Positions 1-64,000 of a stretch of DNA of 64,000 nucleotides are shown here, one piece after another (the first letter of the stretch is position 1; every line of letters begins with the position of its first letter). The DNA is taken from positions 1-64,000 of the forward strand of contig PBIO01000014.1 in the NCBI GenBank assembly GCA_002720865.1. Reading direction: 5' to 3'. A program made the position numbers and the translations under genes. A model generated the notes under the pieces. The model had not been told where the DNA came from. It saw only the letters and a list, made by a program, of their open reading frames with translations, and ran no database searches. The DNA comes from Halobacteriovorax sp. (lineage in GTDB: Bacteria; Bdellovibrionota; Bacteriovoracia; Bacteriovoracales; Bacteriovoracaceae).

Positions 1-77
1 AATCAACTGGACTGCACTAGGCAATCACAACAACATTTAACTGGTATCATCTACGGGATCTAAACTCGCCAGAGTTT

Positions 78-101
78 AAAAAAAGTATGTGTTTAACATA
101 C
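78..101 (-). terminator. Rho-independent terminator behind tRNA-Ala
   Basis: On the minus strand a GTATGT/ACATAC stem (85-90 with 96-101, 5-base loop) is followed directly by seven T residues (84-78). It lies about 100 bases beyond the tRNA 3' end and suggests that the tRNA is transcribed alone. A second hairpin, TAAACTC/GAGTTTA, sits next to it at 61-78. I see no gene in 1-203. Confidence 0.6.
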
Positions 102-203
102 AACCTTTCTCGTCTTGGTCATCTCAATCGATTGCTCGAATGAGAAACTTTATTCTTTTATTAAAATGTTAAAGATCTATCTGAAATCGTTTTCTTAAAA
201 AAA

Positions 204-279
204 TGGTGGAGATGACAGGAGTCGAACCTGCGACCCCCTGCGTGCAAAGCAGGTGCTCTCCCAACTGAGCTACACCCCC
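204..279 (-). tRNA. tRNA-Ala (anticodon UGC)
   Basis: The minus strand folds as a full cloverleaf of 76 bases. The acceptor GGGGGTG pairs with CATCTCC (two G-T pairs), the D-arm reads AGCTCAGTTGGGAGAGC, and the anticodon arm CCTGC-TTTGCAC-GCAGG carries TGC. The T-arm has GGTTCGACTCC, and the encoded CCA end is at 204-206. In many bacteria this isoacceptor sits in the 16S-23S spacer. Here neither flank shows rRNA: a cyclophilin gene lies upstream and a terminator downstream. Confidence 0.97.
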
Positions 280-374
280 AAATTTCCACAAGAGTTTTAA
301 AAAAACGGTCTCAAAACGTAAGCGTGAAAATATTGGAAACGATGATTCATGTCAACTGCAAAAGCCCTTTTTTA

Positions 375-402
375 TTGAAAAAAATTAAGGTTTTTCTATA
401 CT
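375..402 (+). promoter_or_regulatory. Sigma-70-like promoter of the cyclophilin gene
   Basis: TTGAAA (375-380), a 16-base spacer and TATACT (397-402) lie ahead of the gene at 443. The ribosome-binding site AAAAGGA is at 428-434. The match is by eye; no transcription start is known. Confidence 0.5.
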
Positions 403-442
403 AGGCTAAAGAAGAAATTTTACTCGGAAAAGGACATCCAAA

Positions 443-1024
443 ATGAAAAAAATGACTACACTTATGCTCGCTGCGCTAATCCTTAATTTTGGCTCATCCT
501 GTACCAATGACAATAAGCAAAAAACAGAAACAGAGCCCACTCCTACTTCAAGCCAAGTTACGGCAAATGACCTAAAGGTGGGTCCTGAAGACCTTTCAGA
601 GGCAAAGGCCACAATAAAGACGGTTCATGGAAATATCGTTTTTAAATTTTACCCAAAGCATGCACCCAACACCACAACAAGAATTATTCAGTTAATTGAG
701 AAGGGTTTTTATGATGGACTGACTTTTCATAGAGTAGTTCCAAACTTTGTCATTCAAGGTGGTGATCCTCTTGGAAATGGAACCGGAGGTAGTGGCCAGA
801 ACCTAAAAGCAGAATTTAATAGCCTTCAACACGTAAAAGGCACCGTTGCCATGGCCAGGGCTCAAGACCCAGATAGCGCAGATTCACAGTTCTACATTGC
901 TTTAAACACTCTTAAGAACCTCGATGGAAAATACACTATTTTTGGAAAGGTTGTTGAAGGTCTTGATCTAATTGAAAAAGTTAGGCGTGGGGATAAGATG
1001 CTTTCTGTTAGTTTTGAAAAGTAA
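443..1024 (+). CDS. Peptidyl-prolyl cis-trans isomerase, cyclophilin type, probable lipoprotein
   Basis: 193 residues. Cyclophilins catalyse cis-trans isomerisation of Xaa-Pro bonds during folding. The core runs from about residue 55 to the end and shows the family segments FYDGLTFHRVVPNFVIQGGDP (written with its key residues F, H, R, Q, G, D) and MARAQDPDSADSQFYI. The N-terminus MKKMTTLMLAALILNFGSSC looks like a lipoprotein signal with Cys20, though the lipobox GSSC is not ideal. An acidic, Thr/Pro-rich linker follows. This points to a periplasmic, membrane-anchored foldase. AAAAGGA precedes the ATG at a good distance. The gene is monocistronic and convergent with the cox operon. Confidence 0.9.
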   Translation: MKKMTTLMLAALILNFGSSCTNDNKQKTETEPTPTSSQVTANDLKVGPEDLSEAKATIKTVHGNIVFKFYPKHAPNTTTRIIQLIEKGFYDGLTFHRVVPNFVIQGGDPLGNGTGGSGQNLKAEFNSLQHVKGTVAMARAQDPDSADSQFYIALNTLKNLDGKYTIFGKVVEGLDLIEKVRRGDKMLSVSFEK

Positions 1025-1060
1025 CTCGCGGCTACCTAAGTAACTGCAGACTTGGGATTA

Positions 1061-1078
1061 GTGATACTCGCGTATCAC
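1061..1078. terminator. Hairpin at the convergent gene ends
   Basis: A perfect 7-bp inverted repeat, GTGATAC-TCGC-GTATCAC, lies between the cyclophilin stop and the end of the cox operon and overlaps the stop codon of the 53-residue protein. Neither side has a strong T-run, so termination is a guess from its position. Confidence 0.35.
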
Positions 1079-1236
1079 TTCCCGTGTCTCTTCTCATCTT
1101 TGATGTAAATAAATGTCTTTAAGGTAAGTAAAGCAATAATTAAAACCACGATAACTCCCCAAGTAGGCAGATAGAATTGCCCTTCTTTAAGAGTATAAAC
1201 TTCGTTCGTTACGATACTAGATTGTTTTGCTTCCAT
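1075..1236 (-). CDS. Small single-span membrane protein of the cox operon
   Basis: A 53-residue frame that is easily overlooked. It starts with ATG at 1236, three bases after the cox4 stop, and ends with TGA at 1075. The product reads MEAKQSSIVTNEVYTLKEGQ, then a hydrophobic segment at about residues 24-44 (LPTWGVIVVLIIALLTLKTF), then a basic tail IKDEKRHGK. A TAATTAATGG junction with cox4 suggests translational coupling. I do not recognise the family. Its position as the last gene of an oxidase operon suggests a small accessory or assembly subunit of cytochrome oxidase, which is inference only. Confidence 0.6.
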   Translation of the reverse strand: MEAKQSSIVTNEVYTLKEGQFYLPTWGVIVVLIIALLTLKTFIYIKDEKRHGK

Positions 1237-1239
1237 TAA

Positions 1240-1524
1240 TTACCTCGCCATCGATTCTAACACGACCACAATCGCGTATAATGCTGCTGAAATAGGAATT
1301 GCAGCTACAAACTTCATCCAAGCTTTCTCTTCCTTTAAGTGCATGAAGAAATATGCCACTAAGAATGCCTTACCAATTGCAAGGGCCGTTAGACCTGAAC
1401 CTTTTGCAAATTTAGAAAGATTATCCATTCCTGGAATAAAAAGTTCGAGAACAGTTAAAAGAGTAAGCAGTCCAAAAATGAACATATACTCTTTAGTGTG
1501 ACTCTTATGAGCTCCATCTGCCAT
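1240..1524 (-). CDS. Cytochrome c oxidase subunit IV, prokaryotic type
   Basis: 94 residues with three hydrophobic helices. The pattern matches the small bacterial oxidase subunit IV family (COX4_pro type): an N-terminal HTKEYMFIFGLLTLLTVLELF, then KAFLVAYFFMHLKEEKAWMK, where the central YFFMHL motif is typical, then a last helix. It sits in the inner membrane beside subunits I-III and is thought to support assembly or stability. It is the second-last gene of the cox operon, 23 bases after the Sco gene. Confidence 0.85.
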   Translation of the reverse strand: MADGAHKSHTKEYMFIFGLLTLLTVLELFIPGMDNLSKFAKGSGLTALAIGKAFLVAYFFMHLKEEKAWMKFVAAIPISAALYAIVVVLESMAR

Positions 1525-1547
1525 ATCATACTCCTGCCCAACTGGGC

Positions 1548-2234
1548 TTAAGGATTAAAAGTCCTATTGGCCAATAATCCTAAATCAATCATTAATTTAT
1601 TAACACCTTCATAATCTGTTCCGTAATAACCTCTAATTTGTCCGGCCACATCTACAAGAACAATTTTATTTGAATGAGCAATATCCCAAATTGAAACATC
1701 ACTACGATCAACTTTTTTATCTATCGTCATGCCATCACCCATGGGAACTTTATAACCATGAACAAGTAATTCTTTTAATTCAGCCCGATCACCCGTTAAC
1801 CAAGTCCAAACAAAAGGATTAGCTTTTGTTTTTTTAGCATACTTCTTTAGAACTTCTGGTGTGTCGTTCTTTGGATCAACCGAAAAGCTAACGATGGCAA
1901 CTTTTTGACCTAAGCCTCTTACTCTTTTTTGAACCGTCTTTAGTTGGTTAACTAGAGCCGGACAAGTCGTCGGACAAGTCGTAAAAAGAAAATTTGCTAA
2001 ATAAATTCTTCCTTTTAAATCTTTAGATCCAAACTCTTGGCCATATTGATTAGTAAAATTGAACTCTGGTACTTTAAAAAGAACAGGAAGTTCAGGAGGA
2101 AGTTCACGATTTACCGTTTTAAGTACGGGAATAAGAACACTGAGAGAACAGAAAAGAATCCAAAAAATTGGCTTTCTAATCAGCTTCTCAACTTTTGATT
2201 TCTCGCGAATATAGCCTAATGAGCTAGTGGTCAT
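1548..2234 (-). CDS. SCO1/SenC family copper chaperone for oxidase assembly
   Basis: 228 residues. Sco proteins deliver copper to, or reduce, the CuA site of oxidase subunit II. An N-terminal membrane anchor spans about residues 23-43, followed by a periplasmic thioredoxin-like domain. The copper-binding CxxxC is in FTTCPTTCPAL, and the distal His is in WDIAHSNKIVLVD. The segments GRIYLANFLF and VSFSVDPKNDTPEVL are also typical. It lies between the dihaem cytochrome c and cox4 genes with only 2 bases to the former, as expected for CuA maturation of the coxB product. Confidence 0.92.
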   Translation of the reverse strand: MTTSSLGYIREKSKVEKLIRKPIFWILFCSLSVLIPVLKTVNRELPPELPVLFKVPEFNFTNQYGQEFGSKDLKGRIYLANFLFTTCPTTCPALVNQLKTVQKRVRGLGQKVAIVSFSVDPKNDTPEVLKKYAKKTKANPFVWTWLTGDRAELKELLVHGYKVPMGDGMTIDKKVDRSDVSIWDIAHSNKIVLVDVAGQIRGYYGTDYEGVNKLMIDLGLLANRTFNP

Positions 2235-2236
2235 TC

Positions 2237-3118
2237 TTACTTAAACCTCGACATAAACTCTTTTCTTTCTGGAGCATCTTTAAGGTCCATTAAGTAACGA
2301 ACATAATAAGCCGCGGCCCAAATTTCATCATCTTCAATTGTTCCTTTCCAGGCTGGCATCCCAGTTCCACCAACACCTGCAGCTAAACGAAGATAAAGAT
2401 CTTCTACAGTTTGCCCTGAACGAACATCATGCCAGGTAAAATCTGGCGGCATAGTAGCGTATCCGTGATCAGAATCTTGAAGCTTGATTTTATAGAAGTC
2501 TTCATCAAGCTCACTTACTTTATCTTCACCAGCTGCGCTTAAGATATCATTGTACTCATTAAGAGTTACGTAACCTCTGTGACAAGACTGACAATTTGCT
2601 ACTGCATGATAAACAGCTTTTCCTTTTTCAATAGCAAGAGTCTTACGAGCAAGACCAAAAGGATCCTTTGTGATTTCTATCTTTTCACCAAGTTCTTTTT
2701 CTTTTCCAATCCAAGTCTTAGGGGCAAAAGTTTTAATATATTGAATAACGGCGTCAGTTTGATTCTCTGATAAATCCCAAGGAAGCATTGCTGTTCCTTT
2801 TAGTCCTTCATGTAATGATTTTGCAATAGCGTCATCGTGAGTTAACTCTCCAGAGGCCACATTACCAAACTTAATTAAACCAAGTTTGAAGTTCCTCGGA
2901 GGAACAGCCATTCCTTTAGCGGCAACACCTGCACCGTCTCCATTAACACCGTGACAGGCCATACAGTATTCAGTGTAAATCGACTTCCCATAATTCAAAG
3001 TATCCGATTTAACATATCTTCCGCCGGCCATAATCACGTCTTCTTTAAAGTGATTATCCTGACAACCGAAGCTAAATACAGCTAATCCAATTAAAACTAG
3101 ATTGAGTGACATTTTCAT
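2237..3118 (-). CDS. Dihaem cytochrome c lipoprotein of the oxidase operon
   Basis: 293 residues with two class-I cytochrome c domains. Haem sites are CMACHG (about residue 52) and CQSCHRG (about residue 176), with candidate Met ligands in GTAMLPWDL and GTGMPAWKG. The signal peptide MKMSLNLVLIGLAVFSFGC ends in a lipobox-like FGC, so it should be anchored in the periplasm. I chose ATG 3118 because AAGAGGA precedes it. The longer frame opening at 3193 would run through the coxC 3' end and hide the signal peptide. It probably donates electrons to CuA, taking the place of the cytochrome domain fused to subunit II in caa3 enzymes. Confidence 0.9.
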   Translation of the reverse strand: MKMSLNLVLIGLAVFSFGCQDNHFKEDVIMAGGRYVKSDTLNYGKSIYTEYCMACHGVNGDGAGVAAKGMAVPPRNFKLGLIKFGNVASGELTHDDAIAKSLHEGLKGTAMLPWDLSENQTDAVIQYIKTFAPKTWIGKEKELGEKIEITKDPFGLARKTLAIEKGKAVYHAVANCQSCHRGYVTLNEYNDILSAAGEDKVSELDEDFYKIKLQDSDHGYATMPPDFTWHDVRSGQTVEDLYLRLAAGVGGTGMPAWKGTIEDDEIWAAAYYVRYLMDLKDAPERKEFMSRFK

Positions 3119-3135
3119 ACTCGTCCTCTTCTTCC

Positions 3136-3714
3136 CTATATTGCAAAAATAGTTATAAACATTATTAACCAAACAATTCCTAAGAAATGCCAAAACTTAC
3201 CAACATTCTTTACTGTCATAAGAATTGCTTTCTTTCTTTTAATTCTTAAACCAAGCCAAGCTAATGCCCCAAGTCCCATCAAAATATGAGCAGAATGCAC
3301 CCACGTAAAAGCATAGATAATGGAACCAAAAATTCCGCTACTGGCGTATAAACCAGAAGCCTGTAATGAGCTCCAAAGCATTAATTGAGAAACCAAAAAG
3401 AGAGTTCCAAAAGCGCTAGTGGCCCAAAGCCATGAAGATTGAGCATCACTCTTGGCATAACTTCTCTCATACATACAAAAAGAAATTGAGCTTAGTGCGA
3501 TAATCACCGTACTTAAAATTGGAAGTCCCAAAGATACGGACTCCATTCCCATGGGCGGCCAAGTCTCTGAGGTTAATCTATAAAGAGCATAACCGAGAAA
3601 CATTGTTGCAAATAGCATCGTAAAAGATACTAAAGTTACAATCATGGAAATATTAGAAACATACTGTTCCTTAATTGTTCCGTTTAATGTGTCAGCGGTA
3701 AACTCGTTACTCAT
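3136..3714 (-). CDS. coxC: Cytochrome c oxidase subunit III
   Basis: 192 residues, five hydrophobic helices, matching the short bacterial form of subunit III (heme-copper oxidase subunit III family). Recognisable segments are MLFATMFLGYALYRL near the N-terminus, TFLGIVWLIMF at the C-terminus and the central FTWVHSAHILMGLGALAWL. The canonical family HxxHxxxG is seen as HSAHILMG. It lies 6 bases after coxA with GGATTT as weak ribosome-binding site. A second subunit III gene (20410-21042) sits in the bc locus. Confidence 0.88.
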   Translation of the reverse strand: MSNEFTADTLNGTIKEQYVSNISMIVTLVSFTMLFATMFLGYALYRLTSETWPPMGMESVSLGLPILSTVIIALSSISFCMYERSYAKSDAQSSWLWATSAFGTLFLVSQLMLWSSLQASGLYASSGIFGSIIYAFTWVHSAHILMGLGALAWLGLRIKRKKAILMTVKNVGKFWHFLGIVWLIMFITIFAI

Positions 3715-3720
3715 AAATCC

Positions 3721-5454
3721 TTAAGCTTGTACCAATTCTTCAGTTTGATATTGAAAATCTCTATCACCAGTTAATGAAGGGTTCCCAAGTTCATGAGGAC
3801 CACATTTTACTACTGGAATCTTGTCAAAGTTGTAGTGAGGAGCTGGTGATGGAATAGTCCATTCAAGAGTTCCAACTTCCCAAGGATTATCGCCCGCTTT
3901 TTCTTTTTCAAAAAAGACAGCGTAGATAAAGCTAATCACAAAGATAATCTGTGAAGCACCCATAATTAGAGCTCCCCAAGTAATCCATGTATTGATTGGA
4001 ATTGTTTTTTCTAAAAATTCGTACACAAATGGGTTGTATAATCTTCTGTGCATACCTGCATAACCAACAAGCATCATTCCAAAGAAAACAATATTTAGAC
4101 CTAGCATTGTTCCCCAAAAGTGAATTTTTGCCCAAGTCTCATTCATCATCACACCAAACATCTTTGGCATCCAAAAGTAGATAGCTGCGAAACCACCCAA
4201 TAGAACCGATGCGGCCATGGTGTAATGGAAGTGACCAACAACAAAATAAGTATCATGTAGATAAATATCAGTTGTAACTGTTCCTAAATAAAGACCAGTA
4301 AGTCCTCCAAGTCCAAATACGAAAACAACACCTAATGAAAAAAGCATAGGTGAGGTAAACCTAATAGACCCCTTCCAAATCGTTCCGAGCCAGTTAGCAA
4401 AAAAGATCGCTGATGGAATAGAAATGGTCATCGTAAGAGTCATAAAACTCTGTGTCAGTAACGGACTCATTTGAGTCGTAAACATATGGTGACCATAAAC
4501 AAGTGTTGAAAGAATAGTAATTGAAGTCATGGCAAGAGCTGTCGCCTTTGCTCCAAATGCTGGTTTTCTGGCAAAGAAAGATAAGAAGTCAGAAACCATT
4601 CCCCACGCTGGAAGAATAAGAATATAAACTTCAGGGTGACCAAAGATCCAGAAAACGTGCTGGAATAATACAGGGTCCCCGACACCGTTTGTCGCTGCTG
4701 CTCCGGCCAAGAAGAACTGAGTTCCAAAAGTTCTGTCAAAAATTAGAAGTAAACAACCAGCCCCTAAAACAGGAAGGAAGATGGCGTTAAGAATGGCCGT
4801 AAGCCAAAGACCCCAAACAGTTAAAGGCATATCGAAATAACCCATACCTGGAGCACGTAAAACAATAATTGTCGTAATATAGTTAATAGCACCCATTGTT
4901 GAACTAACACCAAGAACAAAAATGGCTAAGGTCCAAAGTGTCTGCCCAATTCCAGGGGAGCCTACTAAAGTTGATAGGGTCGGATAAGAAGTCCAACCAC
5001 CTGCAGCTGCTCCAAGTGGAGTAAATAAACCAGCAAGTAATAAAACAAAAGAGAGAACAGCAAAATGAAAGGAGAGCATATTTAAAGTCGGAAAGACCAT
5101 ATCCCTCGCTCCAATCATCAGCGGAATACAAAAGTTACCAAACGCCCCAATCAAAATTGGTGTAATGGCGTAAAAGATCATGATCGTACCGTGCATTGTA
5201 AAAAGCATGGCATATACATCTGGTGGAACAACACCGTTAGTTTCAGGGAAAAGAAAATGTCCTAGAATTGGAAATGCTTCACCAGGAAATGCCAGGGTCC
5301 AACGAATCAAAAGGGCCATCATTCCACCGATACCTAATCCAAGGATTCCGTACCAAAGGAACTGCTTACCAATAACTTTATGATCATACGAAATAATATA
5401 TTTCGAAATGAAAGTTGTTGGCTTCGGGTGCATATGTTGTTCAAAAGATGCCAT
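3721..5454 (-). CDS. coxA: Cytochrome c oxidase subunit I (aa3 type)
   Basis: 577 residues, the proton-pumping catalytic subunit of a heme-copper oxidase. Diagnostic motifs: FGHPEVYILILPAWG with the CuB His, the K-channel Glu and the cross-linked Tyr; VYGHHMFTTQM with the two CuB His; HDTYFVVGHFHYTM with the a and a3 haem ligands. The GHPEV form places it in the A1 branch, which uses both D and K channels. About 12 membrane spans. It lies between coxB and coxC. Reaction: four-electron reduction of O2 with cytochrome c as donor. Confidence 0.98.
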   Translation of the reverse strand: MASFEQHMHPKPTTFISKYIISYDHKVIGKQFLWYGILGLGIGGMMALLIRWTLAFPGEAFPILGHFLFPETNGVVPPDVYAMLFTMHGTIMIFYAITPILIGAFGNFCIPLMIGARDMVFPTLNMLSFHFAVLSFVLLLAGLFTPLGAAAGGWTSYPTLSTLVGSPGIGQTLWTLAIFVLGVSSTMGAINYITTIIVLRAPGMGYFDMPLTVWGLWLTAILNAIFLPVLGAGCLLLIFDRTFGTQFFLAGAAATNGVGDPVLFQHVFWIFGHPEVYILILPAWGMVSDFLSFFARKPAFGAKATALAMTSITILSTLVYGHHMFTTQMSPLLTQSFMTLTMTISIPSAIFFANWLGTIWKGSIRFTSPMLFSLGVVFVFGLGGLTGLYLGTVTTDIYLHDTYFVVGHFHYTMAASVLLGGFAAIYFWMPKMFGVMMNETWAKIHFWGTMLGLNIVFFGMMLVGYAGMHRRLYNPFVYEFLEKTIPINTWITWGALIMGASQIIFVISFIYAVFFEKEKAGDNPWEVGTLEWTIPSPAPHYNFDKIPVVKCGPHELGNPSLTGDRDFQYQTEELVQA

Positions 5455-5496
5455 TATTTTCTCCAGTAAACTTCTTAACTAAAAACGCAATCGCGT

Positions 5497-6294
5497 CTAC
5501 TTATTCCACTTCCAGCCCCAGTAATTATCTGCGACTTCTGTATCGTTAGTTTCTAAGGCAAGCCTTTCAGCTTCCTCTAACCATGCTTGATATTCTTCAG
5601 GTGTATAAACCGTCATCTTCGCCTGCATTCTGTAATGAAAAGTTCCACACATCTCCGCACAAGCAACATCGTATACTCCAGTCTTTTTAAGCTTTACCCA
5701 CATACGAGTTAAACGACCTGGAATTGCATCTACTTTTCTTCTTGCGTTTGGAAGGAAGTGAGAATGAATCACGTCTTTACTGATAATTTGAAAAACAATT
5801 TTTTTACCAGTAGGAACTCTTAGATCATTAGTTGTTACAACATCGTCGTCAGTGTTAAAGACACCGTCGCGACCAGCATAGCGATAATTCCACATCCATT
5901 GCTGAGCAAGAACTTCAACTCTTACAATGTCCTCATCTTCACCAGGCCACTTTGCAAAAACATTCATAAAGTCATTATTTGAAATTCTTGTAATGTTTAA
6001 ATCGACACCAAGAAAAACTGCAACACCGATAACGGTAGCGATCATGACATGTACTTTTTTATTTCCATATGTGTAGTAAGGCTTTGGATGTCTTTTTCTA
6101 TGATACAAAAAAGAAAAACCAAAAAGACCTGCACAAACTAAAATGAAAAAGAAAACATTCAATGTTGTGGTGTAATTAAAAAGCCAATCGATTAAGTGAC
6201 CATTTTCAGAAATATCTTCAGGCGGTAAAAATCTTTGCCATAAAGTAAATTGATCACCAGTCTTTGCGACGGCCGGAGTAAGTAAAAAGCTCAT
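5497..6294 (-). CDS. coxB: Cytochrome c oxidase subunit II with CuA site
   Basis: 265 residues. Two N-terminal membrane spans (about 40-65 and 85-105) precede a periplasmic cupredoxin domain. CuA ligands are visible: His in IHSHFLPNARRK, then CAEMCGTFHYRM giving two Cys, Glu, His and Met. The tryptophan-rich electron-entry segment QQWMWNYRYAG is present. There is no C-terminal cytochrome c domain, so the separate dihaem lipoprotein downstream is the likely donor. First gene of the cox operon after the ctaA-ctaB fusion; 42 bases separate it from coxA. Confidence 0.97.
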   Translation of the reverse strand: MSFLLTPAVAKTGDQFTLWQRFLPPEDISENGHLIDWLFNYTTTLNVFFFILVCAGLFGFSFLYHRKRHPKPYYTYGNKKVHVMIATVIGVAVFLGVDLNITRISNNDFMNVFAKWPGEDEDIVRVEVLAQQWMWNYRYAGRDGVFNTDDDVVTTNDLRVPTGKKIVFQIISKDVIHSHFLPNARRKVDAIPGRLTRMWVKLKKTGVYDVACAEMCGTFHYRMQAKMTVYTPEEYQAWLEEAERLALETNDTEVADNYWGWKWNK

Positions 6295-6416
6295 ACACTC
6301 ATCCCTTCTTCGGTTGAGAAAATTAATACGTATAAAGTAAGTTATTCCGGCTAATTATAATGCTTTCTAGACGTATTTTCTAGCTGATATTCAATGTTTA
6401 GAGATTTGATGATGAA

Positions 6417-8255
6417 CTATTTTAAAAAGAGAATTGCGCCCAGCACAAGAGGAAGATAAAAAACTGATCCCCAAAAATATTGTCTCGCCCAAGATTTGAA
6501 GGCCACATCGTTTTCAACTTTAAAAACACCCATTCCAGAGTGACCAAGAAACGCTGCCCCTAGAACAAAAACGACAATTGCATAGGTTGTTCCAGTATAT
6601 CCATAATAATGCGGTGTCAAAGATAGGGCCAATAGACCTAGAGTATAAACAAAAATATCTATTGAGGTTTTTCGACCTCCTTTTCTCTGGGGAACGATCT
6701 TTATATTCGCCGCAGAATAATCTTGAAGATAATAAATGCTAATGGCCAAGAAATGCGGCAATTGCCATAAAAACAAGAATCCAAAAAGGATCCAAGCTAA
6801 TGTGTCCATTCTTCCAGTTACCGTCGTCCAACCTAATAATGGCGGAATCGCTCCCGGTATTGCCCCGAAATAAAGTGCCGAATCGCTCTTTGTTTTTATA
6901 GGCGTATAAAGTGCCAAATAGAAAACCCAAGCAACGATAGCAAGAACGGCAGTTAGCCAATTAACGGTTAAAAATAGTCCAGCAAAACCAATCGCGGATA
7001 TTGTTCCACCAAAAGTTAAAACTGCTTTTGTTGATAACCTACCGGTTGGAAGAGGGCGATCCTTAGTTCTTTCCATTAAGGCATCTACATCTTTTTCCAT
7101 ATAACAATTTAAAGAGCAGGCACCGCCCACAACTAAAAAGACAAAGAACATACTCTTAACAGATAAAAAGAAAGTTAACTCCCCAGGAGCTAGTAACATT
7201 CCAATTAGGACTGTGGTCATAACAAGGCCAGCAAGTCTTGGCTTTGCCAGCGAGACATAATCAGAAAGTGTATTGACGAGATCACCACTAAAAGTATCTC
7301 TTTCTATAGTCCAAAGGTTTAGAAACATTTTCCAGGCGATGGCCAAACAAAGAGCTCCTCCACCTAAGTGAAGAGTTGTCGGTGTAACCGCTAAGTTCAT
7401 TCCAACTGTTAAAATTCCAAGTGTGGCCTGAAAAATAATGGCAGCAAAAAACAGTCCTGACCAAAGTCCCAAAAACTTTTTTGACTCACCCTTAAGTTCT
7501 ATTTTTGAAAGCCTCTTAAAGCTCATTACCATTAAGCTAATAGAAACGATCGTTAGTAGCAGGGCCATCCACCTATGAGTCATATGTACTTCGGCTGGAA
7601 GACTAATTGGCCATAAGTGATGGGACCAAGTTTCGTTATCAAAGCACATAAGACTATTTTTCATTCCAAGGCCGCAGGCAACTCCCGCACCGGAATGTCT
7701 CATGAATGCCCCAAGAACAATTTGTAAGTAAACAAGAATGCCGCCGGCAAACCAAAGCTGCTTAAAGCTGGCAGTCCAGTTTTCCTTAGTTTCATCTGTT
7801 AAGACTATGGGCTCTTCTTTTAATACTTTCCAAGTCCAATAATGATAAAAATAAATGATCAAACAAAAGAAGATCATTGAAAGGGCCAAATGACTGGTTG
7901 AAACGACAGTTGGCAATTTATAGATAACAGTTATTCCCCCCAATAAACCTTGAAGGATTACTGTCCCAAGAGAGGCCCAGGCCACAATATTTGCATGGGA
8001 GTTTTCTTTAGAAATATTTCTAGCTTTATGAGTGAAGAAAACAATAAAGATGGAAAAGATCCCAACTAAAGTGGCAAGTAATCTATGGCTATGTTCAATT
8101 AAGATTCCACCTTCCATTTTAGGAAATACTTGGCCGTAACAAAGAGGCCAATCAGGACAGGCCAAACTAGATTCCGTGTTATGGACTAAGCCGCCTAATA
8201 AAAGGAGGAGGAAAGTTAGCAAAATTTGTATCGCACTAAAGTACTTTATACGCAT
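6417..8255 (-). CDS. Fused haem A synthase / haem O synthase (CtaA-CtaB)
   Basis: 612 residues. The N-terminal half (about 1-315) is a COX15/CtaA haem A synthase: the periplasmic Cys pair ACPDWPLC, then four haem-ligand His segments EHSHRLLA, TSHLALSM, MTHRWMALL and TLHLGGGAL. The C-terminal half (about 330-612) is a CtaB protoheme IX farnesyltransferase with NCYMEKDVDALMERTKDRPL, the Asp-rich prenyl-diphosphate site, and a second YDLQ-like loop LQDYSAANIKIVPQ. One polypeptide therefore holds both steps from haem b to haem a for the aa3 oxidase encoded just downstream. Its start at 8255 faces the kynA gene. Confidence 0.93.
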   Translation of the reverse strand: MRIKYFSAIQILLTFLLLLLGGLVHNTESSLACPDWPLCYGQVFPKMEGGILIEHSHRLLATLVGIFSIFIVFFTHKARNISKENSHANIVAWASLGTVILQGLLGGITVIYKLPTVVSTSHLALSMIFFCLIIYFYHYWTWKVLKEEPIVLTDETKENWTASFKQLWFAGGILVYLQIVLGAFMRHSGAGVACGLGMKNSLMCFDNETWSHHLWPISLPAEVHMTHRWMALLLTIVSISLMVMSFKRLSKIELKGESKKFLGLWSGLFFAAIIFQATLGILTVGMNLAVTPTTLHLGGGALCLAIAWKMFLNLWTIERDTFSGDLVNTLSDYVSLAKPRLAGLVMTTVLIGMLLAPGELTFFLSVKSMFFVFLVVGGACSLNCYMEKDVDALMERTKDRPLPTGRLSTKAVLTFGGTISAIGFAGLFLTVNWLTAVLAIVAWVFYLALYTPIKTKSDSALYFGAIPGAIPPLLGWTTVTGRMDTLAWILFGFLFLWQLPHFLAISIYYLQDYSAANIKIVPQRKGGRKTSIDIFVYTLGLLALSLTPHYYGYTGTTYAIVVFVLGAAFLGHSGMGVFKVENDVAFKSWARQYFWGSVFYLPLVLGAILFLK

Positions 8256-8388
8256 CGTGTAAATCTCGATTGAAAAGAGCGGTTTATATACCGAGCATTA
8301 ACACATTAGGCAACAAAAAGAGGAGCTGTTCATTGTCAGCTTGCTTAGAAAAAAATTAGAAGGTAAACACTGATTAATGGAGATTAAT

Positions 8389-9477
8389 ATGGGCCCAAGA
8401 GAACCTGTTTACTACGGTGACTATTTACAACTAGATAAGCTATTAGACGCACAGCTCCCTGAATCGAAAAAGATCGGCTCGGAGTGTCATGATGAAATGC
8501 TCTTTATTTTGGTTCATCAGGTTTATGAACTCTGGTTCAAACAAATTATCCATGAGCTTAAAAGTGTTTACTCAACCTTTGGTGAAAAAAGTGTTGAAGA
8601 GAAATCTCTATCAACAGTAGTTGCAAGGCTTGAGAGAATCAAAAAGATCCAAGGCCTGCTCTTAACACAACTTGAGGTCATGGAAACGATGACACCTATG
8701 GACTTCTTGGAGTTCAGAGATCTATTAATCCCTGCTTCTGGATTTCAGTCTGTTCAATTTAGAGAAATAGAAATTCTTCTTGGACTTGGGACCAAAGATA
8801 GAATCGCCGTTGATAGAGAGTATTTTCTTGGACGCCTAAGTGAAAAAGATAGGGCTAAACTTTTAAAGATCGAAGAACAGCCAAGCTTTTTAAAGCTACT
8901 AGAAGGCTGGCTTGAGAGAGTTCCTTTTACGGCCAATCAATCTTTCGATTTTTGGAGTGAGTACAATAAGTCTGTTGAAACAATGCTGACTCGTGATGAG
9001 AAAATCATCCGTGGTAATGAAGACCATTTTGGAAAAAAAGAAATGGAAGGTCAGCTTGCCTACCTTGGAATAACAAGGCAAACATTTGAAAGTTTATTTA
9101 ATGAAGATGTTCACAATGAGTTAATTGAGAAACGAGAAAGAAAGTTTTCTCAAAAAGCGACTCTCAACGCTCTTTTTATTCTTCTTTATAGAGATGAGCC
9201 TATTTTAAATCAGCCATTTAATATTTTGACCGCTCTTATGGACATAGATGAGAACTTTACAACTTGGCGCTACCGCCATTCAATGATGGCCCATCGTATG
9301 CTTGGGACAAAGATTGGAACCGGTGGCTCATCAGGGCATGAGTACTTAAAAAGAGCTGCGGAAAATAATAGGGTCTTTGTAGATCTTTATAATCTTTCAA
9401 CTTTCTTAATCCCAAGAAGTCTGCTTCCAGTACTTCCCGATGAAGTTAAGAAAGAATTAGATTTTCACTTTTCTTAA
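8389..9477 (+). CDS. kynA: Tryptophan 2,3-dioxygenase
   Basis: 362 residues. This haem enzyme opens the indole ring of L-tryptophan to give N-formylkynurenine, the first step of the kynurenine pathway. Family segments: YGDYLQLDKLLDAQ, SECHDEMLFILVHQVYELWFKQ, TPMDFLEFRDLL and the C-terminal WRYRHSMMAHRMLG followed by KIGTGGSSGHEYL. I chose ATG 8389 because GGAG lies six bases upstream. An in-frame ATG at 8377 has only a weak, distant AAGG. The gene is alone on the plus strand and overlaps the next minus-strand gene by 4 bases at its end. Confidence 0.95.
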   Translation: MGPREPVYYGDYLQLDKLLDAQLPESKKIGSECHDEMLFILVHQVYELWFKQIIHELKSVYSTFGEKSVEEKSLSTVVARLERIKKIQGLLLTQLEVMETMTPMDFLEFRDLLIPASGFQSVQFREIEILLGLGTKDRIAVDREYFLGRLSEKDRAKLLKIEEQPSFLKLLEGWLERVPFTANQSFDFWSEYNKSVETMLTRDEKIIRGNEDHFGKKEMEGQLAYLGITRQTFESLFNEDVHNELIEKRERKFSQKATLNALFILLYRDEPILNQPFNILTALMDIDENFTTWRYRHSMMAHRMLGTKIGTGGSSGHEYLKRAAENNRVFVDLYNLSTFLIPRSLLPVLPDEVKKELDFHFS

Positions 9478-9662
9478 AGGGCTTCGAACTTGGCCTTCAT
9501 ATCGGCCATCCACTTCATGCCCTCTTCTTTAGATTTGTTTTGGCTTTCTTTCATGAAGTCCGCATGATCTGTCATATAATGACTTTTCATTTGACCAAAC
9601 CAGCCATCGAAGTCTTCTGCTTCAAATTCTTTTTCACACATATCGCATTTCATTGATTTCAT
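9474..9662 (-). CDS. 62-residue putative zinc-finger protein in the kynurenine operon
   Basis: The protein starts MKSMKCDMCEKEFEAEDFDGWFGQ and continues MKSHYMTDHADFM. Cys6 and Cys9 plus two His (SHYMTDH) form a C2H2-like pattern C-x2-C-x18-H-x4-H, which could bind one zinc ion. The rest is Lys/Glu-rich and helical. It is the last gene of the minus-strand arm, 13 bases after kmo, and overlaps the kynA stop by 4 bases. I do not recognise a named family. A regulatory or stability role is possible but not shown. Confidence 0.7.
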   Translation of the reverse strand: MKSMKCDMCEKEFEAEDFDGWFGQMKSHYMTDHADFMKESQNKSKEEGMKWMADMKAKFEAL

Positions 9663-9675
9663 AATGACCTTTTTA

Positions 9676-11055
9676 TTAATGTTTATAACGATCTAAGCTT
9701 ACATCATTTTTATTTTGAAATGGTACTAATCTCTCATCGATTAGGCTTTCAGCTAATTTCCAATCGATTGAATCTAAATCAGTTTTCTCTACGGCGATTT
9801 CTTCAATTATATCCCATTGAATTTTTCCAGCTTCCTGAGCGTAAGAGTAAGGGATCAAAGTATAAACCACCATTCCATAGCGACTTCGAAACTTGTCTGG
9901 AAATCTTTTTTGAAGTTCATTTTCTACTTTTTTAAAGAATAAAAAGCGCTCATCCCCGACTTTATCCGACATCTCTTCAAAGTTTTCAATGGCCATATCT
10001 GCAATGGCATCTCCATTTGGCTTTTGATTTTTTGAATAATTATCAAAAGCTGCTTTCCAGTTGCCAGCACTTTGTTCAATACAATCCATTAAACAAGTAA
10101 CGTCTTCAAATCCTGCGTTCATGCCTTGACCAAAGAACGGGACGACAGCGTGAGCGGCGTCCCCTAAGAGGCAAATCCTATCAGAAAAGTTCCAAGGATT
10201 TGCCCGTACCGTACCGAGAATCCCTTGAGGATTCTCAAAAAAGTCTTCCTTATAATTTGGCATTAGGGGGATGGAATCTGCGTAGTTTTCGCTAAAATAT
10301 TTTTGAAGATCATCTTTTGTTTTTAAGTTTTCAAAAGAGTTCTCACCCTCCCTTGGAAGATAAAGAGTCATCGTAAAACTTCCATCTAGATTTGGAAGGG
10401 CCATAAGCATATGGTTGCCCCTTGGCCAAATATGTAGGGCGTTTTTTTCAATAGCGTAATCACCAGAGGTGGTAGCTGGCATAAATAGTTCTTTATAGTC
10501 AGCATTGATTAAGTCCATGGATTCTTTTGAATCAGGAATTAATTTTAAGAGTTCTTTTCTAACAGCCGAATTTGCTCCATCCGTTCCATAGATGCGATCA
10601 AACTTTTCAGTTCTTTCTATTTTACTTGGACCCGTAAAATATATTTCATCTTTATCCACATCTATCTTATGAACACTATGGCCAAAAATGATTTCAACTC
10701 CGGCCTCCTCGGCCTTTGTCATAAGAAGCTTATTAAGTTCTGCTCTAGAGACAGAGAAGTTACATTCGCTTGGATCTTTTCCATAGGGCTGGTAAGTTTG
10801 CTCACCCTCTCTTGAGTGCATCATTCTCCCCGTCACTGGAATAGTAAGGGCCAAAACATCTTCAAGAATTCCTACTTTTTTAACGGCATTTAATCCTCTA
10901 GAAGTAATGATTAAGTTAATCGAGCGACCTGCACCTAGTTCTTCTAAACGCATATCTGTGTTTCTTTCAAAAAGAATCACGTCTTCTCCGCGTTTTTTTA
11001 GAGTTATGGCCAGTAGTGAACCTACAAGACCTGCGCCAACGATTACACTAGGCAT
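9676..11055 (-). CDS. kmo: Kynurenine 3-monooxygenase
   Basis: 459 residues. This FAD- and NADPH-dependent aromatic hydroxylase converts L-kynurenine to 3-hydroxykynurenine. The FAD dinucleotide fold is at the start: IVGAGLVGSLLAITLKKRGE. The second FAD motif, RICLLGDAAHAVVPFFGQGM, is at about residue 290. A start at 11055 is preferred: it has AAGGAG seven bases upstream and overlaps the kynU stop by eight bases, whereas the longer frame opening at 11100 adds a stretch outside the family. The C-terminal hydrophobic anchor of eukaryotic KMO is not evident. Confidence 0.95.
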   Translation of the reverse strand: MPSVIVGAGLVGSLLAITLKKRGEDVILFERNTDMRLEELGAGRSINLIITSRGLNAVKKVGILEDVLALTIPVTGRMMHSREGEQTYQPYGKDPSECNFSVSRAELNKLLMTKAEEAGVEIIFGHSVHKIDVDKDEIYFTGPSKIERTEKFDRIYGTDGANSAVRKELLKLIPDSKESMDLINADYKELFMPATTSGDYAIEKNALHIWPRGNHMLMALPNLDGSFTMTLYLPREGENSFENLKTKDDLQKYFSENYADSIPLMPNYKEDFFENPQGILGTVRANPWNFSDRICLLGDAAHAVVPFFGQGMNAGFEDVTCLMDCIEQSAGNWKAAFDNYSKNQKPNGDAIADMAIENFEEMSDKVGDERFLFFKKVENELQKRFPDKFRSRYGMVVYTLIPYSYAQEAGKIQWDIIEEIAVEKTDLDSIDWKLAESLIDERLVPFQNKNDVSLDRYKH

Positions 11056-12334
11056 TCGCAAACTCCTTAAGCACTTGAACAAAATTAAAACAGTCTTCAA
11101 AAGAATTATAGAGAGGTATAGGAGTGGCCCTAATAATATCAGGTTCCCTAAAGTCGCATATAACGGCCTTATCCCCTAAAACTTTATTTAACTCTTTTGG
11201 ATTTTTCTTAAATCGAAGAGATAACATACAACCCCGAGTCTGCTTTCCTTCTTCATAGGGAGGAGTCATAATTTCAACAAAGTCTCCCACATTTTCTTTT
11301 AATAAAAATTCTAAGTAATTTGTAATTTTAATACTCTTAGCTTTTAAATTCTTTAAGCCAGCCTCATCGTATAACTGCATACTTGATCTAAGCGCTGCTA
11401 GCTGAAAGATAGGTGGATTACTTAACTGCCAGGCTTCAACTGTTGGGATTGGATCAAAGTTTGGACCCATCTTAAAACGAGTTTCTTTATTAGTTCCCCA
11501 CCAACCTTCAAATCTTGGGATATCTTTTTGCCCATGATGTTTTTCATGTACATAAGCAGCCGCAATTCCACCTGGACCAGAATTTAAATATTTATACGAA
11601 CACCAAACGGCGAAATCCACATTCTTATCGTGAAGGTCGAGTTCGATATTTCCAGCACCATGAGCAAGATTGAAGCCAACAAAAGCTCCATACTTATGCC
11701 CAAGCTCAGTAATAGTTTTCATATCAAAGCACTGACCTGATAAGTAATTACAGTTTCCAAGCATAATTAAAGCAAGCTCATCACCAAGCTCTTCAATCTG
11801 ATTAACAATATCTTCTTCGCGAACACGGTACTCACCTTCTCTTGGCCTTAATTCAACAACGGCCTCACTGGCATCGAAGCCATGAAAGCGGGCCTGGGAA
11901 TCCACGGCGTATTTATCACTTGGAAAGGTGTTATTCTCTATTAAAATTTTAAATTTAGATTTTGTAGGACGATAAAAGCTAACAAGCATTAAATGAAGAT
12001 TGCTTGTCAGTGTATTCATGGCCACAACTTCAGATGGCTTACATCCTGCTAGCCTTGATAAACTTTCGGTCACAAATTCATGATAGGGAAGCCATGGGTG
12101 CTCTCCTAAAAAATGTCCCTCAACTCCATACTTCCCCCATGAAGCAAGTTCGTCTTCCATAACTTTTCTTGTTCTATTAGGAAGAAGACCAAGACTATGA
12201 CCAGCAAAATATAAAGTCTCCCTTCCTTCAACGAGATCGGGAAAAGTAAATTCCTCTCTAAATTTTTTAAGAGGGTCCTCACTATCTAATTTCTTAGCTG
12301 CTTCAAGATTATTATGTTCAGTTGAATAGTGCAT
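11048..12334 (-). CDS. kynU: Kynureninase
   Basis: 428 residues. This PLP-dependent hydrolase cleaves 3-hydroxykynurenine (or kynurenine) to 3-hydroxyanthranilate and alanine. The PLP lysine is in AVWCSYKYLNSGPGG. Other family segments are YFAGHSLGLLP near residue 42, FNLAHGAGNIELDLHDKNVD and RFEGWWGTNKETRF. It follows the decarboxylase gene without a gap and overlaps kmo, so the arm is one transcription unit. The preceding gene ends GGAGAATAA right at the ATG, which serves as ribosome-binding site. Confidence 0.96.
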   Translation of the reverse strand: MHYSTEHNNLEAAKKLDSEDPLKKFREEFTFPDLVEGRETLYFAGHSLGLLPNRTRKVMEDELASWGKYGVEGHFLGEHPWLPYHEFVTESLSRLAGCKPSEVVAMNTLTSNLHLMLVSFYRPTKSKFKILIENNTFPSDKYAVDSQARFHGFDASEAVVELRPREGEYRVREEDIVNQIEELGDELALIMLGNCNYLSGQCFDMKTITELGHKYGAFVGFNLAHGAGNIELDLHDKNVDFAVWCSYKYLNSGPGGIAAAYVHEKHHGQKDIPRFEGWWGTNKETRFKMGPNFDPIPTVEAWQLSNPPIFQLAALRSSMQLYDEAGLKNLKAKSIKITNYLEFLLKENVGDFVEIMTPPYEEGKQTRGCMLSLRFKKNPKELNKVLGDKAVICDFREPDIIRATPIPLYNSFEDCFNFVQVLKEFANA

Positions 12335-13120
12335 TTATTCTCCTATAGAAACACTAATTGGCTTTAGCCCTTCTACCTCAAGACTGACTTCCATACCTGG
12401 CTCTAGTGCAACCGCCGCGGTCGCTGCCCCTGCTAAGACAAGGCAATCTGCTGGAATCCCTTTTCCCCTCGCTTCAAGTAATTCACAAAGCTGAATCACT
12501 GAAACCACCGGATCCCCAGAAATATCTACAGAGTTTCCTTCCTGGGCCACAGTTCCATTCACTGACATTTTCATATTTAAGTTCTTTAAATCAAGGTGAT
12601 TGAAGTCAGTAGTAAGCTCACCTAATATATAATGGGACGAAGAAGAGTTATCGGAAATAACATCTTCCATTGAGAAATATTTAAAGTGCTCATATCTTGA
12701 GTCTAAAATTTCTAATGATGCATAAACTCCAGAGCAGGCGGCCAAAACTTCTTCTCTTGTCACTTTTCCACTAAGTGGGGTTTTAATATGAAAGGCTACC
12801 TCGGGTTCAATCTTTGGATGAATTTTTCCTTTCATGGAATATTTTCCGCCGTTTTCCACCTGCATAACATCTGTAAGCACTCCATAAAGAGGAGCATCAA
12901 GATTCATCTGCTTTCTTTTTCCCTCTGAAGTAAGTCCCATTTTCATACCGATAACTTTTTCGCCATCAGCTTCCCGAAGACGGATTCCTTCCTCCTGAAC
13001 GCTATAAGCATCAGGTCTCGTAAGTCCCTCAATTCGATCAGAAAATTGGGTAACGGGGGCAGTATTTTTACGGGCCGTGTGAAGCTCGTCAGCAATAGAT
13101 TTAATGGTGTTTTGATCCAT
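12335..13120 (-). CDS. 4-oxalocrotonate decarboxylase / 2-keto-4-pentenoate hydratase family protein
   Basis: 261 residues of the fumarylacetoacetate-hydrolase-fold family. Metal-binding acids are expected in IHPKIEPEVAFHIK, with the following segments VYASLEILDSRY and DNSSSSHYILGE. In meta-cleavage pathways a decarboxylase (DmpH type) and a hydratase (DmpE type) are homologous. The cluster context, downstream of 2-aminomuconate deaminase in the pathway, favours the decarboxylase making 2-oxopent-4-enoate. I chose ATG 13120, with GGAG six bases upstream. The open frame continues to 13276 but would overlap the divergent gene. Confidence 0.85.
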   Translation of the reverse strand: MDQNTIKSIADELHTARKNTAPVTQFSDRIEGLTRPDAYSVQEEGIRLREADGEKVIGMKMGLTSEGKRKQMNLDAPLYGVLTDVMQVENGGKYSMKGKIHPKIEPEVAFHIKTPLSGKVTREEVLAACSGVYASLEILDSRYEHFKYFSMEDVISDNSSSSHYILGELTTDFNHLDLKNLNMKMSVNGTVAQEGNSVDISGDPVVSVIQLCELLEARGKGIPADCLVLAGAATAAVALEPGMEVSLEVEGLKPISVSIGE

Positions 13121-13190
13121 TCTTTTCTCCATAAATTGATGGTGGGATGTTATGTTTTTTAGGCTTTTCTTACAAGACCGGACGACGACT

Positions 13191-13820
13191 ATGAGTGAGA
13201 CGATCATTGATATTTCCCCTCTAATTAGTGAAAAAATCGCTGTTTTTCCAGGGGATGTTCCATATAAGAGAAACATGACGATGGATTTTAAAGAAGGTCA
13301 TCATTTAGGGCTTTCATCTATCTCAGGAACACTTCATTTAGGTGCTCATACTGACGCTCCAAATCATTATCATAAAGATGGAAAGGGAATGCATGAAAGG
13401 GACCTTGCTCTTTATTATGGAGACTGTCAGGTCATCGAAGTTAGTATTCCAAGAAGCGAAAGAATAAAGCCAGAACACTTAAGCGAGAAAGAAATTAAGG
13501 CCCCTAGAGTTCTTTTTAAAACTAATTCTTTTCCTGACCCTAATACCTGGAACTTAGATTTTAATTCTTTATCGCCAGAGCTTATTGAAGTGCTTGTTTC
13601 AAATGGAGTGAAGCTTGTTGGAATTGATACCCCAAGCGTAGACCCGGCCACAGATAAAGAGCTCTCAAGTCATTTAACAATTTACAAACATAACTTAGCA
13701 ATTCTTGAAGGAATTGTATTAACTCATGTTGAAGAAGGTCACTATAAGTTAATAGCTCTCCCTCTTCCATTAAAAGACGCTGACGCCTCTCCAGTTAGAG
13801 CAGTCCTCGTAAAAGAATAG
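13191..13820 (+). CDS. kynB: Kynurenine formamidase, bacterial KynB (cyclase) type
   Basis: 209 residues, the usual length for bacterial KynB. It hydrolyses N-formylkynurenine to kynurenine and formate with a metal centre. The metal motif HLGAHTDAPNHYH and the opening IIDISPLISEKIAVFPGDVP are diagnostic of the cyclase family. GIDTPSVDP and the late HLTIYKHNLAILEG segment also fit. I chose ATG 13191; a longer start at 13152 adds 13 residues (MFFRLFLQDRTTT) that do not fit the family, although it has a GGTGGGA ahead of it. First gene of the plus-strand kynurenine arm. Confidence 0.92.
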   Translation: MSETIIDISPLISEKIAVFPGDVPYKRNMTMDFKEGHHLGLSSISGTLHLGAHTDAPNHYHKDGKGMHERDLALYYGDCQVIEVSIPRSERIKPEHLSEKEIKAPRVLFKTNSFPDPNTWNLDFNSLSPELIEVLVSNGVKLVGIDTPSVDPATDKELSSHLTIYKHNLAILEGIVLTHVEEGHYKLIALPLPLKDADASPVRAVLVKE

Positions 13821-13831
13821 TTAGGAACGAT

Positions 13832-15262
13832 ATGGAAAAAATACTAAATTTCATAAACGGCGAATTAGTTGAACCAATTAGCGGAAACTATTTAGATAAT
13901 ATAAATCCTTCTACTGGCGAAGTTTACTCCCTTGTGGCCGACTCAGATGAACAAGATGTTAATAAAGCAATCGAAGCAGCTAAAAACGCATTTCCTGAAT
14001 GGAAAAAAACCACAAAAGAAGAGCGCGCCAATATTTTAAGAAAGCTATCTGCACTTATAAAAGAAAACTTCGATGAGTTTGTTAAAGCGGAAAGCACCGA
14101 TAATGGAAAGCCGCTAAAGGTTTCTGAAAATGTCGATATACCAAGAAGCTCTAAAAACCTTGAGTATTACGCTGATGAGATTTTAAAATTCGAAGGGGAA
14201 AAATTCTCTGACGAAGGAATGGGAGAGAATTATTTGGAATACTCCCCCATCGGGCCAGTTGTTAGTATCTCTCCATGGAATCTTCCACTTTACTTATTTA
14301 CTTGGAAAATTGCTCCGGCCTTAGCCGCGGGAAACACAGTAGTCGCTAAACCCTCTGAAGTAACTCCTATGACCGCTTATATGTTTACAAAACTATGTAA
14401 CGAAGCTGGACTTCCAAAAGGTGTCCTCAATGTGATTCATGGTCTTGGTCATAAAGTAGGAGACGCCCTTACAACTCACAAAGATATTAAGGCCGTGTCT
14501 TTTACTGGTTCTACGGCCACGGGAAAAATTATCGCAAAAAATTGCGGTGCCCATATGAAAAAGTACTCCCTTGAAATGGGTGGAAAAAATCCTAATATCA
14601 TTTTTGCCGACTGTGATTTTGATGAGGCCCTATCGGTTACCATGCGAAGCTCCTTTGCGAATCAAGGACAGATCTGTCTTTGTGGTTCCAGAATCTTTAT
14701 AGAAAGACCAATCTATGAAAAATTTAAAGAAGGCATGATTGAGAAAGCTAAAAAATTAAGACAAGGGGATCCACTTGACCCGAAAACTCATCAAGGGGCC
14801 GTAGTATCAGAGCCCCATATGAATAAGATTATCTCGTTCTTTGATTTAGCAGTTGAGGAAGGTGGAAAGATTTTAATCGGTGGTAAAAGAGCTGATCTAC
14901 CTGGTTTTTTTGTCGAACCCACTATCATAGAAAATCTTGCTCATGATTGTAGAACCAATCAAGAAGAAATATTCGGTCCCGTCGTCACCATCACTCCATT
15001 TGATAGTGAAGAAGAAGTCACTGAATGGGCCAACTCAACTGAATACGGTCTGTCCGCTTCTATCTGGACCAAAGACGATACAAAGGCCAGAAGAATGGCA
15101 TCGGCCATCGACTCAGGAGTTGTTTGGGTTAACACTTGGCTGATGCGAGATCTTAGAACTCCTTTTGGAGGAATGAAAGAGTCAGGCAGGGGCCGCGAAG
15201 GTGGAACCTATGCCCTAAAGTTTTATAGCGACGTTAAAAATATTTGTATAAAAAATAATTGA
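13832..15262 (+). CDS. 2-aminomuconate 6-semialdehyde dehydrogenase
   Basis: 476 residues of the NAD-dependent aldehyde dehydrogenase superfamily. The catalytic Cys is in NQGQICLCGSR, the catalytic Glu is in LEMGGKNPN, and the NAD loop is GSTATGK. It belongs to the hydroxymuconate/aminomuconate semialdehyde branch (ALDH8-like) judging from context: it stands between kynB and a RidA deaminase, with ACMSD two genes on. It would oxidise the unstable 2-aminomuconate semialdehyde before that cyclises to picolinate. GGAACGAT precedes the ATG, 11 bases after kynB. Confidence 0.9.
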   Translation: MEKILNFINGELVEPISGNYLDNINPSTGEVYSLVADSDEQDVNKAIEAAKNAFPEWKKTTKEERANILRKLSALIKENFDEFVKAESTDNGKPLKVSENVDIPRSSKNLEYYADEILKFEGEKFSDEGMGENYLEYSPIGPVVSISPWNLPLYLFTWKIAPALAAGNTVVAKPSEVTPMTAYMFTKLCNEAGLPKGVLNVIHGLGHKVGDALTTHKDIKAVSFTGSTATGKIIAKNCGAHMKKYSLEMGGKNPNIIFADCDFDEALSVTMRSSFANQGQICLCGSRIFIERPIYEKFKEGMIEKAKKLRQGDPLDPKTHQGAVVSEPHMNKIISFFDLAVEEGGKILIGGKRADLPGFFVEPTIIENLAHDCRTNQEEIFGPVVTITPFDSEEEVTEWANSTEYGLSASIWTKDDTKARRMASAIDSGVVWVNTWLMRDLRTPFGGMKESGRGREGGTYALKFYSDVKNICIKNN

Positions 15263-15271
15263 GAGAATATT

Positions 15272-15685
15272 ATGAGCGAAATACTAAATTCAAATACTGC
15301 CCCAGAACCAGTTGGTGCCTATCCCCACGCTAGAAAGGTTGGGAATCTCCTTTTTCTTTCGGGCGTTGGTCCAAGAGAAAAAGGAAAGACTGATATACCA
15401 GGTGTTTCTCTAGACGATGATGGAACGATTAAAGATTATGATATTGAAGCTCAATGCCATAGTGTTTTTAAAAACGTAAAGGCCATCTTGGAAGACTCTG
15501 GTTCTTCTTGGGAAAATCTCGTCGATGTAACTGTCTTTCTTACAAATATGAAAGATGACTTTAAAAAATACAACGAACTTTATAAAGAATACTTTAAAGA
15601 CTGCCAGCCTTGTAGAACAACAATAGAGATCAATTGCTTGCCAACGCCAATTGCCATTGAACTAAAGTGTATCGCCACAATCTAA
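15272..15685 (+). CDS. 2-aminomuconate deaminase, RidA/YjgF family
   Basis: 137 residues, one RidA-type domain. RidA proteins deaminate enamines and imines as trimers. The conserved region NLLFLSGVGPREKG, the substrate-binding Arg in CQPCRTTIEINCLP, and VDVTVFLTNM are visible. In the tryptophan meta-cleavage route a RidA-family enzyme releases ammonia from 2-aminomuconate to give 4-oxalocrotonate, and this gene sits exactly in that set. A general RidA housekeeping role is the alternative. It lies 9 bases after the dehydrogenase gene. Confidence 0.85.
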   Translation: MSEILNSNTAPEPVGAYPHARKVGNLLFLSGVGPREKGKTDIPGVSLDDDGTIKDYDIEAQCHSVFKNVKAILEDSGSSWENLVDVTVFLTNMKDDFKKYNELYKEYFKDCQPCRTTIEINCLPTPIAIELKCIATI

Positions 15686-15694
15686 GAGGAACTT

Positions 15695-16216
15695 ATGGGA
15701 AACTTAGCTGCATTTAATTTTAATAAATGGATTGATGAAAACCGCCACCTTTTAAAACCACCAGTTGGAAATAAATGTGTCTTTAAAGACAGTAGTTTTA
15801 TCGTCATGGTTGTTGGCGGCCCAAATGAGAGAACTGATTTTCATGTCAATATGACAGATGAGTTCTTCTACCAGCTAGAGGGTGACATTTTTCTACGCTA
15901 TATAAACCTAGAGGGAAAAGTAGACGAAGTTCACATCAAAGAAGGCGAAGTCTTTATGCTTCCTCGCTTAACCCCCCACTCACCTCAACGTTCAGCTGGT
16001 TCTATTGGACTCGTTGTAGAAAAGACAAGAGTTGAAGGTGAAGATATTGATAAGCTTCAGTGGTACTGTTTTAATTGCGAGAATAAACTCTACGAAGAAG
16101 AATTCTATTTAAATGATATAGAAAAACAATTTGGTTCCGTTTTTGCCAATTACTACGGATCAGAACACGAAAAATGTAAAAATTGCGGTCATCAAAACGG
16201 CAAAGAGTGGAAATAA
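15695..16216 (+). CDS. 3-hydroxyanthranilate 3,4-dioxygenase
   Basis: 173 residues, cupin fold. It opens 3-hydroxyanthranilate to 2-amino-3-carboxymuconate semialdehyde with Fe(II) and O2. The catalytic metal ligands are His and Glu in DFHVNMTDEFFYQLEGD plus His in LTPHSPQR. The bacterial-type C-terminal rubredoxin-like site is complete: CFNC and CKNC pairs. Its ribosome-binding site AGAGGAACTT is good. The stop overlaps the start of the ACMSD gene as TAATG. Confidence 0.95.
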   Translation: MGNLAAFNFNKWIDENRHLLKPPVGNKCVFKDSSFIVMVVGGPNERTDFHVNMTDEFFYQLEGDIFLRYINLEGKVDEVHIKEGEVFMLPRLTPHSPQRSAGSIGLVVEKTRVEGEDIDKLQWYCFNCENKLYEEEFYLNDIEKQFGSVFANYYGSEHEKCKNCGHQNGKEWK

Positions 16217-17223
16217 TGAAAGTAGATATTCACACCCATATTCTTCCTCCAGAAATACCAAAGTTTAAAGACAAATTTGGCTATGATGGATTTATCGAAC
16301 TTCACCACTGTGATTCCTGCTCAGCGGATATGGTTTCCGATACTGGTAAGTTCTTTAGAAAAATTGAATCCAACTGTTATGAAGCCGAGCCAAGAAAAAC
16401 AGATTGTGAAAAACACGGTGTAGACATCCAAGTCCTCTCCACTGTCCCTGTAATGTTCTCTTACTGGACCAAACCTAAGGACGGTGAATATGTCGCTCAG
16501 TTTTTAAATGATCATATTACTGAAGTCGTAAATAAAGATTCGAAAAAGTTTATTGGTCTTGGGACACTTCCACTTCAAGACCCAAAGCTCGCCATTAAAG
16601 AATTAGAAAGACTAAAAACAAATGGAATTCCCGGTGTTGAAATAGGATCTCATATCAACGACTGGAACCTCGATAATGAAAACCTTTTTCCAGTTTTTCA
16701 AGCGGCCGAAGAGCTTGGCATGTCCATCTTTGTTCACCCTTGGGATATGATGGGTAAAGATCGAATGGAAAAATATTGGCTCCCTTGGCTTGTGGGAATG
16801 CCAGCTGAAACTTCATTGGCCATTTGCTCTATGATCTTTGGGGGAGTTTTTGAAAGACTTCCAAAACTAAAAGTTGCCTTTGCCCATGGTGGAGGCTCTT
16901 TCCCCGCAACAATCGGAAGAATTGAGCACGGTTTTAATGTAAGGCCTGATTTATGTGCCATCGATAATAATATCAATCCAAGGGAATACCTTGGAAAATT
17001 TTGGCTGGACTCCCTCGTTCACGATCAAGAGGCCTTAAAATTTATAACAAACCTTATGGGCGAAGATAAAATTGCTCTTGGAACGGACTATCCTTTTCCG
17101 CTTGGAGAATTGGAGCCCGGTAAGTTAATTGAAAACTCAGAATTCTCAGATAAAACAAAAGCTAAACTTTTAGGTCTTAATGCCTTTGATTGGCTAGGTC
17201 TAAACGTAAAGGATTATAAATAA
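16216..17223 (+). CDS. 2-amino-3-carboxymuconate-6-semialdehyde decarboxylase (ACMSD)
   Basis: 335 residues of the amidohydrolase superfamily. It removes the carboxylate from the ring-opened product of the previous enzyme. Metal ligands are visible: the opening DIHTHILP, VHPWDMMGKDRMEKYWLPWL (typical ACMSD), FAHGGGSFPATIGR and GTDYPFPLGE. I chose ATG 16216: it overlaps the preceding stop by one base (TAATG) and puts the HxH motif at residues 5-7, as in the family. An earlier ATG at 16183 lies inside the previous gene. It also overlaps the next gene as TAATG. Confidence 0.95.
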   Translation: MKVDIHTHILPPEIPKFKDKFGYDGFIELHHCDSCSADMVSDTGKFFRKIESNCYEAEPRKTDCEKHGVDIQVLSTVPVMFSYWTKPKDGEYVAQFLNDHITEVVNKDSKKFIGLGTLPLQDPKLAIKELERLKTNGIPGVEIGSHINDWNLDNENLFPVFQAAEELGMSIFVHPWDMMGKDRMEKYWLPWLVGMPAETSLAICSMIFGGVFERLPKLKVAFAHGGGSFPATIGRIEHGFNVRPDLCAIDNNINPREYLGKFWLDSLVHDQEALKFITNLMGEDKIALGTDYPFPLGELEPGKLIENSEFSDKTKAKLLGLNAFDWLGLNVKDYK

Positions 17224-17960
17224 TGGATTTAAATCTCACTGGAAAAACGGCATTAGTATTTGGAGCATCTCAAGGTATCGGTAAAGCTATTGCTGAGTCC
17301 CTTATCAAAGAAGGCGTAAAAGTCGCAATCTGTTCAAGAACAGAGTCCACTCTTAATGAAACAAAAGATAAAATTGGCGCAGAGTTTGCCCTATCTGGTG
17401 ATCTTACAAAACCAAATGAAGCAAGACGAGTTACCGAAGAGGTCATTAAACACTTTGGTAAACTAGATATCCTAGTCACTAATACTGGCGGTCCTGCTAA
17501 GAATAATTTTCCAGATGTTACCACGGAGCAATGGCAAACTGATTTTCAAAGTATCTGGCTTTCGGTTACAGAATCACTTCAAGCGGCTCTACCAAAGATG
17601 GCAGAGAATAATTACGGACGTGTTCTAATGGTCACTTCTATCGCTGCCCTTGAGCCACTCCCAGGCCTAACAACTTCAAACGGACTTCGCGCCGGACTTT
17701 CAGGCCTCGCTAGATCAATCTCAAATGAATACGCTGCAAATGGAATCACCTTAAACCTACTTCTTCCAGGTTACACAGCAACCGATCGCCTAAAAGGACT
17801 TAACCTATCCGAAGAAAAAATTAAAGAAATGGTTCCGGCCGGCCGTCTCGGTGACCCAAGCGAACTTGCGGACATGGCCACTTTCCTCGCTTCAGAAAAA
17901 GGCGCCTACATCACCGCCCAATCCATCGCCGTTGATGGTGGCGTTTTAAAAGGTCATTAA
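17223..17960 (+). CDS. SDR-family protein with an altered active site
   Basis: 245 residues, Rossmann fold. The cofactor loop ALVFGASQGIGKAIAES and NAG-like TNTGGPAKNNF are standard for classical short-chain dehydrogenases. The catalytic Ser is present (VTSIAA), but where the family has YxxxK this protein has SNGLR, so both Tyr and Lys are replaced. A subgroup of SDRs with S/T-N-x-x-R is found in many genomes, and its chemistry is not clear to me. Its start overlaps the ACMSD stop, so it belongs to the tryptophan operon. Role in the pathway unknown. Confidence 0.85.
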   Translation: MDLNLTGKTALVFGASQGIGKAIAESLIKEGVKVAICSRTESTLNETKDKIGAEFALSGDLTKPNEARRVTEEVIKHFGKLDILVTNTGGPAKNNFPDVTTEQWQTDFQSIWLSVTESLQAALPKMAENNYGRVLMVTSIAALEPLPGLTTSNGLRAGLSGLARSISNEYAANGITLNLLLPGYTATDRLKGLNLSEEKIKEMVPAGRLGDPSELADMATFLASEKGAYITAQSIAVDGGVLKGH

Positions 17961-17962
17961 AC

Positions 17963-18526
17963 TTGGAGTATATTGAAGATCAAACTTTAACCGAGCTTCC
18001 GGCCCAACTTAGCGAAGTCGAGTTCACTGAAGTTATCTTTAAAAACATAGACTTCAAAGAAAGCTATATAACCGGCTGTCTTTTTATCGACTGCAAATTT
18101 GAGAACTGCAATCTTTCAAACTCAAAATTTCCTGGCTGCACCTTCAGAGACACAAGTTTTAAAAGCTCCCGCGTCTCGGGCATCAATTGGACCGAAGCCT
18201 CAAACCTCGTAAGTTTTAATTTCGATGACTGCCAAATCAATTATTCTGTTTTCCTAGGAATGAATCTTGATAATTTTAAATGCATCAACTCCCAGGCCAA
18301 AGGCTGCGATTTTTCTGAATGTTCATTAAAGAATGCTGATTTTTCAAAAACAGATTTAAGCGAAACAAGTTTTCATCACGCCAACCTAGAAAAAGCCTCT
18401 TTTTCCGATGCAAAACAGTACTATATTGATCCTAGTGTCACCAAACTCAAAGACGCTGTCTTTAGCTATCCAGAAGCTCTTTCACTTTTAAATTCATTTA
18501 AAATAAAAATAGATAATTTGAGTTAG
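17963..18526 (+). CDS. Pentapeptide-repeat protein, TTG start
   Basis: 187 residues built mostly of pentapeptide repeats of the form A(D/N)LxX, here rich in Cys and Phe: for example FIDCKFENCNLSNSKFPGC and CDFSECSLKNADFSKTDL. Such proteins fold as a right-handed quadrilateral beta-helix. Some mimic DNA and bind gyrase, while others have no known role. The only sensible start is TTG at 17963, two bases after the SDR stop; AAAAGG lies about 13 bases upstream. It is the last gene of the plus-strand tryptophan arm and overlaps the next convergent gene by four bases. Function unknown. Confidence 0.8.
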   Translation: MEYIEDQTLTELPAQLSEVEFTEVIFKNIDFKESYITGCLFIDCKFENCNLSNSKFPGCTFRDTSFKSSRVSGINWTEASNLVSFNFDDCQINYSVFLGMNLDNFKCINSQAKGCDFSECSLKNADFSKTDLSETSFHHANLEKASFSDAKQYYIDPSVTKLKDAVFSYPEALSLLNSFKIKIDNLS

Positions 18527-19632
18527 AAAGTAATTCCAATCTTCAAAATAAATGATGGCTTGGTGAAGTTTAAATCTCGAGTAGGATCAGTTACAACATC
18601 CATAACCCCCTCTCTTTCCCTAATAAGCGGAACACTAACAGAAGGAGAGATTATGAGATTAGAACCACGAGTGACATTTCTTCTAAAAACATAGCCTACA
18701 GAAAGGTCATAATCTAAATTTTCATCATCTTGCCGAAAGCCTCTATCATCAGTTGGCTTTCCAGTCCTTGGGTCATGGGTTAAGTCAAACAAACCACTAC
18801 TTGAAGAAAGTTCAGGTGAGCCGATATCCATAACCATTGGAATTTCATAATTCGTAAATTGCTTTATTCTCTCAGGATTTATTGTGTATGAATCCGTGAT
18901 ACTTTTAGGTCTCTCAACTTCCCTATGACAATCAGCTTCAACTTCATAGCCATCCACTGCCGATTGTCCCGTTAATGAAAAACCTTGTACTGTTGTAATA
19001 CTAGATTTTCTTAGTTCATCTGTGTTTTTTGAATTTACCTTATTCTCTAATCTAAGAGCAGAACTATTAGCTTCACCAAAAAACTGCTCTAGCCTAGCAG
19101 CTAACTTTTCTTTCTTCTTTCGATCTCTTATAACTTCTAATCTTGGTTTTAAAACACGGCAGTTTAAATTAATAACGGACTTTCTTTTCTCTTTTTTAAC
19201 ATCATCCGCAGTTATACTTAAATCTAAACCTAGTGGACATTTTATTCCAAGCTCACCCACAATCTCTTCATCGTTTAAATTATTTAATAGACCTAAAGAT
19301 TGAATGGTAAGCGTCTTTGATAATCTCTCTTGTTCATACTCTATATTTCTTTTGACCACTTTCCTTATTTTTTGTATCGCCTCTTCATCAAAATCATATT
19401 TTTCCATTTCTAAAAGCAACTCTTTTTCAATATCGACCTCATCAGAAGAGGTCACTGGAAAACTCCTCCTCCTTTTCCCATCGACTAGAACCGAATATCC
19501 CCATGGATTCCCAGTCTCACAAATTTGAACTTTTTTATCGATACTACTGGCCTGAAGAAAATCGAATTCCGACTCACAGGCCATAGAGGCAGAGGCAAAC
19601 AAAAATGAAATGATTGCTAAGTATTTTCTCAC
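18523..19632 (-). CDS. Exported protein of unknown function, outer-surface candidate
   Basis: 369 residues. The signal peptide MRKYLAIISFLFASASMACE would be cut near ASMA. The middle is charged and helical with pairs of Cys (CPLGLDL, NCRVLK, DCHREVE). The C-terminal part has alternating polar/hydrophobic strands (DYDLSVGYVFRRNVTRGS, LIISPSVSVPLI) and ends in ILKIGITF, a terminal Phe as in outer-membrane beta-proteins. I recognise no family. Convergent, 4-base overlap with the pentapeptide gene. It is 51 bases downstream of the DUF420 gene but on the same strand. Confidence 0.75.
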   Translation of the reverse strand: MRKYLAIISFLFASASMACESEFDFLQASSIDKKVQICETGNPWGYSVLVDGKRRRSFPVTSSDEVDIEKELLLEMEKYDFDEEAIQKIRKVVKRNIEYEQERLSKTLTIQSLGLLNNLNDEEIVGELGIKCPLGLDLSITADDVKKEKRKSVINLNCRVLKPRLEVIRDRKKKEKLAARLEQFFGEANSSALRLENKVNSKNTDELRKSSITTVQGFSLTGQSAVDGYEVEADCHREVERPKSITDSYTINPERIKQFTNYEIPMVMDIGSPELSSSSGLFDLTHDPRTGKPTDDRGFRQDDENLDYDLSVGYVFRRNVTRGSNLIISPSVSVPLIREREGVMDVVTDPTRDLNFTKPSFILKIGITF

Positions 19633-19683
19633 TCATGACTATCGGAATTTTCGGAAAAAAGCGTTAGAAACCTAGTAAAAGGC

Positions 19684-20208
19684 TCAATTAAACACCTTCA
19701 AAAAAGCATAGATCAAAACACCGGTAACACTAACGTAGAGCCAGATGGGGAAGGTCCAGCGGGCGAACTTTTTGTGTTTGGTGAAGTTTTGTTTGAAGGC
19801 GAACCATAGGGTTGCGAAGATTAGTGGGACTTGCACCATGGATAGTAGGATATGACTGATCAGAATGAAGAAGTAGACGTAGCGGATATTTCCTTCGGCG
19901 AGAAATTTCGTATCTCCATGGAAGTAGTGATAGAGAACGTAGCTGATAAGAAATAATCCTGAAGTGGCCACGGCAGTAAGCATGGTTTTAATATGGGCCG
20001 AGCGCTGGCCATTTTTTATAAACTGAAATCCAAGGATGAGAAGGATTGCAGTGATAGCATTTAATGTGGCGTTCGTGGCCGGTAAGTAGGTAACCCAATC
20101 TCCAGAAGCGGTGGCCGTTTCTTTAAAGTAAATTAGCCAGAATAAAAAAGCGAAGATTGCAGCGGAGAGAACCCCAATGCTTAAATAGGTTTTACTGTCC
20201 TTGCTCAT
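19684..20208 (-). CDS. DUF420 membrane protein of the respiratory locus
   Basis: 174 residues with about five membrane spans. The segment YLPATNATLNAITAILLILGF and the His-rich SYVLYHYFHGDTKF match the DUF420 family, often found near cytochrome oxidase genes and likely involved in oxidase assembly. Conserved His residues recur in ILISHILLSMVQVP and AHIKTML. It is the last gene of the bc/oxidase locus and overlaps the CPGC protein gene by 17 bases. The role is inferred from context only. Confidence 0.82.
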   Translation of the reverse strand: MSKDSKTYLSIGVLSAAIFAFLFWLIYFKETATASGDWVTYLPATNATLNAITAILLILGFQFIKNGQRSAHIKTMLTAVATSGLFLISYVLYHYFHGDTKFLAEGNIRYVYFFILISHILLSMVQVPLIFATLWFAFKQNFTKHKKFARWTFPIWLYVSVTGVLIYAFLKVFN

Positions 20209-20413
20209 TAAGCTGATCGTTTAAACGACGATTCTTGATGATGGTACGGTAAATCAGAGTAAAAGGAATATAAATAAGCCCAATAAAAACCATTAGGATA
20301 TAAACGATATAAGTGTCTTTTGGGTTATCCATAGAACCAGCACAGCCCGGGCAAGCCCAGGCATTACTGAAAATTAAAAAATTGAATATAACGGCAATTA
20401 GCGTTTTGATCAT
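20192..20413 (-). CDS. Small membrane protein with CPGC motif
   Basis: 73 residues. A signal-like hydrophobic segment MIKTLIAVIFNFLIFSNAWA is followed by CPGCAGSMDNPKDTY, a second membrane span (about 30-52) and a basic tail. The CPGC pair on the outer face could bind a metal, such as copper or haem iron, or act in redox chemistry. I chose ATG 20413 since it overlaps the stop of the upstream subunit III gene as ATGA. A longer start at 20446 lies deep inside that gene. Probable oxidase assembly or accessory protein; family not recognised. Confidence 0.75.
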   Translation of the reverse strand: MIKTLIAVIFNFLIFSNAWACPGCAGSMDNPKDTYIVYILMVFIGLIYIPFTLIYRTIIKNRRLNDQLNEQGQ

Positions 20414-21042
20414 AGAAGATAAATAAATGTGAAAACGAGGATCCAAACAAGGTCAACAAAGTGCCAAAAAAGCCCTGCGAGCTCTAAGAGGTTGTAATCG
20501 CCCTTATCAAATTCACCTTTGTAAGCTTTTACCCACATTACTGCTAGATATAGAGTACCTGCGAGAACATGAAGACCGTGAAAGCCAGTAATAGCGAAAA
20601 AGGTAGAGGAAAATAAATTATTCCCATGGGCATAAGTTGAAAACGTCATCCCCATATCATTCATAAGGTGGGAATATTCCCAAACCTGCATGGCCAGAAA
20701 TCCTGCACCACCTAAAACCGTGATACCTAGCCATCTAAGCATCGCTTTACGATTCCTTTGCTTACATGCATCGATGGATAAAACCATTGAAACTGAAGAA
20801 CAAATTAGCCAAAAAGTCATAAAACCAGAAAGCTCAACTCCACCTAATGAGTTGACAACATCTTCAGGCCAATCAAAAGCTATAGCACGAATAATCGCAT
20901 AGGCGATAAGAAGACCTGAAAACGACATGGCATCAGCTCCAAGGAAGATCCACATTCCGATCTTTCCAGGTGTCGCTTTACCAAATTGCGGGTCATCCGG
21001 GTATTCTAGAATTTCTTTAGGTCCTGTAGCTGCTTGTCCCAT
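20410..21042 (-). CDS. Heme-copper oxidase subunit III-like protein (second copy)
   Basis: 210 residues, seven predicted spans. Segments typical of subunit III: KIGMWIFLGADAMSFSGLLIAYA, NLFSSTFFAITGFHGLHVLAGTLYL and LLELAGLFWHFVDLVWILVFTFIYLL, the last being the conserved subunit III C-terminus. It is the longer form, unlike the coxC at 3136-3714, and no subunit I or II is nearby. It stands 10 bases after the octahaem cytochrome gene. It may complete the aa3 oxidase or another oxidase encoded elsewhere, or act in a bc-oxidase supercomplex. Confidence 0.9.
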   Translation of the reverse strand: MGQAATGPKEILEYPDDPQFGKATPGKIGMWIFLGADAMSFSGLLIAYAIIRAIAFDWPEDVVNSLGGVELSGFMTFWLICSSVSMVLSIDACKQRNRKAMLRWLGITVLGGAGFLAMQVWEYSHLMNDMGMTFSTYAHGNNLFSSTFFAITGFHGLHVLAGTLYLAVMWVKAYKGEFDKGDYNLLELAGLFWHFVDLVWILVFTFIYLL

Positions 21043-21052
21043 AGTTTATTCC

Positions 21053-23893
21053 TTATTTTTGGTTAGGGATTTCCATTTCCCCCATGTCTAGTAGAAGTTT
21101 TACTAGAGCATCAACTTGTTTATTAACATCACCACCAAAGTAATCTGGCTCACTCGCCTCTCCATCTTCAAAGAAGTTAGACATGGCCGTGTAAGGAAGA
21201 ATACTTTGTGGATTCATAATCCATTTCTTCATCCAATCTGCTCTCATACGTCTCTTTGCTCTAAAGAGATTTGGTCCTTGAGCTTCTTCGTTGTTGTAAC
21301 CTTCTGTGTGACAAGAAGTACAAGCTAGAGCGTTGTATAGTTTTTGTGCTTCAGCTTTTTCACCAGGTTTCCACTCAACTTTTGCGTAATTATCTTCGAA
21401 GGTCGGTTGCTTAGCACCTGCTTGAAAGCCCATAACTAGTGCATTTCTTTCTTCGTTTGTTAGGTTAAAGCTAGGCATTCTAATTTTAACCCATGGTCTG
21501 ATTGGATAAACATTCTTTAAGAAGTTATGAAGCCAGTCAGATTGAACACGATGACCTTGATCCACTAACCATGGAGGTCCAGCGTTTTCATCATCAGCTA
21601 CGTCAGTATGGCGAAGAAGGTCTCCTCCAAACTCAGTCCACTCTCCATTCTTAACTTTATGACAACCAATACAATTGTATTTGTTCGCAACTTTCATACC
21701 TTCATGGAAGATAGCTTCATGCTCATCAAGTCTCTTTCTGCCATCAGATGGAATTCTCTCATTCGTGAATCCAATAATAGCAACGGTCATTGTATAAGCT
21801 TCTCTTTCTGTCATATAGAAGTTAGGCATTTTGGTAATATCTTTAAAAGATTTATCAATTCCAATATCCCATCTTCTTGGGTTGAGTAAGTGAGCTTTAA
21901 TCCAACCATCTCTAGAGTGTTCAACATCATACTGATGACCAAAACCAAATTGTGTTAGTGGTTTCGTTCCAATTGCTGAAAGCTCTGGACCAATCGGTGT
22001 TCTTCCTTCAAAGCCATCAATATTGTGACATGAGTAACAACCGTATTTACCAACAGAACGATGACCTAGCTCTAGTGTTCTCGCTTTATCATCCATAGCA
22101 GCTAGCTTAGCTTTTGCTTTTTCTAGAGTATCGAAGGCCGAGAAGTACTCAACAAGAAGTTCATCTCTAAGTTTTTTATCAATTGATTCAAACCTAAGCT
22201 CTTCAAACTTCTTATTCTTTAAACTCATTAGATAGGCCGTAATATCGTTGGCTTCTCTATCAGTTAAACGAAATGATGGCATGATCGTATTTGGATCATA
22301 ATGACTTGGCTTCTTAAGCCAAGAAACAAGCCAATCAGCGCTTTTAACTTTTGAACCTGTACCAGTTAAGTAAGGTCCAGCAAGGGCGTTAACTTTCTTA
22401 GAGTTTTCAGGAAAACCTTCAACCCCGTGACAACCCATACAACCGACTTGATTGATAAGAGCCTTACCACGATCCTTGTTTCCACCAGTATAACGAGCAA
22501 AAGGCTTATACTTTGCTGATTTTTCAAAAACAAAGTCAGCCATGGCATTAACTTCTACCATATTCTTTTTTACGAATTCGGGATTTGAGTTATTACTTTG
22601 CTCAAAAAATCTAGGCATGTTGGCATGCTTATTAAAAGCCTTTGGTTCCCATACCCAGTTCTTAAAGAATTCTTTTGTAACTTTCGAAGCAATCTTTTCA
22701 AGTGATGGGCCTGGCTTTCTCTTATGCTCCCATCCCTCAATTTTGTGACAGCCATAGCAACCAAATTTTTCTAGGTTACGAATACCTTCGTTTACAACTG
22801 TACCACCTGGAATTCTTTCAACCCCTTGGTGACATTTAATACAGGCTGCCTCTGTGTATCCAACTTTAAACTGAACTTGTGGAACCTTATGTGGAGCATG
22901 CCAGTGATACTTCTCTTTCCATTCTTTTTCCTGTTCTTTATTACGAGGAGTGTGAGCTGGAGAATTAAAATCTGTAACTCTATGCCCTTCACCGCCGTGA
23001 CAAGTTGTACAACCAGTTTGCTTCATTGGGTGAGGTGATTTAGCCCCAACCATCAAATCTAAATTAGGGTGAGTCGTATAAGGCTGCTCAACATCTTCAA
23101 AACCAGCTTTATCGATATTCATATGACAAGTCATACAACGATCAACTTTTGGTACATGCTGAAAGTATCTGTCGTCAGTGATATTTTCTAAAACGACTTG
23201 GCTAACTTTAAGAGTTGGATCCATAAAATCGATCATGGGTGAGTTTCTTAAAGCAAAAATAGGATCAATAACTGTCTTGGCCCTAGCTTTCTTTAATAGC
23301 TCTCTAGCTCCAACAAGCTTTTCCATATCCTTTTGAGCTTCAGTCAGCTCTTTTCCTGTATCTGCAATTTTCTTAGAAAGTGCTTTTTCATCATTCGTTA
23401 AATGTTTTAGCTTATCTTTAGAGATAGCGAAGCGCTTTTTATAATCTTGAAGTTTAGCAAAAAGCTCATCAGCATTTTTATCGTGATGGCTATGAGCAAG
23501 CTCCCACTTAAAATTTGTTGCAGAAACATTTGAGTTCAACTGACCATTATTAATGGTTTCTGTTTTAATTTTTTGCTGAAGGACTGACATCTCTTCATTA
23601 AGTTTTTCAATCGTCTCTTTTCTGCTGGCTTGAAGTTTCTTTCCTTCTTCAATTCGAGCTTCAATCTCAGCTTCTTTTTTAGCGTCGATCTTTTTAGCTT
23701 GCTCAGCTAACTTTTCATCAATCTTAGCTTGGGTAACTTTCATTCCCTTTAGCTGAACGGCTTTCCATGGTCTGACAAAGTCATCCAGAAAAACCCAGAA
23801 GGTAGTAATGAGGAGTAAGATCGACAAAAAGGCGAAGATCTTATTCAGTTTATTCATGTCATAGGCCATTCCTGGCTCATGTTTTTTTGACAT
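21053..23893 (-). CDS. Octahaem cytochrome c with coiled-coil stalk, bc-complex associated
   Basis: 946 residues. One N-terminal membrane anchor (about residues 18-37) and a long Lys/Glu-rich coiled coil (about 55-210) precede the haem part. Eight CxxCH sites follow in order: CMTCH, CTTCH, CIKCH, CYGCH, CMGCH, CYSCH, CIGCH and CTSCH, all in the periplasm. The last five or six form repeated class-I-like units with Met segments (NTIMPSFRL, ITKMPNFYM, IRMPSFNL). AAGGA lies ahead of the ATG. Placed directly after the cytochrome b subunits, it likely replaces cytochrome c1 or f as electron acceptor from the Rieske protein. Confidence 0.9.
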   Translation of the reverse strand: MSKKHEPGMAYDMNKLNKIFAFLSILLLITTFWVFLDDFVRPWKAVQLKGMKVTQAKIDEKLAEQAKKIDAKKEAEIEARIEEGKKLQASRKETIEKLNEEMSVLQQKIKTETINNGQLNSNVSATNFKWELAHSHHDKNADELFAKLQDYKKRFAISKDKLKHLTNDEKALSKKIADTGKELTEAQKDMEKLVGARELLKKARAKTVIDPIFALRNSPMIDFMDPTLKVSQVVLENITDDRYFQHVPKVDRCMTCHMNIDKAGFEDVEQPYTTHPNLDLMVGAKSPHPMKQTGCTTCHGGEGHRVTDFNSPAHTPRNKEQEKEWKEKYHWHAPHKVPQVQFKVGYTEAACIKCHQGVERIPGGTVVNEGIRNLEKFGCYGCHKIEGWEHKRKPGPSLEKIASKVTKEFFKNWVWEPKAFNKHANMPRFFEQSNNSNPEFVKKNMVEVNAMADFVFEKSAKYKPFARYTGGNKDRGKALINQVGCMGCHGVEGFPENSKKVNALAGPYLTGTGSKVKSADWLVSWLKKPSHYDPNTIMPSFRLTDREANDITAYLMSLKNKKFEELRFESIDKKLRDELLVEYFSAFDTLEKAKAKLAAMDDKARTLELGHRSVGKYGCYSCHNIDGFEGRTPIGPELSAIGTKPLTQFGFGHQYDVEHSRDGWIKAHLLNPRRWDIGIDKSFKDITKMPNFYMTEREAYTMTVAIIGFTNERIPSDGRKRLDEHEAIFHEGMKVANKYNCIGCHKVKNGEWTEFGGDLLRHTDVADDENAGPPWLVDQGHRVQSDWLHNFLKNVYPIRPWVKIRMPSFNLTNEERNALVMGFQAGAKQPTFEDNYAKVEWKPGEKAEAQKLYNALACTSCHTEGYNNEEAQGPNLFRAKRRMRADWMKKWIMNPQSILPYTAMSNFFEDGEASEPDYFGGDVNKQVDALVKLLLDMGEMEIPNQK

Positions 23894-23904
23894 GGCTTAA
23901 ATCC

Positions 23905-24978
23905 TTATAGGTTAAGTTCCCACTCAGGGAGCGCAATTATGTATTTTAAACTAAACAACCAACGTAAAAACATCTTCAGTGGCAGCGTGGCCATGATGAT
24001 CACGAGGTACATATAAATATAGTAACGAATGTATCCAACCTTCTCGATCATCTCTTTACACTTATCCCACTTGGCAATAACCACAGGAATGATCAAATAA
24101 AGAATGGTCAGGATAATTCCTGGAAGCTCTCTAACAATCAGGTTTTTAGGAAGTGACATTTCAAGTCCAAAAACCCAGAAAAACTCTGATAAATTGACGT
24201 TATATTCCGCCACAACTTTATGAAAGTCCCAGAATTCAAATGGACCGTAGAACGTCCAGTTTGGACCCCTTAAGAAAGTTCCAACAATAATGAGATATAG
24301 CCAAAGAACTAACCAACCAAATAAAAAGGCAGTGATGGCCATCTTTCTTTCTGCGAAAGTAAAGTAACCATTCCCTTTTGGATTCGTATCAATATAAGGA
24401 ATAGCAATTAATCCCACAACGATTAGACCAGGAAGAACAACACCCGCCATCCATGGATCAAAATAAACAAGCATTTCTTGAAGACCTAGGAAGTACCAAG
24501 GTGCCTTGGCTGGGTTAGGTGCCCAAGTTGGGTTTGCAGGTTCTTCAAGAGGAGCATCAAATAAAATACCCCAACCAATTAGAAAAACCGTTCCTGCAAT
24601 AATTGCGAAAAGTTCTGTGTAAACAAGATTCGGCCAACACCAAACTTTTTCTCTATTCTCTGGCAGAGCTTCAATAGGACATTCACCAGCTTCAAGTCTT
24701 TTATCGTTCTCAGCGCATTTATAAAGTGAGTACCATGTTAAAAAAGCCACTGAAAAAACAAGGATTGAAATTGGAACATTATCTGGCCAAGTAATAATCA
24801 GCCAAAAGTTAGGGTCCAATGCAAAGATTCCGTAGGTAGCAACAAGAAGTGCTCCACCGATCCAGGCAAACTTTTTTGTACCGACCACCTTGTAATACCT
24901 AATCATGAAGTAAAAAAGAATACAGGTGATCGGAAACGATCTAATGGGGTCTGCTAAATAATTAATAAACTCTTTCAT
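23905..24978 (-). CDS. Cytochrome bc complex subunit IV-like (cytochrome b C-terminal half)
   Basis: 357 residues. The segment PNPAKAPWYFLGLQEMLVYF is the equivalent of the PEWY quinol-oxidation loop; the APWY form is common in menaquinol bc complexes. AGVVLPGLIVVGLIAIPYID and the downstream FTFAERK also fit. The protein has roughly nine spans, more than the three of plant subunit IV, with an extended N-terminal part carrying extra helices and a soluble loop (ENDKRLEAGECP). Its start is 27 bases after the cytochrome b6-type gene. Confidence 0.9.
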   Translation of the reverse strand: MKEFINYLADPIRSFPITCILFYFMIRYYKVVGTKKFAWIGGALLVATYGIFALDPNFWLIITWPDNVPISILVFSVAFLTWYSLYKCAENDKRLEAGECPIEALPENREKVWCWPNLVYTELFAIIAGTVFLIGWGILFDAPLEEPANPTWAPNPAKAPWYFLGLQEMLVYFDPWMAGVVLPGLIVVGLIAIPYIDTNPKGNGYFTFAERKMAITAFLFGWLVLWLYLIIVGTFLRGPNWTFYGPFEFWDFHKVVAEYNVNLSEFFWVFGLEMSLPKNLIVRELPGIILTILYLIIPVVIAKWDKCKEMIEKVGYIRYYIYMYLVIIMATLPLKMFLRWLFSLKYIIALPEWELNL

Positions 24979-25005
24979 AGAGATTCTTCCATATTTCTCA
25001 AATAA

Positions 25006-25788
25006 TTAAAGTGGTGCTGAAATTCCGCCATCCTTTCTAACTCTCCAAAAGTGAATCGCGATTAAAACGCCAACCACAAGAGGAATAAAAACACAGTGAA
25101 GGATGTAAAATCTAAGTAATGCTGGTTCACCAACAAAACGTCCCGCTAATAACTGAAAGCGAACATCGTTTTTATCGGAAACCATAACAAAGTCGCCAAT
25201 CTGCGCGAGCATTGCACCTGGACCACCATGACCAGCAAATGGAGTTGCTTTTGCCATGTTCGAGCCAACGGCAATGGCCCAAATTGCTAACTGATCCCAA
25301 GGAAGTAAGTACCCTGTAAAAGAAAGCAGAAGGGTTAATACAAGTAGAATTACACCAACACCCCAATTGAACTCTCTAGGCGGCTTATATGAACCAGTCA
25401 TGAAAACTCTGAACATATGAAGCCACACAGTAATAACCATGGCGTGAGCACCCCAACGGTGAATCTCTCTCATAATTCCGAGAGGCACATGCTCTTTAAG
25501 GGCGATAATATCATTGAAGGCATATTCCGCTGTTGGCCTGTAATAGAACATCAAAAGAACACCAGTAACCGTTAGCGCTAGGAAGATGAAAAAAGTTAAT
25601 CCCCCCATACACCAAGTATAACCAAGTTGAACCCCTGATTTTTTTAATTTAATTGGATGTAAATGAAGGAACACGTTCCCTGCAACTACAGCCGCCCTAT
25701 TACGAGCATTGTTTGGAGGACCGTGACGGAAAATAGATTTCCATACCTGTGTCTCTCTTACTTTGTCTGCTAGACCTTTTTCAGCCAT
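25006..25788 (-). CDS. Cytochrome b (b6-type N-terminal half) of the bc complex
   Basis: 260 residues. The four haem-b His are present with b6-like spacing: HRWGAHAMVITVWLH (14 apart) and HCVFIPLVVGVLIAIH (15 apart). RKDGGISAPL at the end equals the C-terminal tail of b6. The N-terminal part LGYTWCMGGLTFFIFLALTVTG has a Cys where b6 proteins bind the extra c-type haem, WCxGG; whether haem ci is attached here is open. With the separate subunit IV this gives the split cytochrome b arrangement. Rieske lies just upstream in the same operon. Confidence 0.95.
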   Translation of the reverse strand: MAEKGLADKVRETQVWKSIFRHGPPNNARNRAAVVAGNVFLHLHPIKLKKSGVQLGYTWCMGGLTFFIFLALTVTGVLLMFYYRPTAEYAFNDIIALKEHVPLGIMREIHRWGAHAMVITVWLHMFRVFMTGSYKPPREFNWGVGVILLVLTLLLSFTGYLLPWDQLAIWAIAVGSNMAKATPFAGHGGPGAMLAQIGDFVMVSDKNDVRFQLLAGRFVGEPALLRFYILHCVFIPLVVGVLIAIHFWRVRKDGGISAPL

Positions 25789-25806
25789 TTCTTATTCCTT
25801 AATAAA

Positions 25807-26310
25807 TTATACAGAAAGGAAAGAATCAGGGTGATCCCACTGTCCTTTCTCGTAACGATATATTTTTGTTTTATCTACTTTAATTGTCCCCTCAGGAGTG
25901 AGAGTAATTTTGTACCTTTCAAGAGGTCGTGGTGCCGGACCTTCGAAATTAATTCCGTTGGTGTAGTAACCTGAACCATGACATGGACATTTGAATTTTA
26001 ATTCCGCTGGCATCCAAGTAGGAACACAACCTAAATGAGTACAGATGTTAGATAGGGCAAAAAGTTTTCCTTCTTCTTTAACCATCCAAACGCCGTAACC
26101 ATTCTTCCATCTTTCATCAACACCTTCTTCATAATCACCAACTCGACCAGCGATAAAATCCATCTCAGGTTCGAAGTTTACGTTCGGATATGAAAAACGA
26201 AAGGCCATTCCCAGAAGTCCTGCGGCTGCAGCAGTGAATGTTACCCAGGCCACACTTAGGTAAGAAAAAAATTCTCTTCGATTTAGTTTCTTGCGAGTAT
26301 CTTCGCTCAT
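25807..26310 (-). CDS. Rieske iron-sulfur protein of the bc complex
   Basis: 167 residues. The 2Fe-2S ligand boxes are CTHLGCVPTW and CPCHGSGY. An N-terminal membrane anchor (about 15-37) has an Arg-Arg-like entry, KKLNRREFFSYLSVAW, typical of Tat-exported Rieske proteins. It moves electrons from quinol at the cytochrome b Qo site to the haem c subunit. It is the first gene of the cytochrome part of the operon, preceded by a long hairpin (26352-26389) separating it from the HEAT-repeat gene. Confidence 0.96.
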   Translation of the reverse strand: MSEDTRKKLNRREFFSYLSVAWVTFTAAAAGLLGMAFRFSYPNVNFEPEMDFIAGRVGDYEEGVDERWKNGYGVWMVKEEGKLFALSNICTHLGCVPTWMPAELKFKCPCHGSGYYTNGINFEGPAPRPLERYKITLTPEGTIKVDKTKIYRYEKGQWDHPDSFLSV

Positions 26311-26351
26311 AAAAATTCCCTCTATAGGAAAGCAATTTATTAAATATACAG

Positions 26352-26389
26352 GTGTTCAAAACCCCACTCTTTATGGGTGTTTTGAACAC
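26352..26389 (-). promoter_or_regulatory. Long hairpin ahead of the Rieske gene
   Basis: A 16-bp stem with one mismatch, GTGTTCAAAAC / GTTTTGAACAC extended by CCCA/TGGG, loop of 7 (26367-26373). No T-run follows on the minus strand, so it is not a normal intrinsic terminator. It could be an operator, a processing site, or a weak terminator between the HEAT-repeat gene and the bc operon. Stop to start distance is 123 bases. Confidence 0.45.
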
Positions 26390-26433
26390 ATGATTCTACT
26401 AAAAATAAGTAGTTAGATTATGCTTACAAAGTC

Positions 26434-27285
26434 TCACTTTTTCAACAGATTTAAGGCCTCGCGAGCTTTGCTAACGACCTTTGCATTAGGCTCATTACTC
26501 ACTACAGCATTTAAAGTTTCATTAAGTTTTGACCAATTATTTTTCTGCAATGCATTTATAACGCTTAGCTTAAGTCCCGCCATTTCCGGAAGTGAAATTC
26601 CGTCTGAGTTCTTTGAACCGGCGGCCAACAAGATTTCCTTTAAGGTATCCGTAGCGTTCTCGTTTTTGAAAGGGATTAGGGCCATTGCTGCAGCGTAACG
26701 AATGCTTTTTTGATCGGCATTAAGCAGTCCTACGAGCTTTGGGACAGAGGATTCAACTTTATGAGTTCCAACCACTAAGGCAGAGGCCTGTTGCAAAGCA
26801 AAATCTTTTGAATCCAAAAGAGTTTCAACTTTGGCCCAATTAAATTTAGTTCCTTCCGGGTAACTTCCAAGAGCGACCAGTGCATGAAACTTAACATTTT
26901 TATCGGTATCTTCTAACGCACGATCTAAAAGAGGTAGGCCTTCATTTGCTTTTAAAGCACCAACCGCCACGACGATAAAATCTCGAGTTCTAGGATCTTT
27001 TGCATCATCGTAAACCCCAGATAAATTTTCTACCAACCAAGGAACTTCTTCAGCTGGAACTTGGGAGCTCGCAATTACTTTTGATAGTTCATAGGCAGCA
27101 ACCCATCTGTTCCCAAAAGTCTTAGACTGAATTTCCCTAACTAAATCTTTATAGGAGCGATCTGTTGAGAGCATCTTAGTCACACCCACAATAATAAGTG
27201 CACCTACGAGGACGATGGCGATAGGTACAACGAGGCCACCTAAAAATCTATTTTCTAATAATTTCTTCGGTGTAGCTTCTGCCAT
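26434..27285 (-). CDS. HEAT-repeat protein with membrane anchor
   Basis: 283 residues. One membrane helix (about 14-36) near the N-terminus precedes a soluble domain of alpha-helical HEAT-like repeats: NRWVAAYELSKVIA, TRDFIVVAVGAL, VKFHALVALGSYP, QQASALVVGTHK, IRYAAAMALIPF. Such repeats act in protein binding. It is upstream of the bc genes on the same strand, so a role in assembling or scaffolding the complex is plausible. The neighbouring plus-strand gene at 27393 diverges from it. Confidence 0.85.
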   Translation of the reverse strand: MAEATPKKLLENRFLGGLVVPIAIVLVGALIIVGVTKMLSTDRSYKDLVREIQSKTFGNRWVAAYELSKVIASSQVPAEEVPWLVENLSGVYDDAKDPRTRDFIVVAVGALKANEGLPLLDRALEDTDKNVKFHALVALGSYPEGTKFNWAKVETLLDSKDFALQQASALVVGTHKVESSVPKLVGLLNADQKSIRYAAAMALIPFKNENATDTLKEILLAAGSKNSDGISLPEMAGLKLSVINALQKNNWSKLNETLNAVVSNEPNAKVVSKAREALNLLKK

Positions 27286-27392
27286 TTCCCGTCCTTTCCA
27301 AACGCTTCGACTTGGTTTATGTTCCTGCTTCGCTTTTAAAGATAAGAATGGTGATTTAGCAAATTCACCCTTTTATGACAATAAAGGTATTC

Positions 27393-27938
27393 ATGGCGTA
27401 CTTATTAAGAAGTCTGATTTTACTCATGGTCCTAGGAATAGGTCTTACAATGAGCCTTGCCCACGGCTGGATAACGCTTTCCATGAGTCATATTCACGTT
27501 GCAATTCCGGCCTTTATTTACACAATATTCGCCCAAGCCTTTGTAATGTTTTATTTTATTGGCGTGGCACGCCTCGTAAAAAATGTTCACCATATTCTTC
27601 ATACTGAAGAAAATATGGAAGAACTTTTTGATGAAGCCCCGGCTGACCTAGCTCCCTACATAAAAAAAGTTGACCAGTGGTATCGTGACGCTGATCGTTC
27701 AAAAAGACAAACCGTCCCTTGGACAATTTTAATGCTGATCCTTGGAATGATTGCCTTTCTTCTTGGTGGAGCTCACGACACTAACCTGGTTGAAAAAACA
27801 ACCCACTCTGGTGTTGCTTATGGCTTTATCGCCGCCATGTTAATTGGATTTTTTAGACAGTGGTATTATCTAGGTAAGGCACATGTCCTTCTTAGAAAAT
27901 TAAAAGCTCAGTTTGAAATTCCTGACGCTCAAATGTGA
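27393..27938 (+). CDS. Polytopic membrane protein of unknown function
   Basis: 181 residues, about four hydrophobic segments: MAYLLRSLILLMVLGIGLTM, VAIPAFIYTIFAQAFVMFYFIGVARL, VPWTILMLILGMIAFLLGG and a last YGFIAAMLIGFFRQW. His residues (AHGWITL, HIHVAI, VHHILH) are scattered at the membrane faces and could bind a metal or haem. I chose ATG 27393 because AAGG lies five bases upstream; an in-frame ATG at 27375 has none. Divergent from the HEAT-repeat and bc operon, so a respiratory link is possible. Family not recognised. Confidence 0.8.
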   Translation: MAYLLRSLILLMVLGIGLTMSLAHGWITLSMSHIHVAIPAFIYTIFAQAFVMFYFIGVARLVKNVHHILHTEENMEELFDEAPADLAPYIKKVDQWYRDADRSKRQTVPWTILMLILGMIAFLLGGAHDTNLVEKTTHSGVAYGFIAAMLIGFFRQWYYLGKAHVLLRKLKAQFEIPDAQM

Positions 27939-27939
27939 T

Positions 27940-29241
27940 TTAAATATCCTTAACCCAAATAAAAACCCGGTTTTTTCCTGGGGGATTTCTTCGCACTCGG
28001 GTTCTACTTTCATAAAGGATAGCTTCTTCTTGATTCATAACCTGCGCCATAAATTCTTTTAGATGTAGCCTAGGAACAAAAATATTATAGTAAACTCCGC
28101 CAGGAACTAACTGACCCGGTTTTACATTATCAACTTGTGAAACATCGTATTTATTTAAAAGTTTATTAAGTCTTCTCTTTGTTGAAGTCAGATTAACAGA
28201 CTTAACCATCACTCGATAAACTTTAGTATGTCCGTATCGACTTTCTCGATAACCTCTTTTTAGAAGTTCTTCGTAATCAGACTGCTCAAGGTCTGCTGCA
28301 CTAAAATCTTTTGGAAGTGAATCCCAGGAAGTTAAAACAACCTCAGACTCCACCTCAAAACGTTGCTCTTCAAAATCATTGATAAATGTTTTTGAGTCAT
28401 CAACTTCATCAAGGTCTTCGATATTTAAGGAGAAGTCTGAATTTTTAGCTTCGGCATCAGCTGGTGGTTTAAAAGTTAACGCCTTATCTAGCCATTTAAA
28501 CTGAGGTTCATAAACACCAATTTTTTCAACTAGATATTTTTCATAAAATTTATTTCCATATTTTACGGCGTAAACAAGAGCGGTCCCCACTAAAAGGAGG
28601 ACGGCAACTTCTCTAACTATCCCAAGCTGCTCTTTAAAAGTAGCCCTACTTTTAATCATCTTGAAGTCAAAATTAGGATGGTAGATATCTTTTTTCATCT
28701 TACGAATAAAAGAGCTCCATTCTTCATAAAGAGTTACTTCAAGAGTTGGCATTATTTCATCTGGCCCTGTTCCAAATTCAATCTCAGGAAACTCAACAAT
28801 TTTGCAAAGACCCTCAAATGTTAAATTAACATTGGGGTTAGTTGGATGAACGATTTGAAAGCACTCGCTTAGCTTTTCATCTTCATGCGGAGCAAATTCT
28901 AAAAAGAAATTTCTAAGGACTGAAGAAATTATAGATAAACTCAAGCCACTTTTTTGTGAAAGATCTAGGATAGAAATATTTTTGTTAATAAAGGCAAAGC
29001 TAATGAATTTTTCTTTTAACCAATTAAACCAAGATGAAAGTGGTCCAATCTTTGATTGAGAATAAGCATAATCAAAACGCTGAACTAATTGCTCAAAAGA
29101 AAGTCCTTCAATAAAGAATGAGTCCCAAAAATCTTCGAACTCGTCTCTGTATCGACCTTGCCAAGTAATCGCTTCTAGCTCTAAGTTGAGCCATGTACGA
29201 AACTGATCAAAGTCTTCTTTATTAAAGTTTAACTCTTTCAT
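27940..29241 (-). CDS. Unknown protein with central membrane span
   Basis: 433 residues. The N-terminal half is soluble and helical; SILDLSQKSGLSLSIISSVLRNFFLEF resembles a helix-turn-helix, but this is weak (key residues SQKSG, SLSIISSVLR). A single membrane span follows at about residues 212-229 (REVAVLLLVGTALVYAV). The C-terminal part is an alpha-beta region with FNDFEEQRFEVESEV and ends in VFIWVKDI. It overlaps the thiolase stop codon region as ATGA, so it is cotranscribed with it. I recognise no family. Confidence 0.75.
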   Translation of the reverse strand: MKELNFNKEDFDQFRTWLNLELEAITWQGRYRDEFEDFWDSFFIEGLSFEQLVQRFDYAYSQSKIGPLSSWFNWLKEKFISFAFINKNISILDLSQKSGLSLSIISSVLRNFFLEFAPHEDEKLSECFQIVHPTNPNVNLTFEGLCKIVEFPEIEFGTGPDEIMPTLEVTLYEEWSSFIRKMKKDIYHPNFDFKMIKSRATFKEQLGIVREVAVLLLVGTALVYAVKYGNKFYEKYLVEKIGVYEPQFKWLDKALTFKPPADAEAKNSDFSLNIEDLDEVDDSKTFINDFEEQRFEVESEVVLTSWDSLPKDFSAADLEQSDYEELLKRGYRESRYGHTKVYRVMVKSVNLTSTKRRLNKLLNKYDVSQVDNVKPGQLVPGGVYYNIFVPRLHLKEFMAQVMNQEEAILYESRTRVRRNPPGKNRVFIWVKDI

Positions 29242-30434
29242 TTAACCGATTTTAGTAGAACAGAAATTCCCTGCCCTCCACCAATACAAGCACTGGCTAT
29301 ACCAAATTCTATGTCATTGGCCTTAAGCTGTCTTGCAAGAGTCAATGAAATTCTCGTCCCAGTTGCCGCCAGAGGGTGCCCAATGGCCACTGCTCCACCC
29401 CAAATATTTAATTTTTCATCAGGAATACTCAATTCTTTTTGACAAGAAATTACCTGACTGGCGAAAGCTTCATTAATCTCAATTAATCCAATATCAGAAA
29501 TGGACTTTTTATTTCTTTCAAGTAGTTCATTGATTGCTGGAACAGGTCCAATTCCCATAATTGTTGGATCTACTCCTACAACCCTACCATCAACAATTTC
29601 AGCCAGAGGTGTTACGCCATTTTTATTACAATATTCTTCACTGGCGACAACAACCATAGCGGAACCATCGACGATTCCTGAGGCCGTGGCCGGTGTTACT
29701 GTTCCTTCTTTCTTAAAGCTGGTTCTGAGCTTGGCCATACCTTCAATATTTATATCTTCCCTTGGGTGTTCATCAATTTCCAAAGTTCCTCTTTTTAATT
29801 CAAAAGGTGTTATTTCTTCTTTAAAGTTTCCGGCAGCCTGGGCAGCTAGATATTTTTTATGAGAGTTAACAGAGTAAACCTCACACTCTTCTCTTGTTAG
29901 TGAATATTTCTCAGCTAGGTTCTCTGCTGTAATTCCCATAGGGCAGCCAGAATGCTTATCAGTAAGGCTATCTAATAAAAAATCTACGGTCTGAAGAGCG
30001 CCATATTTTGTTCCAAACCTACCTCCATAAACTGCATGTGGGGCCATGGACATATTTTCAGTTCCACCTGCTAATACACAGCTCGCTTCTCCAAGTCTTA
30101 TTAATCTAACAGCATCTAAGATAGATTGAACTCCAGAACCACATAATCGATTTAAAAGATAAGCTGGCTTTTCCATTGGAACGCCAATCTTAAGACCCAC
30201 ATGTCTCGCCCCATAAAGAGTATCTGTTGAGGAAGGAAGTACATTACCTAAAATTACATGATCAATATCCTCAGGCTTCACGCCAGAAGATTCAAGAGCT
30301 CCCTTACTAGCACAAACTGAAAGATCTACAGGGGTTACACCTGCTAAGCTTCCACCAAATTTTCCAAAAGCTGTTCTTTTTCCGTTAACTAGGAAAATTT
30401 TTCCTGAGTATATATCCTGACTAATTTGGGACAT
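29238..30434 (-). CDS. Acetyl-CoA C-acyltransferase (thiolase)
   Basis: 398 residues. Thiolases form or cleave 3-oxoacyl-CoA. The acyl-carrying Cys is in NRLCGSGVQS, the active-site His in AIGHPLAATG, and the second Cys in ASACIGGGQG; NEAFASQV is also present. I chose ATG 30434 with GGGAGG upstream; the frame opens earlier at 30491 but that part is outside the family. The specificity (acetoacetyl-CoA synthesis or beta-oxidation) cannot be read. Divergent from the coiled-coil/FliG-like pair. Confidence 0.93.
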   Translation of the reverse strand: MSQISQDIYSGKIFLVNGKRTAFGKFGGSLAGVTPVDLSVCASKGALESSGVKPEDIDHVILGNVLPSSTDTLYGARHVGLKIGVPMEKPAYLLNRLCGSGVQSILDAVRLIRLGEASCVLAGGTENMSMAPHAVYGGRFGTKYGALQTVDFLLDSLTDKHSGCPMGITAENLAEKYSLTREECEVYSVNSHKKYLAAQAAGNFKEEITPFELKRGTLEIDEHPREDINIEGMAKLRTSFKKEGTVTPATASGIVDGSAMVVVASEEYCNKNGVTPLAEIVDGRVVGVDPTIMGIGPVPAINELLERNKKSISDIGLIEINEAFASQVISCQKELSIPDEKLNIWGGAVAIGHPLAATGTRISLTLARQLKANDIEFGIASACIGGGQGISVLLKSVK

Positions 30435-30517
30435 ATTTGCCTCCCCTTGAATAGAGTTCATTCTCCACGATAACCTTATATTAGGGCGCATTGCCCAGTA
30501 AACACTAAAAGGTCACT

Positions 30518-30943
30518 ATGGCAGAAATCACTCAAGCTAAAGCGAACAGATTCAAGGAAATGGAAACCAAACGCCATTCCCTAGAGATGCGTAAACTTAG
30601 CGGAAAGAATGAAAAAATCTATAAGGACAATGTAAAAGCTAATGAAAAAGAGCTTAATAAAATGCGATCTGAGTTTGAGGTCACTAAATTAAATCTAGAA
30701 AATGAGCTAGAGCGAAAATTAAAAAGTGTTCAGATGGCCCATAAAGTAAAAATCAGAGATGAGAATAGAAGACTCGGCCAAGAGCTAGATGAGTTAAAAA
30801 AGTCCCATGATAATAAAGTCATGGAGACTAAAGAAACTCAAAGAGCACAGCTTGAAAAAATGATGAACGAGCATAAAGAAAGTATTGATACAGCTCGTAC
30901 TCAATATAAAAAATCAATAAATAAATATCAATTCGACGCGTAG
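30518..30943 (+). CDS. Coiled-coil protein upstream of a FliG-like gene
   Basis: 141 residues, almost entirely one long charged coiled coil without membrane segments: KRHSLEMRKLSGKNEKI, NELERKLKSVQMAHKVKI, MMNEHKESIDTARTQ. No catalytic motif. It ends 10 bases before the FliG-like gene and shares its operon, so the two may interact, in the manner of FliH or FliJ type helpers of motor proteins. The AAGG ribosome-binding site is five bases ahead of the ATG. Sequence alone gives no function. Confidence 0.75.
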   Translation: MAEITQAKANRFKEMETKRHSLEMRKLSGKNEKIYKDNVKANEKELNKMRSEFEVTKLNLENELERKLKSVQMAHKVKIRDENRRLGQELDELKKSHDNKVMETKETQRAQLEKMMNEHKESIDTARTQYKKSINKYQFDA

Positions 30944-30953
30944 GAGTTAGTGG

Positions 30954-31388
30954 ATGTCAGTTAATGCGGAACAAAGTCAGCAAGGTGTTTTTATCAACGG
31001 TAAAGCTCAGGTTATCGAGATGCTAAAGTATATGCAGCCGGAAGAAAGAGAACTCCTGCTGAAAAATATTAAGGCCCGTAATCCACAATTAGCAATTGAG
31101 CTTACAGAAAACTGTCTAACTTTTAACGATCTAAATAGACTAGGTGATGAAGAGCTTCACCTTATATTCAATTATGTAAAACCTGCAATTTGGGGTCTTG
31201 CCCTAAAAAACACACCTAGAGATTTTCAAAGAAGAGTCCTAAGTCTCGCACCAAGAGATTATGCTGAGCAAGCTTATCAGATCCTCACAACAACACTTAA
31301 AAACGAAGAAAGGGATACCAAAAGAGCACAACAAAAGATTGTCTCTATTCTTGGAAACCTTCTAAAAAGACGTCAGATTAGCATTTAG
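30954..31388 (+). CDS. Stand-alone FliG C-terminal-domain-like protein
   Basis: 144 residues. FLNDLNRLGDEELHLIFNYV-like region (LTFNDLNRLGDEEL...), followed by AIWGLALKNTPRDFQRRVLSLAPRDYAEQ and AQQKIVSILGNLLKRRQISI, resembles the FliG pattern of FEDL-xxLDDRxIQxLLREV, LALKGAxxELRxKI, and EAQQKIVxIxRxLxxxGEI. FliG is the rotor protein of the flagellar motor; the full protein is about 330 residues. Here only the middle/C-terminal part is present, with no N-terminal domain for FliF binding. It may act in a separate machine or be a motor accessory. GGAG lies upstream of the start. Confidence 0.75.
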   Translation: MSVNAEQSQQGVFINGKAQVIEMLKYMQPEERELLLKNIKARNPQLAIELTENCLTFNDLNRLGDEELHLIFNYVKPAIWGLALKNTPRDFQRRVLSLAPRDYAEQAYQILTTTLKNEERDTKRAQQKIVSILGNLLKRRQISI

Positions 31389-31411
31389 ATTTTTTTAAAA
31401 AAACTTAGAAA

Positions 31412-31879
31412 TTACTTCTTTAAACCGCGGCGTTTTCTATAATCATCTATTGATTTTCTAAAACTCTTTTCAGTTTTAGCATCAACTTCCCCGCCATGAT
31501 CAGTTATGTCATCGACGATCCTATGCTCTCTGAGCATGTCTATAGAGCCTCTCAGACGATCTGATAGGGTGATCATGATATTGGAAACCCAATCAGGACA
31601 TTCTTTAATAACTTTTCTAATATCACTTTTTTTAACCATGATTACTGTAGTAGGGGCTGTCGCAATGGCGGATACACTTCTTGGCTCATCACTAAAAATA
31701 GAAAGCTCTCCGATGAAGTCTTTGCTTCTTGCTACTGAAATTGGAATGAGGCGATCCTTATCTTCTTTAAAGATTCTGATTTCACCTGAGGCAACAATAT
31801 AAAGGAAACTACTGGGCTCCCCTTCAGCAAAAATTACTGTCCCTTCTTTATAATCAACTGGTTTATCAAAGCTCGCCAT
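31412..31879 (-). CDS. Cyclic-nucleotide-binding-domain protein
   Basis: 155 residues, one cNMP-binding beta-roll: VIFAEGEPSSFLYIVASGEIRIF, SKDFIGELSIFSDEPRSVSAIATAPTTVIMV. The phosphate-binding cassette GELSIFSDEPRSVSA is present in standard form. No DNA-binding or effector domain follows; a C-terminal charged helical tail does. It overlaps the ppx gene by 14 bases. It probably senses cAMP or cGMP and binds a partner protein. Partner unknown. Confidence 0.88.
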   Translation of the reverse strand: MASFDKPVDYKEGTVIFAEGEPSSFLYIVASGEIRIFKEDKDRLIPISVARSKDFIGELSIFSDEPRSVSAIATAPTTVIMVKKSDIRKVIKECPDWVSNIMITLSDRLRGSIDMLREHRIVDDITDHGGEVDAKTEKSFRKSIDDYRKRRGLKK

Positions 31880-32789
31880 ACTTAGAATCTATTGTACCAG
31901 CAAAAAGCGTTCCGTACCTCAATCCAAAGGTAGAAATTTCAAAAGATTTTATTTTTAATCTTTTTCCCATTTTTAGACCAAGCTTTGCTCCGGCCAGAAT
32001 ACTTTTTGCTCTTTTCCCCAAAAAGGGGAATTTCTCCTGTAATTGCTCTGGGTCAAGGTTTTGGATAGATTCGAAAAAGGCCAGATACTTATCAAAGGTA
32101 ATAGCTGAGCCATTTACTTCGTTACTATCATATTTTTTTAGTCCCTTGATCATTCCGCCTAAACTAACCATGCTTCCTGCGACGCAAAGAAGATAATCAG
32201 ATTCAAAGTGATTAAGCTCTTCATTATTTAAGAGCTCGTCTAATTTTTGCTCAAAGGTTCCTTCTTTAACCCAATCTGTTCCACGAACAGACCCGACCGG
32301 AAGGCTAATAGTTCTCGTAATTTCAAAGGGATTTTTATTAATCAGAATAAGCTCCGTACTCGCCCCTCCGACATCCATAATTACAGCATTCTCTGGCTCA
32401 AAATTATGCCCTTTAATTACTCCAAGAGAAGTGTAGTAGGCCTCACCTTCAGCATTGATAATAGTTACTTTAAAACCAAGCTCAGTTTTTACTTTATCAA
32501 ATAAGGACTTAGAGTTTTTTGCTACCCTAGAAGCTTCAGTTGCTGTCACAATAACTGAGCCTGGGTCTATGCCAATAGATTCTACCTTTTCTTTATAATC
32601 TCTCAAGGCAGCATAGGTATCTTCTATCGATTGTGGATGAAACTCTCCAGTTTTATCTAAATCTTTTCCAAGACTGGTCACATGAGTCTCATTAAAAATT
32701 TCTTTATAAGTAAAAGGTTTTTCAATTACTTCGGCTGCTAAAAGCAATACGGTGTTGGAACCAATATCTATCGACGCTCGTTTTTCCAT
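31866..32789 (-). CDS. Ppx/GppA family phosphatase
   Basis: 307 residues, actin-like ATPase fold. The opening SIDIGSNTVLLLAAEV and NAVIMDVGGASTELILI are the two nucleotide-binding loops. It is the shorter form without the C-terminal HD domain, so it could hydrolyse polyphosphate or pppGpp. Which of the two is open. It lies directly behind mtnA without a gap and overlaps the cNMP-binding gene. Confidence 0.9.
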   Translation of the reverse strand: MEKRASIDIGSNTVLLLAAEVIEKPFTYKEIFNETHVTSLGKDLDKTGEFHPQSIEDTYAALRDYKEKVESIGIDPGSVIVTATEASRVAKNSKSLFDKVKTELGFKVTIINAEGEAYYTSLGVIKGHNFEPENAVIMDVGGASTELILINKNPFEITRTISLPVGSVRGTDWVKEGTFEQKLDELLNNEELNHFESDYLLCVAGSMVSLGGMIKGLKKYDSNEVNGSAITFDKYLAFFESIQNLDPEQLQEKFPFLGKRAKSILAGAKLGLKMGKRLKIKSFEISTFGLRYGTLFAGTIDSKYGEL

Positions 32790-33821
32790 TTAGCTCTCTA
32801 CAACTTTTGTTAAACTTTCTGTGGAGATTGGTTCAGCTATCAGACCTTTCTCGCAGACAATTCCCGTAATATTTTTTGCTCGAGTAACATCAAAACTTGG
32901 ATTCAGTGCTCCACTTCCATGCGGAGCAATCCTCGCACTAAGTGCATTCAGTATTTCCTCTTCAGGTCTTAGCTCTATCTCAATTTCATCACCAGTTTTC
33001 GAAGCCATATCAAATGAGCTAGTTGGGGCCACAACATAAAAAGGTATTCCATAATACTTTGCTACGATTGCAAGTGAAGAAGATCCAATTTTATTAGCGG
33101 TGTCTCCATTGGAAACAATTCTATCAGCTCCAATAAAAATCGCGTCGACAAGCTTATTTTCTAAAATATAACTAAAGGCTCCCTCAACTGTAATTTTATG
33201 AGGAATATTTTCCTTAATTAGCTCGTATGCCGTTAGCCTTCCCCCTTGAAGATAGGGTCTTGTTTCTGAAGCATAAACCATTTCAATTTTATCTTGTGAA
33301 GCAAGATGAGATATTACGCCTAAAGCAGTTCCCATTGGACCACAGGCCAAGGCACCAGTATTACAAAGAGTCATTAATCTAAGTTTTCTATCCCCAAACT
33401 TTTTCTCTAAATCTGCCTGAGCGATTTTGGCCATTGTTAAGTTGTTTTCGTGAAGAAGATCCATTTGCTCTTGAGCAAATTTCCTAAGATTTTTTTCATA
33501 AGAGCCTAAGTCTTTCTTAGCAATCTCTACGGCCCTATCAACTTCGTAGGCGAGATTAACAGCTGTTGGTCTTGCTTCCTTTAGATAATCTGCTGATTTT
33601 TGAATTTGTTCTAATGAATAATTCGGATTATTAATTATATCAAGAACCATCCCCCATAGTGCTGTGAAGCCGATAAGAGGAGCTCCTCTTACCACCATAA
33701 CTCTAATAGAATCAAAACATTCTTCAAGATTAGTCACCTCAACATAGGTTTCTTCCAGTGGTAGTTTTCTTTGATCAATTAATTTTAAAATGTCATTTTC
33801 CCAAATAAGCGGCTGTATCAT
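32790..33821 (-). CDS. mtnA: S-methyl-5-thioribose-1-phosphate isomerase
   Basis: 343 residues, the usual length. It isomerises the ribose phosphate of the methionine salvage pathway to the ribulose form. Expected catalytic Cys in TLCNTGALACGPMGTALG and Asp in IFIGADRIVSNGDTANKIGS. RGAPLIGFTALWG at about residue 45 is also diagnostic. Overlap of four bases with the AsmA-like gene shows translational coupling. No other methionine-salvage gene is in the window. Confidence 0.95.
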   Translation of the reverse strand: MIQPLIWENDILKLIDQRKLPLEETYVEVTNLEECFDSIRVMVVRGAPLIGFTALWGMVLDIINNPNYSLEQIQKSADYLKEARPTAVNLAYEVDRAVEIAKKDLGSYEKNLRKFAQEQMDLLHENNLTMAKIAQADLEKKFGDRKLRLMTLCNTGALACGPMGTALGVISHLASQDKIEMVYASETRPYLQGGRLTAYELIKENIPHKITVEGAFSYILENKLVDAIFIGADRIVSNGDTANKIGSSSLAIVAKYYGIPFYVVAPTSSFDMASKTGDEIEIELRPEEEILNALSARIAPHGSGALNPSFDVTRAKNITGIVCEKGLIAEPISTESLTKVVES

Positions 33822-36040
33822 TTGAATATATCCTTTAGAAGATCTTTTGCTTTCTTCCCTTTTAAAACTTTTTCTTCTAGTTTTTTAATTTCTTTTTTAA
33901 TAACTTTTTTTGCTTCCGCTTTTGCTTTCTTTTTAAGCCTCTTTGTCGCTTTTTTCTTAACAAACTTAAAGGTGTAATTGTAATCGGGTTTTAGCTCATA
34001 GCCTGGACCCGAAAGCTTCACAGGAAATTGCTTCATATCTACTTCTTTTAAAAACTTTAAGACTTTTTTCTTCTTATCAAAAATATTTAAATAAAGGTCA
34101 CTATTTCCCTTTGGTCTAAGATTTCCCTGAGATCTGATCTCAATCTTTTTATCAACACCAATAAACTTAGACTTTTTAATCGATGTCTTGTCGCTTTTGG
34201 CATGAATATCAAAGCTAAAGACTTCAAAATTTTGAGAAATTTTAACAGGTTTTAATGGTTTTTTAGAAAAGTAAGGAAAGCTATTAATCCTTTCAATATA
34301 TCCATTTACCATTGAGGATAAGTCATAACCCTTAAGCTCTCCATTGACGACATTTCCTTTGATAAATGCATCGTAGAAAGGCTTCTCTTTTACGGTTTTA
34401 ACTTTCCCAACGATTGAAGCATTCACCTTTCCAGTAAACCGAGGAGTGTTCTTCTCTAAAAATCCATTCATTAAAGTAGCGTCAAAATCTTTAGCCTCGA
34501 TATTAAAAGAGTGCTCGGGGGTAGACTCTAGGTTTCGAGTAGTTGTATCCACCAAAAGAATGCCTTTTTTGTGATTCAACTTAAACTGCTTTAAGGCCAA
34601 CATCTTTTTGACCGCTAAAACTTCTCCTGACCCACTTATGGCTTCGTCAAACAATAGAATATTTTTAAGTTCCACACTCAACTTAATCGGGAGTATGTAG
34701 GGTTTTGCTGAATCAGCCTTTGTATTGCTCTTTTTTTCTTCATTTGGCACTAAGGACTTATCAATCTCAAGACCATTTAATATGAGTGAAGCTTCAAAAA
34801 TATCGAGTTTTTTTAAATCTAATGGTTCATTAATGTCTATGGTATTACCGGCTCTTAAATCAATCCGCCCCTTAAAAGCGTTCATTGAAGTTTCTAATTT
34901 GAAGTCGGTCTCGACTAGAGATAGTTTTACCCTCTCTACTCCGATAAAATTTCCTTTATAGTCATAAGACATAGGTTTAACTAGATTCACAGAGAAATTT
35001 GGAGTTAGCTTATTATCTTTTCCCGAGTTTAAAGAGCCTTTCACTTTTAACCAAGACTCACTATATCCAAGTCCCTCAATCTTTAACTCAGCAACTTTCA
35101 TTAACCATTCTAGTTTAGCTTTAAAGTCTTCAGTTTTAACTTCTAATTTATCTTTTAAAATTAAGACTTTGAATTTTCCTTCTAACACTTCAGATATTTT
35201 TAATTCCGTTTCTATTACGCCCGTATTGTTTTTTCTAATGCTCAGTTTAGAGTCTGAGATTAGTTCTTCGTTTAAAATTTTTCTTTTATTTAAATGTAGA
35301 TTACCAATTCGAGATTGAGCTTTTAGCTGGATAACCTTGTCTTCTAGAAAAGCTTTTAGGTTCAACTCTCCAACAGACTTTAGGTTAAATTCAACAATCG
35401 ACTCTTTATTGTTGATATTGATTTTAGAGACAAGATTAAAGGCCGTCGGTCTTTTAATCCCAACATCATTTAACTGAAACTTATCAAATTCATAAGTATT
35501 ATTTTTTTCATTTTCTTGATGTTTAATTTTTAAATTTAAAAACTGAGCGTTAATTTGAGAATTGGCCAACAAGGATGGAAAAGATTTTTGCTCAACTTCG
35601 CCACCACCTTTGTTCTCCGCTACTCCAGTGTTTATTTTCTTTTTTAAACCTTCTAACCAGTTTGTAGATTTATTTTTACTAATATAGTTAAGTGTTGGAC
35701 TCTTAAAAAATATTTTTAGAGTTCCTCCTCCCGTTAAAATATTTAATAGGGGAACTTTAATCTCACAATGATTTAAAGTAAGTAGCTCCGATGGGATGGC
35801 CTCACCTTTATTTTTTAGCTTAACTTCTTTAAGCCCTATATCTGAAGTTAAACCTAAGCCAATTTCTATCTGACTAATTTCTAATTCAAGATTTGGATAA
35901 TTATTTGAAACATAATTATAAATTTCAGTTTTTAGAGCTTCAGGATTTAGCTTCTTTTGAACATAGAAGCCCGCACCAACCGCAAAGATTACGGTTAATA
36001 GAATAAAAATCGAAAATATTTTAACGGTCTTAGAGTTCAT
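33818..36040 (-). CDS. AsmA-family-like membrane-anchored protein
   Basis: 740 residues. One N-terminal membrane span (about 7-26) is followed by a long beta-rich periplasmic region typical of AsmA/TamB-like proteins, which are thought to move lipids to the outer membrane or shape its assembly. The first 120 residues (PEALKTEIYNYVSNNYPNLELEISQIEIGL, then KEVKLKN) fit the AsmA N-terminal chorein-like start. It ends in a very Lys-rich tail of about 45 residues. It overlaps mtnA and follows pcrA. Family assignment is by overall pattern. Confidence 0.7.
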   Translation of the reverse strand: MNSKTVKIFSIFILLTVIFAVGAGFYVQKKLNPEALKTEIYNYVSNNYPNLELEISQIEIGLGLTSDIGLKEVKLKNKGEAIPSELLTLNHCEIKVPLLNILTGGGTLKIFFKSPTLNYISKNKSTNWLEGLKKKINTGVAENKGGGEVEQKSFPSLLANSQINAQFLNLKIKHQENEKNNTYEFDKFQLNDVGIKRPTAFNLVSKININNKESIVEFNLKSVGELNLKAFLEDKVIQLKAQSRIGNLHLNKRKILNEELISDSKLSIRKNNTGVIETELKISEVLEGKFKVLILKDKLEVKTEDFKAKLEWLMKVAELKIEGLGYSESWLKVKGSLNSGKDNKLTPNFSVNLVKPMSYDYKGNFIGVERVKLSLVETDFKLETSMNAFKGRIDLRAGNTIDINEPLDLKKLDIFEASLILNGLEIDKSLVPNEEKKSNTKADSAKPYILPIKLSVELKNILLFDEAISGSGEVLAVKKMLALKQFKLNHKKGILLVDTTTRNLESTPEHSFNIEAKDFDATLMNGFLEKNTPRFTGKVNASIVGKVKTVKEKPFYDAFIKGNVVNGELKGYDLSSMVNGYIERINSFPYFSKKPLKPVKISQNFEVFSFDIHAKSDKTSIKKSKFIGVDKKIEIRSQGNLRPKGNSDLYLNIFDKKKKVLKFLKEVDMKQFPVKLSGPGYELKPDYNYTFKFVKKKATKRLKKKAKAEAKKVIKKEIKKLEEKVLKGKKAKDLLKDIFK

Positions 36041-36070
36041 TGCTATGCAGGGTATTGTACTGGCAATTAG

Positions 36071-38305
36071 CTAAGAAAGTAATTCTAAAGGGGCGAACTT
36101 AACCATAAATTTTTTAATGGCCCCATCTTTAAATTTAATGACAACCTTCTCTTGGTCACCGGCACCTGAAGTTTCTGTTACTTGACCTTCCCCGTAAAGT
36201 GAATGGATTACAGAAACACCCTGCGGAAATTTAGAATCAGGTCCTTTTGACTGTACTTGATATACGACGTCATCATCATATTCTTCATCTGCAAAGAACT
36301 CATCTTCATTTTGACTTCCATAGCCATTATTTTGACCGGCCCAGCCACCTCTGCCACCGGACTTCGTTTTAATCCAGCTATAGTATTTTGGCGGTATTTC
36401 ATGGATAAAACGACTAGGTCCGTTAAACCTAAGCTGTCCATAGAGCATTCTACCTTGAGCAAAACAGATATAGAGTTTTACCATCGCCCTGGTCATGGCC
36501 ACATAAAAAAGTCTCCTCTCTTCTTCAAGTGATTTTTCACCGCCTTCCAAACTTCGAAGGCTTGGGAACATATTCTCTTCTGCACCTACAATAAACACAT
36601 ATTGAAACTCTAAGCCTTTAGCTCCATGAATGGTCATAAGGCTTACTTCACCTGAATTTTGTTCCTCATGATTTGCGCTTTGATCAAGAGTAACCGTTTC
36701 AAGAAAGGCATCTAAAGTGGGTTTGGGATTATTCGACTCAAATTGAGTGATAGCATTCCCTAGTTCCCCTAAGTTCTCAAGCCTCGCTTGAGCTTCATAG
36801 GTTTTGGCTGCTTTTAAAAAACTGATATAACCCGTTTCATTGACGGCTTTTTCAAAAATAGCCTCAGGACTTTCTCCTGCATCATTTAAGATCTTTAATT
36901 CATCAATCAAACTCACAAAGTGATTTATCGATGATTTAACTTTTGCGGACATTCTAATATGCTTAAAATCTTCTGGTGCATTGACTACGTCCCTAAGAGT
37001 TTCAAGAAGAGACTGAGAGTTTTTCACTGATTCTTCTTCAAACTTTCTAAGAGTCGTGGCCCCTATTCCGCGAGCCGGAACATTAACTACTCGGCTTAAG
37101 GCCAAGTTATCTTTTTCATTAACGATCAATCTTAAGTACGCCAAGATATCCTTGATTTCCTTACGATCATAAAACTTTATTCCACCAACAACACGATAAG
37201 GTGTATTGCTATTTCTTAGTGCATCTTCCACTTGTCTTGATTGAGAATTGGTACGATAAAAAACTGCTATATCATTATAAGTCGCGCCGGCTTTTTTAAG
37301 GTCAGCAATTTTACTAGCAACAAAATCACACTCTTCTTTGTCACTTCCCGTTTCTACAATTTCAATCTCTTCCCCATCTGGATTATCAGTCCACATGGTT
37401 TTTCCTTTTCTATAGGAGTTTCTTGCAATGACATGGGAGGCGGCTTCAATAATTTTTTTACTTGATCTATAGTTTTGTTCTAACTTGAACATTTTCGCTT
37501 TAGGGAACTTTTTTTCAAAATCAAAAATATTATTTATATCAGCTCCACGCCAGCTATAGATCGATTGATCTTCGTCTCCTACAACACAAATATTTTGTGT
37601 ATGTTCGGCCAAATAGCAGACCAGCTCAAATTGGCATCTGTTGGTATCCTGATACTCATCCACCAAGAGGTAGCGAAATCGTTCTTGATAAGTTTTTAGA
37701 ACTGTTGGATGCTTTTCAAAAAGTTTTAAAACTCCAGTAATAAGCCCACCGAAATCAACAGCATTAGATCTCGCAAGTTCAGATTCGTATTCTTGAAACA
37801 TTTGAAAAAAGAAGTCGTCATCTTCAGTATCAACCTGCGTTTCTCTTCCAGGGTAATAACCTTTATTTTTTAATTCATCGATAAAGTTCAAGACTTCATA
37901 AGGAGAGATCTCTTTTGTTGAGATTCCTCTTTTCGCTAGTAAGTTTTTAACAATGGCCTTTGATTCGCTGTCATCATAGATGGTAAAGCTTTTACTTAAA
38001 CCAATATAATTTGCCTGGCTTCGAAGAACTCTAGCGCAAAAGCTGTGAAAGGTAGTTACTTGAAGGGCACCTAAGTCAATATCCACAGAGCTAGCAATTC
38101 TCTCTCTCATTTCCCTTGCGGCCTTATTTGAAAAAGTTAGCGCAAGCACTTGAAAAGGACTTATGCCTTTTTCTTGTAAGAGATGAGAAATACGTGTGAC
38201 TAAAGTTCTTGTTTTTCCAGAACCAGCTCCAGCGAGGACCATCATGGGACCTTCGCTATTGAGCACAACCTCTTTTTGAACTTTATTAAGTGAGTCTAAC
38301 TGCAT
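36071..38305 (-). CDS. pcrA: UvrD/PcrA-type DNA helicase
   Basis: 744 residues, superfamily 1A helicase. Motif I MVLAGAGSGKTRTLVTRI, motif Ia LALTFSNKAAREM, motif II LLVDEYQDTN, motif III VGDEDQSIYSWRGADI, motif IV LEQNYRSS, motif V SLMTIHGAKGLEF and motif VI EERRLFYVAMTRA are all intact. It unwinds DNA in repair and displaces bound proteins. The C-terminal tail with VSVIHSLYGEGQVTETSGAGDQEKVVIKF is the UvrD/PcrA Tudor-like domain that binds RNA polymerase. Co-directional with glmS upstream, 9 bases. Confidence 0.95.
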   Translation of the reverse strand: MQLDSLNKVQKEVVLNSEGPMMVLAGAGSGKTRTLVTRISHLLQEKGISPFQVLALTFSNKAAREMRERIASSVDIDLGALQVTTFHSFCARVLRSQANYIGLSKSFTIYDDSESKAIVKNLLAKRGISTKEISPYEVLNFIDELKNKGYYPGRETQVDTEDDDFFFQMFQEYESELARSNAVDFGGLITGVLKLFEKHPTVLKTYQERFRYLLVDEYQDTNRCQFELVCYLAEHTQNICVVGDEDQSIYSWRGADINNIFDFEKKFPKAKMFKLEQNYRSSKKIIEAASHVIARNSYRKGKTMWTDNPDGEEIEIVETGSDKEECDFVASKIADLKKAGATYNDIAVFYRTNSQSRQVEDALRNSNTPYRVVGGIKFYDRKEIKDILAYLRLIVNEKDNLALSRVVNVPARGIGATTLRKFEEESVKNSQSLLETLRDVVNAPEDFKHIRMSAKVKSSINHFVSLIDELKILNDAGESPEAIFEKAVNETGYISFLKAAKTYEAQARLENLGELGNAITQFESNNPKPTLDAFLETVTLDQSANHEEQNSGEVSLMTIHGAKGLEFQYVFIVGAEENMFPSLRSLEGGEKSLEEERRLFYVAMTRAMVKLYICFAQGRMLYGQLRFNGPSRFIHEIPPKYYSWIKTKSGGRGGWAGQNNGYGSQNEDEFFADEEYDDDVVYQVQSKGPDSKFPQGVSVIHSLYGEGQVTETSGAGDQEKVVIKFKDGAIKKFMVKFAPLELLS

Positions 38306-38314
38306 TCAGGGATT

Positions 38315-40138
38315 CTATTCAACCGTTACAGACTTTGCCAAGTTTCTCGGCTTATCAATATCAGTACCTTTAAATTTCGCCATATAATAGGCTAATAATT
38401 GGTTAGCAACATTAACGTAGAGCGGAGAAAGTTCTTCTAACCCATCAAAGTTTAGGTCAAACTTAAAGTCACAAATATCATCTAGGTCAGATTCGCCCTT
38501 TGGTCCAAGTCCAACGATGACTCCCCTACGGGCCTTTATCTCTTGAATATTAGAAATTGTTTTATCAAAAAGGGCCGGACCAACAATAGCGATATTAACC
38601 ATCTGATCGTCGATAAGCGCGATCGGTCCGTGCTTTAGCTCTCCTGAGGCGTAACCTTCAGCATGAACATATGCGATTTCTTTTAATTTAAGGGCACCTT
38701 CAAGAGCGACTGGGAAATACTGTCCACGTCCGGTGAAAAAGAATCCATTGTAGTTGTAAATTTCCTCGGCGATCTTTTTTAACTCATCAACACGGGCCAA
38801 AATATCATCGATTCTTTCAGCGAGTAGCGAGTACTTATCAGCAATAGTTTTTTTCTTTTCTTCAGATTCTAAATCTCCAGCTATAGCATATGAGAGTAGA
38901 CAACCTGTTAATGCTTGTTGAGTAAAAGCCTTTGTACTAGCAACGCCGATTTCAATTCCTGCTCTAATAAGTAGGTTTTCATCACAGTCTCTATATAGAG
39001 TTGAACCTTCAACATTAACAATTGAAAGTGTCTTCATTTTATTTTCTACACAAAGCCCCTGAGCAGCCAAGGTGTCTGCAGTTTCTCCAGATTGGCTAAT
39101 GAAGAGACCTACTTCCCCCTCCCTAAGTAGAGGGTTTCTATAACGAAATTCACTGGCGAGTTCTACGGCACAAGGAATTCTGTTTCTTTGCTCAATAAAA
39201 TCTCTAATAACCATCCCTGCATAAGCAGCGGTACCACAGGCAGAAATATGAAATTTTTCAGGCTTCCAAGCGGATACCTTATTTAATAAGTCTGCTCCAT
39301 CACCAGCTAAGTAAAACTGAATAAGATCTCTAGTTAATCCAGGCTGCTCATAAATTTCTTTAAGCATAAAGTGCTCAAAGTCACCTTTATCAGTGGCTTC
39401 AAGAGACATTTCTTGTTTCTTTGATTTATAATTTTTTGATTCAGTACCATCTAGCTCATAAAAAGAAATAATATCGTTATGTCTTTTAGATAGAAGAACT
39501 AGTACTTCATCACCTGGGAAGTAAATCGTTTCCGAACTTCCAACAAGGGCGTACGGATCAGAACTAACAGAGGCGTCTGAATTTGCCTCATGTAGACCGG
39601 CAACCAAAGGGGCACCTCTTTTTATGGCCAATATTTCACTCGTTTCTGCATTTAAAACAACAAAAGCTGAATTTCCATCAGTTCTTTTAAACGCTTCAGA
39701 AACGGCAGGAAGAAAATCCATTCCATTTTTTAAGTTACTTGTTACTAAGGCCAAGAAAACTTCAGAGTCTGTATCTGACTGAAACTCAAAACCCTCAGAA
39801 GCCAATTCATTCTTTAATGAAGGAGCATTTTCAATAATTCCATTATGAACAATTGAGATTTTTCCGTGGGTATGAGGATGAGAGTTAGCATCGTTAACTT
39901 CTCCATGAGTGGCCCATCTCGTATGACCAATACATCCAACAACGGTATGTTTTTCTTTTTCAAGAAGAGACACTAAGTTGGCTAACTTTCCCTTCTTCTT
40001 ATAAAAATGAAGTTCGGATTTATCATCCACATAAGCGATTCCGGCAGAGTCATATCCTCTATATTCGAGACGACTTAAACCTTCTAATACTGTATCCATT
40101 GGGTTATTCGGACCCAGGTGACCAACGATTCCACACAT
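38315..40138 (-). CDS. glmS: Glutamine-fructose-6-phosphate aminotransferase
   Basis: 607 residues, standard length. It makes glucosamine-6-phosphate from fructose-6-phosphate and glutamine. The class-II amidotransferase Cys is Cys2 in MCGIVGHLG after removal of Met. RYRNP and FISQSGETADTLAA of the first SIS domain and GPIALIDD, LKHGP of the second are visible. It ends with DKPRNLAKSVTVE, the conserved C-terminus. It lies behind glmU; a hairpin in the 128-base spacer may control it. Confidence 0.98.
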   Translation of the reverse strand: MCGIVGHLGPNNPMDTVLEGLSRLEYRGYDSAGIAYVDDKSELHFYKKKGKLANLVSLLEKEKHTVVGCIGHTRWATHGEVNDANSHPHTHGKISIVHNGIIENAPSLKNELASEGFEFQSDTDSEVFLALVTSNLKNGMDFLPAVSEAFKRTDGNSAFVVLNAETSEILAIKRGAPLVAGLHEANSDASVSSDPYALVGSSETIYFPGDEVLVLLSKRHNDIISFYELDGTESKNYKSKKQEMSLEATDKGDFEHFMLKEIYEQPGLTRDLIQFYLAGDGADLLNKVSAWKPEKFHISACGTAAYAGMVIRDFIEQRNRIPCAVELASEFRYRNPLLREGEVGLFISQSGETADTLAAQGLCVENKMKTLSIVNVEGSTLYRDCDENLLIRAGIEIGVASTKAFTQQALTGCLLSYAIAGDLESEEKKKTIADKYSLLAERIDDILARVDELKKIAEEIYNYNGFFFTGRGQYFPVALEGALKLKEIAYVHAEGYASGELKHGPIALIDDQMVNIAIVGPALFDKTISNIQEIKARRGVIVGLGPKGESDLDDICDFKFDLNFDGLEELSPLYVNVANQLLAYYMAKFKGTDIDKPRNLAKSVTVE

Positions 40139-40219
40139 AATTTACTAGCCTGTTAAATTAAAATTCGGTGTATTTTTAACACTTTGAAGAACTGGGAGAA
40201 AGACCCACTGAGTTTTTTA

Positions 40220-40257
40220 CATGTTGCGACAATCGCCAATATCCATGCCGCAACATG
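40220..40257 (-). promoter_or_regulatory. Hairpin in the glmU-glmS spacer
   Basis: A 9-bp stem, CATGTTGCG / CGCAACATG, with a loop of 20 bases, lies just behind the glmU stop. No T-run follows on the minus strand, so a terminator is unlikely. Its place ahead of glmS suggests control of glmS expression. The rest of the spacer has AT-rich sequence with no strong ribosome-binding site (only AGG). Confidence 0.4.
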
Positions 40258-40266
40258 CTAATATTA

Positions 40267-41673
40267 TTACTTTTTCTTAATAAATCGCTTGGCCATGCCT
40301 TCTTTGGTGCTTTGCCTTCCTCTTGCGATTCCAAATCCACCACTTGGAATATCCTGATTAATTGTAGAGCCACTGGCCACATAACACTCGTCCCCTAAAG
40401 TCACTGGAGCTATCATTTGGCTATCTGAACCAATAAAGCAGCCTTTCCCTATAATGGTTTTATGCTTATTAGCACCATCATAATTACAAGTGATAAAACC
40501 ACATCCAATATTAGTTTCTTCACCAATTTCAGCATCTCCCACATAAGACAAATGAGAAACCTTTACGCCTTCTTTTAGGTTTGATTTTTTTATTTCTACA
40601 AAATTTCCGATCTTTGAGTACGAACCAATATTCGCTTTAGGTCTTAGTCTAGCGTATGGCCCAATGGCTGCTTCTTTTCCAACAAATGATTCTTCTAAAC
40701 TTGAATAGGCCTTAATCGTTGTTCCGTCCTGTACTTCAGAATTCTTTATAATAACTCCCGTTTCTAGAACGCAATCTTTTCCTATTACTGAGTTTCCATA
40801 AAGGGTGGCATTTGGATACAGAGTACTACCTTCACCGATCTGAACGTCTTCATCTATATAGACATGTCTTGAGTCAATAAATCTTACCCCTGCATTCCTA
40901 AGTTCAATCTTCTTCCTTCTTCTTAGAAGCACTTCAATTCTCTCTAATTGTTCGAGATCATTGACTCCTAGAAAGGTATTTTCATCATCAAAAAGACATG
41001 GCTTAACTTTGGAGTCTTCTTGAAAAAGATCGGTTAAATAAAACTCTCCTGCGGCATTTTCGCTTTTAATATTGCTTAGGTGCTCAAGGATATAACTTGT
41101 CTTAACTATATACATGCCTGAGTTTACTTCTTTTATAAGAAGCTCTTCCTCATTAGCATCTTTATGCTCAGTAATCTTAAAACCTTCTTTTTCAGATCTA
41201 ATAATCCTTCCTAACCCCGTTGGGTCCAAGGTTTCAAAAGTGGCCGCAACACCATCTAAATCATCTTTTTTAAGGGCAGCAAACAGTTCTACTAACACTT
41301 CTGAACTAATTAACGGCGTATCTGCACACATAATCACCGTATATTTATAATTTGCAGCTTCTGCGTTTTGATCGAAGTAACACTTAAGAGCATGGGCCGT
41401 TCCTAGCTGCTTTTCTTGAATAGAAAAACTGACTTGTACGTCAAACTTCTTAGCAGACTCTTCAGCATGAGCTTGAACTTTTTCCTTCTCATGGCCGATA
41501 ACCAAGCTGACAGCGCCTTTGGAGCTATTGGCATCCATAAACTTTTTCAAAGATTCAATAGAATAATCGACGAGACGCCGACCCATAAGGGGAACCAAAG
41601 GTTTTGGGTCTTTAAGTTTAAGACGAGTCCCTTTTCCTGCTGCTAAAACCACACAACCAAATGAGTCAGACAT
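40267..41673 (-). CDS. glmU: Bifunctional GlmU: N-acetylglucosamine-1-phosphate uridylyltransferase / glucosamine-1-phosphate acetyltransferase
   Basis: 468 residues. The N-terminal pyrophosphorylase domain has VVLAAGKGTRLKLKDPKPLVPL and MCADTPLI; the C-terminal left-handed beta-helix has hexapeptide repeats (NATLYGNSVIG, IGPYARLRPKANIG, IGCGFITCNYDGANKHKT). GlmU makes UDP-GlcNAc for peptidoglycan and LPS from the product of the glmS pathway after GlmM. First gene of the seven-gene minus run down to 31412; the upstream spacer is shared with the divergent lon gene. Confidence 0.97.
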   Translation of the reverse strand: MSDSFGCVVLAAGKGTRLKLKDPKPLVPLMGRRLVDYSIESLKKFMDANSSKGAVSLVIGHEKEKVQAHAEESAKKFDVQVSFSIQEKQLGTAHALKCYFDQNAEAANYKYTVIMCADTPLISSEVLVELFAALKKDDLDGVAATFETLDPTGLGRIIRSEKEGFKITEHKDANEEELLIKEVNSGMYIVKTSYILEHLSNIKSENAAGEFYLTDLFQEDSKVKPCLFDDENTFLGVNDLEQLERIEVLLRRRKKIELRNAGVRFIDSRHVYIDEDVQIGEGSTLYPNATLYGNSVIGKDCVLETGVIIKNSEVQDGTTIKAYSSLEESFVGKEAAIGPYARLRPKANIGSYSKIGNFVEIKKSNLKEGVKVSHLSYVGDAEIGEETNIGCGFITCNYDGANKHKTIIGKGCFIGSDSQMIAPVTLGDECYVASGSTINQDIPSGGFGIARGRQSTKEGMAKRFIKKK

Positions 41674-41898
41674 AACTTTTTTTCCTTACTTGAATAAATT
41701 ACTTTAACTAAAGTGCTCAGGTAATGCCTTTAATTGGGCAGTTAACTGCTGTAGCCGACCGACGAGCTCTTTTTGTTTAGTAAATTTTTACATTTTTTCC
41801 CCCTTTACTACCACAAAAAGTTTAAAGAATCGGAAAGATTTTCCCGATTCGTACTATGACTACTTGTTAGTACAAGACCGTTACTTTAAGGAGAGAGT
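41674..41898. promoter_or_regulatory. Divergent control region of glmU and lon, with inverted repeats
   Basis: 225 bases without a gene. It holds a 12-bp palindrome GCAGTTAACTGC (41738-41749), a 24-base imperfect inverted repeat GAATCGG...CCGATTC (41827-41850), and straight after it GTACTA...TAGTAC (41851-41873, 11-base spacer). They lie 26-72 bases ahead of the lon start and could be operator sites. No CIRCE element (TTAGCACTC repeat) is present. The lon ribosome-binding site AAGGAGAGA is at 41888-41896. Confidence 0.5.
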
Positions 41899-44316
41899 AT
41901 GGTGACTAATTACGAGGGTGATAGCATAGAGTTTAAGGATCAACTCCCCCTCTTACCAATTCGCGACATCGTTGTTTACCCCTTCATGATTTTACCTCTG
42001 TTTGTTGGTAGAGAATCATCAATCCAAGCTGTTGAGCACGCTCTTAATAGTTCAGAAAGATTGATCTTTTTATCAAGTCAAAAAGATATAAAGTCGGAGC
42101 ATCCAGAGCCATCTGAAATTTTTGAGATGGGTACTGTTGCAATGATCATGAGAATGAGGAAGCTTCCTGATGGACGAATCAAGATCCTAGTTCAAGGTTT
42201 AACAAAAGCAAGAATTGTAGACTTTGAACAAAAAGACCCATACTTTGTCACTAAGCTTGAAAAAGTAAATGACCTAGAGCCTGAAAGTGAAAATGTTGCT
42301 GTCAGTGCGCTTATGAGAACTATTCGAGAACAACTCGAAAAAGTAATCTCAATGGGTAAGATACTTTCGCCTGATATCCTTATGGTTCTCGAAGACATTC
42401 AAGACCCAGGAAGATTAGCGGATCTCGTTGCTTCAAATATGAACCTTCATGTGGCGGAAGCTCAGATGGTTTTAGAAGTACTAGACCCTGTTGAAAGACT
42501 TCATAGAATTAATGAAATTCTCTCAAGAGAATTAGAAATACTTGGCATGCAGGCCAAGATTAAAAATGTTGCCGATGATGATATGGCCAAAAATCAAAAA
42601 GAGTTTTTCCTAAGGGAACAAATTCGCGCCATAAAATCAGAACTTGGTGATGATGGTGATCAACCAGAAGATGAGTTCCAAGAGTTCAGAAATAAAATTG
42701 AAGCTGCTGGAATGAGTGAAGATGTTGAGAAAGAAGCCTTAAAGCAATTAAACAGATTAGAAAAAATGCATCCGGACTCGTCTGAGTCTAGTATCTTAAG
42801 AAGCTATCTTGAGTGGATGACAGACCTACCTTGGAATGTTGCCTCTGAAGAACGTATTGACCTTAAAAAGTCACTTGAGATTTTAGATGAAGATCATTTC
42901 GACCTTAAGAAAGTAAAAGAGAGAATTCTGGAGTACCTAGCGGTCAGAAGCCTAAAAGGTAAAGACATGAAAGGTCCAATTCTTTGCTTAAGTGGACCTC
43001 CTGGAGTTGGTAAAACAAGTTTAGGTAAGTCTATCGCTAAGGCAACAGGAAGAGAGTTTATTAGAATTTCTCTTGGTGGTGTAAAAGACGAAGCTGAGAT
43101 TAGAGGTCATAGAAGAACTTATGTTGGTTCAATGCCAGGTCGTTTTATTCAGGCCCTAAAACAAGCGAAGACAAATAACCCGCTCATCCTTCTAGATGAA
43201 GTTGATAAGTTAGGTGGAGATTTCAAGGGTGACCCTTCAAGTGCACTTCTTGAAGTATTAGACCCAGAACAAAATAGTAATTTTAGAGATCACTACTTAA
43301 ATGTTCCATTTGATCTATCAAATGTAATGTTTATTGCGACCTCTAATGTTCTTCAAGATATCCCTGGTCCACTACGTGACCGTATGGAAGTTATTAATCT
43401 TTCTGGGTATACCCAAGAAGAGAAGCTGGCCATCAGTAAAAAATATCTCGTTCCTAAACAAATGGATGAGAATGGAATTACTGAAGAGCATGTCGAGTTC
43501 CATGATGAAGGGCTAAAGAATGTTATCAAGTGTTTTACGGCTGAAGCTGGACTTAGAAACCTTGAAAGACAAATTGGTGCTCTTTGTAGAAAAGTAGCTA
43601 TGAAAATAGCTCAGGGTGAAGAATCTAAAACACATGTATTTTCTGATACAGTTTTTAAGCTTCTTGGTCCGCCAGTTTATACAAAAGATGATGAAAAAGA
43701 GAATGATGAGGTTGGTGTAGCGACAGGTTTAGCCTGGACCTCAGTAGGCGGAGAAGTTCTGTATATTGAAACGACTAAAATGAAAGGATCTGGGGTTACC
43801 CTGACCGGCCAACTAGGCGATGTCATGAAAGAGTCTGCTCAAACGGCAATCGGATTTATCAGAAGTAAAGCCGAAGAGTTTAATTTAGCAGATGACTTTT
43901 TTGATAATCACGAAGTTCATATTCATCTCCCCGCAGGAGCAACACCAAAAGATGGTCCAAGTGCAGGTATCACTCTTGCCACGGCCATTATGTCACTTAT
44001 CACAGGCCTTCCGATTGATAAGTCTGTGGCCATGACAGGTGAAATTACCCTAACAGGGAAAGTGCTTCCAATTGGTGGACTAAAAGAGAAGTCTTTAGCC
44101 GCCATGAGAATGAATGTTAAAACCGTGGTTATGCCTTGGAAGAATAAAAAAGATCTAGAAGACATTCCTGAGGAATATCGAAAAGAGCTTAAGTTCGTAC
44201 CAGTTAAGAACTTTGAAGAAGTGCTAGAAGTAGCGCTAGTTGGCTGGAATGACTATATTGCAAAGGGCAAAAAGAAGAAGAAAAGAGGAAAAGAACTTCC
44301 TCCAATGGCCGCCTAA
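41899..44316 (+). CDS. lon: ATP-dependent protease Lon
   Basis: 805 residues. N-terminal substrate-binding domain (LPLLPIRDIVVYPFMILPLFVGR), AAA+ module with Walker A GPPGVGKTSLGKSIA and Walker B NPLILLDEVDKL, and the C-terminal serine peptidase with DGPSAGITLATAI (catalytic Ser) and the Lys in GGLKEKSLAA. A basic tail KKKKKRGKELPPMAA ends the protein. Lon degrades damaged and regulatory proteins in the cytoplasm. AAGGAGAGA precedes the start. The next gene starts 98 bases downstream, after two hairpins. Confidence 0.98.
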   Translation: MVTNYEGDSIEFKDQLPLLPIRDIVVYPFMILPLFVGRESSIQAVEHALNSSERLIFLSSQKDIKSEHPEPSEIFEMGTVAMIMRMRKLPDGRIKILVQGLTKARIVDFEQKDPYFVTKLEKVNDLEPESENVAVSALMRTIREQLEKVISMGKILSPDILMVLEDIQDPGRLADLVASNMNLHVAEAQMVLEVLDPVERLHRINEILSRELEILGMQAKIKNVADDDMAKNQKEFFLREQIRAIKSELGDDGDQPEDEFQEFRNKIEAAGMSEDVEKEALKQLNRLEKMHPDSSESSILRSYLEWMTDLPWNVASEERIDLKKSLEILDEDHFDLKKVKERILEYLAVRSLKGKDMKGPILCLSGPPGVGKTSLGKSIAKATGREFIRISLGGVKDEAEIRGHRRTYVGSMPGRFIQALKQAKTNNPLILLDEVDKLGGDFKGDPSSALLEVLDPEQNSNFRDHYLNVPFDLSNVMFIATSNVLQDIPGPLRDRMEVINLSGYTQEEKLAISKKYLVPKQMDENGITEEHVEFHDEGLKNVIKCFTAEAGLRNLERQIGALCRKVAMKIAQGEESKTHVFSDTVFKLLGPPVYTKDDEKENDEVGVATGLAWTSVGGEVLYIETTKMKGSGVTLTGQLGDVMKESAQTAIGFIRSKAEEFNLADDFFDNHEVHIHLPAGATPKDGPSAGITLATAIMSLITGLPIDKSVAMTGEITLTGKVLPIGGLKEKSLAAMRMNVKTVVMPWKNKKDLEDIPEEYRKELKFVPVKNFEEVLEVALVGWNDYIAKGKKKKKRGKELPPMAA

Positions 44317-44353
44317 GAAGGCGGTCCCATTCGCCGGCCCATTCTGGGTCGGC
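44308..44353 (+). terminator. Two hairpins behind lon
   Basis: Stem 1: GCCGCCT/AGGCGGT (44308-44325, loop AAGA) overlapping the stop codon. Stem 2: GCCGGCCCA/TGGGTCGGC (44333-44353, one G-T pair). Only a loose T-rich stretch follows (CCATTTTATTT), so termination may be partial. Confidence 0.5.
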
Positions 44354-44413
44354 TAAACTTGACCATTTTATTTACAGACTTTTGATATCCTCTATTTCTG
44401 ATAGAATATATCC

Positions 44414-44818
44414 ATGTCTAAAGATCCTAAAAGTTTATTAAAAATTGCAGTTGTAGATGATGCCGACTTTTCACGTAAAACAGTCGTAGAAATCTTAGAA
44501 AAAAATGATTTTGAAGTCGTAGGTCAAGCTGGTAATGCTGAGGACGCCATTGGAATGATCTCTAGTACCAAGGCAAACCTATTTCTAATAGATGTCGTTA
44601 TGCCTAACATAAGTGGAATGGAGCTAGCCAAGAAGCTTTCAGAAGTCTCTAACAGACCAATTACTATTATTATGATGTCGAGTCTTGATTTAGAGAATAT
44701 CATTATTGAATCCATTTCAAATGGTGCAATTGATTTTATCGCAAAGCCTTTTGATGCAGATACTCTTATTAAATCTGTTACGAAAGTCGCAAACGATATG
44801 CTTAAAGAAACCTTGTAG
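44414..44818 (+). CDS. CheY-like single-domain response regulator
   Basis: 134 residues, one receiver domain. The acidic pocket is in AVVDDADFS, the phosphoacceptor Asp is in NLFLIDVVMPNISGM (about residue 59), the conserved Thr/Ser is in IIMMSSLDL, and the Lys is in DFIAKPFDADT. No output domain, so it works by protein contact as CheY does. No cognate histidine kinase is nearby. Confidence 0.93.
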   Translation: MSKDPKSLLKIAVVDDADFSRKTVVEILEKNDFEVVGQAGNAEDAIGMISSTKANLFLIDVVMPNISGMELAKKLSEVSNRPITIIMMSSLDLENIIIESISNGAIDFIAKPFDADTLIKSVTKVANDMLKETL

Positions 44819-44825
44819 GTGATAT

Positions 44826-45143
44826 ATGTTTTTAATTAAGTTTTTCCTTTATTTTTCAATTAGCTTTTTTATTCTAGCCATTCCGATTGGTGGAAACCCT
44901 ATTTTTTACAGTCTTGAAGAAGCCGCCAGACCCGTAACTGGAAAGCTATTTTCTTTTATGAAAGAAAGTTCTAGTGAAGGCATAAAAAAAGGGACTGCTG
45001 TCACAAAGAAGTTTTTCTCAAATACGATTCCGCCTAAAAAAGATATTGTTAAGAAAAAAGAAAGTGGAACGAAGAAGCCTTTAGGAAAATATACTGCTGA
45101 AGAAAAAGAGTTTCTTGAGAACATATTAAAAAAGGCCCAGTAG
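44826..45143 (+). CDS. Small membrane-anchored protein of unknown function
   Basis: 105 residues. A hydrophobic N-terminus (MFLIKFFLYFSISFFILAIPIGG) may be a signal or a membrane anchor, followed by a Lys-rich soluble part (IKKGTAVTKKFFS, KKESGTKKPLGKYTAEEKEF). No motif recognised. It follows the CheY-like gene by 7 bases with AGGTGATAT as ribosome-binding site, so both may be expressed together. Its 3' end overlaps the terminator of the convergent small exported protein gene. Confidence 0.6.
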   Translation: MFLIKFFLYFSISFFILAIPIGGNPIFYSLEEAARPVTGKLFSFMKESSSEGIKKGTAVTKKFFSNTIPPKKDIVKKKESGTKKPLGKYTAEEKEFLENILKKAQ

Positions 45144-45166
45144 CTACTTCTTTTCGCTAGTGGGCC
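45128..45166 (-). terminator. Intrinsic terminator of the 45192-45386 gene
   Basis: On the minus strand: GGCCCA-C-TAGC / GCTA-C-TGGGCC, a 10-bp stem with one C-C mismatch and an 11-base loop, followed by TTTTTT. It lies 26 bases behind the stop of the gene and overlaps the 3' end of the plus-strand 105-residue gene. Confidence 0.75.
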
Positions 45167-45191
45167 CAATATAATACCAGGATAATTTATT

Positions 45192-45386
45192 TTATTTTTT
45201 ACTAGTTTTAGAACCTGATTCTTTTTTACCTGCATCTGGTGCGTCGGTCTGAGTAGAAGCAACAACTTCTTGTCCTCTACTAGAGTCTTTACCTTTTACG
45301 CATTCACCTTTCATGTCTTCACCGTAACCGGCATAAGAAACATTCATGGCCAAAATAGCAAGCATCAATACGAATAGTGCTTTCAT
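45192..45386 (-). CDS. Small exported protein, GYGED family (paralogue 1)
   Basis: 64 residues. The signal peptide MKALFVLMLAILAMNVSYA ends at an AYA-like cleavage site. The mature part begins GYGEDMKGECVKGKDSSRGQ and ends in a Ser/Lys-rich low-complexity tail (KKESGSKTSKK). One Cys only, in GEC. I chose ATG 45386 with GGAGGAAGTT upstream; a longer frame opens at 45461. Almost the same core occurs in 47015-47212, with an own sigma-54-like promoter and terminator. Family not recognised. Confidence 0.8.
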   Translation of the reverse strand: MKALFVLMLAILAMNVSYAGYGEDMKGECVKGKDSSRGQEVVASTQTDAPDAGKKESGSKTSKK

Positions 45387-45436
45387 AACTTCCTCCAAAT
45401 CCCCTACATGGGGGTAAGTTTGTTTGTTATGGTAGT

Positions 45437-45452
45437 TGCACGTCAGATGCCA
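45437..45452 (-). promoter_or_regulatory. Sigma-54-like promoter of paralogue 1
   Basis: The minus strand reads TGGCATCTGACGTGCA: GG and GC are separated by exactly ten bases, as in the -24/-12 consensus TGGCAC-N5-TTGC. Predicted start about 45426, leaving a leader of about 40 bases. An equivalent element precedes the paralogue at 47212. Confidence 0.55.
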
Positions 45453-45529
45453 AGAATCCACTAGTAATTACAGATACTTAGAAAAAGATATCTGTTGATC
45501 AATCTATAGGGTGCTCAAACTTTAGACAG

Positions 45530-46903
45530 CTAAGAAAAGATCCTGAAAATTTTTCTAATTAAGGATAGCTTTCCACCATAGGGTGGATATCTTAAAGGAA
45601 GATCCCAAAAGAGGTACCTTTTCATGATGCTTTTAAGATGACTAAAAGTATCAAAGCTTTTTTGCCCATGATAGCTTCCCATACCACTAGAACCTACCCC
45701 GCCAAAAGGAAGAGTTTCAGAACTTAAATGAACAATTGTATCGTTAATACAAAGTCCGCCAGAAGAAATGAGTTCCCTCCAATCATTAATATTATTATCA
45801 CTATCGCTAAATATATAAGAGGCCAAAGGTTTAGGTTTTGATCTAACGAACTTAATTGCTTCCCTAATGTTTTCGAATTCAATTATAGGAAGAATGGGTC
45901 CAAATATTTCAGACTCCATTGATTTAGAAAACTCATTTGCCTCAAGTAACACAGGCCCCATAAAAAGTTTTTCACTATCTTTTCCATATTCAACCAGGAG
46001 TTTTTCATCTACTAGCATATTATCAAGGCGCTTAAAGTGTCTCGCGTTTACAATTCTTCCGTAATCTTCAGACGTACTAGGGTCACGATAAAATTCTTCT
46101 ACTATTTTTTTAAATAATCCGGCAACTTCACTAGCTTTACCTTTTTTAACTAAGAGATAATCCGGTGCTACACAGGTTTGCCCACTATTAAAATACTTAC
46201 CCCAGACTATCCGTCTTACCGCGAGCTCCATATTATGCACTTCAAAAAGGCCACAGGGACTCTTCCCCCCGAGCTCTAATGTGACTGGTGTCAAATGCTT
46301 AGCCGCCGCCTCCATAACAATCTTTCCTACAAACTCATTTCCCGTATAGAAGATATAATCAAAGTTTAACTTTAATAATGCTGTTGTCTCTGGAACTTCT
46401 CCTTCGACAACGGCCACCTGTTCTTCCCTAAAATATTTAGGAACCAGTTCTGCTGCTAATTTCGAGGTCGCTGGGGCCACTTCACTTGGCTTAAGAATAG
46501 CTGTATTTCCGGCTGCCAAAGCACCCACCAAAGGAGAAAAGAGTAACTGGAAGGGATAATTCCATGGCGAAATAATAAGTGTCACTCCGAGAGGTTCTGC
46601 TTGAATATAACTTCTCGCTGGGAACTGAAGAAGCGGAGAGCTGACTCTTCTTTTCTTCATCCATTTTTTTAACTTCTTAATGGCATGACGAGCTTCACCT
46701 GCTACGTAGCCAGTCTCCCCTATAAACGATTCAAAGTTAGACTTTCCTAGGTCACTCTCAAGGGCCTTAAATATTGAAGCTTCGTTTTCTTCAATCATGT
46801 TAATTAATCTCTTTAAGGACTCTTTTCGAGCTTCTAATGGCTGAGTTTTTCCATCAAGGAAGAAGTTCTTCTGTTTTTCAAATAGTGTTTGGATTTCTTG
46901 CAT
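45530..46903 (-). CDS. Aldehyde dehydrogenase, class 3 type
   Basis: 457 residues, NAD(P)-dependent aldehyde dehydrogenase of the short class-3 form. Catalytic Cys in GQTCVAPDYLL, Glu in LELGGKSPCG, EIFGPILPI and LPFGGVGSSGMG near the end. It ends in a hydrophobic/basic tail (KLSLIRKIFRIFS) that could touch the membrane, as in fatty-aldehyde dehydrogenases. It lies between the two GYGED small-protein genes on the same strand but has own spacers on both sides, so cotranscription is doubtful. Confidence 0.92.
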   Translation of the reverse strand: MQEIQTLFEKQKNFFLDGKTQPLEARKESLKRLINMIEENEASIFKALESDLGKSNFESFIGETGYVAGEARHAIKKLKKWMKKRRVSSPLLQFPARSYIQAEPLGVTLIISPWNYPFQLLFSPLVGALAAGNTAILKPSEVAPATSKLAAELVPKYFREEQVAVVEGEVPETTALLKLNFDYIFYTGNEFVGKIVMEAAAKHLTPVTLELGGKSPCGLFEVHNMELAVRRIVWGKYFNSGQTCVAPDYLLVKKGKASEVAGLFKKIVEEFYRDPSTSEDYGRIVNARHFKRLDNMLVDEKLLVEYGKDSEKLFMGPVLLEANEFSKSMESEIFGPILPIIEFENIREAIKFVRSKPKPLASYIFSDSDNNINDWRELISSGGLCINDTIVHLSSETLPFGGVGSSGMGSYHGQKSFDTFSHLKSIMKRYLFWDLPLRYPPYGGKLSLIRKIFRIFS

Positions 46904-46933
46904 GAACCTATTATAGAGGTCTCCTACAAATAT

Positions 46934-46965
46934 AAAAAGCCCGGCATTAGGGGTACCGGGCTTTT
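46934..46965 (-). terminator. Intrinsic terminator of the 47015-47212 gene
   Basis: AGCCCGG (46938-46944) pairs with CCGGGCT (46956-46962) and A/T-runs lie on both sides, so it can work in both directions. On the minus strand it is 50 bases behind the gene stop. Confidence 0.8.
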
Positions 46966-47014
46966 ACTGACTTTCATCGCTCTAGGGGGGGAGAAGCGAT
47001 TATTGAATTTTTTA

Positions 47015-47212
47015 TTACTTCTTAGTTGTTTTGTTTCCAGAGTCCTTAGATTCTGCATCAGAAGCTGTAGATTGCCCTTGGACAACGACTTCTTGACCTC
47101 TGCTTGAATCCTTACCTTTTACACATTCACCCTTCATATCTTCACCGTAGCCGGCAAAACCGATGTTTGTAAAAGCGAAACCTAAAAACAATGCGATAAT
47201 TAACTTCTTCAT
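47015..47212 (-). CDS. Small exported protein, GYGED family (paralogue 2)
   Basis: 65 residues. The signal peptide MKKLIIALFLGFAFTNIGFA is followed by a mature part sharing GYGEDMKGEC...SSRGQEVV with the protein at 45192-45386 (23 identical residues in a row) and a similar Ser/Lys tail (SKDSGNKTTKK). The signal peptides and tails differ, so the core is under selection. Sigma-54-like promoter at 47250-47265, terminator at 46934-46965. Role unknown. Confidence 0.82.
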   Translation of the reverse strand: MKKLIIALFLGFAFTNIGFAGYGEDMKGECVKGKDSSRGQEVVVQGQSTASDAESKDSGNKTTKK

Positions 47213-47249
47213 CTCTACTCTCCTGGTATTGGTATATACCTATAACTAA

Positions 47250-47265
47250 TGCATAGTCGGTGCCA
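47250..47265 (-). promoter_or_regulatory. Sigma-54-like promoter of paralogue 2
   Basis: The minus strand reads TGGCACCGACTATGCA: -24 box TGGCAC complete, GG and GC ten bases apart. Predicted start about 47239, leader about 27 bases, containing the palindrome GGTATATACC (47231-47240). No activator gene (sigma-54 enhancer-binding protein) is in the window. Confidence 0.6.
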
Positions 47266-47341
47266 CTTTTGAGACGCCTATTTTCAAGAGATTATGTAAT
47301 TGTTTCAGTTAGGTTTTTGATGGCCGTCTAAACTTTAGACA

Positions 47342-47373
47342 TAAAAAAGCCCTTCTCAAAGGAAGGGCCTTTT
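47342..47373 (-). terminator. Intrinsic terminator of the 47406-47624 gene
   Basis: GCCCTTC (47349-47355) pairs with GAAGGGC (47362-47368) with a 6-base loop, T-rich on both sides. On the minus strand six T follow. It is 33 bases behind the gene stop. Confidence 0.8.
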
Positions 47374-47405
47374 ATTTAAGAGGTATTACAATATACTTTT
47401 TAAAA

Positions 47406-47624
47406 TTATTTCTTAATTAACTTACCAGTCTGAGGATCTTTAATATAACCTTCTGGTATTTCCTCTACTGGTTTTCCATCTACTATACTTTGTTTGATAC
47501 ACTTACAGCCTTTTAACTCGTCAGCACTACCACATCCTTCTTGATCTTCACCATAGCCTTTAGCGTCTTCAGCAAATGCCCCAAGTGACAATGTTAGTCC
47601 TAGAATAATTAGTAATGCTTTCAT
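47406..47624 (-). CDS. Small exported Cys-containing protein, distant GYGED-type
   Basis: 72 residues. A signal peptide MKALLIILGLTLSLGAFAEDA is followed by KGYGEDQEGCGSADELKGCKCIKQ, which keeps GYGED of the two paralogues but adds two more Cys, then EIPEGYIKDPQTGKLIKK. Three Cys in total. A TATAAT box (47653-47658) lies 29 bases upstream, so this gene seems to use the housekeeping sigma factor, unlike the others. Function unknown. Confidence 0.75.
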   Translation of the reverse strand: MKALLIILGLTLSLGAFAEDAKGYGEDQEGCGSADELKGCKCIKQSIVDGKPVEEIPEGYIKDPQTGKLIKK

Positions 47625-47739
47625 AATTTCCTCTCTGTAATCAGTTTTCTCTATTATAAGTTAAGTTCGTTTTTTACCTATCTTTTAGGCCAACTCCTTG
47701 AAAATACTTAAATAAGTATGCCTCAAGGAATGGGCGATT

Positions 47740-49368
47740 CTACATATTAAGGTTAACACCAGCCGGCTTAACAATACTTAGAAGTGATTGAAAGGCCTGA
47801 GTTACCTGTAGGGCCATTTTATGACCTGCCTTAGATTCAACCTTTTTAATCTCTCCGTAGTTGTCATAAGCGACATGGATTTTACCTACTTTTTCCATAG
47901 CAATCTCAACTGGCTTACCAAGTGAGTTGTACTTAAAGCTAAGAGTTCTCTTCTTTCCTTTATTTCCACTCTTATCGATCATTTTAGTGATACGACCTTT
48001 GTGATCATAGAAAAGTAAAACAGCTTTTCCTTTATTACTAACAGCTCTTTTTAGGTTCCCCTTCTTGTCGTATTGAAAAGAAGTTGTTCCTTTTTGGTTA
48101 GTAACCTTCGTAATTTTATTAAAACTTTTGTGGTACTCAAGCTGAACAAAGTCACCTTTAGTTGAGCTTTTCTTAACAAGAAGACCACGATCATTATAAT
48201 CAAAGGTTGTTACATGCTTTCCTCTGCTAATTTTTAGAGGTAGTGAACAACATTCCGAATATACTGTTTCAGTAGAAAGACCATTAATTACAGTGGCAAT
48301 TCTATAAGTATACTGACTTCCATCAGGACGAGTCTTGATTTCGTACTCGTACTTATTTGAAACTTCTTTTCCAAGTGAGTTTTTCTTAGTAACTAGAGTC
48401 CAATAATGGAATCTTGGGTTCTTTGGATTTGATTCGTACTTATATTTTGTAGAATCTCCATTTCTTGCCACAATCTCCTCAACAAATTGAGTTTTTCTTG
48501 TGTACTTGATTTTCATCTTAGATCCGTCAGAGTAAACAACTCCAACCATATTGTGCTTAGGATCGTAGTCATACTTGAAGACGTTTCCGACAACATCTTT
48601 AGACTCTACTAAGTTGTCTCCCTGATACTTGTAAAAAGACTTCTTATCACCAGCAGACCAAATATTCTTAATTTTTCCATCTGGGTACCAGTCAAAGAAA
48701 AGTTGCTTAGCTTGTGAATCCTTAATTGATTTAAGTGAACCGTCTTTATAAGAAAGGGCTACGAAGTAACCATTCTTATCCATCATCTTGCTTAGTTTTC
48801 CTTCTTTATTAAAGAATTCAACTTTGCCGTCATTATATACTCTTTTAAAACCTGTACTAACTTTATGAACTTGCTGAAGCCCTCTAGTATTAGAGTATAA
48901 AACTGTACCTGTAGCTAATTTAGCCTGTACATTAAATTTTTTCGCGTAAGCTTGTCTTAACTCAGCATCATTAACAAATTTATCTAAATAATTCTTTGCT
49001 ACTGATTCTGAAAGACTACTTCTCTTTCTCATGGCTGCTACAATTTTCTCCGCTGCAGCTTTTGGATCGACAGCTGTTTTTGGAGTAAATCGAGTTAGAG
49101 CACCAGACCCATTTTCATGAATAACTACGGAGCCATCAGCCGATACAGTTAGGTAAGTTTCATAGTCACTACCCCAACCAAATCCAAACCAACCTCTATC
49201 AGTAGATTTTGAGTTATAAGTTCTTACAATTTCCAAATCGTGACCACCACCAGGAACAATAATATCCGTATAAGATATATAAAAGTTCCCGTTTTTCAGG
49301 TTAACACCAGAAAAAGCTAGAGCTGGAAAGAGTAGTAAAAGTAAACTTAGCAATTTTAAATTCTTCAT
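47740..49368 (-). CDS. Secreted RHS/YD-repeat protein
   Basis: 542 residues. A signal peptide MKNLKLLSLLLLLFPALAFS precedes a DUF6531-like start (VNLKNGNFYISYTDIIVPGGG, LEIVRTYNSKS, GFGWGSDYETYL) and YD-type repeats such as GNVFKYDYDPKHNMVGVVY, KGDFVQLEYHKSFNKITKVTNQKG and KGKAVLLFYDHKGRITKMIDKSG. No C-terminal toxin domain or cleavage motif is visible; it ends soon after the repeats (NLNM). It sits next to the Tad locus with its own spacer (90 bases). Likely a surface or secreted beta-rich protein; role unknown. Confidence 0.85.
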   Translation of the reverse strand: MKNLKLLSLLLLLFPALAFSGVNLKNGNFYISYTDIIVPGGGHDLEIVRTYNSKSTDRGWFGFGWGSDYETYLTVSADGSVVIHENGSGALTRFTPKTAVDPKAAAEKIVAAMRKRSSLSESVAKNYLDKFVNDAELRQAYAKKFNVQAKLATGTVLYSNTRGLQQVHKVSTGFKRVYNDGKVEFFNKEGKLSKMMDKNGYFVALSYKDGSLKSIKDSQAKQLFFDWYPDGKIKNIWSAGDKKSFYKYQGDNLVESKDVVGNVFKYDYDPKHNMVGVVYSDGSKMKIKYTRKTQFVEEIVARNGDSTKYKYESNPKNPRFHYWTLVTKKNSLGKEVSNKYEYEIKTRPDGSQYTYRIATVINGLSTETVYSECCSLPLKISRGKHVTTFDYNDRGLLVKKSSTKGDFVQLEYHKSFNKITKVTNQKGTTSFQYDKKGNLKRAVSNKGKAVLLFYDHKGRITKMIDKSGNKGKKRTLSFKYNSLGKPVEIAMEKVGKIHVAYDNYGEIKKVESKAGHKMALQVTQAFQSLLSIVKPAGVNLNM

Positions 49369-49428
49369 TTGATCCTATCCTTTAGAAGAAATTCCTCTAT
49401 TATCTCAACGTATTTATCGGTCCTTTCT

Positions 49429-49451
49429 AAAAAAACTTAAGCTTATTTAAG
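49429..49451 (-). terminator. Weak intrinsic terminator at the end of the Tad locus
   Basis: On the minus strand CTTAA-ATAAGC-TTAAG is followed by seven T (49435-49429), 7 bases behind the TadB/C-like gene's stop. The stem is short and AT-only, but the T-run is clear. Confidence 0.45.
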
Positions 49452-49457
49452 ACTATT

Positions 49458-50351
49458 TTAGACCTTTATATTAACTATTTTCATAATTACCCAAAGTCCC
49501 ACCAAATCGAGGGCAACTGCAATCAATAATGCAATAATTCCAAGGGGATGCGTAAACAGGGGCTTCATACTGGCCGGGTCGGATATGGTATAAACAGCGC
49601 CCAAAAGCCAAGGCATTGCAAAAATTGTATAACCCTGAAACATTCCCTGAGCCACGTAAGTATCTATTTTTTGTTGAAGCCTAACTCTTTCTCTAATCAC
49701 GTCAACAATTGTGTCAAAAGTCTCAGCTAAGTTACCACCGGTCTCCCTTAGGATATTTACACTAGCGACAAACATTTCATTATCTTCAGTTGGCACTCTA
49801 GTTACTAAACTTTCAAAACACTCATCGAGTGGAACACCAATCCTATTTTGTTGAAGGATAAGATTAAACTCTTGTGATAGTGGCGGCGGCATTTCATCTA
49901 CCACCATGCCAATTGACTGAGGAACACTTAGTCCGGCCCTTAAACCATTAGCCAGTAATTGAAGCCCATCTACCATCTGAAGGCTATAGGCCTTTACTCG
50001 TTTTTTTACGAGGTAATTTATTAATGGCTTTGGTATACGAAACCCTAAAAAAGAAAAGAAAGCTCCAAGTATAAATCCGAGGGGCCAACTAACAAAAGCT
50101 CCCACTAAGAATAGGACAAAAACTCCGGAACCTATCGAGGCCCCGAGTAGGATATATGTTAGCTTATCTTCTTCAAACTCAATAAAGAGAAGCTCTAACT
50201 TCTCCATGATATAAGAGCGAGTTCCAAAGGTCTGATCTTCAACCCATTTAAAAATCGCCATACTGTATTTAAAACAGAACATAAAAACCGTTATGCCGAC
50301 GATTCCTACAACTAATGGTCTAGTGAGAAGTCCTGCCTCTGCCGCACCCAT
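49458..50351 (-). CDS. Tad pilus inner-membrane platform protein (TadB/TadC type, GspF fold)
   Basis: 297 residues with about four to five spans. The cytoplasmic GspF/T2SF helix bundle is seen at QMVDGLQLLANGLRAGLSVPQSIGMV and VASVNILRETGGNLAETFDTIVDVI. It is the only such gene here; Tad systems normally have two (TadB and TadC), so the partner lies elsewhere or this one suffices. It shares one base with the fused ATPase gene, which gives a coupled operon. Confidence 0.88.
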   Translation of the reverse strand: MGAAEAGLLTRPLVVGIVGITVFMFCFKYSMAIFKWVEDQTFGTRSYIMEKLELLFIEFEEDKLTYILLGASIGSGVFVLFLVGAFVSWPLGFILGAFFSFLGFRIPKPLINYLVKKRVKAYSLQMVDGLQLLANGLRAGLSVPQSIGMVVDEMPPPLSQEFNLILQQNRIGVPLDECFESLVTRVPTEDNEMFVASVNILRETGGNLAETFDTIVDVIRERVRLQQKIDTYVAQGMFQGYTIFAMPWLLGAVYTISDPASMKPLFTHPLGIIALLIAVALDLVGLWVIMKIVNIKV

Positions 50352-52555
50352 TATTTAGCCTTCTTTACCGGTTTCTGTTTTTTAACCGGTTGTTTCTTAT
50401 CAATAGGTTCTGGATTCTTGTCAGCAGGTGGTAACTTGTCTGCTCCAGGAGGAGCATCATTTCGAAATAATCCTCTTGGGATTTTATAACCTTTCTTTTC
50501 AAGGACTTCGATGAATTTTGGAATAAAACCAGTTGCCTGGAATTCTCCTTCAATCTTCCCTTGCTTATTGATTCCTTTTTGATTGAACAAAAAGATATCT
50601 TGCAGAGTCACAACATCTCCCTGCATCCCTCCGATTTCTGTAATATGAGTCATCCTTCTTGAGCCATCATCAAGTCTAGACTGCTGAATTATCAAATGCA
50701 CTGAGGCAGCAATCATTTCTCTAATTGCTTTAGGACTTAGGCCCGCGCCTGCATATTGAACTAGAGTTTCTAAACGACCAATACATTCCCTTGGATTATT
50801 AGAGTGAACTGTAGTCATTGAACCATCGTGACCTGTACCCATGGCCTGAAGCATATCTAAGGTTTCACCACCCCGGCACTCCCCAACCACAATTCGATCA
50901 GGTCTCATCCTTAATGTTTGTTTAACCAGACAGCGAATATCAATTTCCCCATCACCTTCTAGAGATGGAGGCCTTGTTTCTAGTCTAACGACGTGATCTT
51001 GTGGAAAGTCCAATTCAGCAGAGTCTTCACAAGTGATAATACGTTCATTAGCTTGTATAAAACTTCCTAAAATATTAATAAGAGTCGTTTTACCAGAACC
51101 AGTACCACCAGAGACCACGATATTTCTATGTCCCTCAACGGCAATTCTTAAAAAGTCAGCCATATTTTGTGTAATAGAGCCAAACTTTACATAATCTTTA
51201 TAAGTTAACCTGTTCTCTGGAAATTTACGTATGGTAATCGTACAACCATCAAGAGCTGAAGGAGGAATGATAGCGTGAACCCTTGAGCCGTCATGCAGAC
51301 GCGCATCGACGTAAGGAGTTTTTTCATCAATCCTTCTTCCAATCGGAGCAACAATCCTTTCAATCACATTGAGCACCTGTCGGTCATTAGTAAAGGTCAC
51401 CGTTGATTTCTTTACCTTCCCACCGTGTTCATAAAAAATCTTCTCAGGACCAACCACCATGATTTCAGAAATACTCTTATCTGAAAGAAGATCCTCTAGT
51501 GGTCCAAGACCAAGGGCCTCGTCTAGAATTTCTTTAACAATCTGGTTCATATCCTCCCGACTCTCAAGAATTCCTTTCGTATCTTCCTTATTTAGAATTT
51601 CAACCACTACTTTTTTGGTTTGCTCTCTAAGAATAACCTGTGCCTTGGGATCATTATCATCAGATTTTTTTAAGTCCATTTCTTCTACTAAGGCTCTATG
51701 AATTCTTGACTTGAGATCGGTCCAGCTATTTTTACTGGCCACATCAGCTTTGCTACCAGGAGCATCTTTTTTAGCTGTAGTTCCAGTTGGCTTGTTTAAT
51801 TTTGCAAGGGACTTTAAAACACTTTTTTGAATTAATTTTCTAACTGTATCTTGCACACCATTGGCAAACGGCTTTCCCTTAGCAGCAATCATGGCAACAG
51901 TTTTTTTCTGCAGAGCCGCGACACAGGAACCATCATCCTTTGCAATGGCATTGAATACAGCTTTTCCCATTTGTTTCCCAATAACTTCAGGAGTTACTGG
52001 ATGTCCCTTTTGATATTGGTTCAAGAGAAGCTGAATCATATCTCTTGGAAAGAGCATTGTAGTGAGTTCTGAATTTAGCCTACGTGTTTGATTAACCGCC
52101 AAAATATCCGGAGTTACGACTAAGAAGATTAATGTGGAGAATTCTAATCCTTTCAAAGAAAGCTCAGTTAAGTCACTTCCACCATCAATAATAGTAATTG
52201 GAAAAATATTTGGAATGGCCTTTAGAGCTTTTCCAACTCCATCAGCGTTTACACTGGCCGCAGCCGTTGCATCTGAAGGCATACCAATATAACTTACACC
52301 GGCCTGATGAGAACCAATAAATTGCTGAATTGATCTAGGATCAATTGCACCATTAAACTCAGACAGATCTTTTACTGTTTTTTTTGATTTAATACCGGTT
52401 ATAAAGTCCTGATCTCCACCAGCCTTTTGATCAAAATCCAAAAGAAGAACTTTTTGTCTTGTCTCTTGAGCGTAAGCGAAGGCTAGGTTAGCGGCAACTT
52501 GTGATTTACCCAAACCTCCCTTTCCACCAATAATAGAGATTATATGACCGGCCAT
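50351..52555 (-). CDS. Fused TadZ/CpaE-CpaF: MinD-like ATPase joined to pilus assembly ATPase
   Basis: 734 residues. Residues 1 to about 255 form a ParA/MinD-like domain with the deviant Walker A GGKGGLGKSQVAANLA. A Lys/Ala-rich linker (about 256-280) leads to the CpaF/TadA secretion ATPase (about 280-690): VSEIMVVGPEKIFYEH, Walker A VVSGGTGSGKTTLINIL, RIVVGECRGGETLDMLQAMGTGH and MIAASVHLIIQQSRL. A Pro/Lys tail follows. CpaE positions the machine and CpaF powers pilin polymerisation; here both reside in one chain. I see no stop or frameshift between them. Confidence 0.93.
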   Translation of the reverse strand: MAGHIISIIGGKGGLGKSQVAANLAFAYAQETRQKVLLLDFDQKAGGDQDFITGIKSKKTVKDLSEFNGAIDPRSIQQFIGSHQAGVSYIGMPSDATAAASVNADGVGKALKAIPNIFPITIIDGGSDLTELSLKGLEFSTLIFLVVTPDILAVNQTRRLNSELTTMLFPRDMIQLLLNQYQKGHPVTPEVIGKQMGKAVFNAIAKDDGSCVAALQKKTVAMIAAKGKPFANGVQDTVRKLIQKSVLKSLAKLNKPTGTTAKKDAPGSKADVASKNSWTDLKSRIHRALVEEMDLKKSDDNDPKAQVILREQTKKVVVEILNKEDTKGILESREDMNQIVKEILDEALGLGPLEDLLSDKSISEIMVVGPEKIFYEHGGKVKKSTVTFTNDRQVLNVIERIVAPIGRRIDEKTPYVDARLHDGSRVHAIIPPSALDGCTITIRKFPENRLTYKDYVKFGSITQNMADFLRIAVEGHRNIVVSGGTGSGKTTLINILGSFIQANERIITCEDSAELDFPQDHVVRLETRPPSLEGDGEIDIRCLVKQTLRMRPDRIVVGECRGGETLDMLQAMGTGHDGSMTTVHSNNPRECIGRLETLVQYAGAGLSPKAIREMIAASVHLIIQQSRLDDGSRRMTHITEIGGMQGDVVTLQDIFLFNQKGINKQGKIEGEFQATGFIPKFIEVLEKKGYKIPRGLFRNDAPPGADKLPPADKNPEPIDKKQPVKKQKPVKKAK

Positions 52556-54064
52556 CTATCTCCTTCTCTTTCTAAACTTTCGTTTAATCTCTTCTGTTCC
52601 AGCAGAAGCTGATTCTAGAATCTCAGGAGTTACAAAAACTGCGAATTGACTTCTATTAGTTGTATAAGTTTTTCCTCTAATAAATTGAAAGAGTGCAGTA
52701 GCGCCATCAGCTGCCTCTTCATTTGGAAAAGGATCCTTGTCAAAATCGGTACTACTTCTATTGACGACGATACCGCCGATTACGGCTGAGTCTTTAGATT
52801 TAACAACAATGCTGGTTTTAATCTTATTATTAAGCTGTTCAGGAGAAACAGAATCCCCTTGATTAACACTAACATTAAGCCCAACACTTAATTCAACTTT
52901 TTCTTCCGCCAGTATCTTAGGTGTCACATTTAAATCAAATCCACCAGTCGTTGTTACCACTCTTTGAGTTTCACCTGATCCAACCGGAGTATTTTTTGAA
53001 ATTGATTTATTGATATTGGCTGCAAAATTATTTTTTACAATTATCACCCCTGACTGAATAACCCTAGCAAAGCCAGCATTTTTTGCAGAAGTTAACTTTG
53101 GAAAAAGGTTTGAAATCGTTCCCGAAAGAGTTCCCTCCGATCTTGTCGTAACAGATCCTGCTCCAGTTTTACCAAATGAAATTGAACCGCCACCACCAGA
53201 TAGCAATGGAGTCCATTTAAATCCAAAAATTTTGTTATAGTCTTTAGTTAATTCAACAAATTGAGTCGTAATTTTAACAAGCTTTGGAATAGGTGCTGGC
53301 TGTTTCTTAGGATTCACTTGAATAAAATTTTGAATTATAGATCTTCCTGCTTTTTGAACCGAGTCAGTTCTTCTCGCTAGGTTTTCTAATAAATCAGGAA
53401 TATAAGCTGCCGCAATACTCTCTGCCTTATTCCGATCAGGAACAGAACTTACGATACCCTCTAGCCAAAAGAGTCCATTTATAACTCTTACCGTAACATC
53501 TCTAAGCTGATTCTTTTGAATCTCCTCTTGCATCTTTCTAGCTATAATTTTTTGTGTATGAGGACTAAGCTCTACTAATCGTAAAACGTCTTTATATTTG
53601 TCTTTTTCAAGAACAACAACAACTCTCCCAATATCACCTGGAACAACGATTTTGCCACCGACATAAACATTATCACCGGCGATTCCGATCTCAAGGCCTT
53701 CAACAGCACCAAGAAGTTTTGGGTCTCTCAATTCTTGAACAATATTAGAAAGGTCATTAGCTGTAATATTTACGACATAAACAAGTTTTAGATCTCCAAC
53801 AGTATTTCTTAAAGAAACGGTTGTCTTCCCTGGCTTTATACCTTTAAGAATAATCTCTCTCTTGGATGGGATTAGGACATAATCTAAAAAGCTTGAATTA
53901 CCTACAAGAACATTTCTATCTACCGCGAAATCATACTTTTCAACTTTATCAATTCCGAGAACTATATCAACGTTCTTTTCGGGCACCTTTTCATCGTCTT
54001 TTGCTTGAGCAAACAAAACACTAGGAAAACTTAATGAAAGTATTAGTAATAGTCTAACGACCAC
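52556..54064 (-). CDS. cpaC: Tad outer-membrane secretin (CpaC/RcpA)
   Basis: 502 residues. Signal peptide MVVRLLLILSLSFPSVLFAQA. N-terminal pilus-assembly domain with NSSFLDYVLIPSKREIILKGIKPGKTTVSL, a BON-like region (RDVTVRVINGLFWLEGIVSSV), then a secretin domain from about residue 265 (KITTQFVELTKDYNKIFGFKW, FARVIQSGVIIVKNNFAANIN, FDLNVTPKILAEEKVELSV, SIVVKSKDSAVIGGIVVN). Forms the outer-membrane ring for the Flp pilus. Overlaps the cpaB gene by 11 bases. Confidence 0.93.
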   Translation of the reverse strand: MVVRLLLILSLSFPSVLFAQAKDDEKVPEKNVDIVLGIDKVEKYDFAVDRNVLVGNSSFLDYVLIPSKREIILKGIKPGKTTVSLRNTVGDLKLVYVVNITANDLSNIVQELRDPKLLGAVEGLEIGIAGDNVYVGGKIVVPGDIGRVVVVLEKDKYKDVLRLVELSPHTQKIIARKMQEEIQKNQLRDVTVRVINGLFWLEGIVSSVPDRNKAESIAAAYIPDLLENLARRTDSVQKAGRSIIQNFIQVNPKKQPAPIPKLVKITTQFVELTKDYNKIFGFKWTPLLSGGGGSISFGKTGAGSVTTRSEGTLSGTISNLFPKLTSAKNAGFARVIQSGVIIVKNNFAANINKSISKNTPVGSGETQRVVTTTGGFDLNVTPKILAEEKVELSVGLNVSVNQGDSVSPEQLNNKIKTSIVVKSKDSAVIGGIVVNRSSTDFDKDPFPNEEAADGATALFQFIRGKTYTTNRSQFAVFVTPEILESASAGTEEIKRKFRKRRR

Positions 54065-54878
54065 TTATACCTCTCCCTTTATTTTTCTCATTAAAGAAAG
54101 CTTTTGCCTCGGCTGCATCTTCTGCTCCAAGAACATCAAAAATCTTGATTCCTCTAATTCTTTCGATTTTCTTATCATTATTATTTCTAAGAGTTAGATA
54201 TGGTGGGACACCAGAATAAGTTAAAAGATAAACTAATTTTTGAGCCTCGTAGGGGTCTAGCTCTAGTGTAACAGTATTATATTTACTATAAGTGGCAACA
54301 TTCATTTTTTTAATAACTGGTGGGACCTTCACTCCAATGATTGGAATCGAGTTTGTCATACTCATCCCCGTTGAAAGAATCAGGACGTCTTGAAGAATTG
54401 TTTTAATTTTTTGTAAGTCTTTCCTACCAGGAGCATAGTTAATTGAAGCCAGGACATCGACACGATCTCCTGGTTTCAATAATTTACTAACCGCTTGGTT
54501 CTCTGTGATTTGAATAGCTACCGCTCTTTTACCAACGGAAACTTGTCTTGCTAAACCTGTTCTTGCACCGGGAAAGATAACTCTTGGTTTTGTTATCTGC
54601 TCGCCCTTTCGAATCGGCACTGTTGCAACGGTGTTTTCAACTTCAGAAATTTTTGAAAAACCACCTGGCATCTTAAAGTTCTTAGGAACTGGCTTAATGG
54701 TTACTTTTGAATCATCGATCAACTCTAATTCAGCAATATCCTTTTTGGCGATAACAACTGTTGTCTTGGTTCCATACTGTTGAGTAATTTGAGTTTCTTT
54801 ATCATCAATATAGGTATTAACCATGAGGGCCGCCAGAGCAGCAATTATCAAGGCTAAGGTAAACGCGCGCGTATTCAT
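54054..54878 (-). CDS. cpaB: Tad pilus assembly protein CpaB/RcpC
   Basis: 274 residues. N-terminal membrane anchor MNTRAFTLALIIAALAALMV, then a SAF domain (VVIAKKDIAELELIDDSKV) and the RcpC/CpaB core AVAIQITENQAVSKLLKPGDRVDVLASI. It is thought to link the secretin with the periplasmic part of the Tad machine. It overlaps the cpaC start and begins 82 bases after the second TadE-like gene. Confidence 0.92.
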   Translation of the reverse strand: MNTRAFTLALIIAALAALMVNTYIDDKETQITQQYGTKTTVVIAKKDIAELELIDDSKVTIKPVPKNFKMPGGFSKISEVENTVATVPIRKGEQITKPRVIFPGARTGLARQVSVGKRAVAIQITENQAVSKLLKPGDRVDVLASINYAPGRKDLQKIKTILQDVLILSTGMSMTNSIPIIGVKVPPVIKKMNVATYSKYNTVTLELDPYEAQKLVYLLTYSGVPPYLTLRNNNDKKIERIRGIKIFDVLGAEDAAEAKAFFNEKNKGRGISGR

Positions 54879-54960
54879 ATAACCACCGTTAGTTATTGGT
54901 TTTATTAAATTTTATCAGGGTTTAGGGGTAGATTAATGCAGGGAAACTTATTCCCGTCGG

Positions 54961-55470
54961 TTAACTTCCATCTCCTAAGATGCAGTTACTCGTGGCGCCT
55001 CGGGCTTGATCCCAATTATAGGTACTATCGTCTTTTAGAATATAAGTAGCTGAGCAAACTCCATAGAAAGTCAGGGGCTTTACAAAAATACTTGAGCCCG
55101 CTTCTTTGGCTTTCTCATCACATTTCTCATCGGAAGAACTATATAAGGTACTGTATTTATAGCAAGTTCCATATTGTTCGCTGCTACCCGTTTTTTTTTC
55201 GGCCCATCCAATTGAGGCAGCACTTACACTCGTAAGTCCCTCTTGGCCTAAAGAACTAAGATCGGACTTAACCGGCAACATAGAATTACCTTTTAAAATA
55301 TAATAAAAATACCCTCGCGTAGCTTTTTGCTGATTTATCGAACCATTAATTGCACTTCCAGTATTAAAAAGCACAGTGGCAAAATAAACCAAAAAGGGCA
55401 TGAACAGGATTAACTCAAATATTGCCTGTCCTTTTTCCTCTTCTATTTTATCTAAAAAATTAGCAGCCAT
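54961..55470 (-). CDS. TadE/G-like pseudopilin
   Basis: 169 residues. The N-terminal GQAIFELILFMPFLVYFATVLFNTG is the TadE-type signature: KG-Q, Glu at +5, then a hydrophobic helix. The outer part has six Cys (CYKYS, EKCDEKAKE, YGVCSATY, SNCILGDGS), which may form disulfides. It overlaps the previous gene by 11 bases. Minor pilin or pilus-tip candidate. Confidence 0.78.
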   Translation of the reverse strand: MAANFLDKIEEEKGQAIFELILFMPFLVYFATVLFNTGSAINGSINQQKATRGYFYYILKGNSMLPVKSDLSSLGQEGLTSVSAASIGWAEKKTGSSEQYGTCYKYSTLYSSSDEKCDEKAKEAGSSIFVKPLTFYGVCSATYILKDDSTYNWDQARGATSNCILGDGS

Positions 55471-55984
55471 TATCCATCACCGTCGTATTATGATTGCAGC
55501 CACCAGCGCCCAAGGCCCGAAAAGCTTCACAAATTCTTTCTACACACTCAGCAATAGTAGGCTCTTTTCCTAAAAAGGATTCTGATTTGAATTTCAATTT
55601 ATCTGTAGTTCCTACATTTCCAAAGATTGAAAAACGATCTTCATATTCTACTATTGTTCCCACAAACAGATTATTATCAACAGTTCCTGGAAGGTTATAC
55701 TCTTTCGTTATTTCAATTCCACCTAGAACATCTTCTACATTAAATCCATTCCAAACTTCTTCAGCGACTTGTCTTGATTTTGTGTCACTACCGTCAACCT
55801 GGTTACTATTGGCTTCTTGAACCAACAGAGCTCGACTGGCCATAAAATTTGCATAGTGAACAACATAGCCATTGGTAAAATTTAAGGCCATTTTTACATA
55901 AAGAAATACAAAGCCGATAACCATCATAAAACTTATGATAAACTCAACTGTCGATTGTCCTTCTTCGTTTTTAGTCATCATCAT
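55460..55984 (-). CDS. TadE-like pseudopilin
   Basis: 174 residues. MMMTKNEEGQSTVEFIISFMMVIGFVFLYV is a TadE-type prepilin leader and helix. The soluble part includes ASRALLVQEAN and NGFNVEDVLGGIEITKEYNL and ends with ECVERICEAFRALGAGGCNHNTTVMDNGC, which has four Cys. Only 2 bases separate it from the preceding Flp-like gene. Likely a minor pilin processed by the prepilin peptidase at 56271. Confidence 0.78.
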   Translation of the reverse strand: MMMTKNEEGQSTVEFIISFMMVIGFVFLYVKMALNFTNGYVVHYANFMASRALLVQEANSNQVDGSDTKSRQVAEEVWNGFNVEDVLGGIEITKEYNLPGTVDNNLFVGTIVEYEDRFSIFGNVGTTDKLKFKSESFLGKEPTIAECVERICEAFRALGAGGCNHNTTVMDNGC

Positions 55985-55986
55985 TC

Positions 55987-56274
55987 CTATGGGTATTTTT
56001 CAGCAGGAGCAAAAAACCTAGATTCGCCATTTACTTTATCAAAATATGTTTCGTGCTCTCTTTCATAGTTTGATTCATCTTCCTCTCCCATTCTACCGTG
56101 TCTATAAGCATAAATCATCCTCACATACATCAGTTTCATCATTTCTGATTCACTTCCAACGAAGCGCTTTACTATGGGACTATTTAAAAAAGCGAGCGCT
56201 AGAGAAATAATAACCGCCAGTAAGAGAATATATTCAACTGTACTCTGTCCTTTTTGATTGAGGTACTTTCTCAT
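55987..56274 (-). CDS. Flp-like pilin with extended C-terminus
   Basis: 95 residues. MRKYLNQKGQSTVEYILLLAVIISLALAFLNSP carries the Flp motif G-QSTVEY with Glu+5 and Tyr+6, then a longer charged C-terminus (YRHGRMGEEDESNYEREHETYF). I chose ATG 56274, which overlaps the prepilin-peptidase stop as ATGA and has GAGGG seven bases upstream. A frame opening at 56304 lies in the peptidase gene. Probably a minor or alternative Flp pilin. Confidence 0.82.
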   Translation of the reverse strand: MRKYLNQKGQSTVEYILLLAVIISLALAFLNSPIVKRFVGSESEMMKLMYVRMIYAYRHGRMGEEDESNYEREHETYFDKVNGESRFFAPAEKYP

Positions 56275-56771
56275 TCCCATACCCTCGCTACAAAGCCAAA
56301 CCAAACCCAGGACATTAATATCACTGGGGCATATGTAAATTTTTTCCCAAAAACACCTTTTATAATACCTACATTTTTTCTTTCAAAAGCAAAGGCTAGC
56401 TTCTTTTTGTTTTGATAGATATTAATAAAAAAGGACATACCTCCAACTAAAATCGTCGAGTAAATTAAAGTATAAAAAGCTTGATCCTGTAACTCATAAG
56501 GAACCATCAAAAATAGTGAGAAGAGATATTTCGAATCACCAGCTCCCATGATGTTCAATTGGAACAGCATAAAACCTACAAAAATAAAGGCTATTGGTAA
56601 GAAGAAATTTTGAATTCCCCAAATATACACTTTTGGAAGAAAGATTGATAAAAGGACAAAAGCTAAGACATTTATAAGAAACCAATAATTTGAGATTTTA
56701 GCAGTTTTAAAGTCGATCCAAGCAACAATCAACAACTCAAAAAAAATAAGAAGGAATACGTACAAAGGCAC
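56271..56771 (-). CDS. cpaA: Tad prepilin peptidase (A24, CpaA/TadV type)
   Basis: 166 residues with about five spans. The two catalytic Asp are in LIVAWIDFKTAKISNYW and NIMGAGDSKYLFSLF (GxGDxK type). It lacks the N-terminal methylase domain of PilD, as is usual for TadV. It cleaves the Flp and TadE leaders after Gly. Its start touches the stop of the neighbouring Flp-like gene (one base), and its stop overlaps the next start. Confidence 0.9.
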   Translation of the reverse strand: MPLYVFLLIFFELLIVAWIDFKTAKISNYWFLINVLAFVLLSIFLPKVYIWGIQNFFLPIAFIFVGFMLFQLNIMGAGDSKYLFSLFLMVPYELQDQAFYTLIYSTILVGGMSFFINIYQNKKKLAFAFERKNVGIIKGVFGKKFTYAPVILMSWVWFGFVARVWE

Positions 56772-56989
56772 TATTCACTTCCTTGGTTCGTATAGCTATT
56801 GAAATAGCAATTAGACTGACAGACTCCCACCGTTAATTGTTGGGTTAGAGCATAGCCTAAGCTTCCCATAGAGCTTCCCACCATCTTTCCAAGGCCACTG
56901 ACAAAGTTCACAAGAATAAAGGCCATAAAGCTAAAGAGAAGAATATACTCCACTGTAGCCTGTCCCTTGCTATAAAGTTCTTTTAGCAT
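56771..56989 (-). CDS. Flp-like pilin
   Basis: 72 residues. MLKELYSKGQATVEYILLFSFMAFILVNFVSGLG has a leader of nine residues, then Q-A-T-V-E-Y with Glu+5 and a hydrophobic helix. The short soluble end has two Cys (VCQSNCYFNSYTNQ). It is separated from the abundant-pilin candidate at 57101 by a strong hairpin. Probable minor pilin. Confidence 0.8.
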   Translation of the reverse strand: MLKELYSKGQATVEYILLFSFMAFILVNFVSGLGKMVGSSMGSLGYALTQQLTVGVCQSNCYFNSYTNQGSE

Positions 56990-57023
56990 AAATTTAGATT
57001 AATAAATGGTCGAAAATACACAA

Positions 57024-57044
57024 GAGGGGAAAGAGCTTCCCCTC
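57024..57044 (-). terminator. Hairpin terminator/attenuator behind the first Flp gene
   Basis: GAGGGGAA (57024-57031) pairs with TTCCCCTC (57037-57044), loop of 5 bases. The minus-strand follow-up is only moderately T-rich (TTGTGTATTTT), so read-through into the rest of the tad locus is likely. This would raise the level of the first pilin over the assembly genes. Confidence 0.6.
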
Positions 57045-57100
57045 CTAAGTTATATAGGATTATTTCAAGTTAAATAGCAAAAGCAATGCTTAAGCTAGGA

Positions 57101-57289
57101 TTACTCGTCGAGCATTCCTTCAGCTTTACCAAATACCTTTGATACCAGACCTTCATCATCAGAAACTAACTTTCTCATGATAACTTCCTTAAACTTGAAA
57201 ACAACAGCTGCAACAACAGCAACTAAGAGAATATACTCAGTTGAAGTCTGTCCGCTCTCGTCTTTAATGTAGGCAATAAAATTTTTCAT
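57101..57289 (-). CDS. Flp pilin, probable major subunit
   Basis: 62 residues. MKNFIAYIKDESGQTSTEYILLVAVVAAVVFKFKEV has the classical Flp leader, G-Q cleavage site, Glu+5/Tyr+6 and helix. It is the first gene of the tad locus, has a good ribosome-binding site (GGGAG) and is followed by an attenuator-like hairpin, all fitting the most abundant pilin. Its upstream region holds a near-perfect 19-bp inverted repeat (57366-57384) and a weak sigma-28-like motif (TCAAGTAA-N12-GCCGAAGA, 57316-57343). Confidence 0.85.
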   Translation of the reverse strand: MKNFIAYIKDESGQTSTEYILLVAVVAAVVFKFKEVIMRKLVSDDEGLVSKVFGKAEGMLDE

Positions 57290-57365
57290 AACTACTCCCT
57301 AATTCAGTCACTACTTCTTCGGCTGGTTTCTCAAATTACTTGAGCGAAAAATCCCGAAAAATCCA

Positions 57366-57384
57366 TGACACAATAATTGGGTCA
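57366..57384. promoter_or_regulatory. 19-bp inverted repeat upstream of the flp gene
   Basis: TGACACAATAATTGGGTCA: nine-base arms TGACaCAAT and ATTGgGTCA with one mismatch around a central A. It lies 77 bases ahead of the flp start and about 100 ahead of the 6S RNA on the other strand. It could be the operator of a dimeric regulator. Confidence 0.45.
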
Positions 57385-57452
57385 CTTCCTATTACTCTAC
57401 TATTTTACTCTTTTTTTTAATGCGATGCAATATATATTATATAAGTGCCTGA

Positions 57453-57481
57453 TTTTACGAGAATTCAGGTATTTGTATACT
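57453..57481 (+). promoter_or_regulatory. Promoter of the 6S RNA gene
   Basis: TTTTAC (57453-57458), a 17-base spacer and TATACT (57476-57481), placing the start at about 57488, right at the beginning of the closing stem of the RNA. Confidence 0.5.
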
Positions 57482-57487
57482 TTTTCC

Positions 57488-57705
57488 TCTTGCCTTGAGT
57501 GCTTACAACTAAGGCCGGTATAATGTTATTGGGTCTTGTAGTTGGCAAACTAAGTTTCGCCCTACAAATTTTATTAATGGGAGCGGTCCCTGGTCACGGT
57601 GAGCAAGCTCAAACAGGCAACTGGATTGAGAAGCCTAAAGTGATTACTAACTGCAGCCACCTGTCGATTGACGGGCGGAACCATGAAAAGCCCTCCAAGG
57701 CCCAC
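57488..57705 (+). ncRNA. ssrS: 6S RNA candidate
   Basis: 6S RNA binds and holds the sigma-70 RNA polymerase by imitating an open promoter. Seen here: a closing stem GCCTTG (57492-57497) with CAAGGC (57696-57701), extended by AG/CT and GCTT/AAGC (57501-57504 with 57688-57691); GGTGAGCAAGCTCAAACAG near 57598, then GAGAAGCCTAAAGTG near 57630. The E. coli 6S has GGUGAGCAUGCUCGG and GAGAAGCCUUAAAACUG in the same order. A T-run (57706-57711) ends the unit. Length about 218, slightly longer than usual (about 185). A 107-codon open frame over it (57499-57822) has no coding character. Confidence 0.8.
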
Positions 57706-57770
57706 TTTTTTCTTTCCTTCATCTATCGCGCTTCATTGACACTTTACCCCTTAAAATTCATCATTAACTT

Positions 57771-58301
57771 ATGGAAACAACAACATTTGAAAATATCGAT
57801 ACTACGTGGATTGAAAATATAGCTCTCGAAGAGATTAATATGGATGAGTCCGGTGTAATCAATATGGATTCACATCTCGATACTTATCAACTTTTAGAAG
57901 AAGAAAGTATTCAGTTCTTAGATCAAATTAGAGATCGTGTTGAGTTGTTTGTTTGTAAATTCAATCAATACCGTTCCAGTATGAATTCTGGTCACCAGGT
58001 TAAAATTTTTAAGATATCTAATACTGTTAACGACTTTATGCTCTTTAGAAATAGCCTTAGATTAATTTTTTCTAGAAAAGCTAACGATCTAATTTCAATT
58101 GGTTTTTTATCAAGTGGTAACGATATGTTAAGCCCAAGGCTAAATATTCAGCAAACTTCCGGTTCAGAAGCTGCTCATGAAATAAGAGCGCATGTAGGTG
58201 CTTTTAATAATATTACTTGGACCTTTCAGGGTGAAAGAGTTGATATTGACTCAATGGTTAAGCATTATGTTGCTGAGTTTTTACGTCAGTCGGCTAGATA
58301 A
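57771..58301 (+). CDS. Unknown soluble protein
   Basis: 176 residues: acidic start METTTFENIDTTWIENIALEE, then ESIQFLDQIRDRVELFVCKFNQYRSS, FMLFRNSLRLIFSRKANDLISIGFL and a C-terminal helix MVKHYVAEFLRQSAR. No membrane segment, no motif I recognise. It begins 65 bases behind the 6S RNA. TTGACA (57736-57741) with a poor CATCAT -10 would put transcription at or next to the ATG. The start is uncertain: ATG 57840 has GAAGAG upstream. It overlaps the next convergent gene by 8 bases. Confidence 0.75.
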   Translation: METTTFENIDTTWIENIALEEINMDESGVINMDSHLDTYQLLEEESIQFLDQIRDRVELFVCKFNQYRSSMNSGHQVKIFKISNTVNDFMLFRNSLRLIFSRKANDLISIGFLSSGNDMLSPRLNIQQTSGSEAAHEIRAHVGAFNNITWTFQGERVDIDSMVKHYVAEFLRQSAR

Positions 58302-59286
58302 ACTTAATCCCTTCGCCTTTACTCTCCGTCTTATTTTCTTTTTCAAAGGATCCATTTAATCTTTTAAAGGTAAATGCTAGTGATTCTTTTACGGTAGGCA
58401 GCTTAATGCTGAGGTAACCTTCGATATTCGATATATCCATTTGTAAAAAGTATTTATCGGAAGATCCCCCCATACCTTTGATGATGGGATATTTCCACTT
58501 TCCTTTCGAGATCATACCTTTATCGAGATGAAATATATCTGCATAAGACTTAGCAAAATCATAGGCAGTCATAATATCTCTTGAGCTTACTTGGAAAAGT
58601 CTATTCTTAACTTCCTTTTCAAAACAAATCTTAATCATGGCCGCAATATAATAAATATCTAAATAGCCTGTTAAAACATTATTATCGCAATCAACTTGGT
58701 TTCCTAAATGAAGTTCTTTTTGAAGAGTCTCGAAGTAATTGGGATTAGACATCTTCAAACTACGTCCATAGAGCCTACAGGTTCTAAAGATCACGTAATT
58801 CAAACTTGTTTTTTGAATATAGAATTCTGCTGCAGCTTGAGACTTACCATAATAAGTATTGGCATCAGGAATATCCATTTCGATATACTTTTTCTCTTCA
58901 CCAGAGAACACATGGCAAGTTGATAAATAACAAATTTGCGATTTATATCTTTGGCAGTATTCCGCTACTGTGATCAAGCCTGTTGTATTTAAACTGTCTG
59001 TTGTTTCTTGGTTTAAATCAGACTCAACAATACTATTTAACCCAGCTGCGTAAATTGTAAAATCAGGCTTAAAGGAAAAAATAACTCTTTGAACCTCATC
59101 CTTATTTCTAATATTCATAGGAAGGGTTAATACCCCCTGGATTTTAACTGGGTTTTGATAATAAGTTCCAATAACCCGGAAGTACTTCTTAAGGTATTGA
59201 GCTAAGTTACTTCCAATAAACGAGCTTATCCCTATGATAAGAATCGTTTTTTGTTGCATCTCTTCTGTAGCTTCTTCATTTGACAT
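58294..59286 (-). CDS. RmlD-like NAD(P)-dependent sugar reductase/epimerase (SDR)
   Basis: 330 residues, extended SDR fold. Opening ILIIGISSFIGSNLAQYLKKYFRVIG (a GxSxxIG variant of GxxGxxG), FTIYAAGLNSIVESD, CYLSTCHVFSG and the active site YYGKSQAAAE (YxxxK). VFRTCRLYG and GYLDIYYIAAMI match dTDP-4-dehydrorhamnose reductase-like proteins. It may supply a nucleotide sugar for surface glycan or flagellin glycosylation, since it borders the flagellin genes; this is inference. No rml neighbours are present. Confidence 0.85.
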   Translation of the reverse strand: MSNEEATEEMQQKTILIIGISSFIGSNLAQYLKKYFRVIGTYYQNPVKIQGVLTLPMNIRNKDEVQRVIFSFKPDFTIYAAGLNSIVESDLNQETTDSLNTTGLITVAEYCQRYKSQICYLSTCHVFSGEEKKYIEMDIPDANTYYGKSQAAAEFYIQKTSLNYVIFRTCRLYGRSLKMSNPNYFETLQKELHLGNQVDCDNNVLTGYLDIYYIAAMIKICFEKEVKNRLFQVSSRDIMTAYDFAKSYADIFHLDKGMISKGKWKYPIIKGMGGSSDKYFLQMDISNIEGYLSIKLPTVKESLAFTFKRLNGSFEKENKTESKGEGIKFI

Positions 59287-59330
59287 GTATTTATTTTAAC
59301 AGATTTTTAGAATTAGGTGAAAAAAGACGT

Positions 59331-59370
59331 AAAAAAGCCCATGCTTCATACGAAGCTATGGGCTTTAAAA
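59331..59370 (-). terminator. Intrinsic terminator of the flagellin at 59381
   Basis: AAAGCCCAT (59334-59342) pairs with ATGGGCTTT (59358-59366), with an inner CTTC/GAAG pairing and a T-run on the minus strand. Strong, 15 bases behind the gene stop and able to work in both directions. Confidence 0.85.
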
Positions 59371-59380
59371 ACTTTTGTGT

Positions 59381-60214
59381 CTATCCGAGTAACTTTAACG
59401 CCAAGTTCGGTGCTTGATTTGCTTGCGATAGTACCGATGTCCCCGACTGAACAAGGATGTTGTTTCTGGCGAGGTCAGCAGTTTCTGCTGCCACGTCGAC
59501 ATCCCTAATTCTAGACTTTGCTGCACTGAGGTTCTCATCTGCAATGCCCAAAGTATTAATAATCGAGGAGAGGCGGTTCTGGGTCGCACCCAATTCTGAC
59601 CTAACTCCGTTAATGTTGACCAAAGCATCATCAAGTTTCTTAAGAGAAAGTTGTGCACCTTCTTTGGTCGCAACAGACTCAGCTCCAAGCCCAAGGGCCG
59701 TAAGCGTTGCCGTGTTAGTGGTGCCGTCATAGCGCAATCTATCCAGCAGTGGGCTGTTGTGAATGCCGACTTGGAATTCCATAAGACCACCGGTGCCATC
59801 AAGTAGCTTGGTCCCATTAAACTCAGAAGATTTTGCGATCCTGTCGATCTCTTCTTTAAGTTTTTGAAATTCGATATCAGTAAATCCACGTTCAGTTGCT
59901 CCTACTGTATCCGAAGCTGCTTGAATTGAGAGTTCTCGTAGTCTGATAATAATATTCGAAATCTCATTCAATCCACCTTCTGCTGTTTGTATTAATGATA
60001 TAGCATCCCCAGCATTTCTTTTGGCTTGCCTACCACCTCTTATTTGCGCTCTTAAGTTTTCACTTATAGCTAATCCTGCCGCATCATCTGAGGCTTGAGT
60101 AATTCTCTCCCCGGATGATAGCTTTCTAAAGTTATCATTCATATTACGGGAGTTAATCCCCAATGTTCTCTGCGCTGCGAGCGAGCTAACATTAGTGTTA
60201 ATTCGTAGTCCCAT
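59381..60214 (-). CDS. fliC: Flagellin
   Basis: 277 residues, a short flagellin without an extra outer domain. N-terminal D0/D1: MGLRINTNVSSLAAQRTLGI, ERITQASDDAAGLAISENLRAQIRG; C-terminal D1/D0: LSAAKSRIRDVDVAAETADL, then NNILVQSGTSVLSQANQAPNLALKLLG. Polymerises into the filament after export by the flagellar type III system. GAAGGAG precedes the start. The leader (60215-60477) carries two short open frames with good ribosome-binding sites. About half identical to the neighbouring flagellin. Confidence 0.96.
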   Translation of the reverse strand: MGLRINTNVSSLAAQRTLGINSRNMNDNFRKLSSGERITQASDDAAGLAISENLRAQIRGGRQAKRNAGDAISLIQTAEGGLNEISNIIIRLRELSIQAASDTVGATERGFTDIEFQKLKEEIDRIAKSSEFNGTKLLDGTGGLMEFQVGIHNSPLLDRLRYDGTTNTATLTALGLGAESVATKEGAQLSLKKLDDALVNINGVRSELGATQNRLSSIINTLGIADENLSAAKSRIRDVDVAAETADLARNNILVQSGTSVLSQANQAPNLALKLLG

Positions 60215-60216
60215 GG

Positions 60217-60234
60217 TTAATCTCCTTCAAACAT
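60217..60234 (-). promoter_or_regulatory. Mini-ORF MFEGD directly ahead of the flagellin start
   Basis: ATG-TTT-GAA-GGA-GAT-TAA with AGGAGG six bases upstream (60241-60246). Its own codons contain the flagellin ribosome-binding site GAAGGAG, and its stop is two bases from the flagellin ATG. Translating it would compete with, or couple to, flagellin translation. Confidence 0.4.
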
Positions 60235-60384
60235 AACTTACCTCCTGTAAAACTGCCGGACTCCTGTCCTTGTATTCGTTAATATTAGTTTTTCTTTTTT
60301 TCTCGTTTAGTTACACATAGTTTTTACTGTTAATTTTTTTTAGAACAATCGACCATTGCAGTGTAATCAACTGTTCTCGTATAT

Positions 60385-60411
60385 TTATCCGTTCGTTTCG
60401 TAATCCAACAT
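60385..60411 (-). promoter_or_regulatory. Mini-ORF MLDYETNG in the flagellin leader
   Basis: ATG 60411 to TAA 60385, preceded by AGGAGAG with TACT as spacer. Eight codons. The rest of the 263-base spacer is AT-rich; no terminator or clear promoter for the flagellin at 60214 was found, so read-through from the flagellin at 60478 is possible. Confidence 0.3.
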
Positions 60412-60477
60412 AGTACTCTCCTATTAGTTGTTTGCATTTGCATAAGCATTTAAACCATTCCTTCCAAAACGCTATTC

Positions 60478-61326
60478 CTAACCTTGAGCTGCTGCTTGGA
60501 TTAGTGATAGGGCGTTCTTTGTTGAAGAGTTCGCTTGCGCTAATACTGAAGTACCTGCCGACATTAGAATATTATTCTTAGTCAGGTTGGCTGTCTCAGC
60601 GGCAACGTCAGTGTCTCTTACCCTGGAGTTAGCTGCAGATAAGTTTTCTATACTTACTGCGATGTTGTTAATGGTCGACTGCAAACGGTTTTGGAGTGCA
60701 CCAAAGTCAGCACGAATCCCGGAAACCGAAATAATAGACTGGTCAATTGCGGCCAAAGAGTTCTGTGCAGAAATCTTATCAGCAACCGAAGCCAAGTTTA
60801 GTCCTAGAGCAGCTACGTTAACGTCGGCGCTTGAAGCGTCGAATGTTAAACGGTCAGCGATAGGATCATTACGAGTACCAATTTGAATATCAAATACAGC
60901 ACCAGTACCATTCAGAAGTGGAACGCGGTTAAACTCAGTAGAGTTTGCGATACGATCAATTTCTGATGTTAATTGCTCAAACTCAACATTAAGAAACTTT
61001 CTTTCAGTTGGTCCAATAGTATCCGAAGCGGCCTGTACGGCAAGCTCTCGAAGCCTAATCAGAATGTTTGAAACTTCACTAAGGGCACCCTCAGCGATTT
61101 GAACTAATGAGATGCCATCCTCAGCATTTCTTTCAGCTTGTCCTAAACCTCTAATTTGAGCTTTAAGGTTCTCTGAAATGGCTAGCCCTGCAGCGTCGTC
61201 CCCTGCACGGTTAATTCTTTGCCCTGAAGATAACTTCTCGAGCGATTTGTCCATCTGCAAACGCGTACCTCTCAAATTCCTTTGAGCGTTAAGCGAAGCG
61301 ACGTTCGTGTTAATTCGAAGTCCCAT
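60478..61326 (-). CDS. fliC: Flagellin (paralogue)
   Basis: 282 residues. Start MGLRINTNVASLNAQRNLRG, KLSSGQRINRAGDDAAGLAISENL, end NNILMSAGTSVLAQANSSTKNALSLIQ. Same short architecture as its neighbour with no hypervariable middle. AAGGAGGATACC is an excellent ribosome-binding site. A sigma-28-like promoter (61418-61444) lies 92 bases ahead. The two genes look like a tandem duplication that has since diverged; differing roles in one filament are known for predatory Bdellovibrio flagellins, but cannot be read here. Confidence 0.97.
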   Translation of the reverse strand: MGLRINTNVASLNAQRNLRGTRLQMDKSLEKLSSGQRINRAGDDAAGLAISENLKAQIRGLGQAERNAEDGISLVQIAEGALSEVSNILIRLRELAVQAASDTIGPTERKFLNVEFEQLTSEIDRIANSTEFNRVPLLNGTGAVFDIQIGTRNDPIADRLTFDASSADVNVAALGLNLASVADKISAQNSLAAIDQSIISVSGIRADFGALQNRLQSTINNIAVSIENLSAANSRVRDTDVAAETANLTKNNILMSAGTSVLAQANSSTKNALSLIQAAAQG

Positions 61327-61417
61327 GGTATCCTCCTTGATATTTGGGTTCCACTAGCGTCCTGCTACTGGTGAGCTCCGTAATCCGCGACCGAATTACG
61401 AAATTCCTTCATCCTAC

Positions 61418-61444
61418 TTTTCGCCCTTCTCCTGGATTTCTTTA
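61418..61444 (-). promoter_or_regulatory. Sigma-28-like flagellar promoter
   Basis: TAAAGAAA, 11 bases, GGCGAAAA on the minus strand. The consensus (E. coli FliA) is TAAAGTTT-N11-GCCGATAA: the TAAAG core is complete, the spacing is exact and six of eight -10 bases match. Predicted start about 61410. Confidence 0.5.
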
Positions 61445-61468
61445 AAAAATATGTCTAAAAAGCAGACA

Positions 61469-61545
61469 GGAAAGTTTTTCCAAAGTAGCCTTAATGTATT
61501 GAAATAAGTGGAATAATTCCGAGTGAAATAGTGGGGCAATCCCCA
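61469..61545. repeat. Three short palindromes between flagellin and GNAT gene
   Basis: GGAAA-gtt-TTTCC (61469-61481), GGAATAATTCC (61510-61520, perfect 11-base palindrome) and TGGGG-caat-CCCCA (61532-61545). The 255-base spacer 61327-61581 has no gene. The palindromes may bind regulators of either neighbour; chance is possible for such short elements. Confidence 0.35.
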
Positions 61546-61581
61546 ATTCGACTATAAAATAAACAGATAATTGAAAAAAAT

Positions 61582-62613
61582 ATGATTAGTTATTCGACAA
61601 TATTAGATTCTCCAGACCTATACGATGAAACACTTAAACTAATTGAGAATTGTTTTTCTTATAAGAAAGAGTATTCATACTCTACAGACTTCGCTCCTTT
61701 GATGAATTCAACAAATTGGAAAAACCTTCATATTCTTAGGGATGGAGAAAAAGTGGTCGCCCACATAGGGGCTAGAGTTCTCAACACTACAGAACGTATC
61801 CCTATTCTCCTTATAGGTGGAATAGCTGTACATAATGACTACCAAAAACAAGGGTTATTTGATCAACTTTTCCAAATCGTTTTAGATAAACACAAAGAAG
61901 AAGTGGCCATGTTTGTCCTATGGTCCGACTTGGATGGTCTTTATAGTAAGTATAATTTTCATCAGGCTGGAGTTCTGATGGAGATGGGATCAGAAAGCTT
62001 TAATGAAAAAGACGCCAGCATGGTTGGCCTAAAGAAAACAGATCTTTCATCCATGGATTTTTCAAAACTAAATGAATTGGATACCTGTTATAAAAACTCA
62101 TTGGAGAGCAATTTTATTTGCTCCAAAAGAGATGGAAGAGATTGGGGTGTAATCTCAGCCGTCTCTAGCACCTCTTTATATACTCACGAAACCAATGGAG
62201 CTATCGACTTTTATGTATTAGCAGACAAGGGCATGGACTTAGGTGGAATCATTCATGAATTTGCTGGTGTAAATAGTTCCAATACAAAAGTTTGGTTAAA
62301 TCTTTTAAAAAAGTACAAAGTTTGGCTTCCTGTAAAGAATCCTTGGATTGTCACTGAAGCGGCTGCATCTTTATATATGGGAATATTCAGAATAGGTAAT
62401 CCTGAATTATTTTCTAAGCTTATTCACAGCTGGTCTGACTCAACCTTGATCATTACAGCTGTTTCTGATGATACAATCGCCTTTCAATTCCTAGGGGAAG
62501 AGTTTACTAAATCACATGGCGAGTTTTTAAGTCTTTTAATGGGGCCAGAAAGAGCTGAGGAGTTCTTACAGTTTAAAAAAGAGCTATGGATTACCGGTAT
62601 CGATAGCGTTTAG
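61582..62613 (+). CDS. GNAT-family N-acetyltransferase-like protein
   Basis: 343 residues. The N-terminal part has a GNAT acetyl-CoA-binding pattern: VAHIGARVLNTTERIPILLIGGIAVHNDYQKQGLFDQLFQIV (the QKQGLF segment matches Q/RxxGxG/A). The rest (YSKYNFHQAG onward) resembles the longer, possibly second GNAT-like half. Substrate unknown. Convergent with the UbiB-like gene without a gap. Its neighbourhood with flagellins and an SDR may point to protein or sugar acetylation. Confidence 0.8.
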   Translation: MISYSTILDSPDLYDETLKLIENCFSYKKEYSYSTDFAPLMNSTNWKNLHILRDGEKVVAHIGARVLNTTERIPILLIGGIAVHNDYQKQGLFDQLFQIVLDKHKEEVAMFVLWSDLDGLYSKYNFHQAGVLMEMGSESFNEKDASMVGLKKTDLSSMDFSKLNELDTCYKNSLESNFICSKRDGRDWGVISAVSSTSLYTHETNGAIDFYVLADKGMDLGGIIHEFAGVNSSNTKVWLNLLKKYKVWLPVKNPWIVTEAAASLYMGIFRIGNPELFSKLIHSWSDSTLIITAVSDDTIAFQFLGEEFTKSHGEFLSLLMGPERAEEFLQFKKELWITGIDSV

Positions 62614-64000
62614 CTAGATTTTTCTAACCGTCAAACTACCTTTCATCAAAGATATAAAACCTAAGGCCCAAAAGATCCAACATAGAGAAGGTATATCTCT
62701 CCAATGAGAAATGGCATCTGACTTTAAAAGGGTTACCCCACTAATAAAAAAGACTGCACCTAGAATAATATACCCAAGGAATATGACAGAGCTTGTGACA
62801 TCTTTAAGTTGTTTTTCGTGGCCCTTATGAATAATCTCAAAAGCATAACCTTTTTTAGACCATTCCTTTAAAAACCAACGAAGATGTCTTGGGAACATTC
62901 TTCCTGAGGAGAGAAAATCTCTTCCCATCCAAACAGCTTCTTCAATTATCTCATCTTTATTAAAGCTCTCTTTAACAATTATATTGAGATCATCTTCAAC
63001 CATAGAAAAGATATCGAAATCTAGGCCCATATCTTTCCCAACACCATCGAGAGTCATTAATGATCTAAAGACCACAAACCATTCTCTTGGAAGATATAAT
63101 TTATTTTTTCTAAGCGTTTCAATAATAGATTGAAAGAGAAGAGTGTAGTTTGTTTGCTGGACAGTTAATCCAATATAAGGAGTAAGAACATCTCTAACAT
63201 CAGAAATTAATGCATCTACGTCTGGTATTTTTTCATACTCTGCTACATCTAAAAATTCATACACTAAATTTTCAAAATTATAAGTAATTAATGCATACAG
63301 AATAGCAACGAAGTTCTCTCTTCCTTTTTTTGAAAGCCTTCCCATTAAACCAAAGTCGATTATTCCGATTTGGTCATTTGGCATTAAAAAGAAGTTTCCG
63401 CCATGAAGATCGCCATGAAAAAAGCCATCCATAAGAAAGGTTTTAATAAATAACTGTAGGCCATCGGTTAATTTTTCTTTAAGTGTATCTAACCTTGGTT
63501 CAATCGCAGCTTTATTGCTAAATGGAATTCCATCTAATAACTCCATAACTAAGAAACGTTCCGTACATAATTCTGTATACATTTTAGGAATATAGAGAAT
63601 CTCTTTTTTATCATGAGCCTCTATGTTCTTTTTAAACCTTTCACAGTTTAAGGCTTCAATATGAAAATCTAATTCCGTCTGCAAAGAAATACTAAAATCA
63701 TTAACCAATCTCGAAATGCCTAAATATTTTAATTCCTCACTTGCTCTTTCGACTTGGGTTGCTAGTAAAAGTAAAATAGAAAAATCGTTTGTCATCGTTT
63801 TAACGATATTTGGTCTTCTGACTTTAATAACAACTTTCTTACCGTCTTTTAGCTCGCCCTTATAAACAACACCGATAGATGCTGTTCCAATAGGGTCCTC
63901 GCTTATGGAGTTAAAAACTTCATCTATAGGCCGACCAAGTGATAGTTCAACTTCTGATCTAACTTCGGAAAATGGAATAGGTTTAACTTGGTCTCTGAGA
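62614..64000 (-). CDS. ubiB: ABC1/UbiB family kinase-like protein, partial at the window edge
   Basis: At least 461 residues; the 5' end lies beyond the window. In-frame reading continues upstream of ATG 63795 to the edge without a stop: PIPFSEVRSEVELSLGRPIDEVF, then DPIGTASIGVVYKGELKDG, where the family has the A/S-SIGQV loop, and VVIKVRRPNI with the Lys. Then MELLDGIPFSNKAAI, DGFFHGDLHGGNFFL and IIDFGLMGRL, the kinase-like acid loops, and two C-terminal membrane spans (about the last 50 residues). UbiB-like proteins act in ubiquinone or other lipid synthesis and transport. Confidence 0.92.
   Translation of the reverse strand, partial: LRDQVKPIPFSEVRSEVELSLGRPIDEVFNSISEDPIGTASIGVVYKGELKDGKKVVIKVRRPNIVKTMTNDFSILLLLATQVERASEELKYLGISRLVNDFSISLQTELDFHIEALNCERFKKNIEAHDKKEILYIPKMYTELCTERFLVMELLDGIPFSNKAAIEPRLDTLKEKLTDGLQLFIKTFLMDGFFHGDLHGGNFFLMPNDQIGIIDFGLMGRLSKKGRENFVAILYALITYNFENLVYEFLDVAEYEKIPDVDALISDVRDVLTPYIGLTVQQTNYTLLFQSIIETLRKNKLYLPREWFVVFRSLMTLDGVGKDMGLDFDIFSMVEDDLNIIVKESFNKDEIIEEAVWMGRDFLSSGRMFPRHLRWFLKEWSKKGYAFEIIHKGHEKQLKDVTSSVIFLGYIILGAVFFISGVTLLKSDAISHWRDIPSLCWIFWALGFISLMKGSLTVRKI

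Follow-up and report, generated by a model that had tools for sequence, protein, structure and literature searches.

Organization of the locus

The window, that is, the whole 64,000-nucleotide stretch of Halobacteriovorax sp. DNA analysed here, comes from a 4.9 Mb genome of the Bacteriovoracaceae type whose nearest named relatives are Halobacteriovorax MAGs, in keeping with an earlier note, made from the letters alone, that took the organism for a probable predator. That note singled out three small genes, here called A, B and C, which lie past a gene for an exported YD/RHS-repeat protein and a run of Tad/Flp pilus genes. Small genes of the kind of C are referred to as type 1, those of the kind of A and B as type 2. 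The features are as follows.

about 45133-45167, minus strand: imperfect, longer stem with a T run 3' of A, common to A and the convergent gene
45192-45386, minus strand: gene A (type 2), 64 aa, single Cys, with a sigma-54 promoter
45261-45329, minus strand: 23-residue core GYGED...QEVV of A
45437-45452, minus strand: sigma-54 promoter of A, TGGCATCTGACGTGCA (GG-N10-GC), starting 66 nt before the ATG
45530-46903, minus strand: aldehyde dehydrogenase gene between B and A
46935-46965, minus strand: terminator of B, a clear hairpin
47015-47212, minus strand: gene B (type 2), 65 aa
47084-47152, minus strand: 23-residue core of B
47250-47265, minus strand: sigma-54 promoter of B, TGGCACCGACTATGCA, starting 53 nt before the ATG
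47349-47368, minus strand: terminator of C, a clear hairpin
47406-47624, minus strand: gene C (type 1), 72 aa, three Cys, adjoining the RHS gene in the position of Bd0108, with no sigma-54 promoter
47740-49368, minus strand: exported YD/RHS-repeat protein, the counterpart of Bd0109 (33% identity over 554 aa, E 7e-98)
49458-54878, minus strand: Tad/Flp pilus genes (TadB-like, TadA-like ATPase, RcpA-like, RcpC/CpaB-like), corresponding to bd0110-bd0113/4

All three small genes are real and their products exported, as the note had claimed. The likely start of A is the ATG at 45386, which has a good RBS; the mechanical list of open reading frames runs further, to a GTG. The view that each gene has its own terminator holds for B and C, while A has only the imperfect stem. 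Similarly, the note had grouped the three proteins into one family, and A and B are indeed paralogous. C has GYGED in common with them at its start and carries three Cys, as described, but it represents a different class, set apart as the first gene past the RHS gene, by its multiple Cys and by the missing sigma-54 promoter. None of the three has a match above the curated cut-off in Pfam or NCBIfam; the family is genuine and without a database entry, as proposed, yet its members are not orphans. In a charge-hydropathy plot, A, B, C, Bd0108 and the small HD100 protein ORF2 discussed below all fall on the disordered side. Two adjoining flagellin-like genes, named from sequence, are found near the Tad locus at 59381-61326.

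Conservation of the gene order

Compared with the hit (host-interaction) locus of Bdellovibrio bacteriovorus HD100, a genome recognized by its exact match to a published primer, the window has the same gene order, with identities of 47% for TadA, 38% for TadB, 32% for RcpA and 34% for CpaB. With a single protein as query and a permissive cut-off, 17 of 59 related genomes were found to have relatives. Many Bacteriovoracaceae genera were matched at full length by a 15-row profile, in most cases twice, the copies being separated by a few hundred to 1,800 bases; its overall tally of 124 out of 129 genomes cannot be equated with presence of the family, since many of the weak matches cover the signal peptide alone. 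The common core can be written G-E-x3-5-C-x4-Q-S-x-R, and many of the family's genera have it, so that the lack of conservation which the note had named as a ground for dismissing its proposal is not what is seen.

The 40 Bacteriovoracaceae loci, which were selected by profile match, have a near-invariant order: the Tad genes, the RHS gene (missing from only a few), one to three small exported genes, in some cases joined by an aldehyde dehydrogenase gene, and finally a receiver-domain gene in convergent orientation and Lon. As only some genera carry the aldehyde dehydrogenase between B and A while others lack it at the same place, it is not part of the core module. The receiver-domain protein (44414-44818 in the window) stands alone, is convergent to the small genes, adjoins Lon and is present in almost every locus of the family; it is a possible regulator, although it lacks a sigma-54 activator domain. 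A small exported gene lies within 200 nt downstream of the RHS gene in 38 Bacteriovoracaceae loci. In most loci of the family the type 1 gene starts about 110-140 bases past the RHS match (118 nt past the last matched RHS position for C), the type 2 gene corresponding to B about 450-550 bases past it, and a further type 2 gene, corresponding to A, beyond.

The loci outside the family were picked by the RHS protein alone and are therefore independent of the small genes. The Bd0109 protein was found in 62 of 66 Bdellovibrionaceae genomes, where a Bd0108-like gene lies downstream and, in most loci, a second small exported gene follows about 400-600 bases past the RHS gene, sometimes with a third; the second one was found without using the family of the window as a query. 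In several Bdellovibrio species (loci L140, L142-L144, L146 and L147) there is a third such gene about 900-970 bases past the RHS gene, again small and exported and provided with a sigma-54 site. In about twenty other families of the phylum, 73 of 76 genomes have a Bd0109-like protein, and many have both type 1-like and type 2-like genes, many of the latter with sigma-54 sites; the most distant families often have one small gene only. It is worth adding that only proteins with one Cys were kept in the type 2 sets, which makes the single Cys of this class partly a matter of construction. The order of Tad operon, Bd0109-like RHS gene, type 1 (C or Bd0108) and type 2 (B and A) is shown by these computations.

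Sigma-54 promoters of the type 2 genes

A strict motif, TGGC[AGT]-N7-TGC[ATC], was found upstream of 65 of 75 type 2 genes in the Bacteriovoracaceae and 29 of 48 in the Bdellovibrionaceae, and upstream of no type 1 gene in either family (0 of 38 and 0 of 50). The remaining promoters, when read, showed TGC replaced by CGC or AGC with the spacing unchanged. With the motif widened accordingly, the counts for type 2 become 67 of 75 and 48 of 48, against 0 of 38 and 2 of 50 for type 1; of the two, the strict count carries less bias, since the wider pattern was drawn up once the promoters of other Bdellovibrionaceae genera had been read. The widened motif has no match among 360 other genes of the same Bacteriovoracaceae loci and at most 0.5% in shuffled sequences, and shifting the spacing by one or two leaves nearly no matches. 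Absence of RpoN does not account for the missing strict motif in some Bdellovibrionaceae: RpoN is nearly universal (60 of 66 genomes), and the promoters in question have CGC for TGC. Further upstream elements were also noted, a palindrome TCTAAAGTTTAGA before B (47326-47343) and a similar TCTAAAGTTTGAG before A on the minus strand (45518-45530), which resemble a FliA -35 element or an operator.

Selection on the shared core

The core GYGEDMKGECVKGKDSSRGQEVV, 23 residues long, is the same in A and B. As the earlier note had remarked, the two proteins differ in signal peptide and tail; the signal peptides are only 19% identical. At the codon level, 9 of 22 core codons differ, all of them synonymously and without any change of amino acid, so the identity is kept at the level of the protein. 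The pN/pS values of A, B and C against congeners are 0.37-0.42. Together, the synonymous changes and these values exclude chance or recent copying as the source of the identical cores. Recent gene conversion finds no support in the codons either; an older conversion may have taken place. Across type 2 pairs, the cores are more alike within genomes than between them (mean 0.52 versus 0.24) while the signal peptides stay different, a pattern of concerted or co-selected evolution.

The hit-locus small RNA of Bdellovibrio

The counterpart of A and B in HD100 lies at a place already known for its transcript. A "small non-coding RNA" of 261 nt (96455-96716) was described at the hit locus from RNA-seq and RT-PCR (Capeness 2013, PMC3818213), and its level rises in bd0108 mutants (PMC3818213). 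We find the following type 2 gene inside it.

HD100 96483-96683, minus strand: ORF2, 66 residues, exported, with an RBS, a sigma-54-like promoter and a hairpin terminator

The two primers of the published RT-PCR both lie inside ORF2. In two species groups of close relatives, the pN/pS of ORF2 is 0.05 (three genomes) and 0.00 (three other genomes), as low as that of Bd0108, and ORF2 thus evolves as a protein-coding gene. The "non-coding small RNA" very probably encodes a conserved, predicted secreted protein. The published RNA-seq and RT-PCR signal would of course also be expected of a regulatory RNA, with ORF2 as an incidental or dual-function passenger, but the strong purifying selection at the protein level, the RBS and the signal peptide, together with a small exported ORF at the same place in other genera and families, make this reading very improbable.

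Matching C-terminal tails

For type 1 and type 2 proteins, the five C-terminal residues were compared within and between genomes, with one genome per genus for the Bacteriovoracaceae and Bdellovibrionaceae. The scores were 5.72 within versus 0.22 between genomes for 17 genera of Bacteriovoracaceae (none of 300 permutations as high), 5.43 versus -0.01 for 12 genera of Bdellovibrionaceae (P 0.003), and 3.76 versus -0.18 for 12 groups from other families (P 0.006), so the pairing is seen in three independent sets. No significant within-genome effect was seen for the signal peptides or for residues -10 to -6, the latter giving P 0.054 in the third set. Gene conversion is ruled against as the source of the matching tails, since the matched residues use the same codon at a rate of 0.41 versus 0.37 expected and nothing is alike past the stop. 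A tail that matches within each genome points to one partner in common, and selection by a partner that both types share is probably what maintains it.

Proposed role of the small proteins

In Bdellovibrio the hit locus governs the change between life on prey and solitary growth. It has been studied there through Bd0108, a disordered protein with an export signal that binds Bd0109 via residues 24-66 (PMC4267844). Mutation of bd0108 leads to prey-independent growth (PMC4267844, PMC3818213), and its deletion leaves far fewer pili (PMC3818213). We propose that A, B and C serve the hit locus as its small exported partners, acting, by analogy with Bdellovibrio, as disordered ligands of the periplasmic RHS protein that tune the state of the pilus and the mode of growth; we give this reading a probability of roughly 0.6. 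The note had listed host interaction as one option for these proteins, and in this it was right, although it missed the hit/Tad locus with its Bd0109-like RHS neighbour; its other suggestions, metal binding and envelope stress, have gained no specific support.

In the proposed mechanism, type 1 and type 2 proteins, short and probably disordered, would be exported by Sec to the periplasm and be bound there, as ligands, by the RHS protein and by one further partner able to read the common tail. Type 1 would be produced together with the pilus operon or close to it, and would keep the RHS protein and the pilus in the attack state. On loss of this state, sigma-54 would switch type 2 on, and type 2 may then compete with or replace type 1 and help the cell toward the growth mode. 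The use of the pilus signal in Halobacteriovorax may differ from that in Bdellovibrio. A bolder and more tentative possibility is that the scheme holds across the phylum, with two classes of disordered exported peptides, one Bd0108-like and made with the pilus operon, the other induced by sigma-54 (A, B and the HD100 "sRNA"), sharing a fast-evolving C-terminal tag and competing for one receptor as attack-or-grow ligands.

The small proteins could instead be accessories of the Tad pilus itself, serving its structure or its assembly (as tip, periplasmic chaperone or secreted cargo), the Bdellovibrio phenotype being a side effect of a broken pilus. The small genes always come after the Tad operon, deletion of bd0108 is reported to leave far fewer pili (PMC3818213), and predator Tad pili bear variable tip proteins (PMC12075869). 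On the other hand, the type 2 genes have sigma-54-type promoters and terminators of their own, apart from the pilus operon; the rise of the HD100 transcript on bd0108 mutation fits a response better than a structural part; and no pilin-like segment is seen in the small proteins, whose mature forms are short and polar. We consider such an accessory role unlikely.

Less likely still is that type 2 has nothing to do with the function of Bd0108 and consists of sigma-54-controlled stress peptides of the envelope, or redox peptides using their single Cys, that are neighbours of the hit locus by chance. Sigma-54 control is common among stress and metabolic genes, the one conserved Cys would suit a redox function, and type 2 has no sequence similarity to Bd0108. 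Chance neighbours, however, would hardly keep their position in many families of the phylum, match their tails to the type 1 tails of the same genome, or have an expression that is reported to depend on the bd0108 genotype.

The ligand reading bears on a question that is decades old, namely how Bdellovibrio and its relatives decide whether to grow on prey or without it. With A, B and C assigned to the hit locus, the switch module reaches into the Bacteriovoracaceae and apparently into much of the phylum. The locus gains a second class of proteins under sigma-54 control, and the published small RNA is reread as an mRNA; the common C-terminal tag is a concrete lead to the missing partner.

Comparison with known systems

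The gene bd0108 has been described as Bdellovibrio-specific. The Bd0108/Bd0109 hit locus of HD100 and the window share the order of genes past the Tad operon, and their RHS proteins are clearly homologous. C resembles Bd0108 in being the first downstream gene and in coding for a small, exported, probably disordered protein with Cys. It differs in having 72 aa and three Cys (C-x10-CKC, without CxxC) where Bd0108 has 101 aa and one CxxC, with no significant similarity between the two; the type 1 proteins of other Bacteriovoracaceae have CGECV, CGQCI or CPTCI, like the CRECI of Bd0108.

A and B, in turn, resemble the hit-locus small RNA of HD100, which likewise contains the second gene past the RHS gene; this gene has a sigma-54-type promoter to itself and codes for an exported protein of about 60 aa with a tail paired with that of type 1. 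Both A and B are found past type 1 in the hit locus and have these features of promoter, export and size. The HD100 gene differs in having been described as non-coding, in a protein without detectable similarity to A and B, and in being present in one copy rather than the two of the window. Profile-profile comparison (hhalign) of the mature regions between Bacteriovoracaceae and Bdellovibrionaceae gave E 0.08 with a probability under 1% for type 2 and nothing for type 1. A genome-wide search of HD100 with the mature type 2 profile did not find ORF2, and a full-length A1 profile placed Bd0108 as the top ORF of its own 19-kb locus, yet with 7.2 bits only. Sequence homology of A and B with ORF2, or of C with Bd0108, is not significant by these comparisons, so common descent of either pair would follow from context. 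We infer that C pairs with Bd0108, and A and B with ORF2, from position, export, size, promoter and tail pairing.

The closest parallel is in H. marinus SJ, where the Bd0109 homologue BMS_0182 has two small exported neighbours, BMS_0183 and BMS_0184, that are not homologous to Bd0108 (PMC4267844). As neighbours of a Bd0109 homologue they are like A, B and C, and they were mentioned there in passing only, with no description of a family, promoter or tail. In the probable genome of this strain, the RHS protein is 34% identical to Bd0109 and the small genes are members of the same families as A, B and C.
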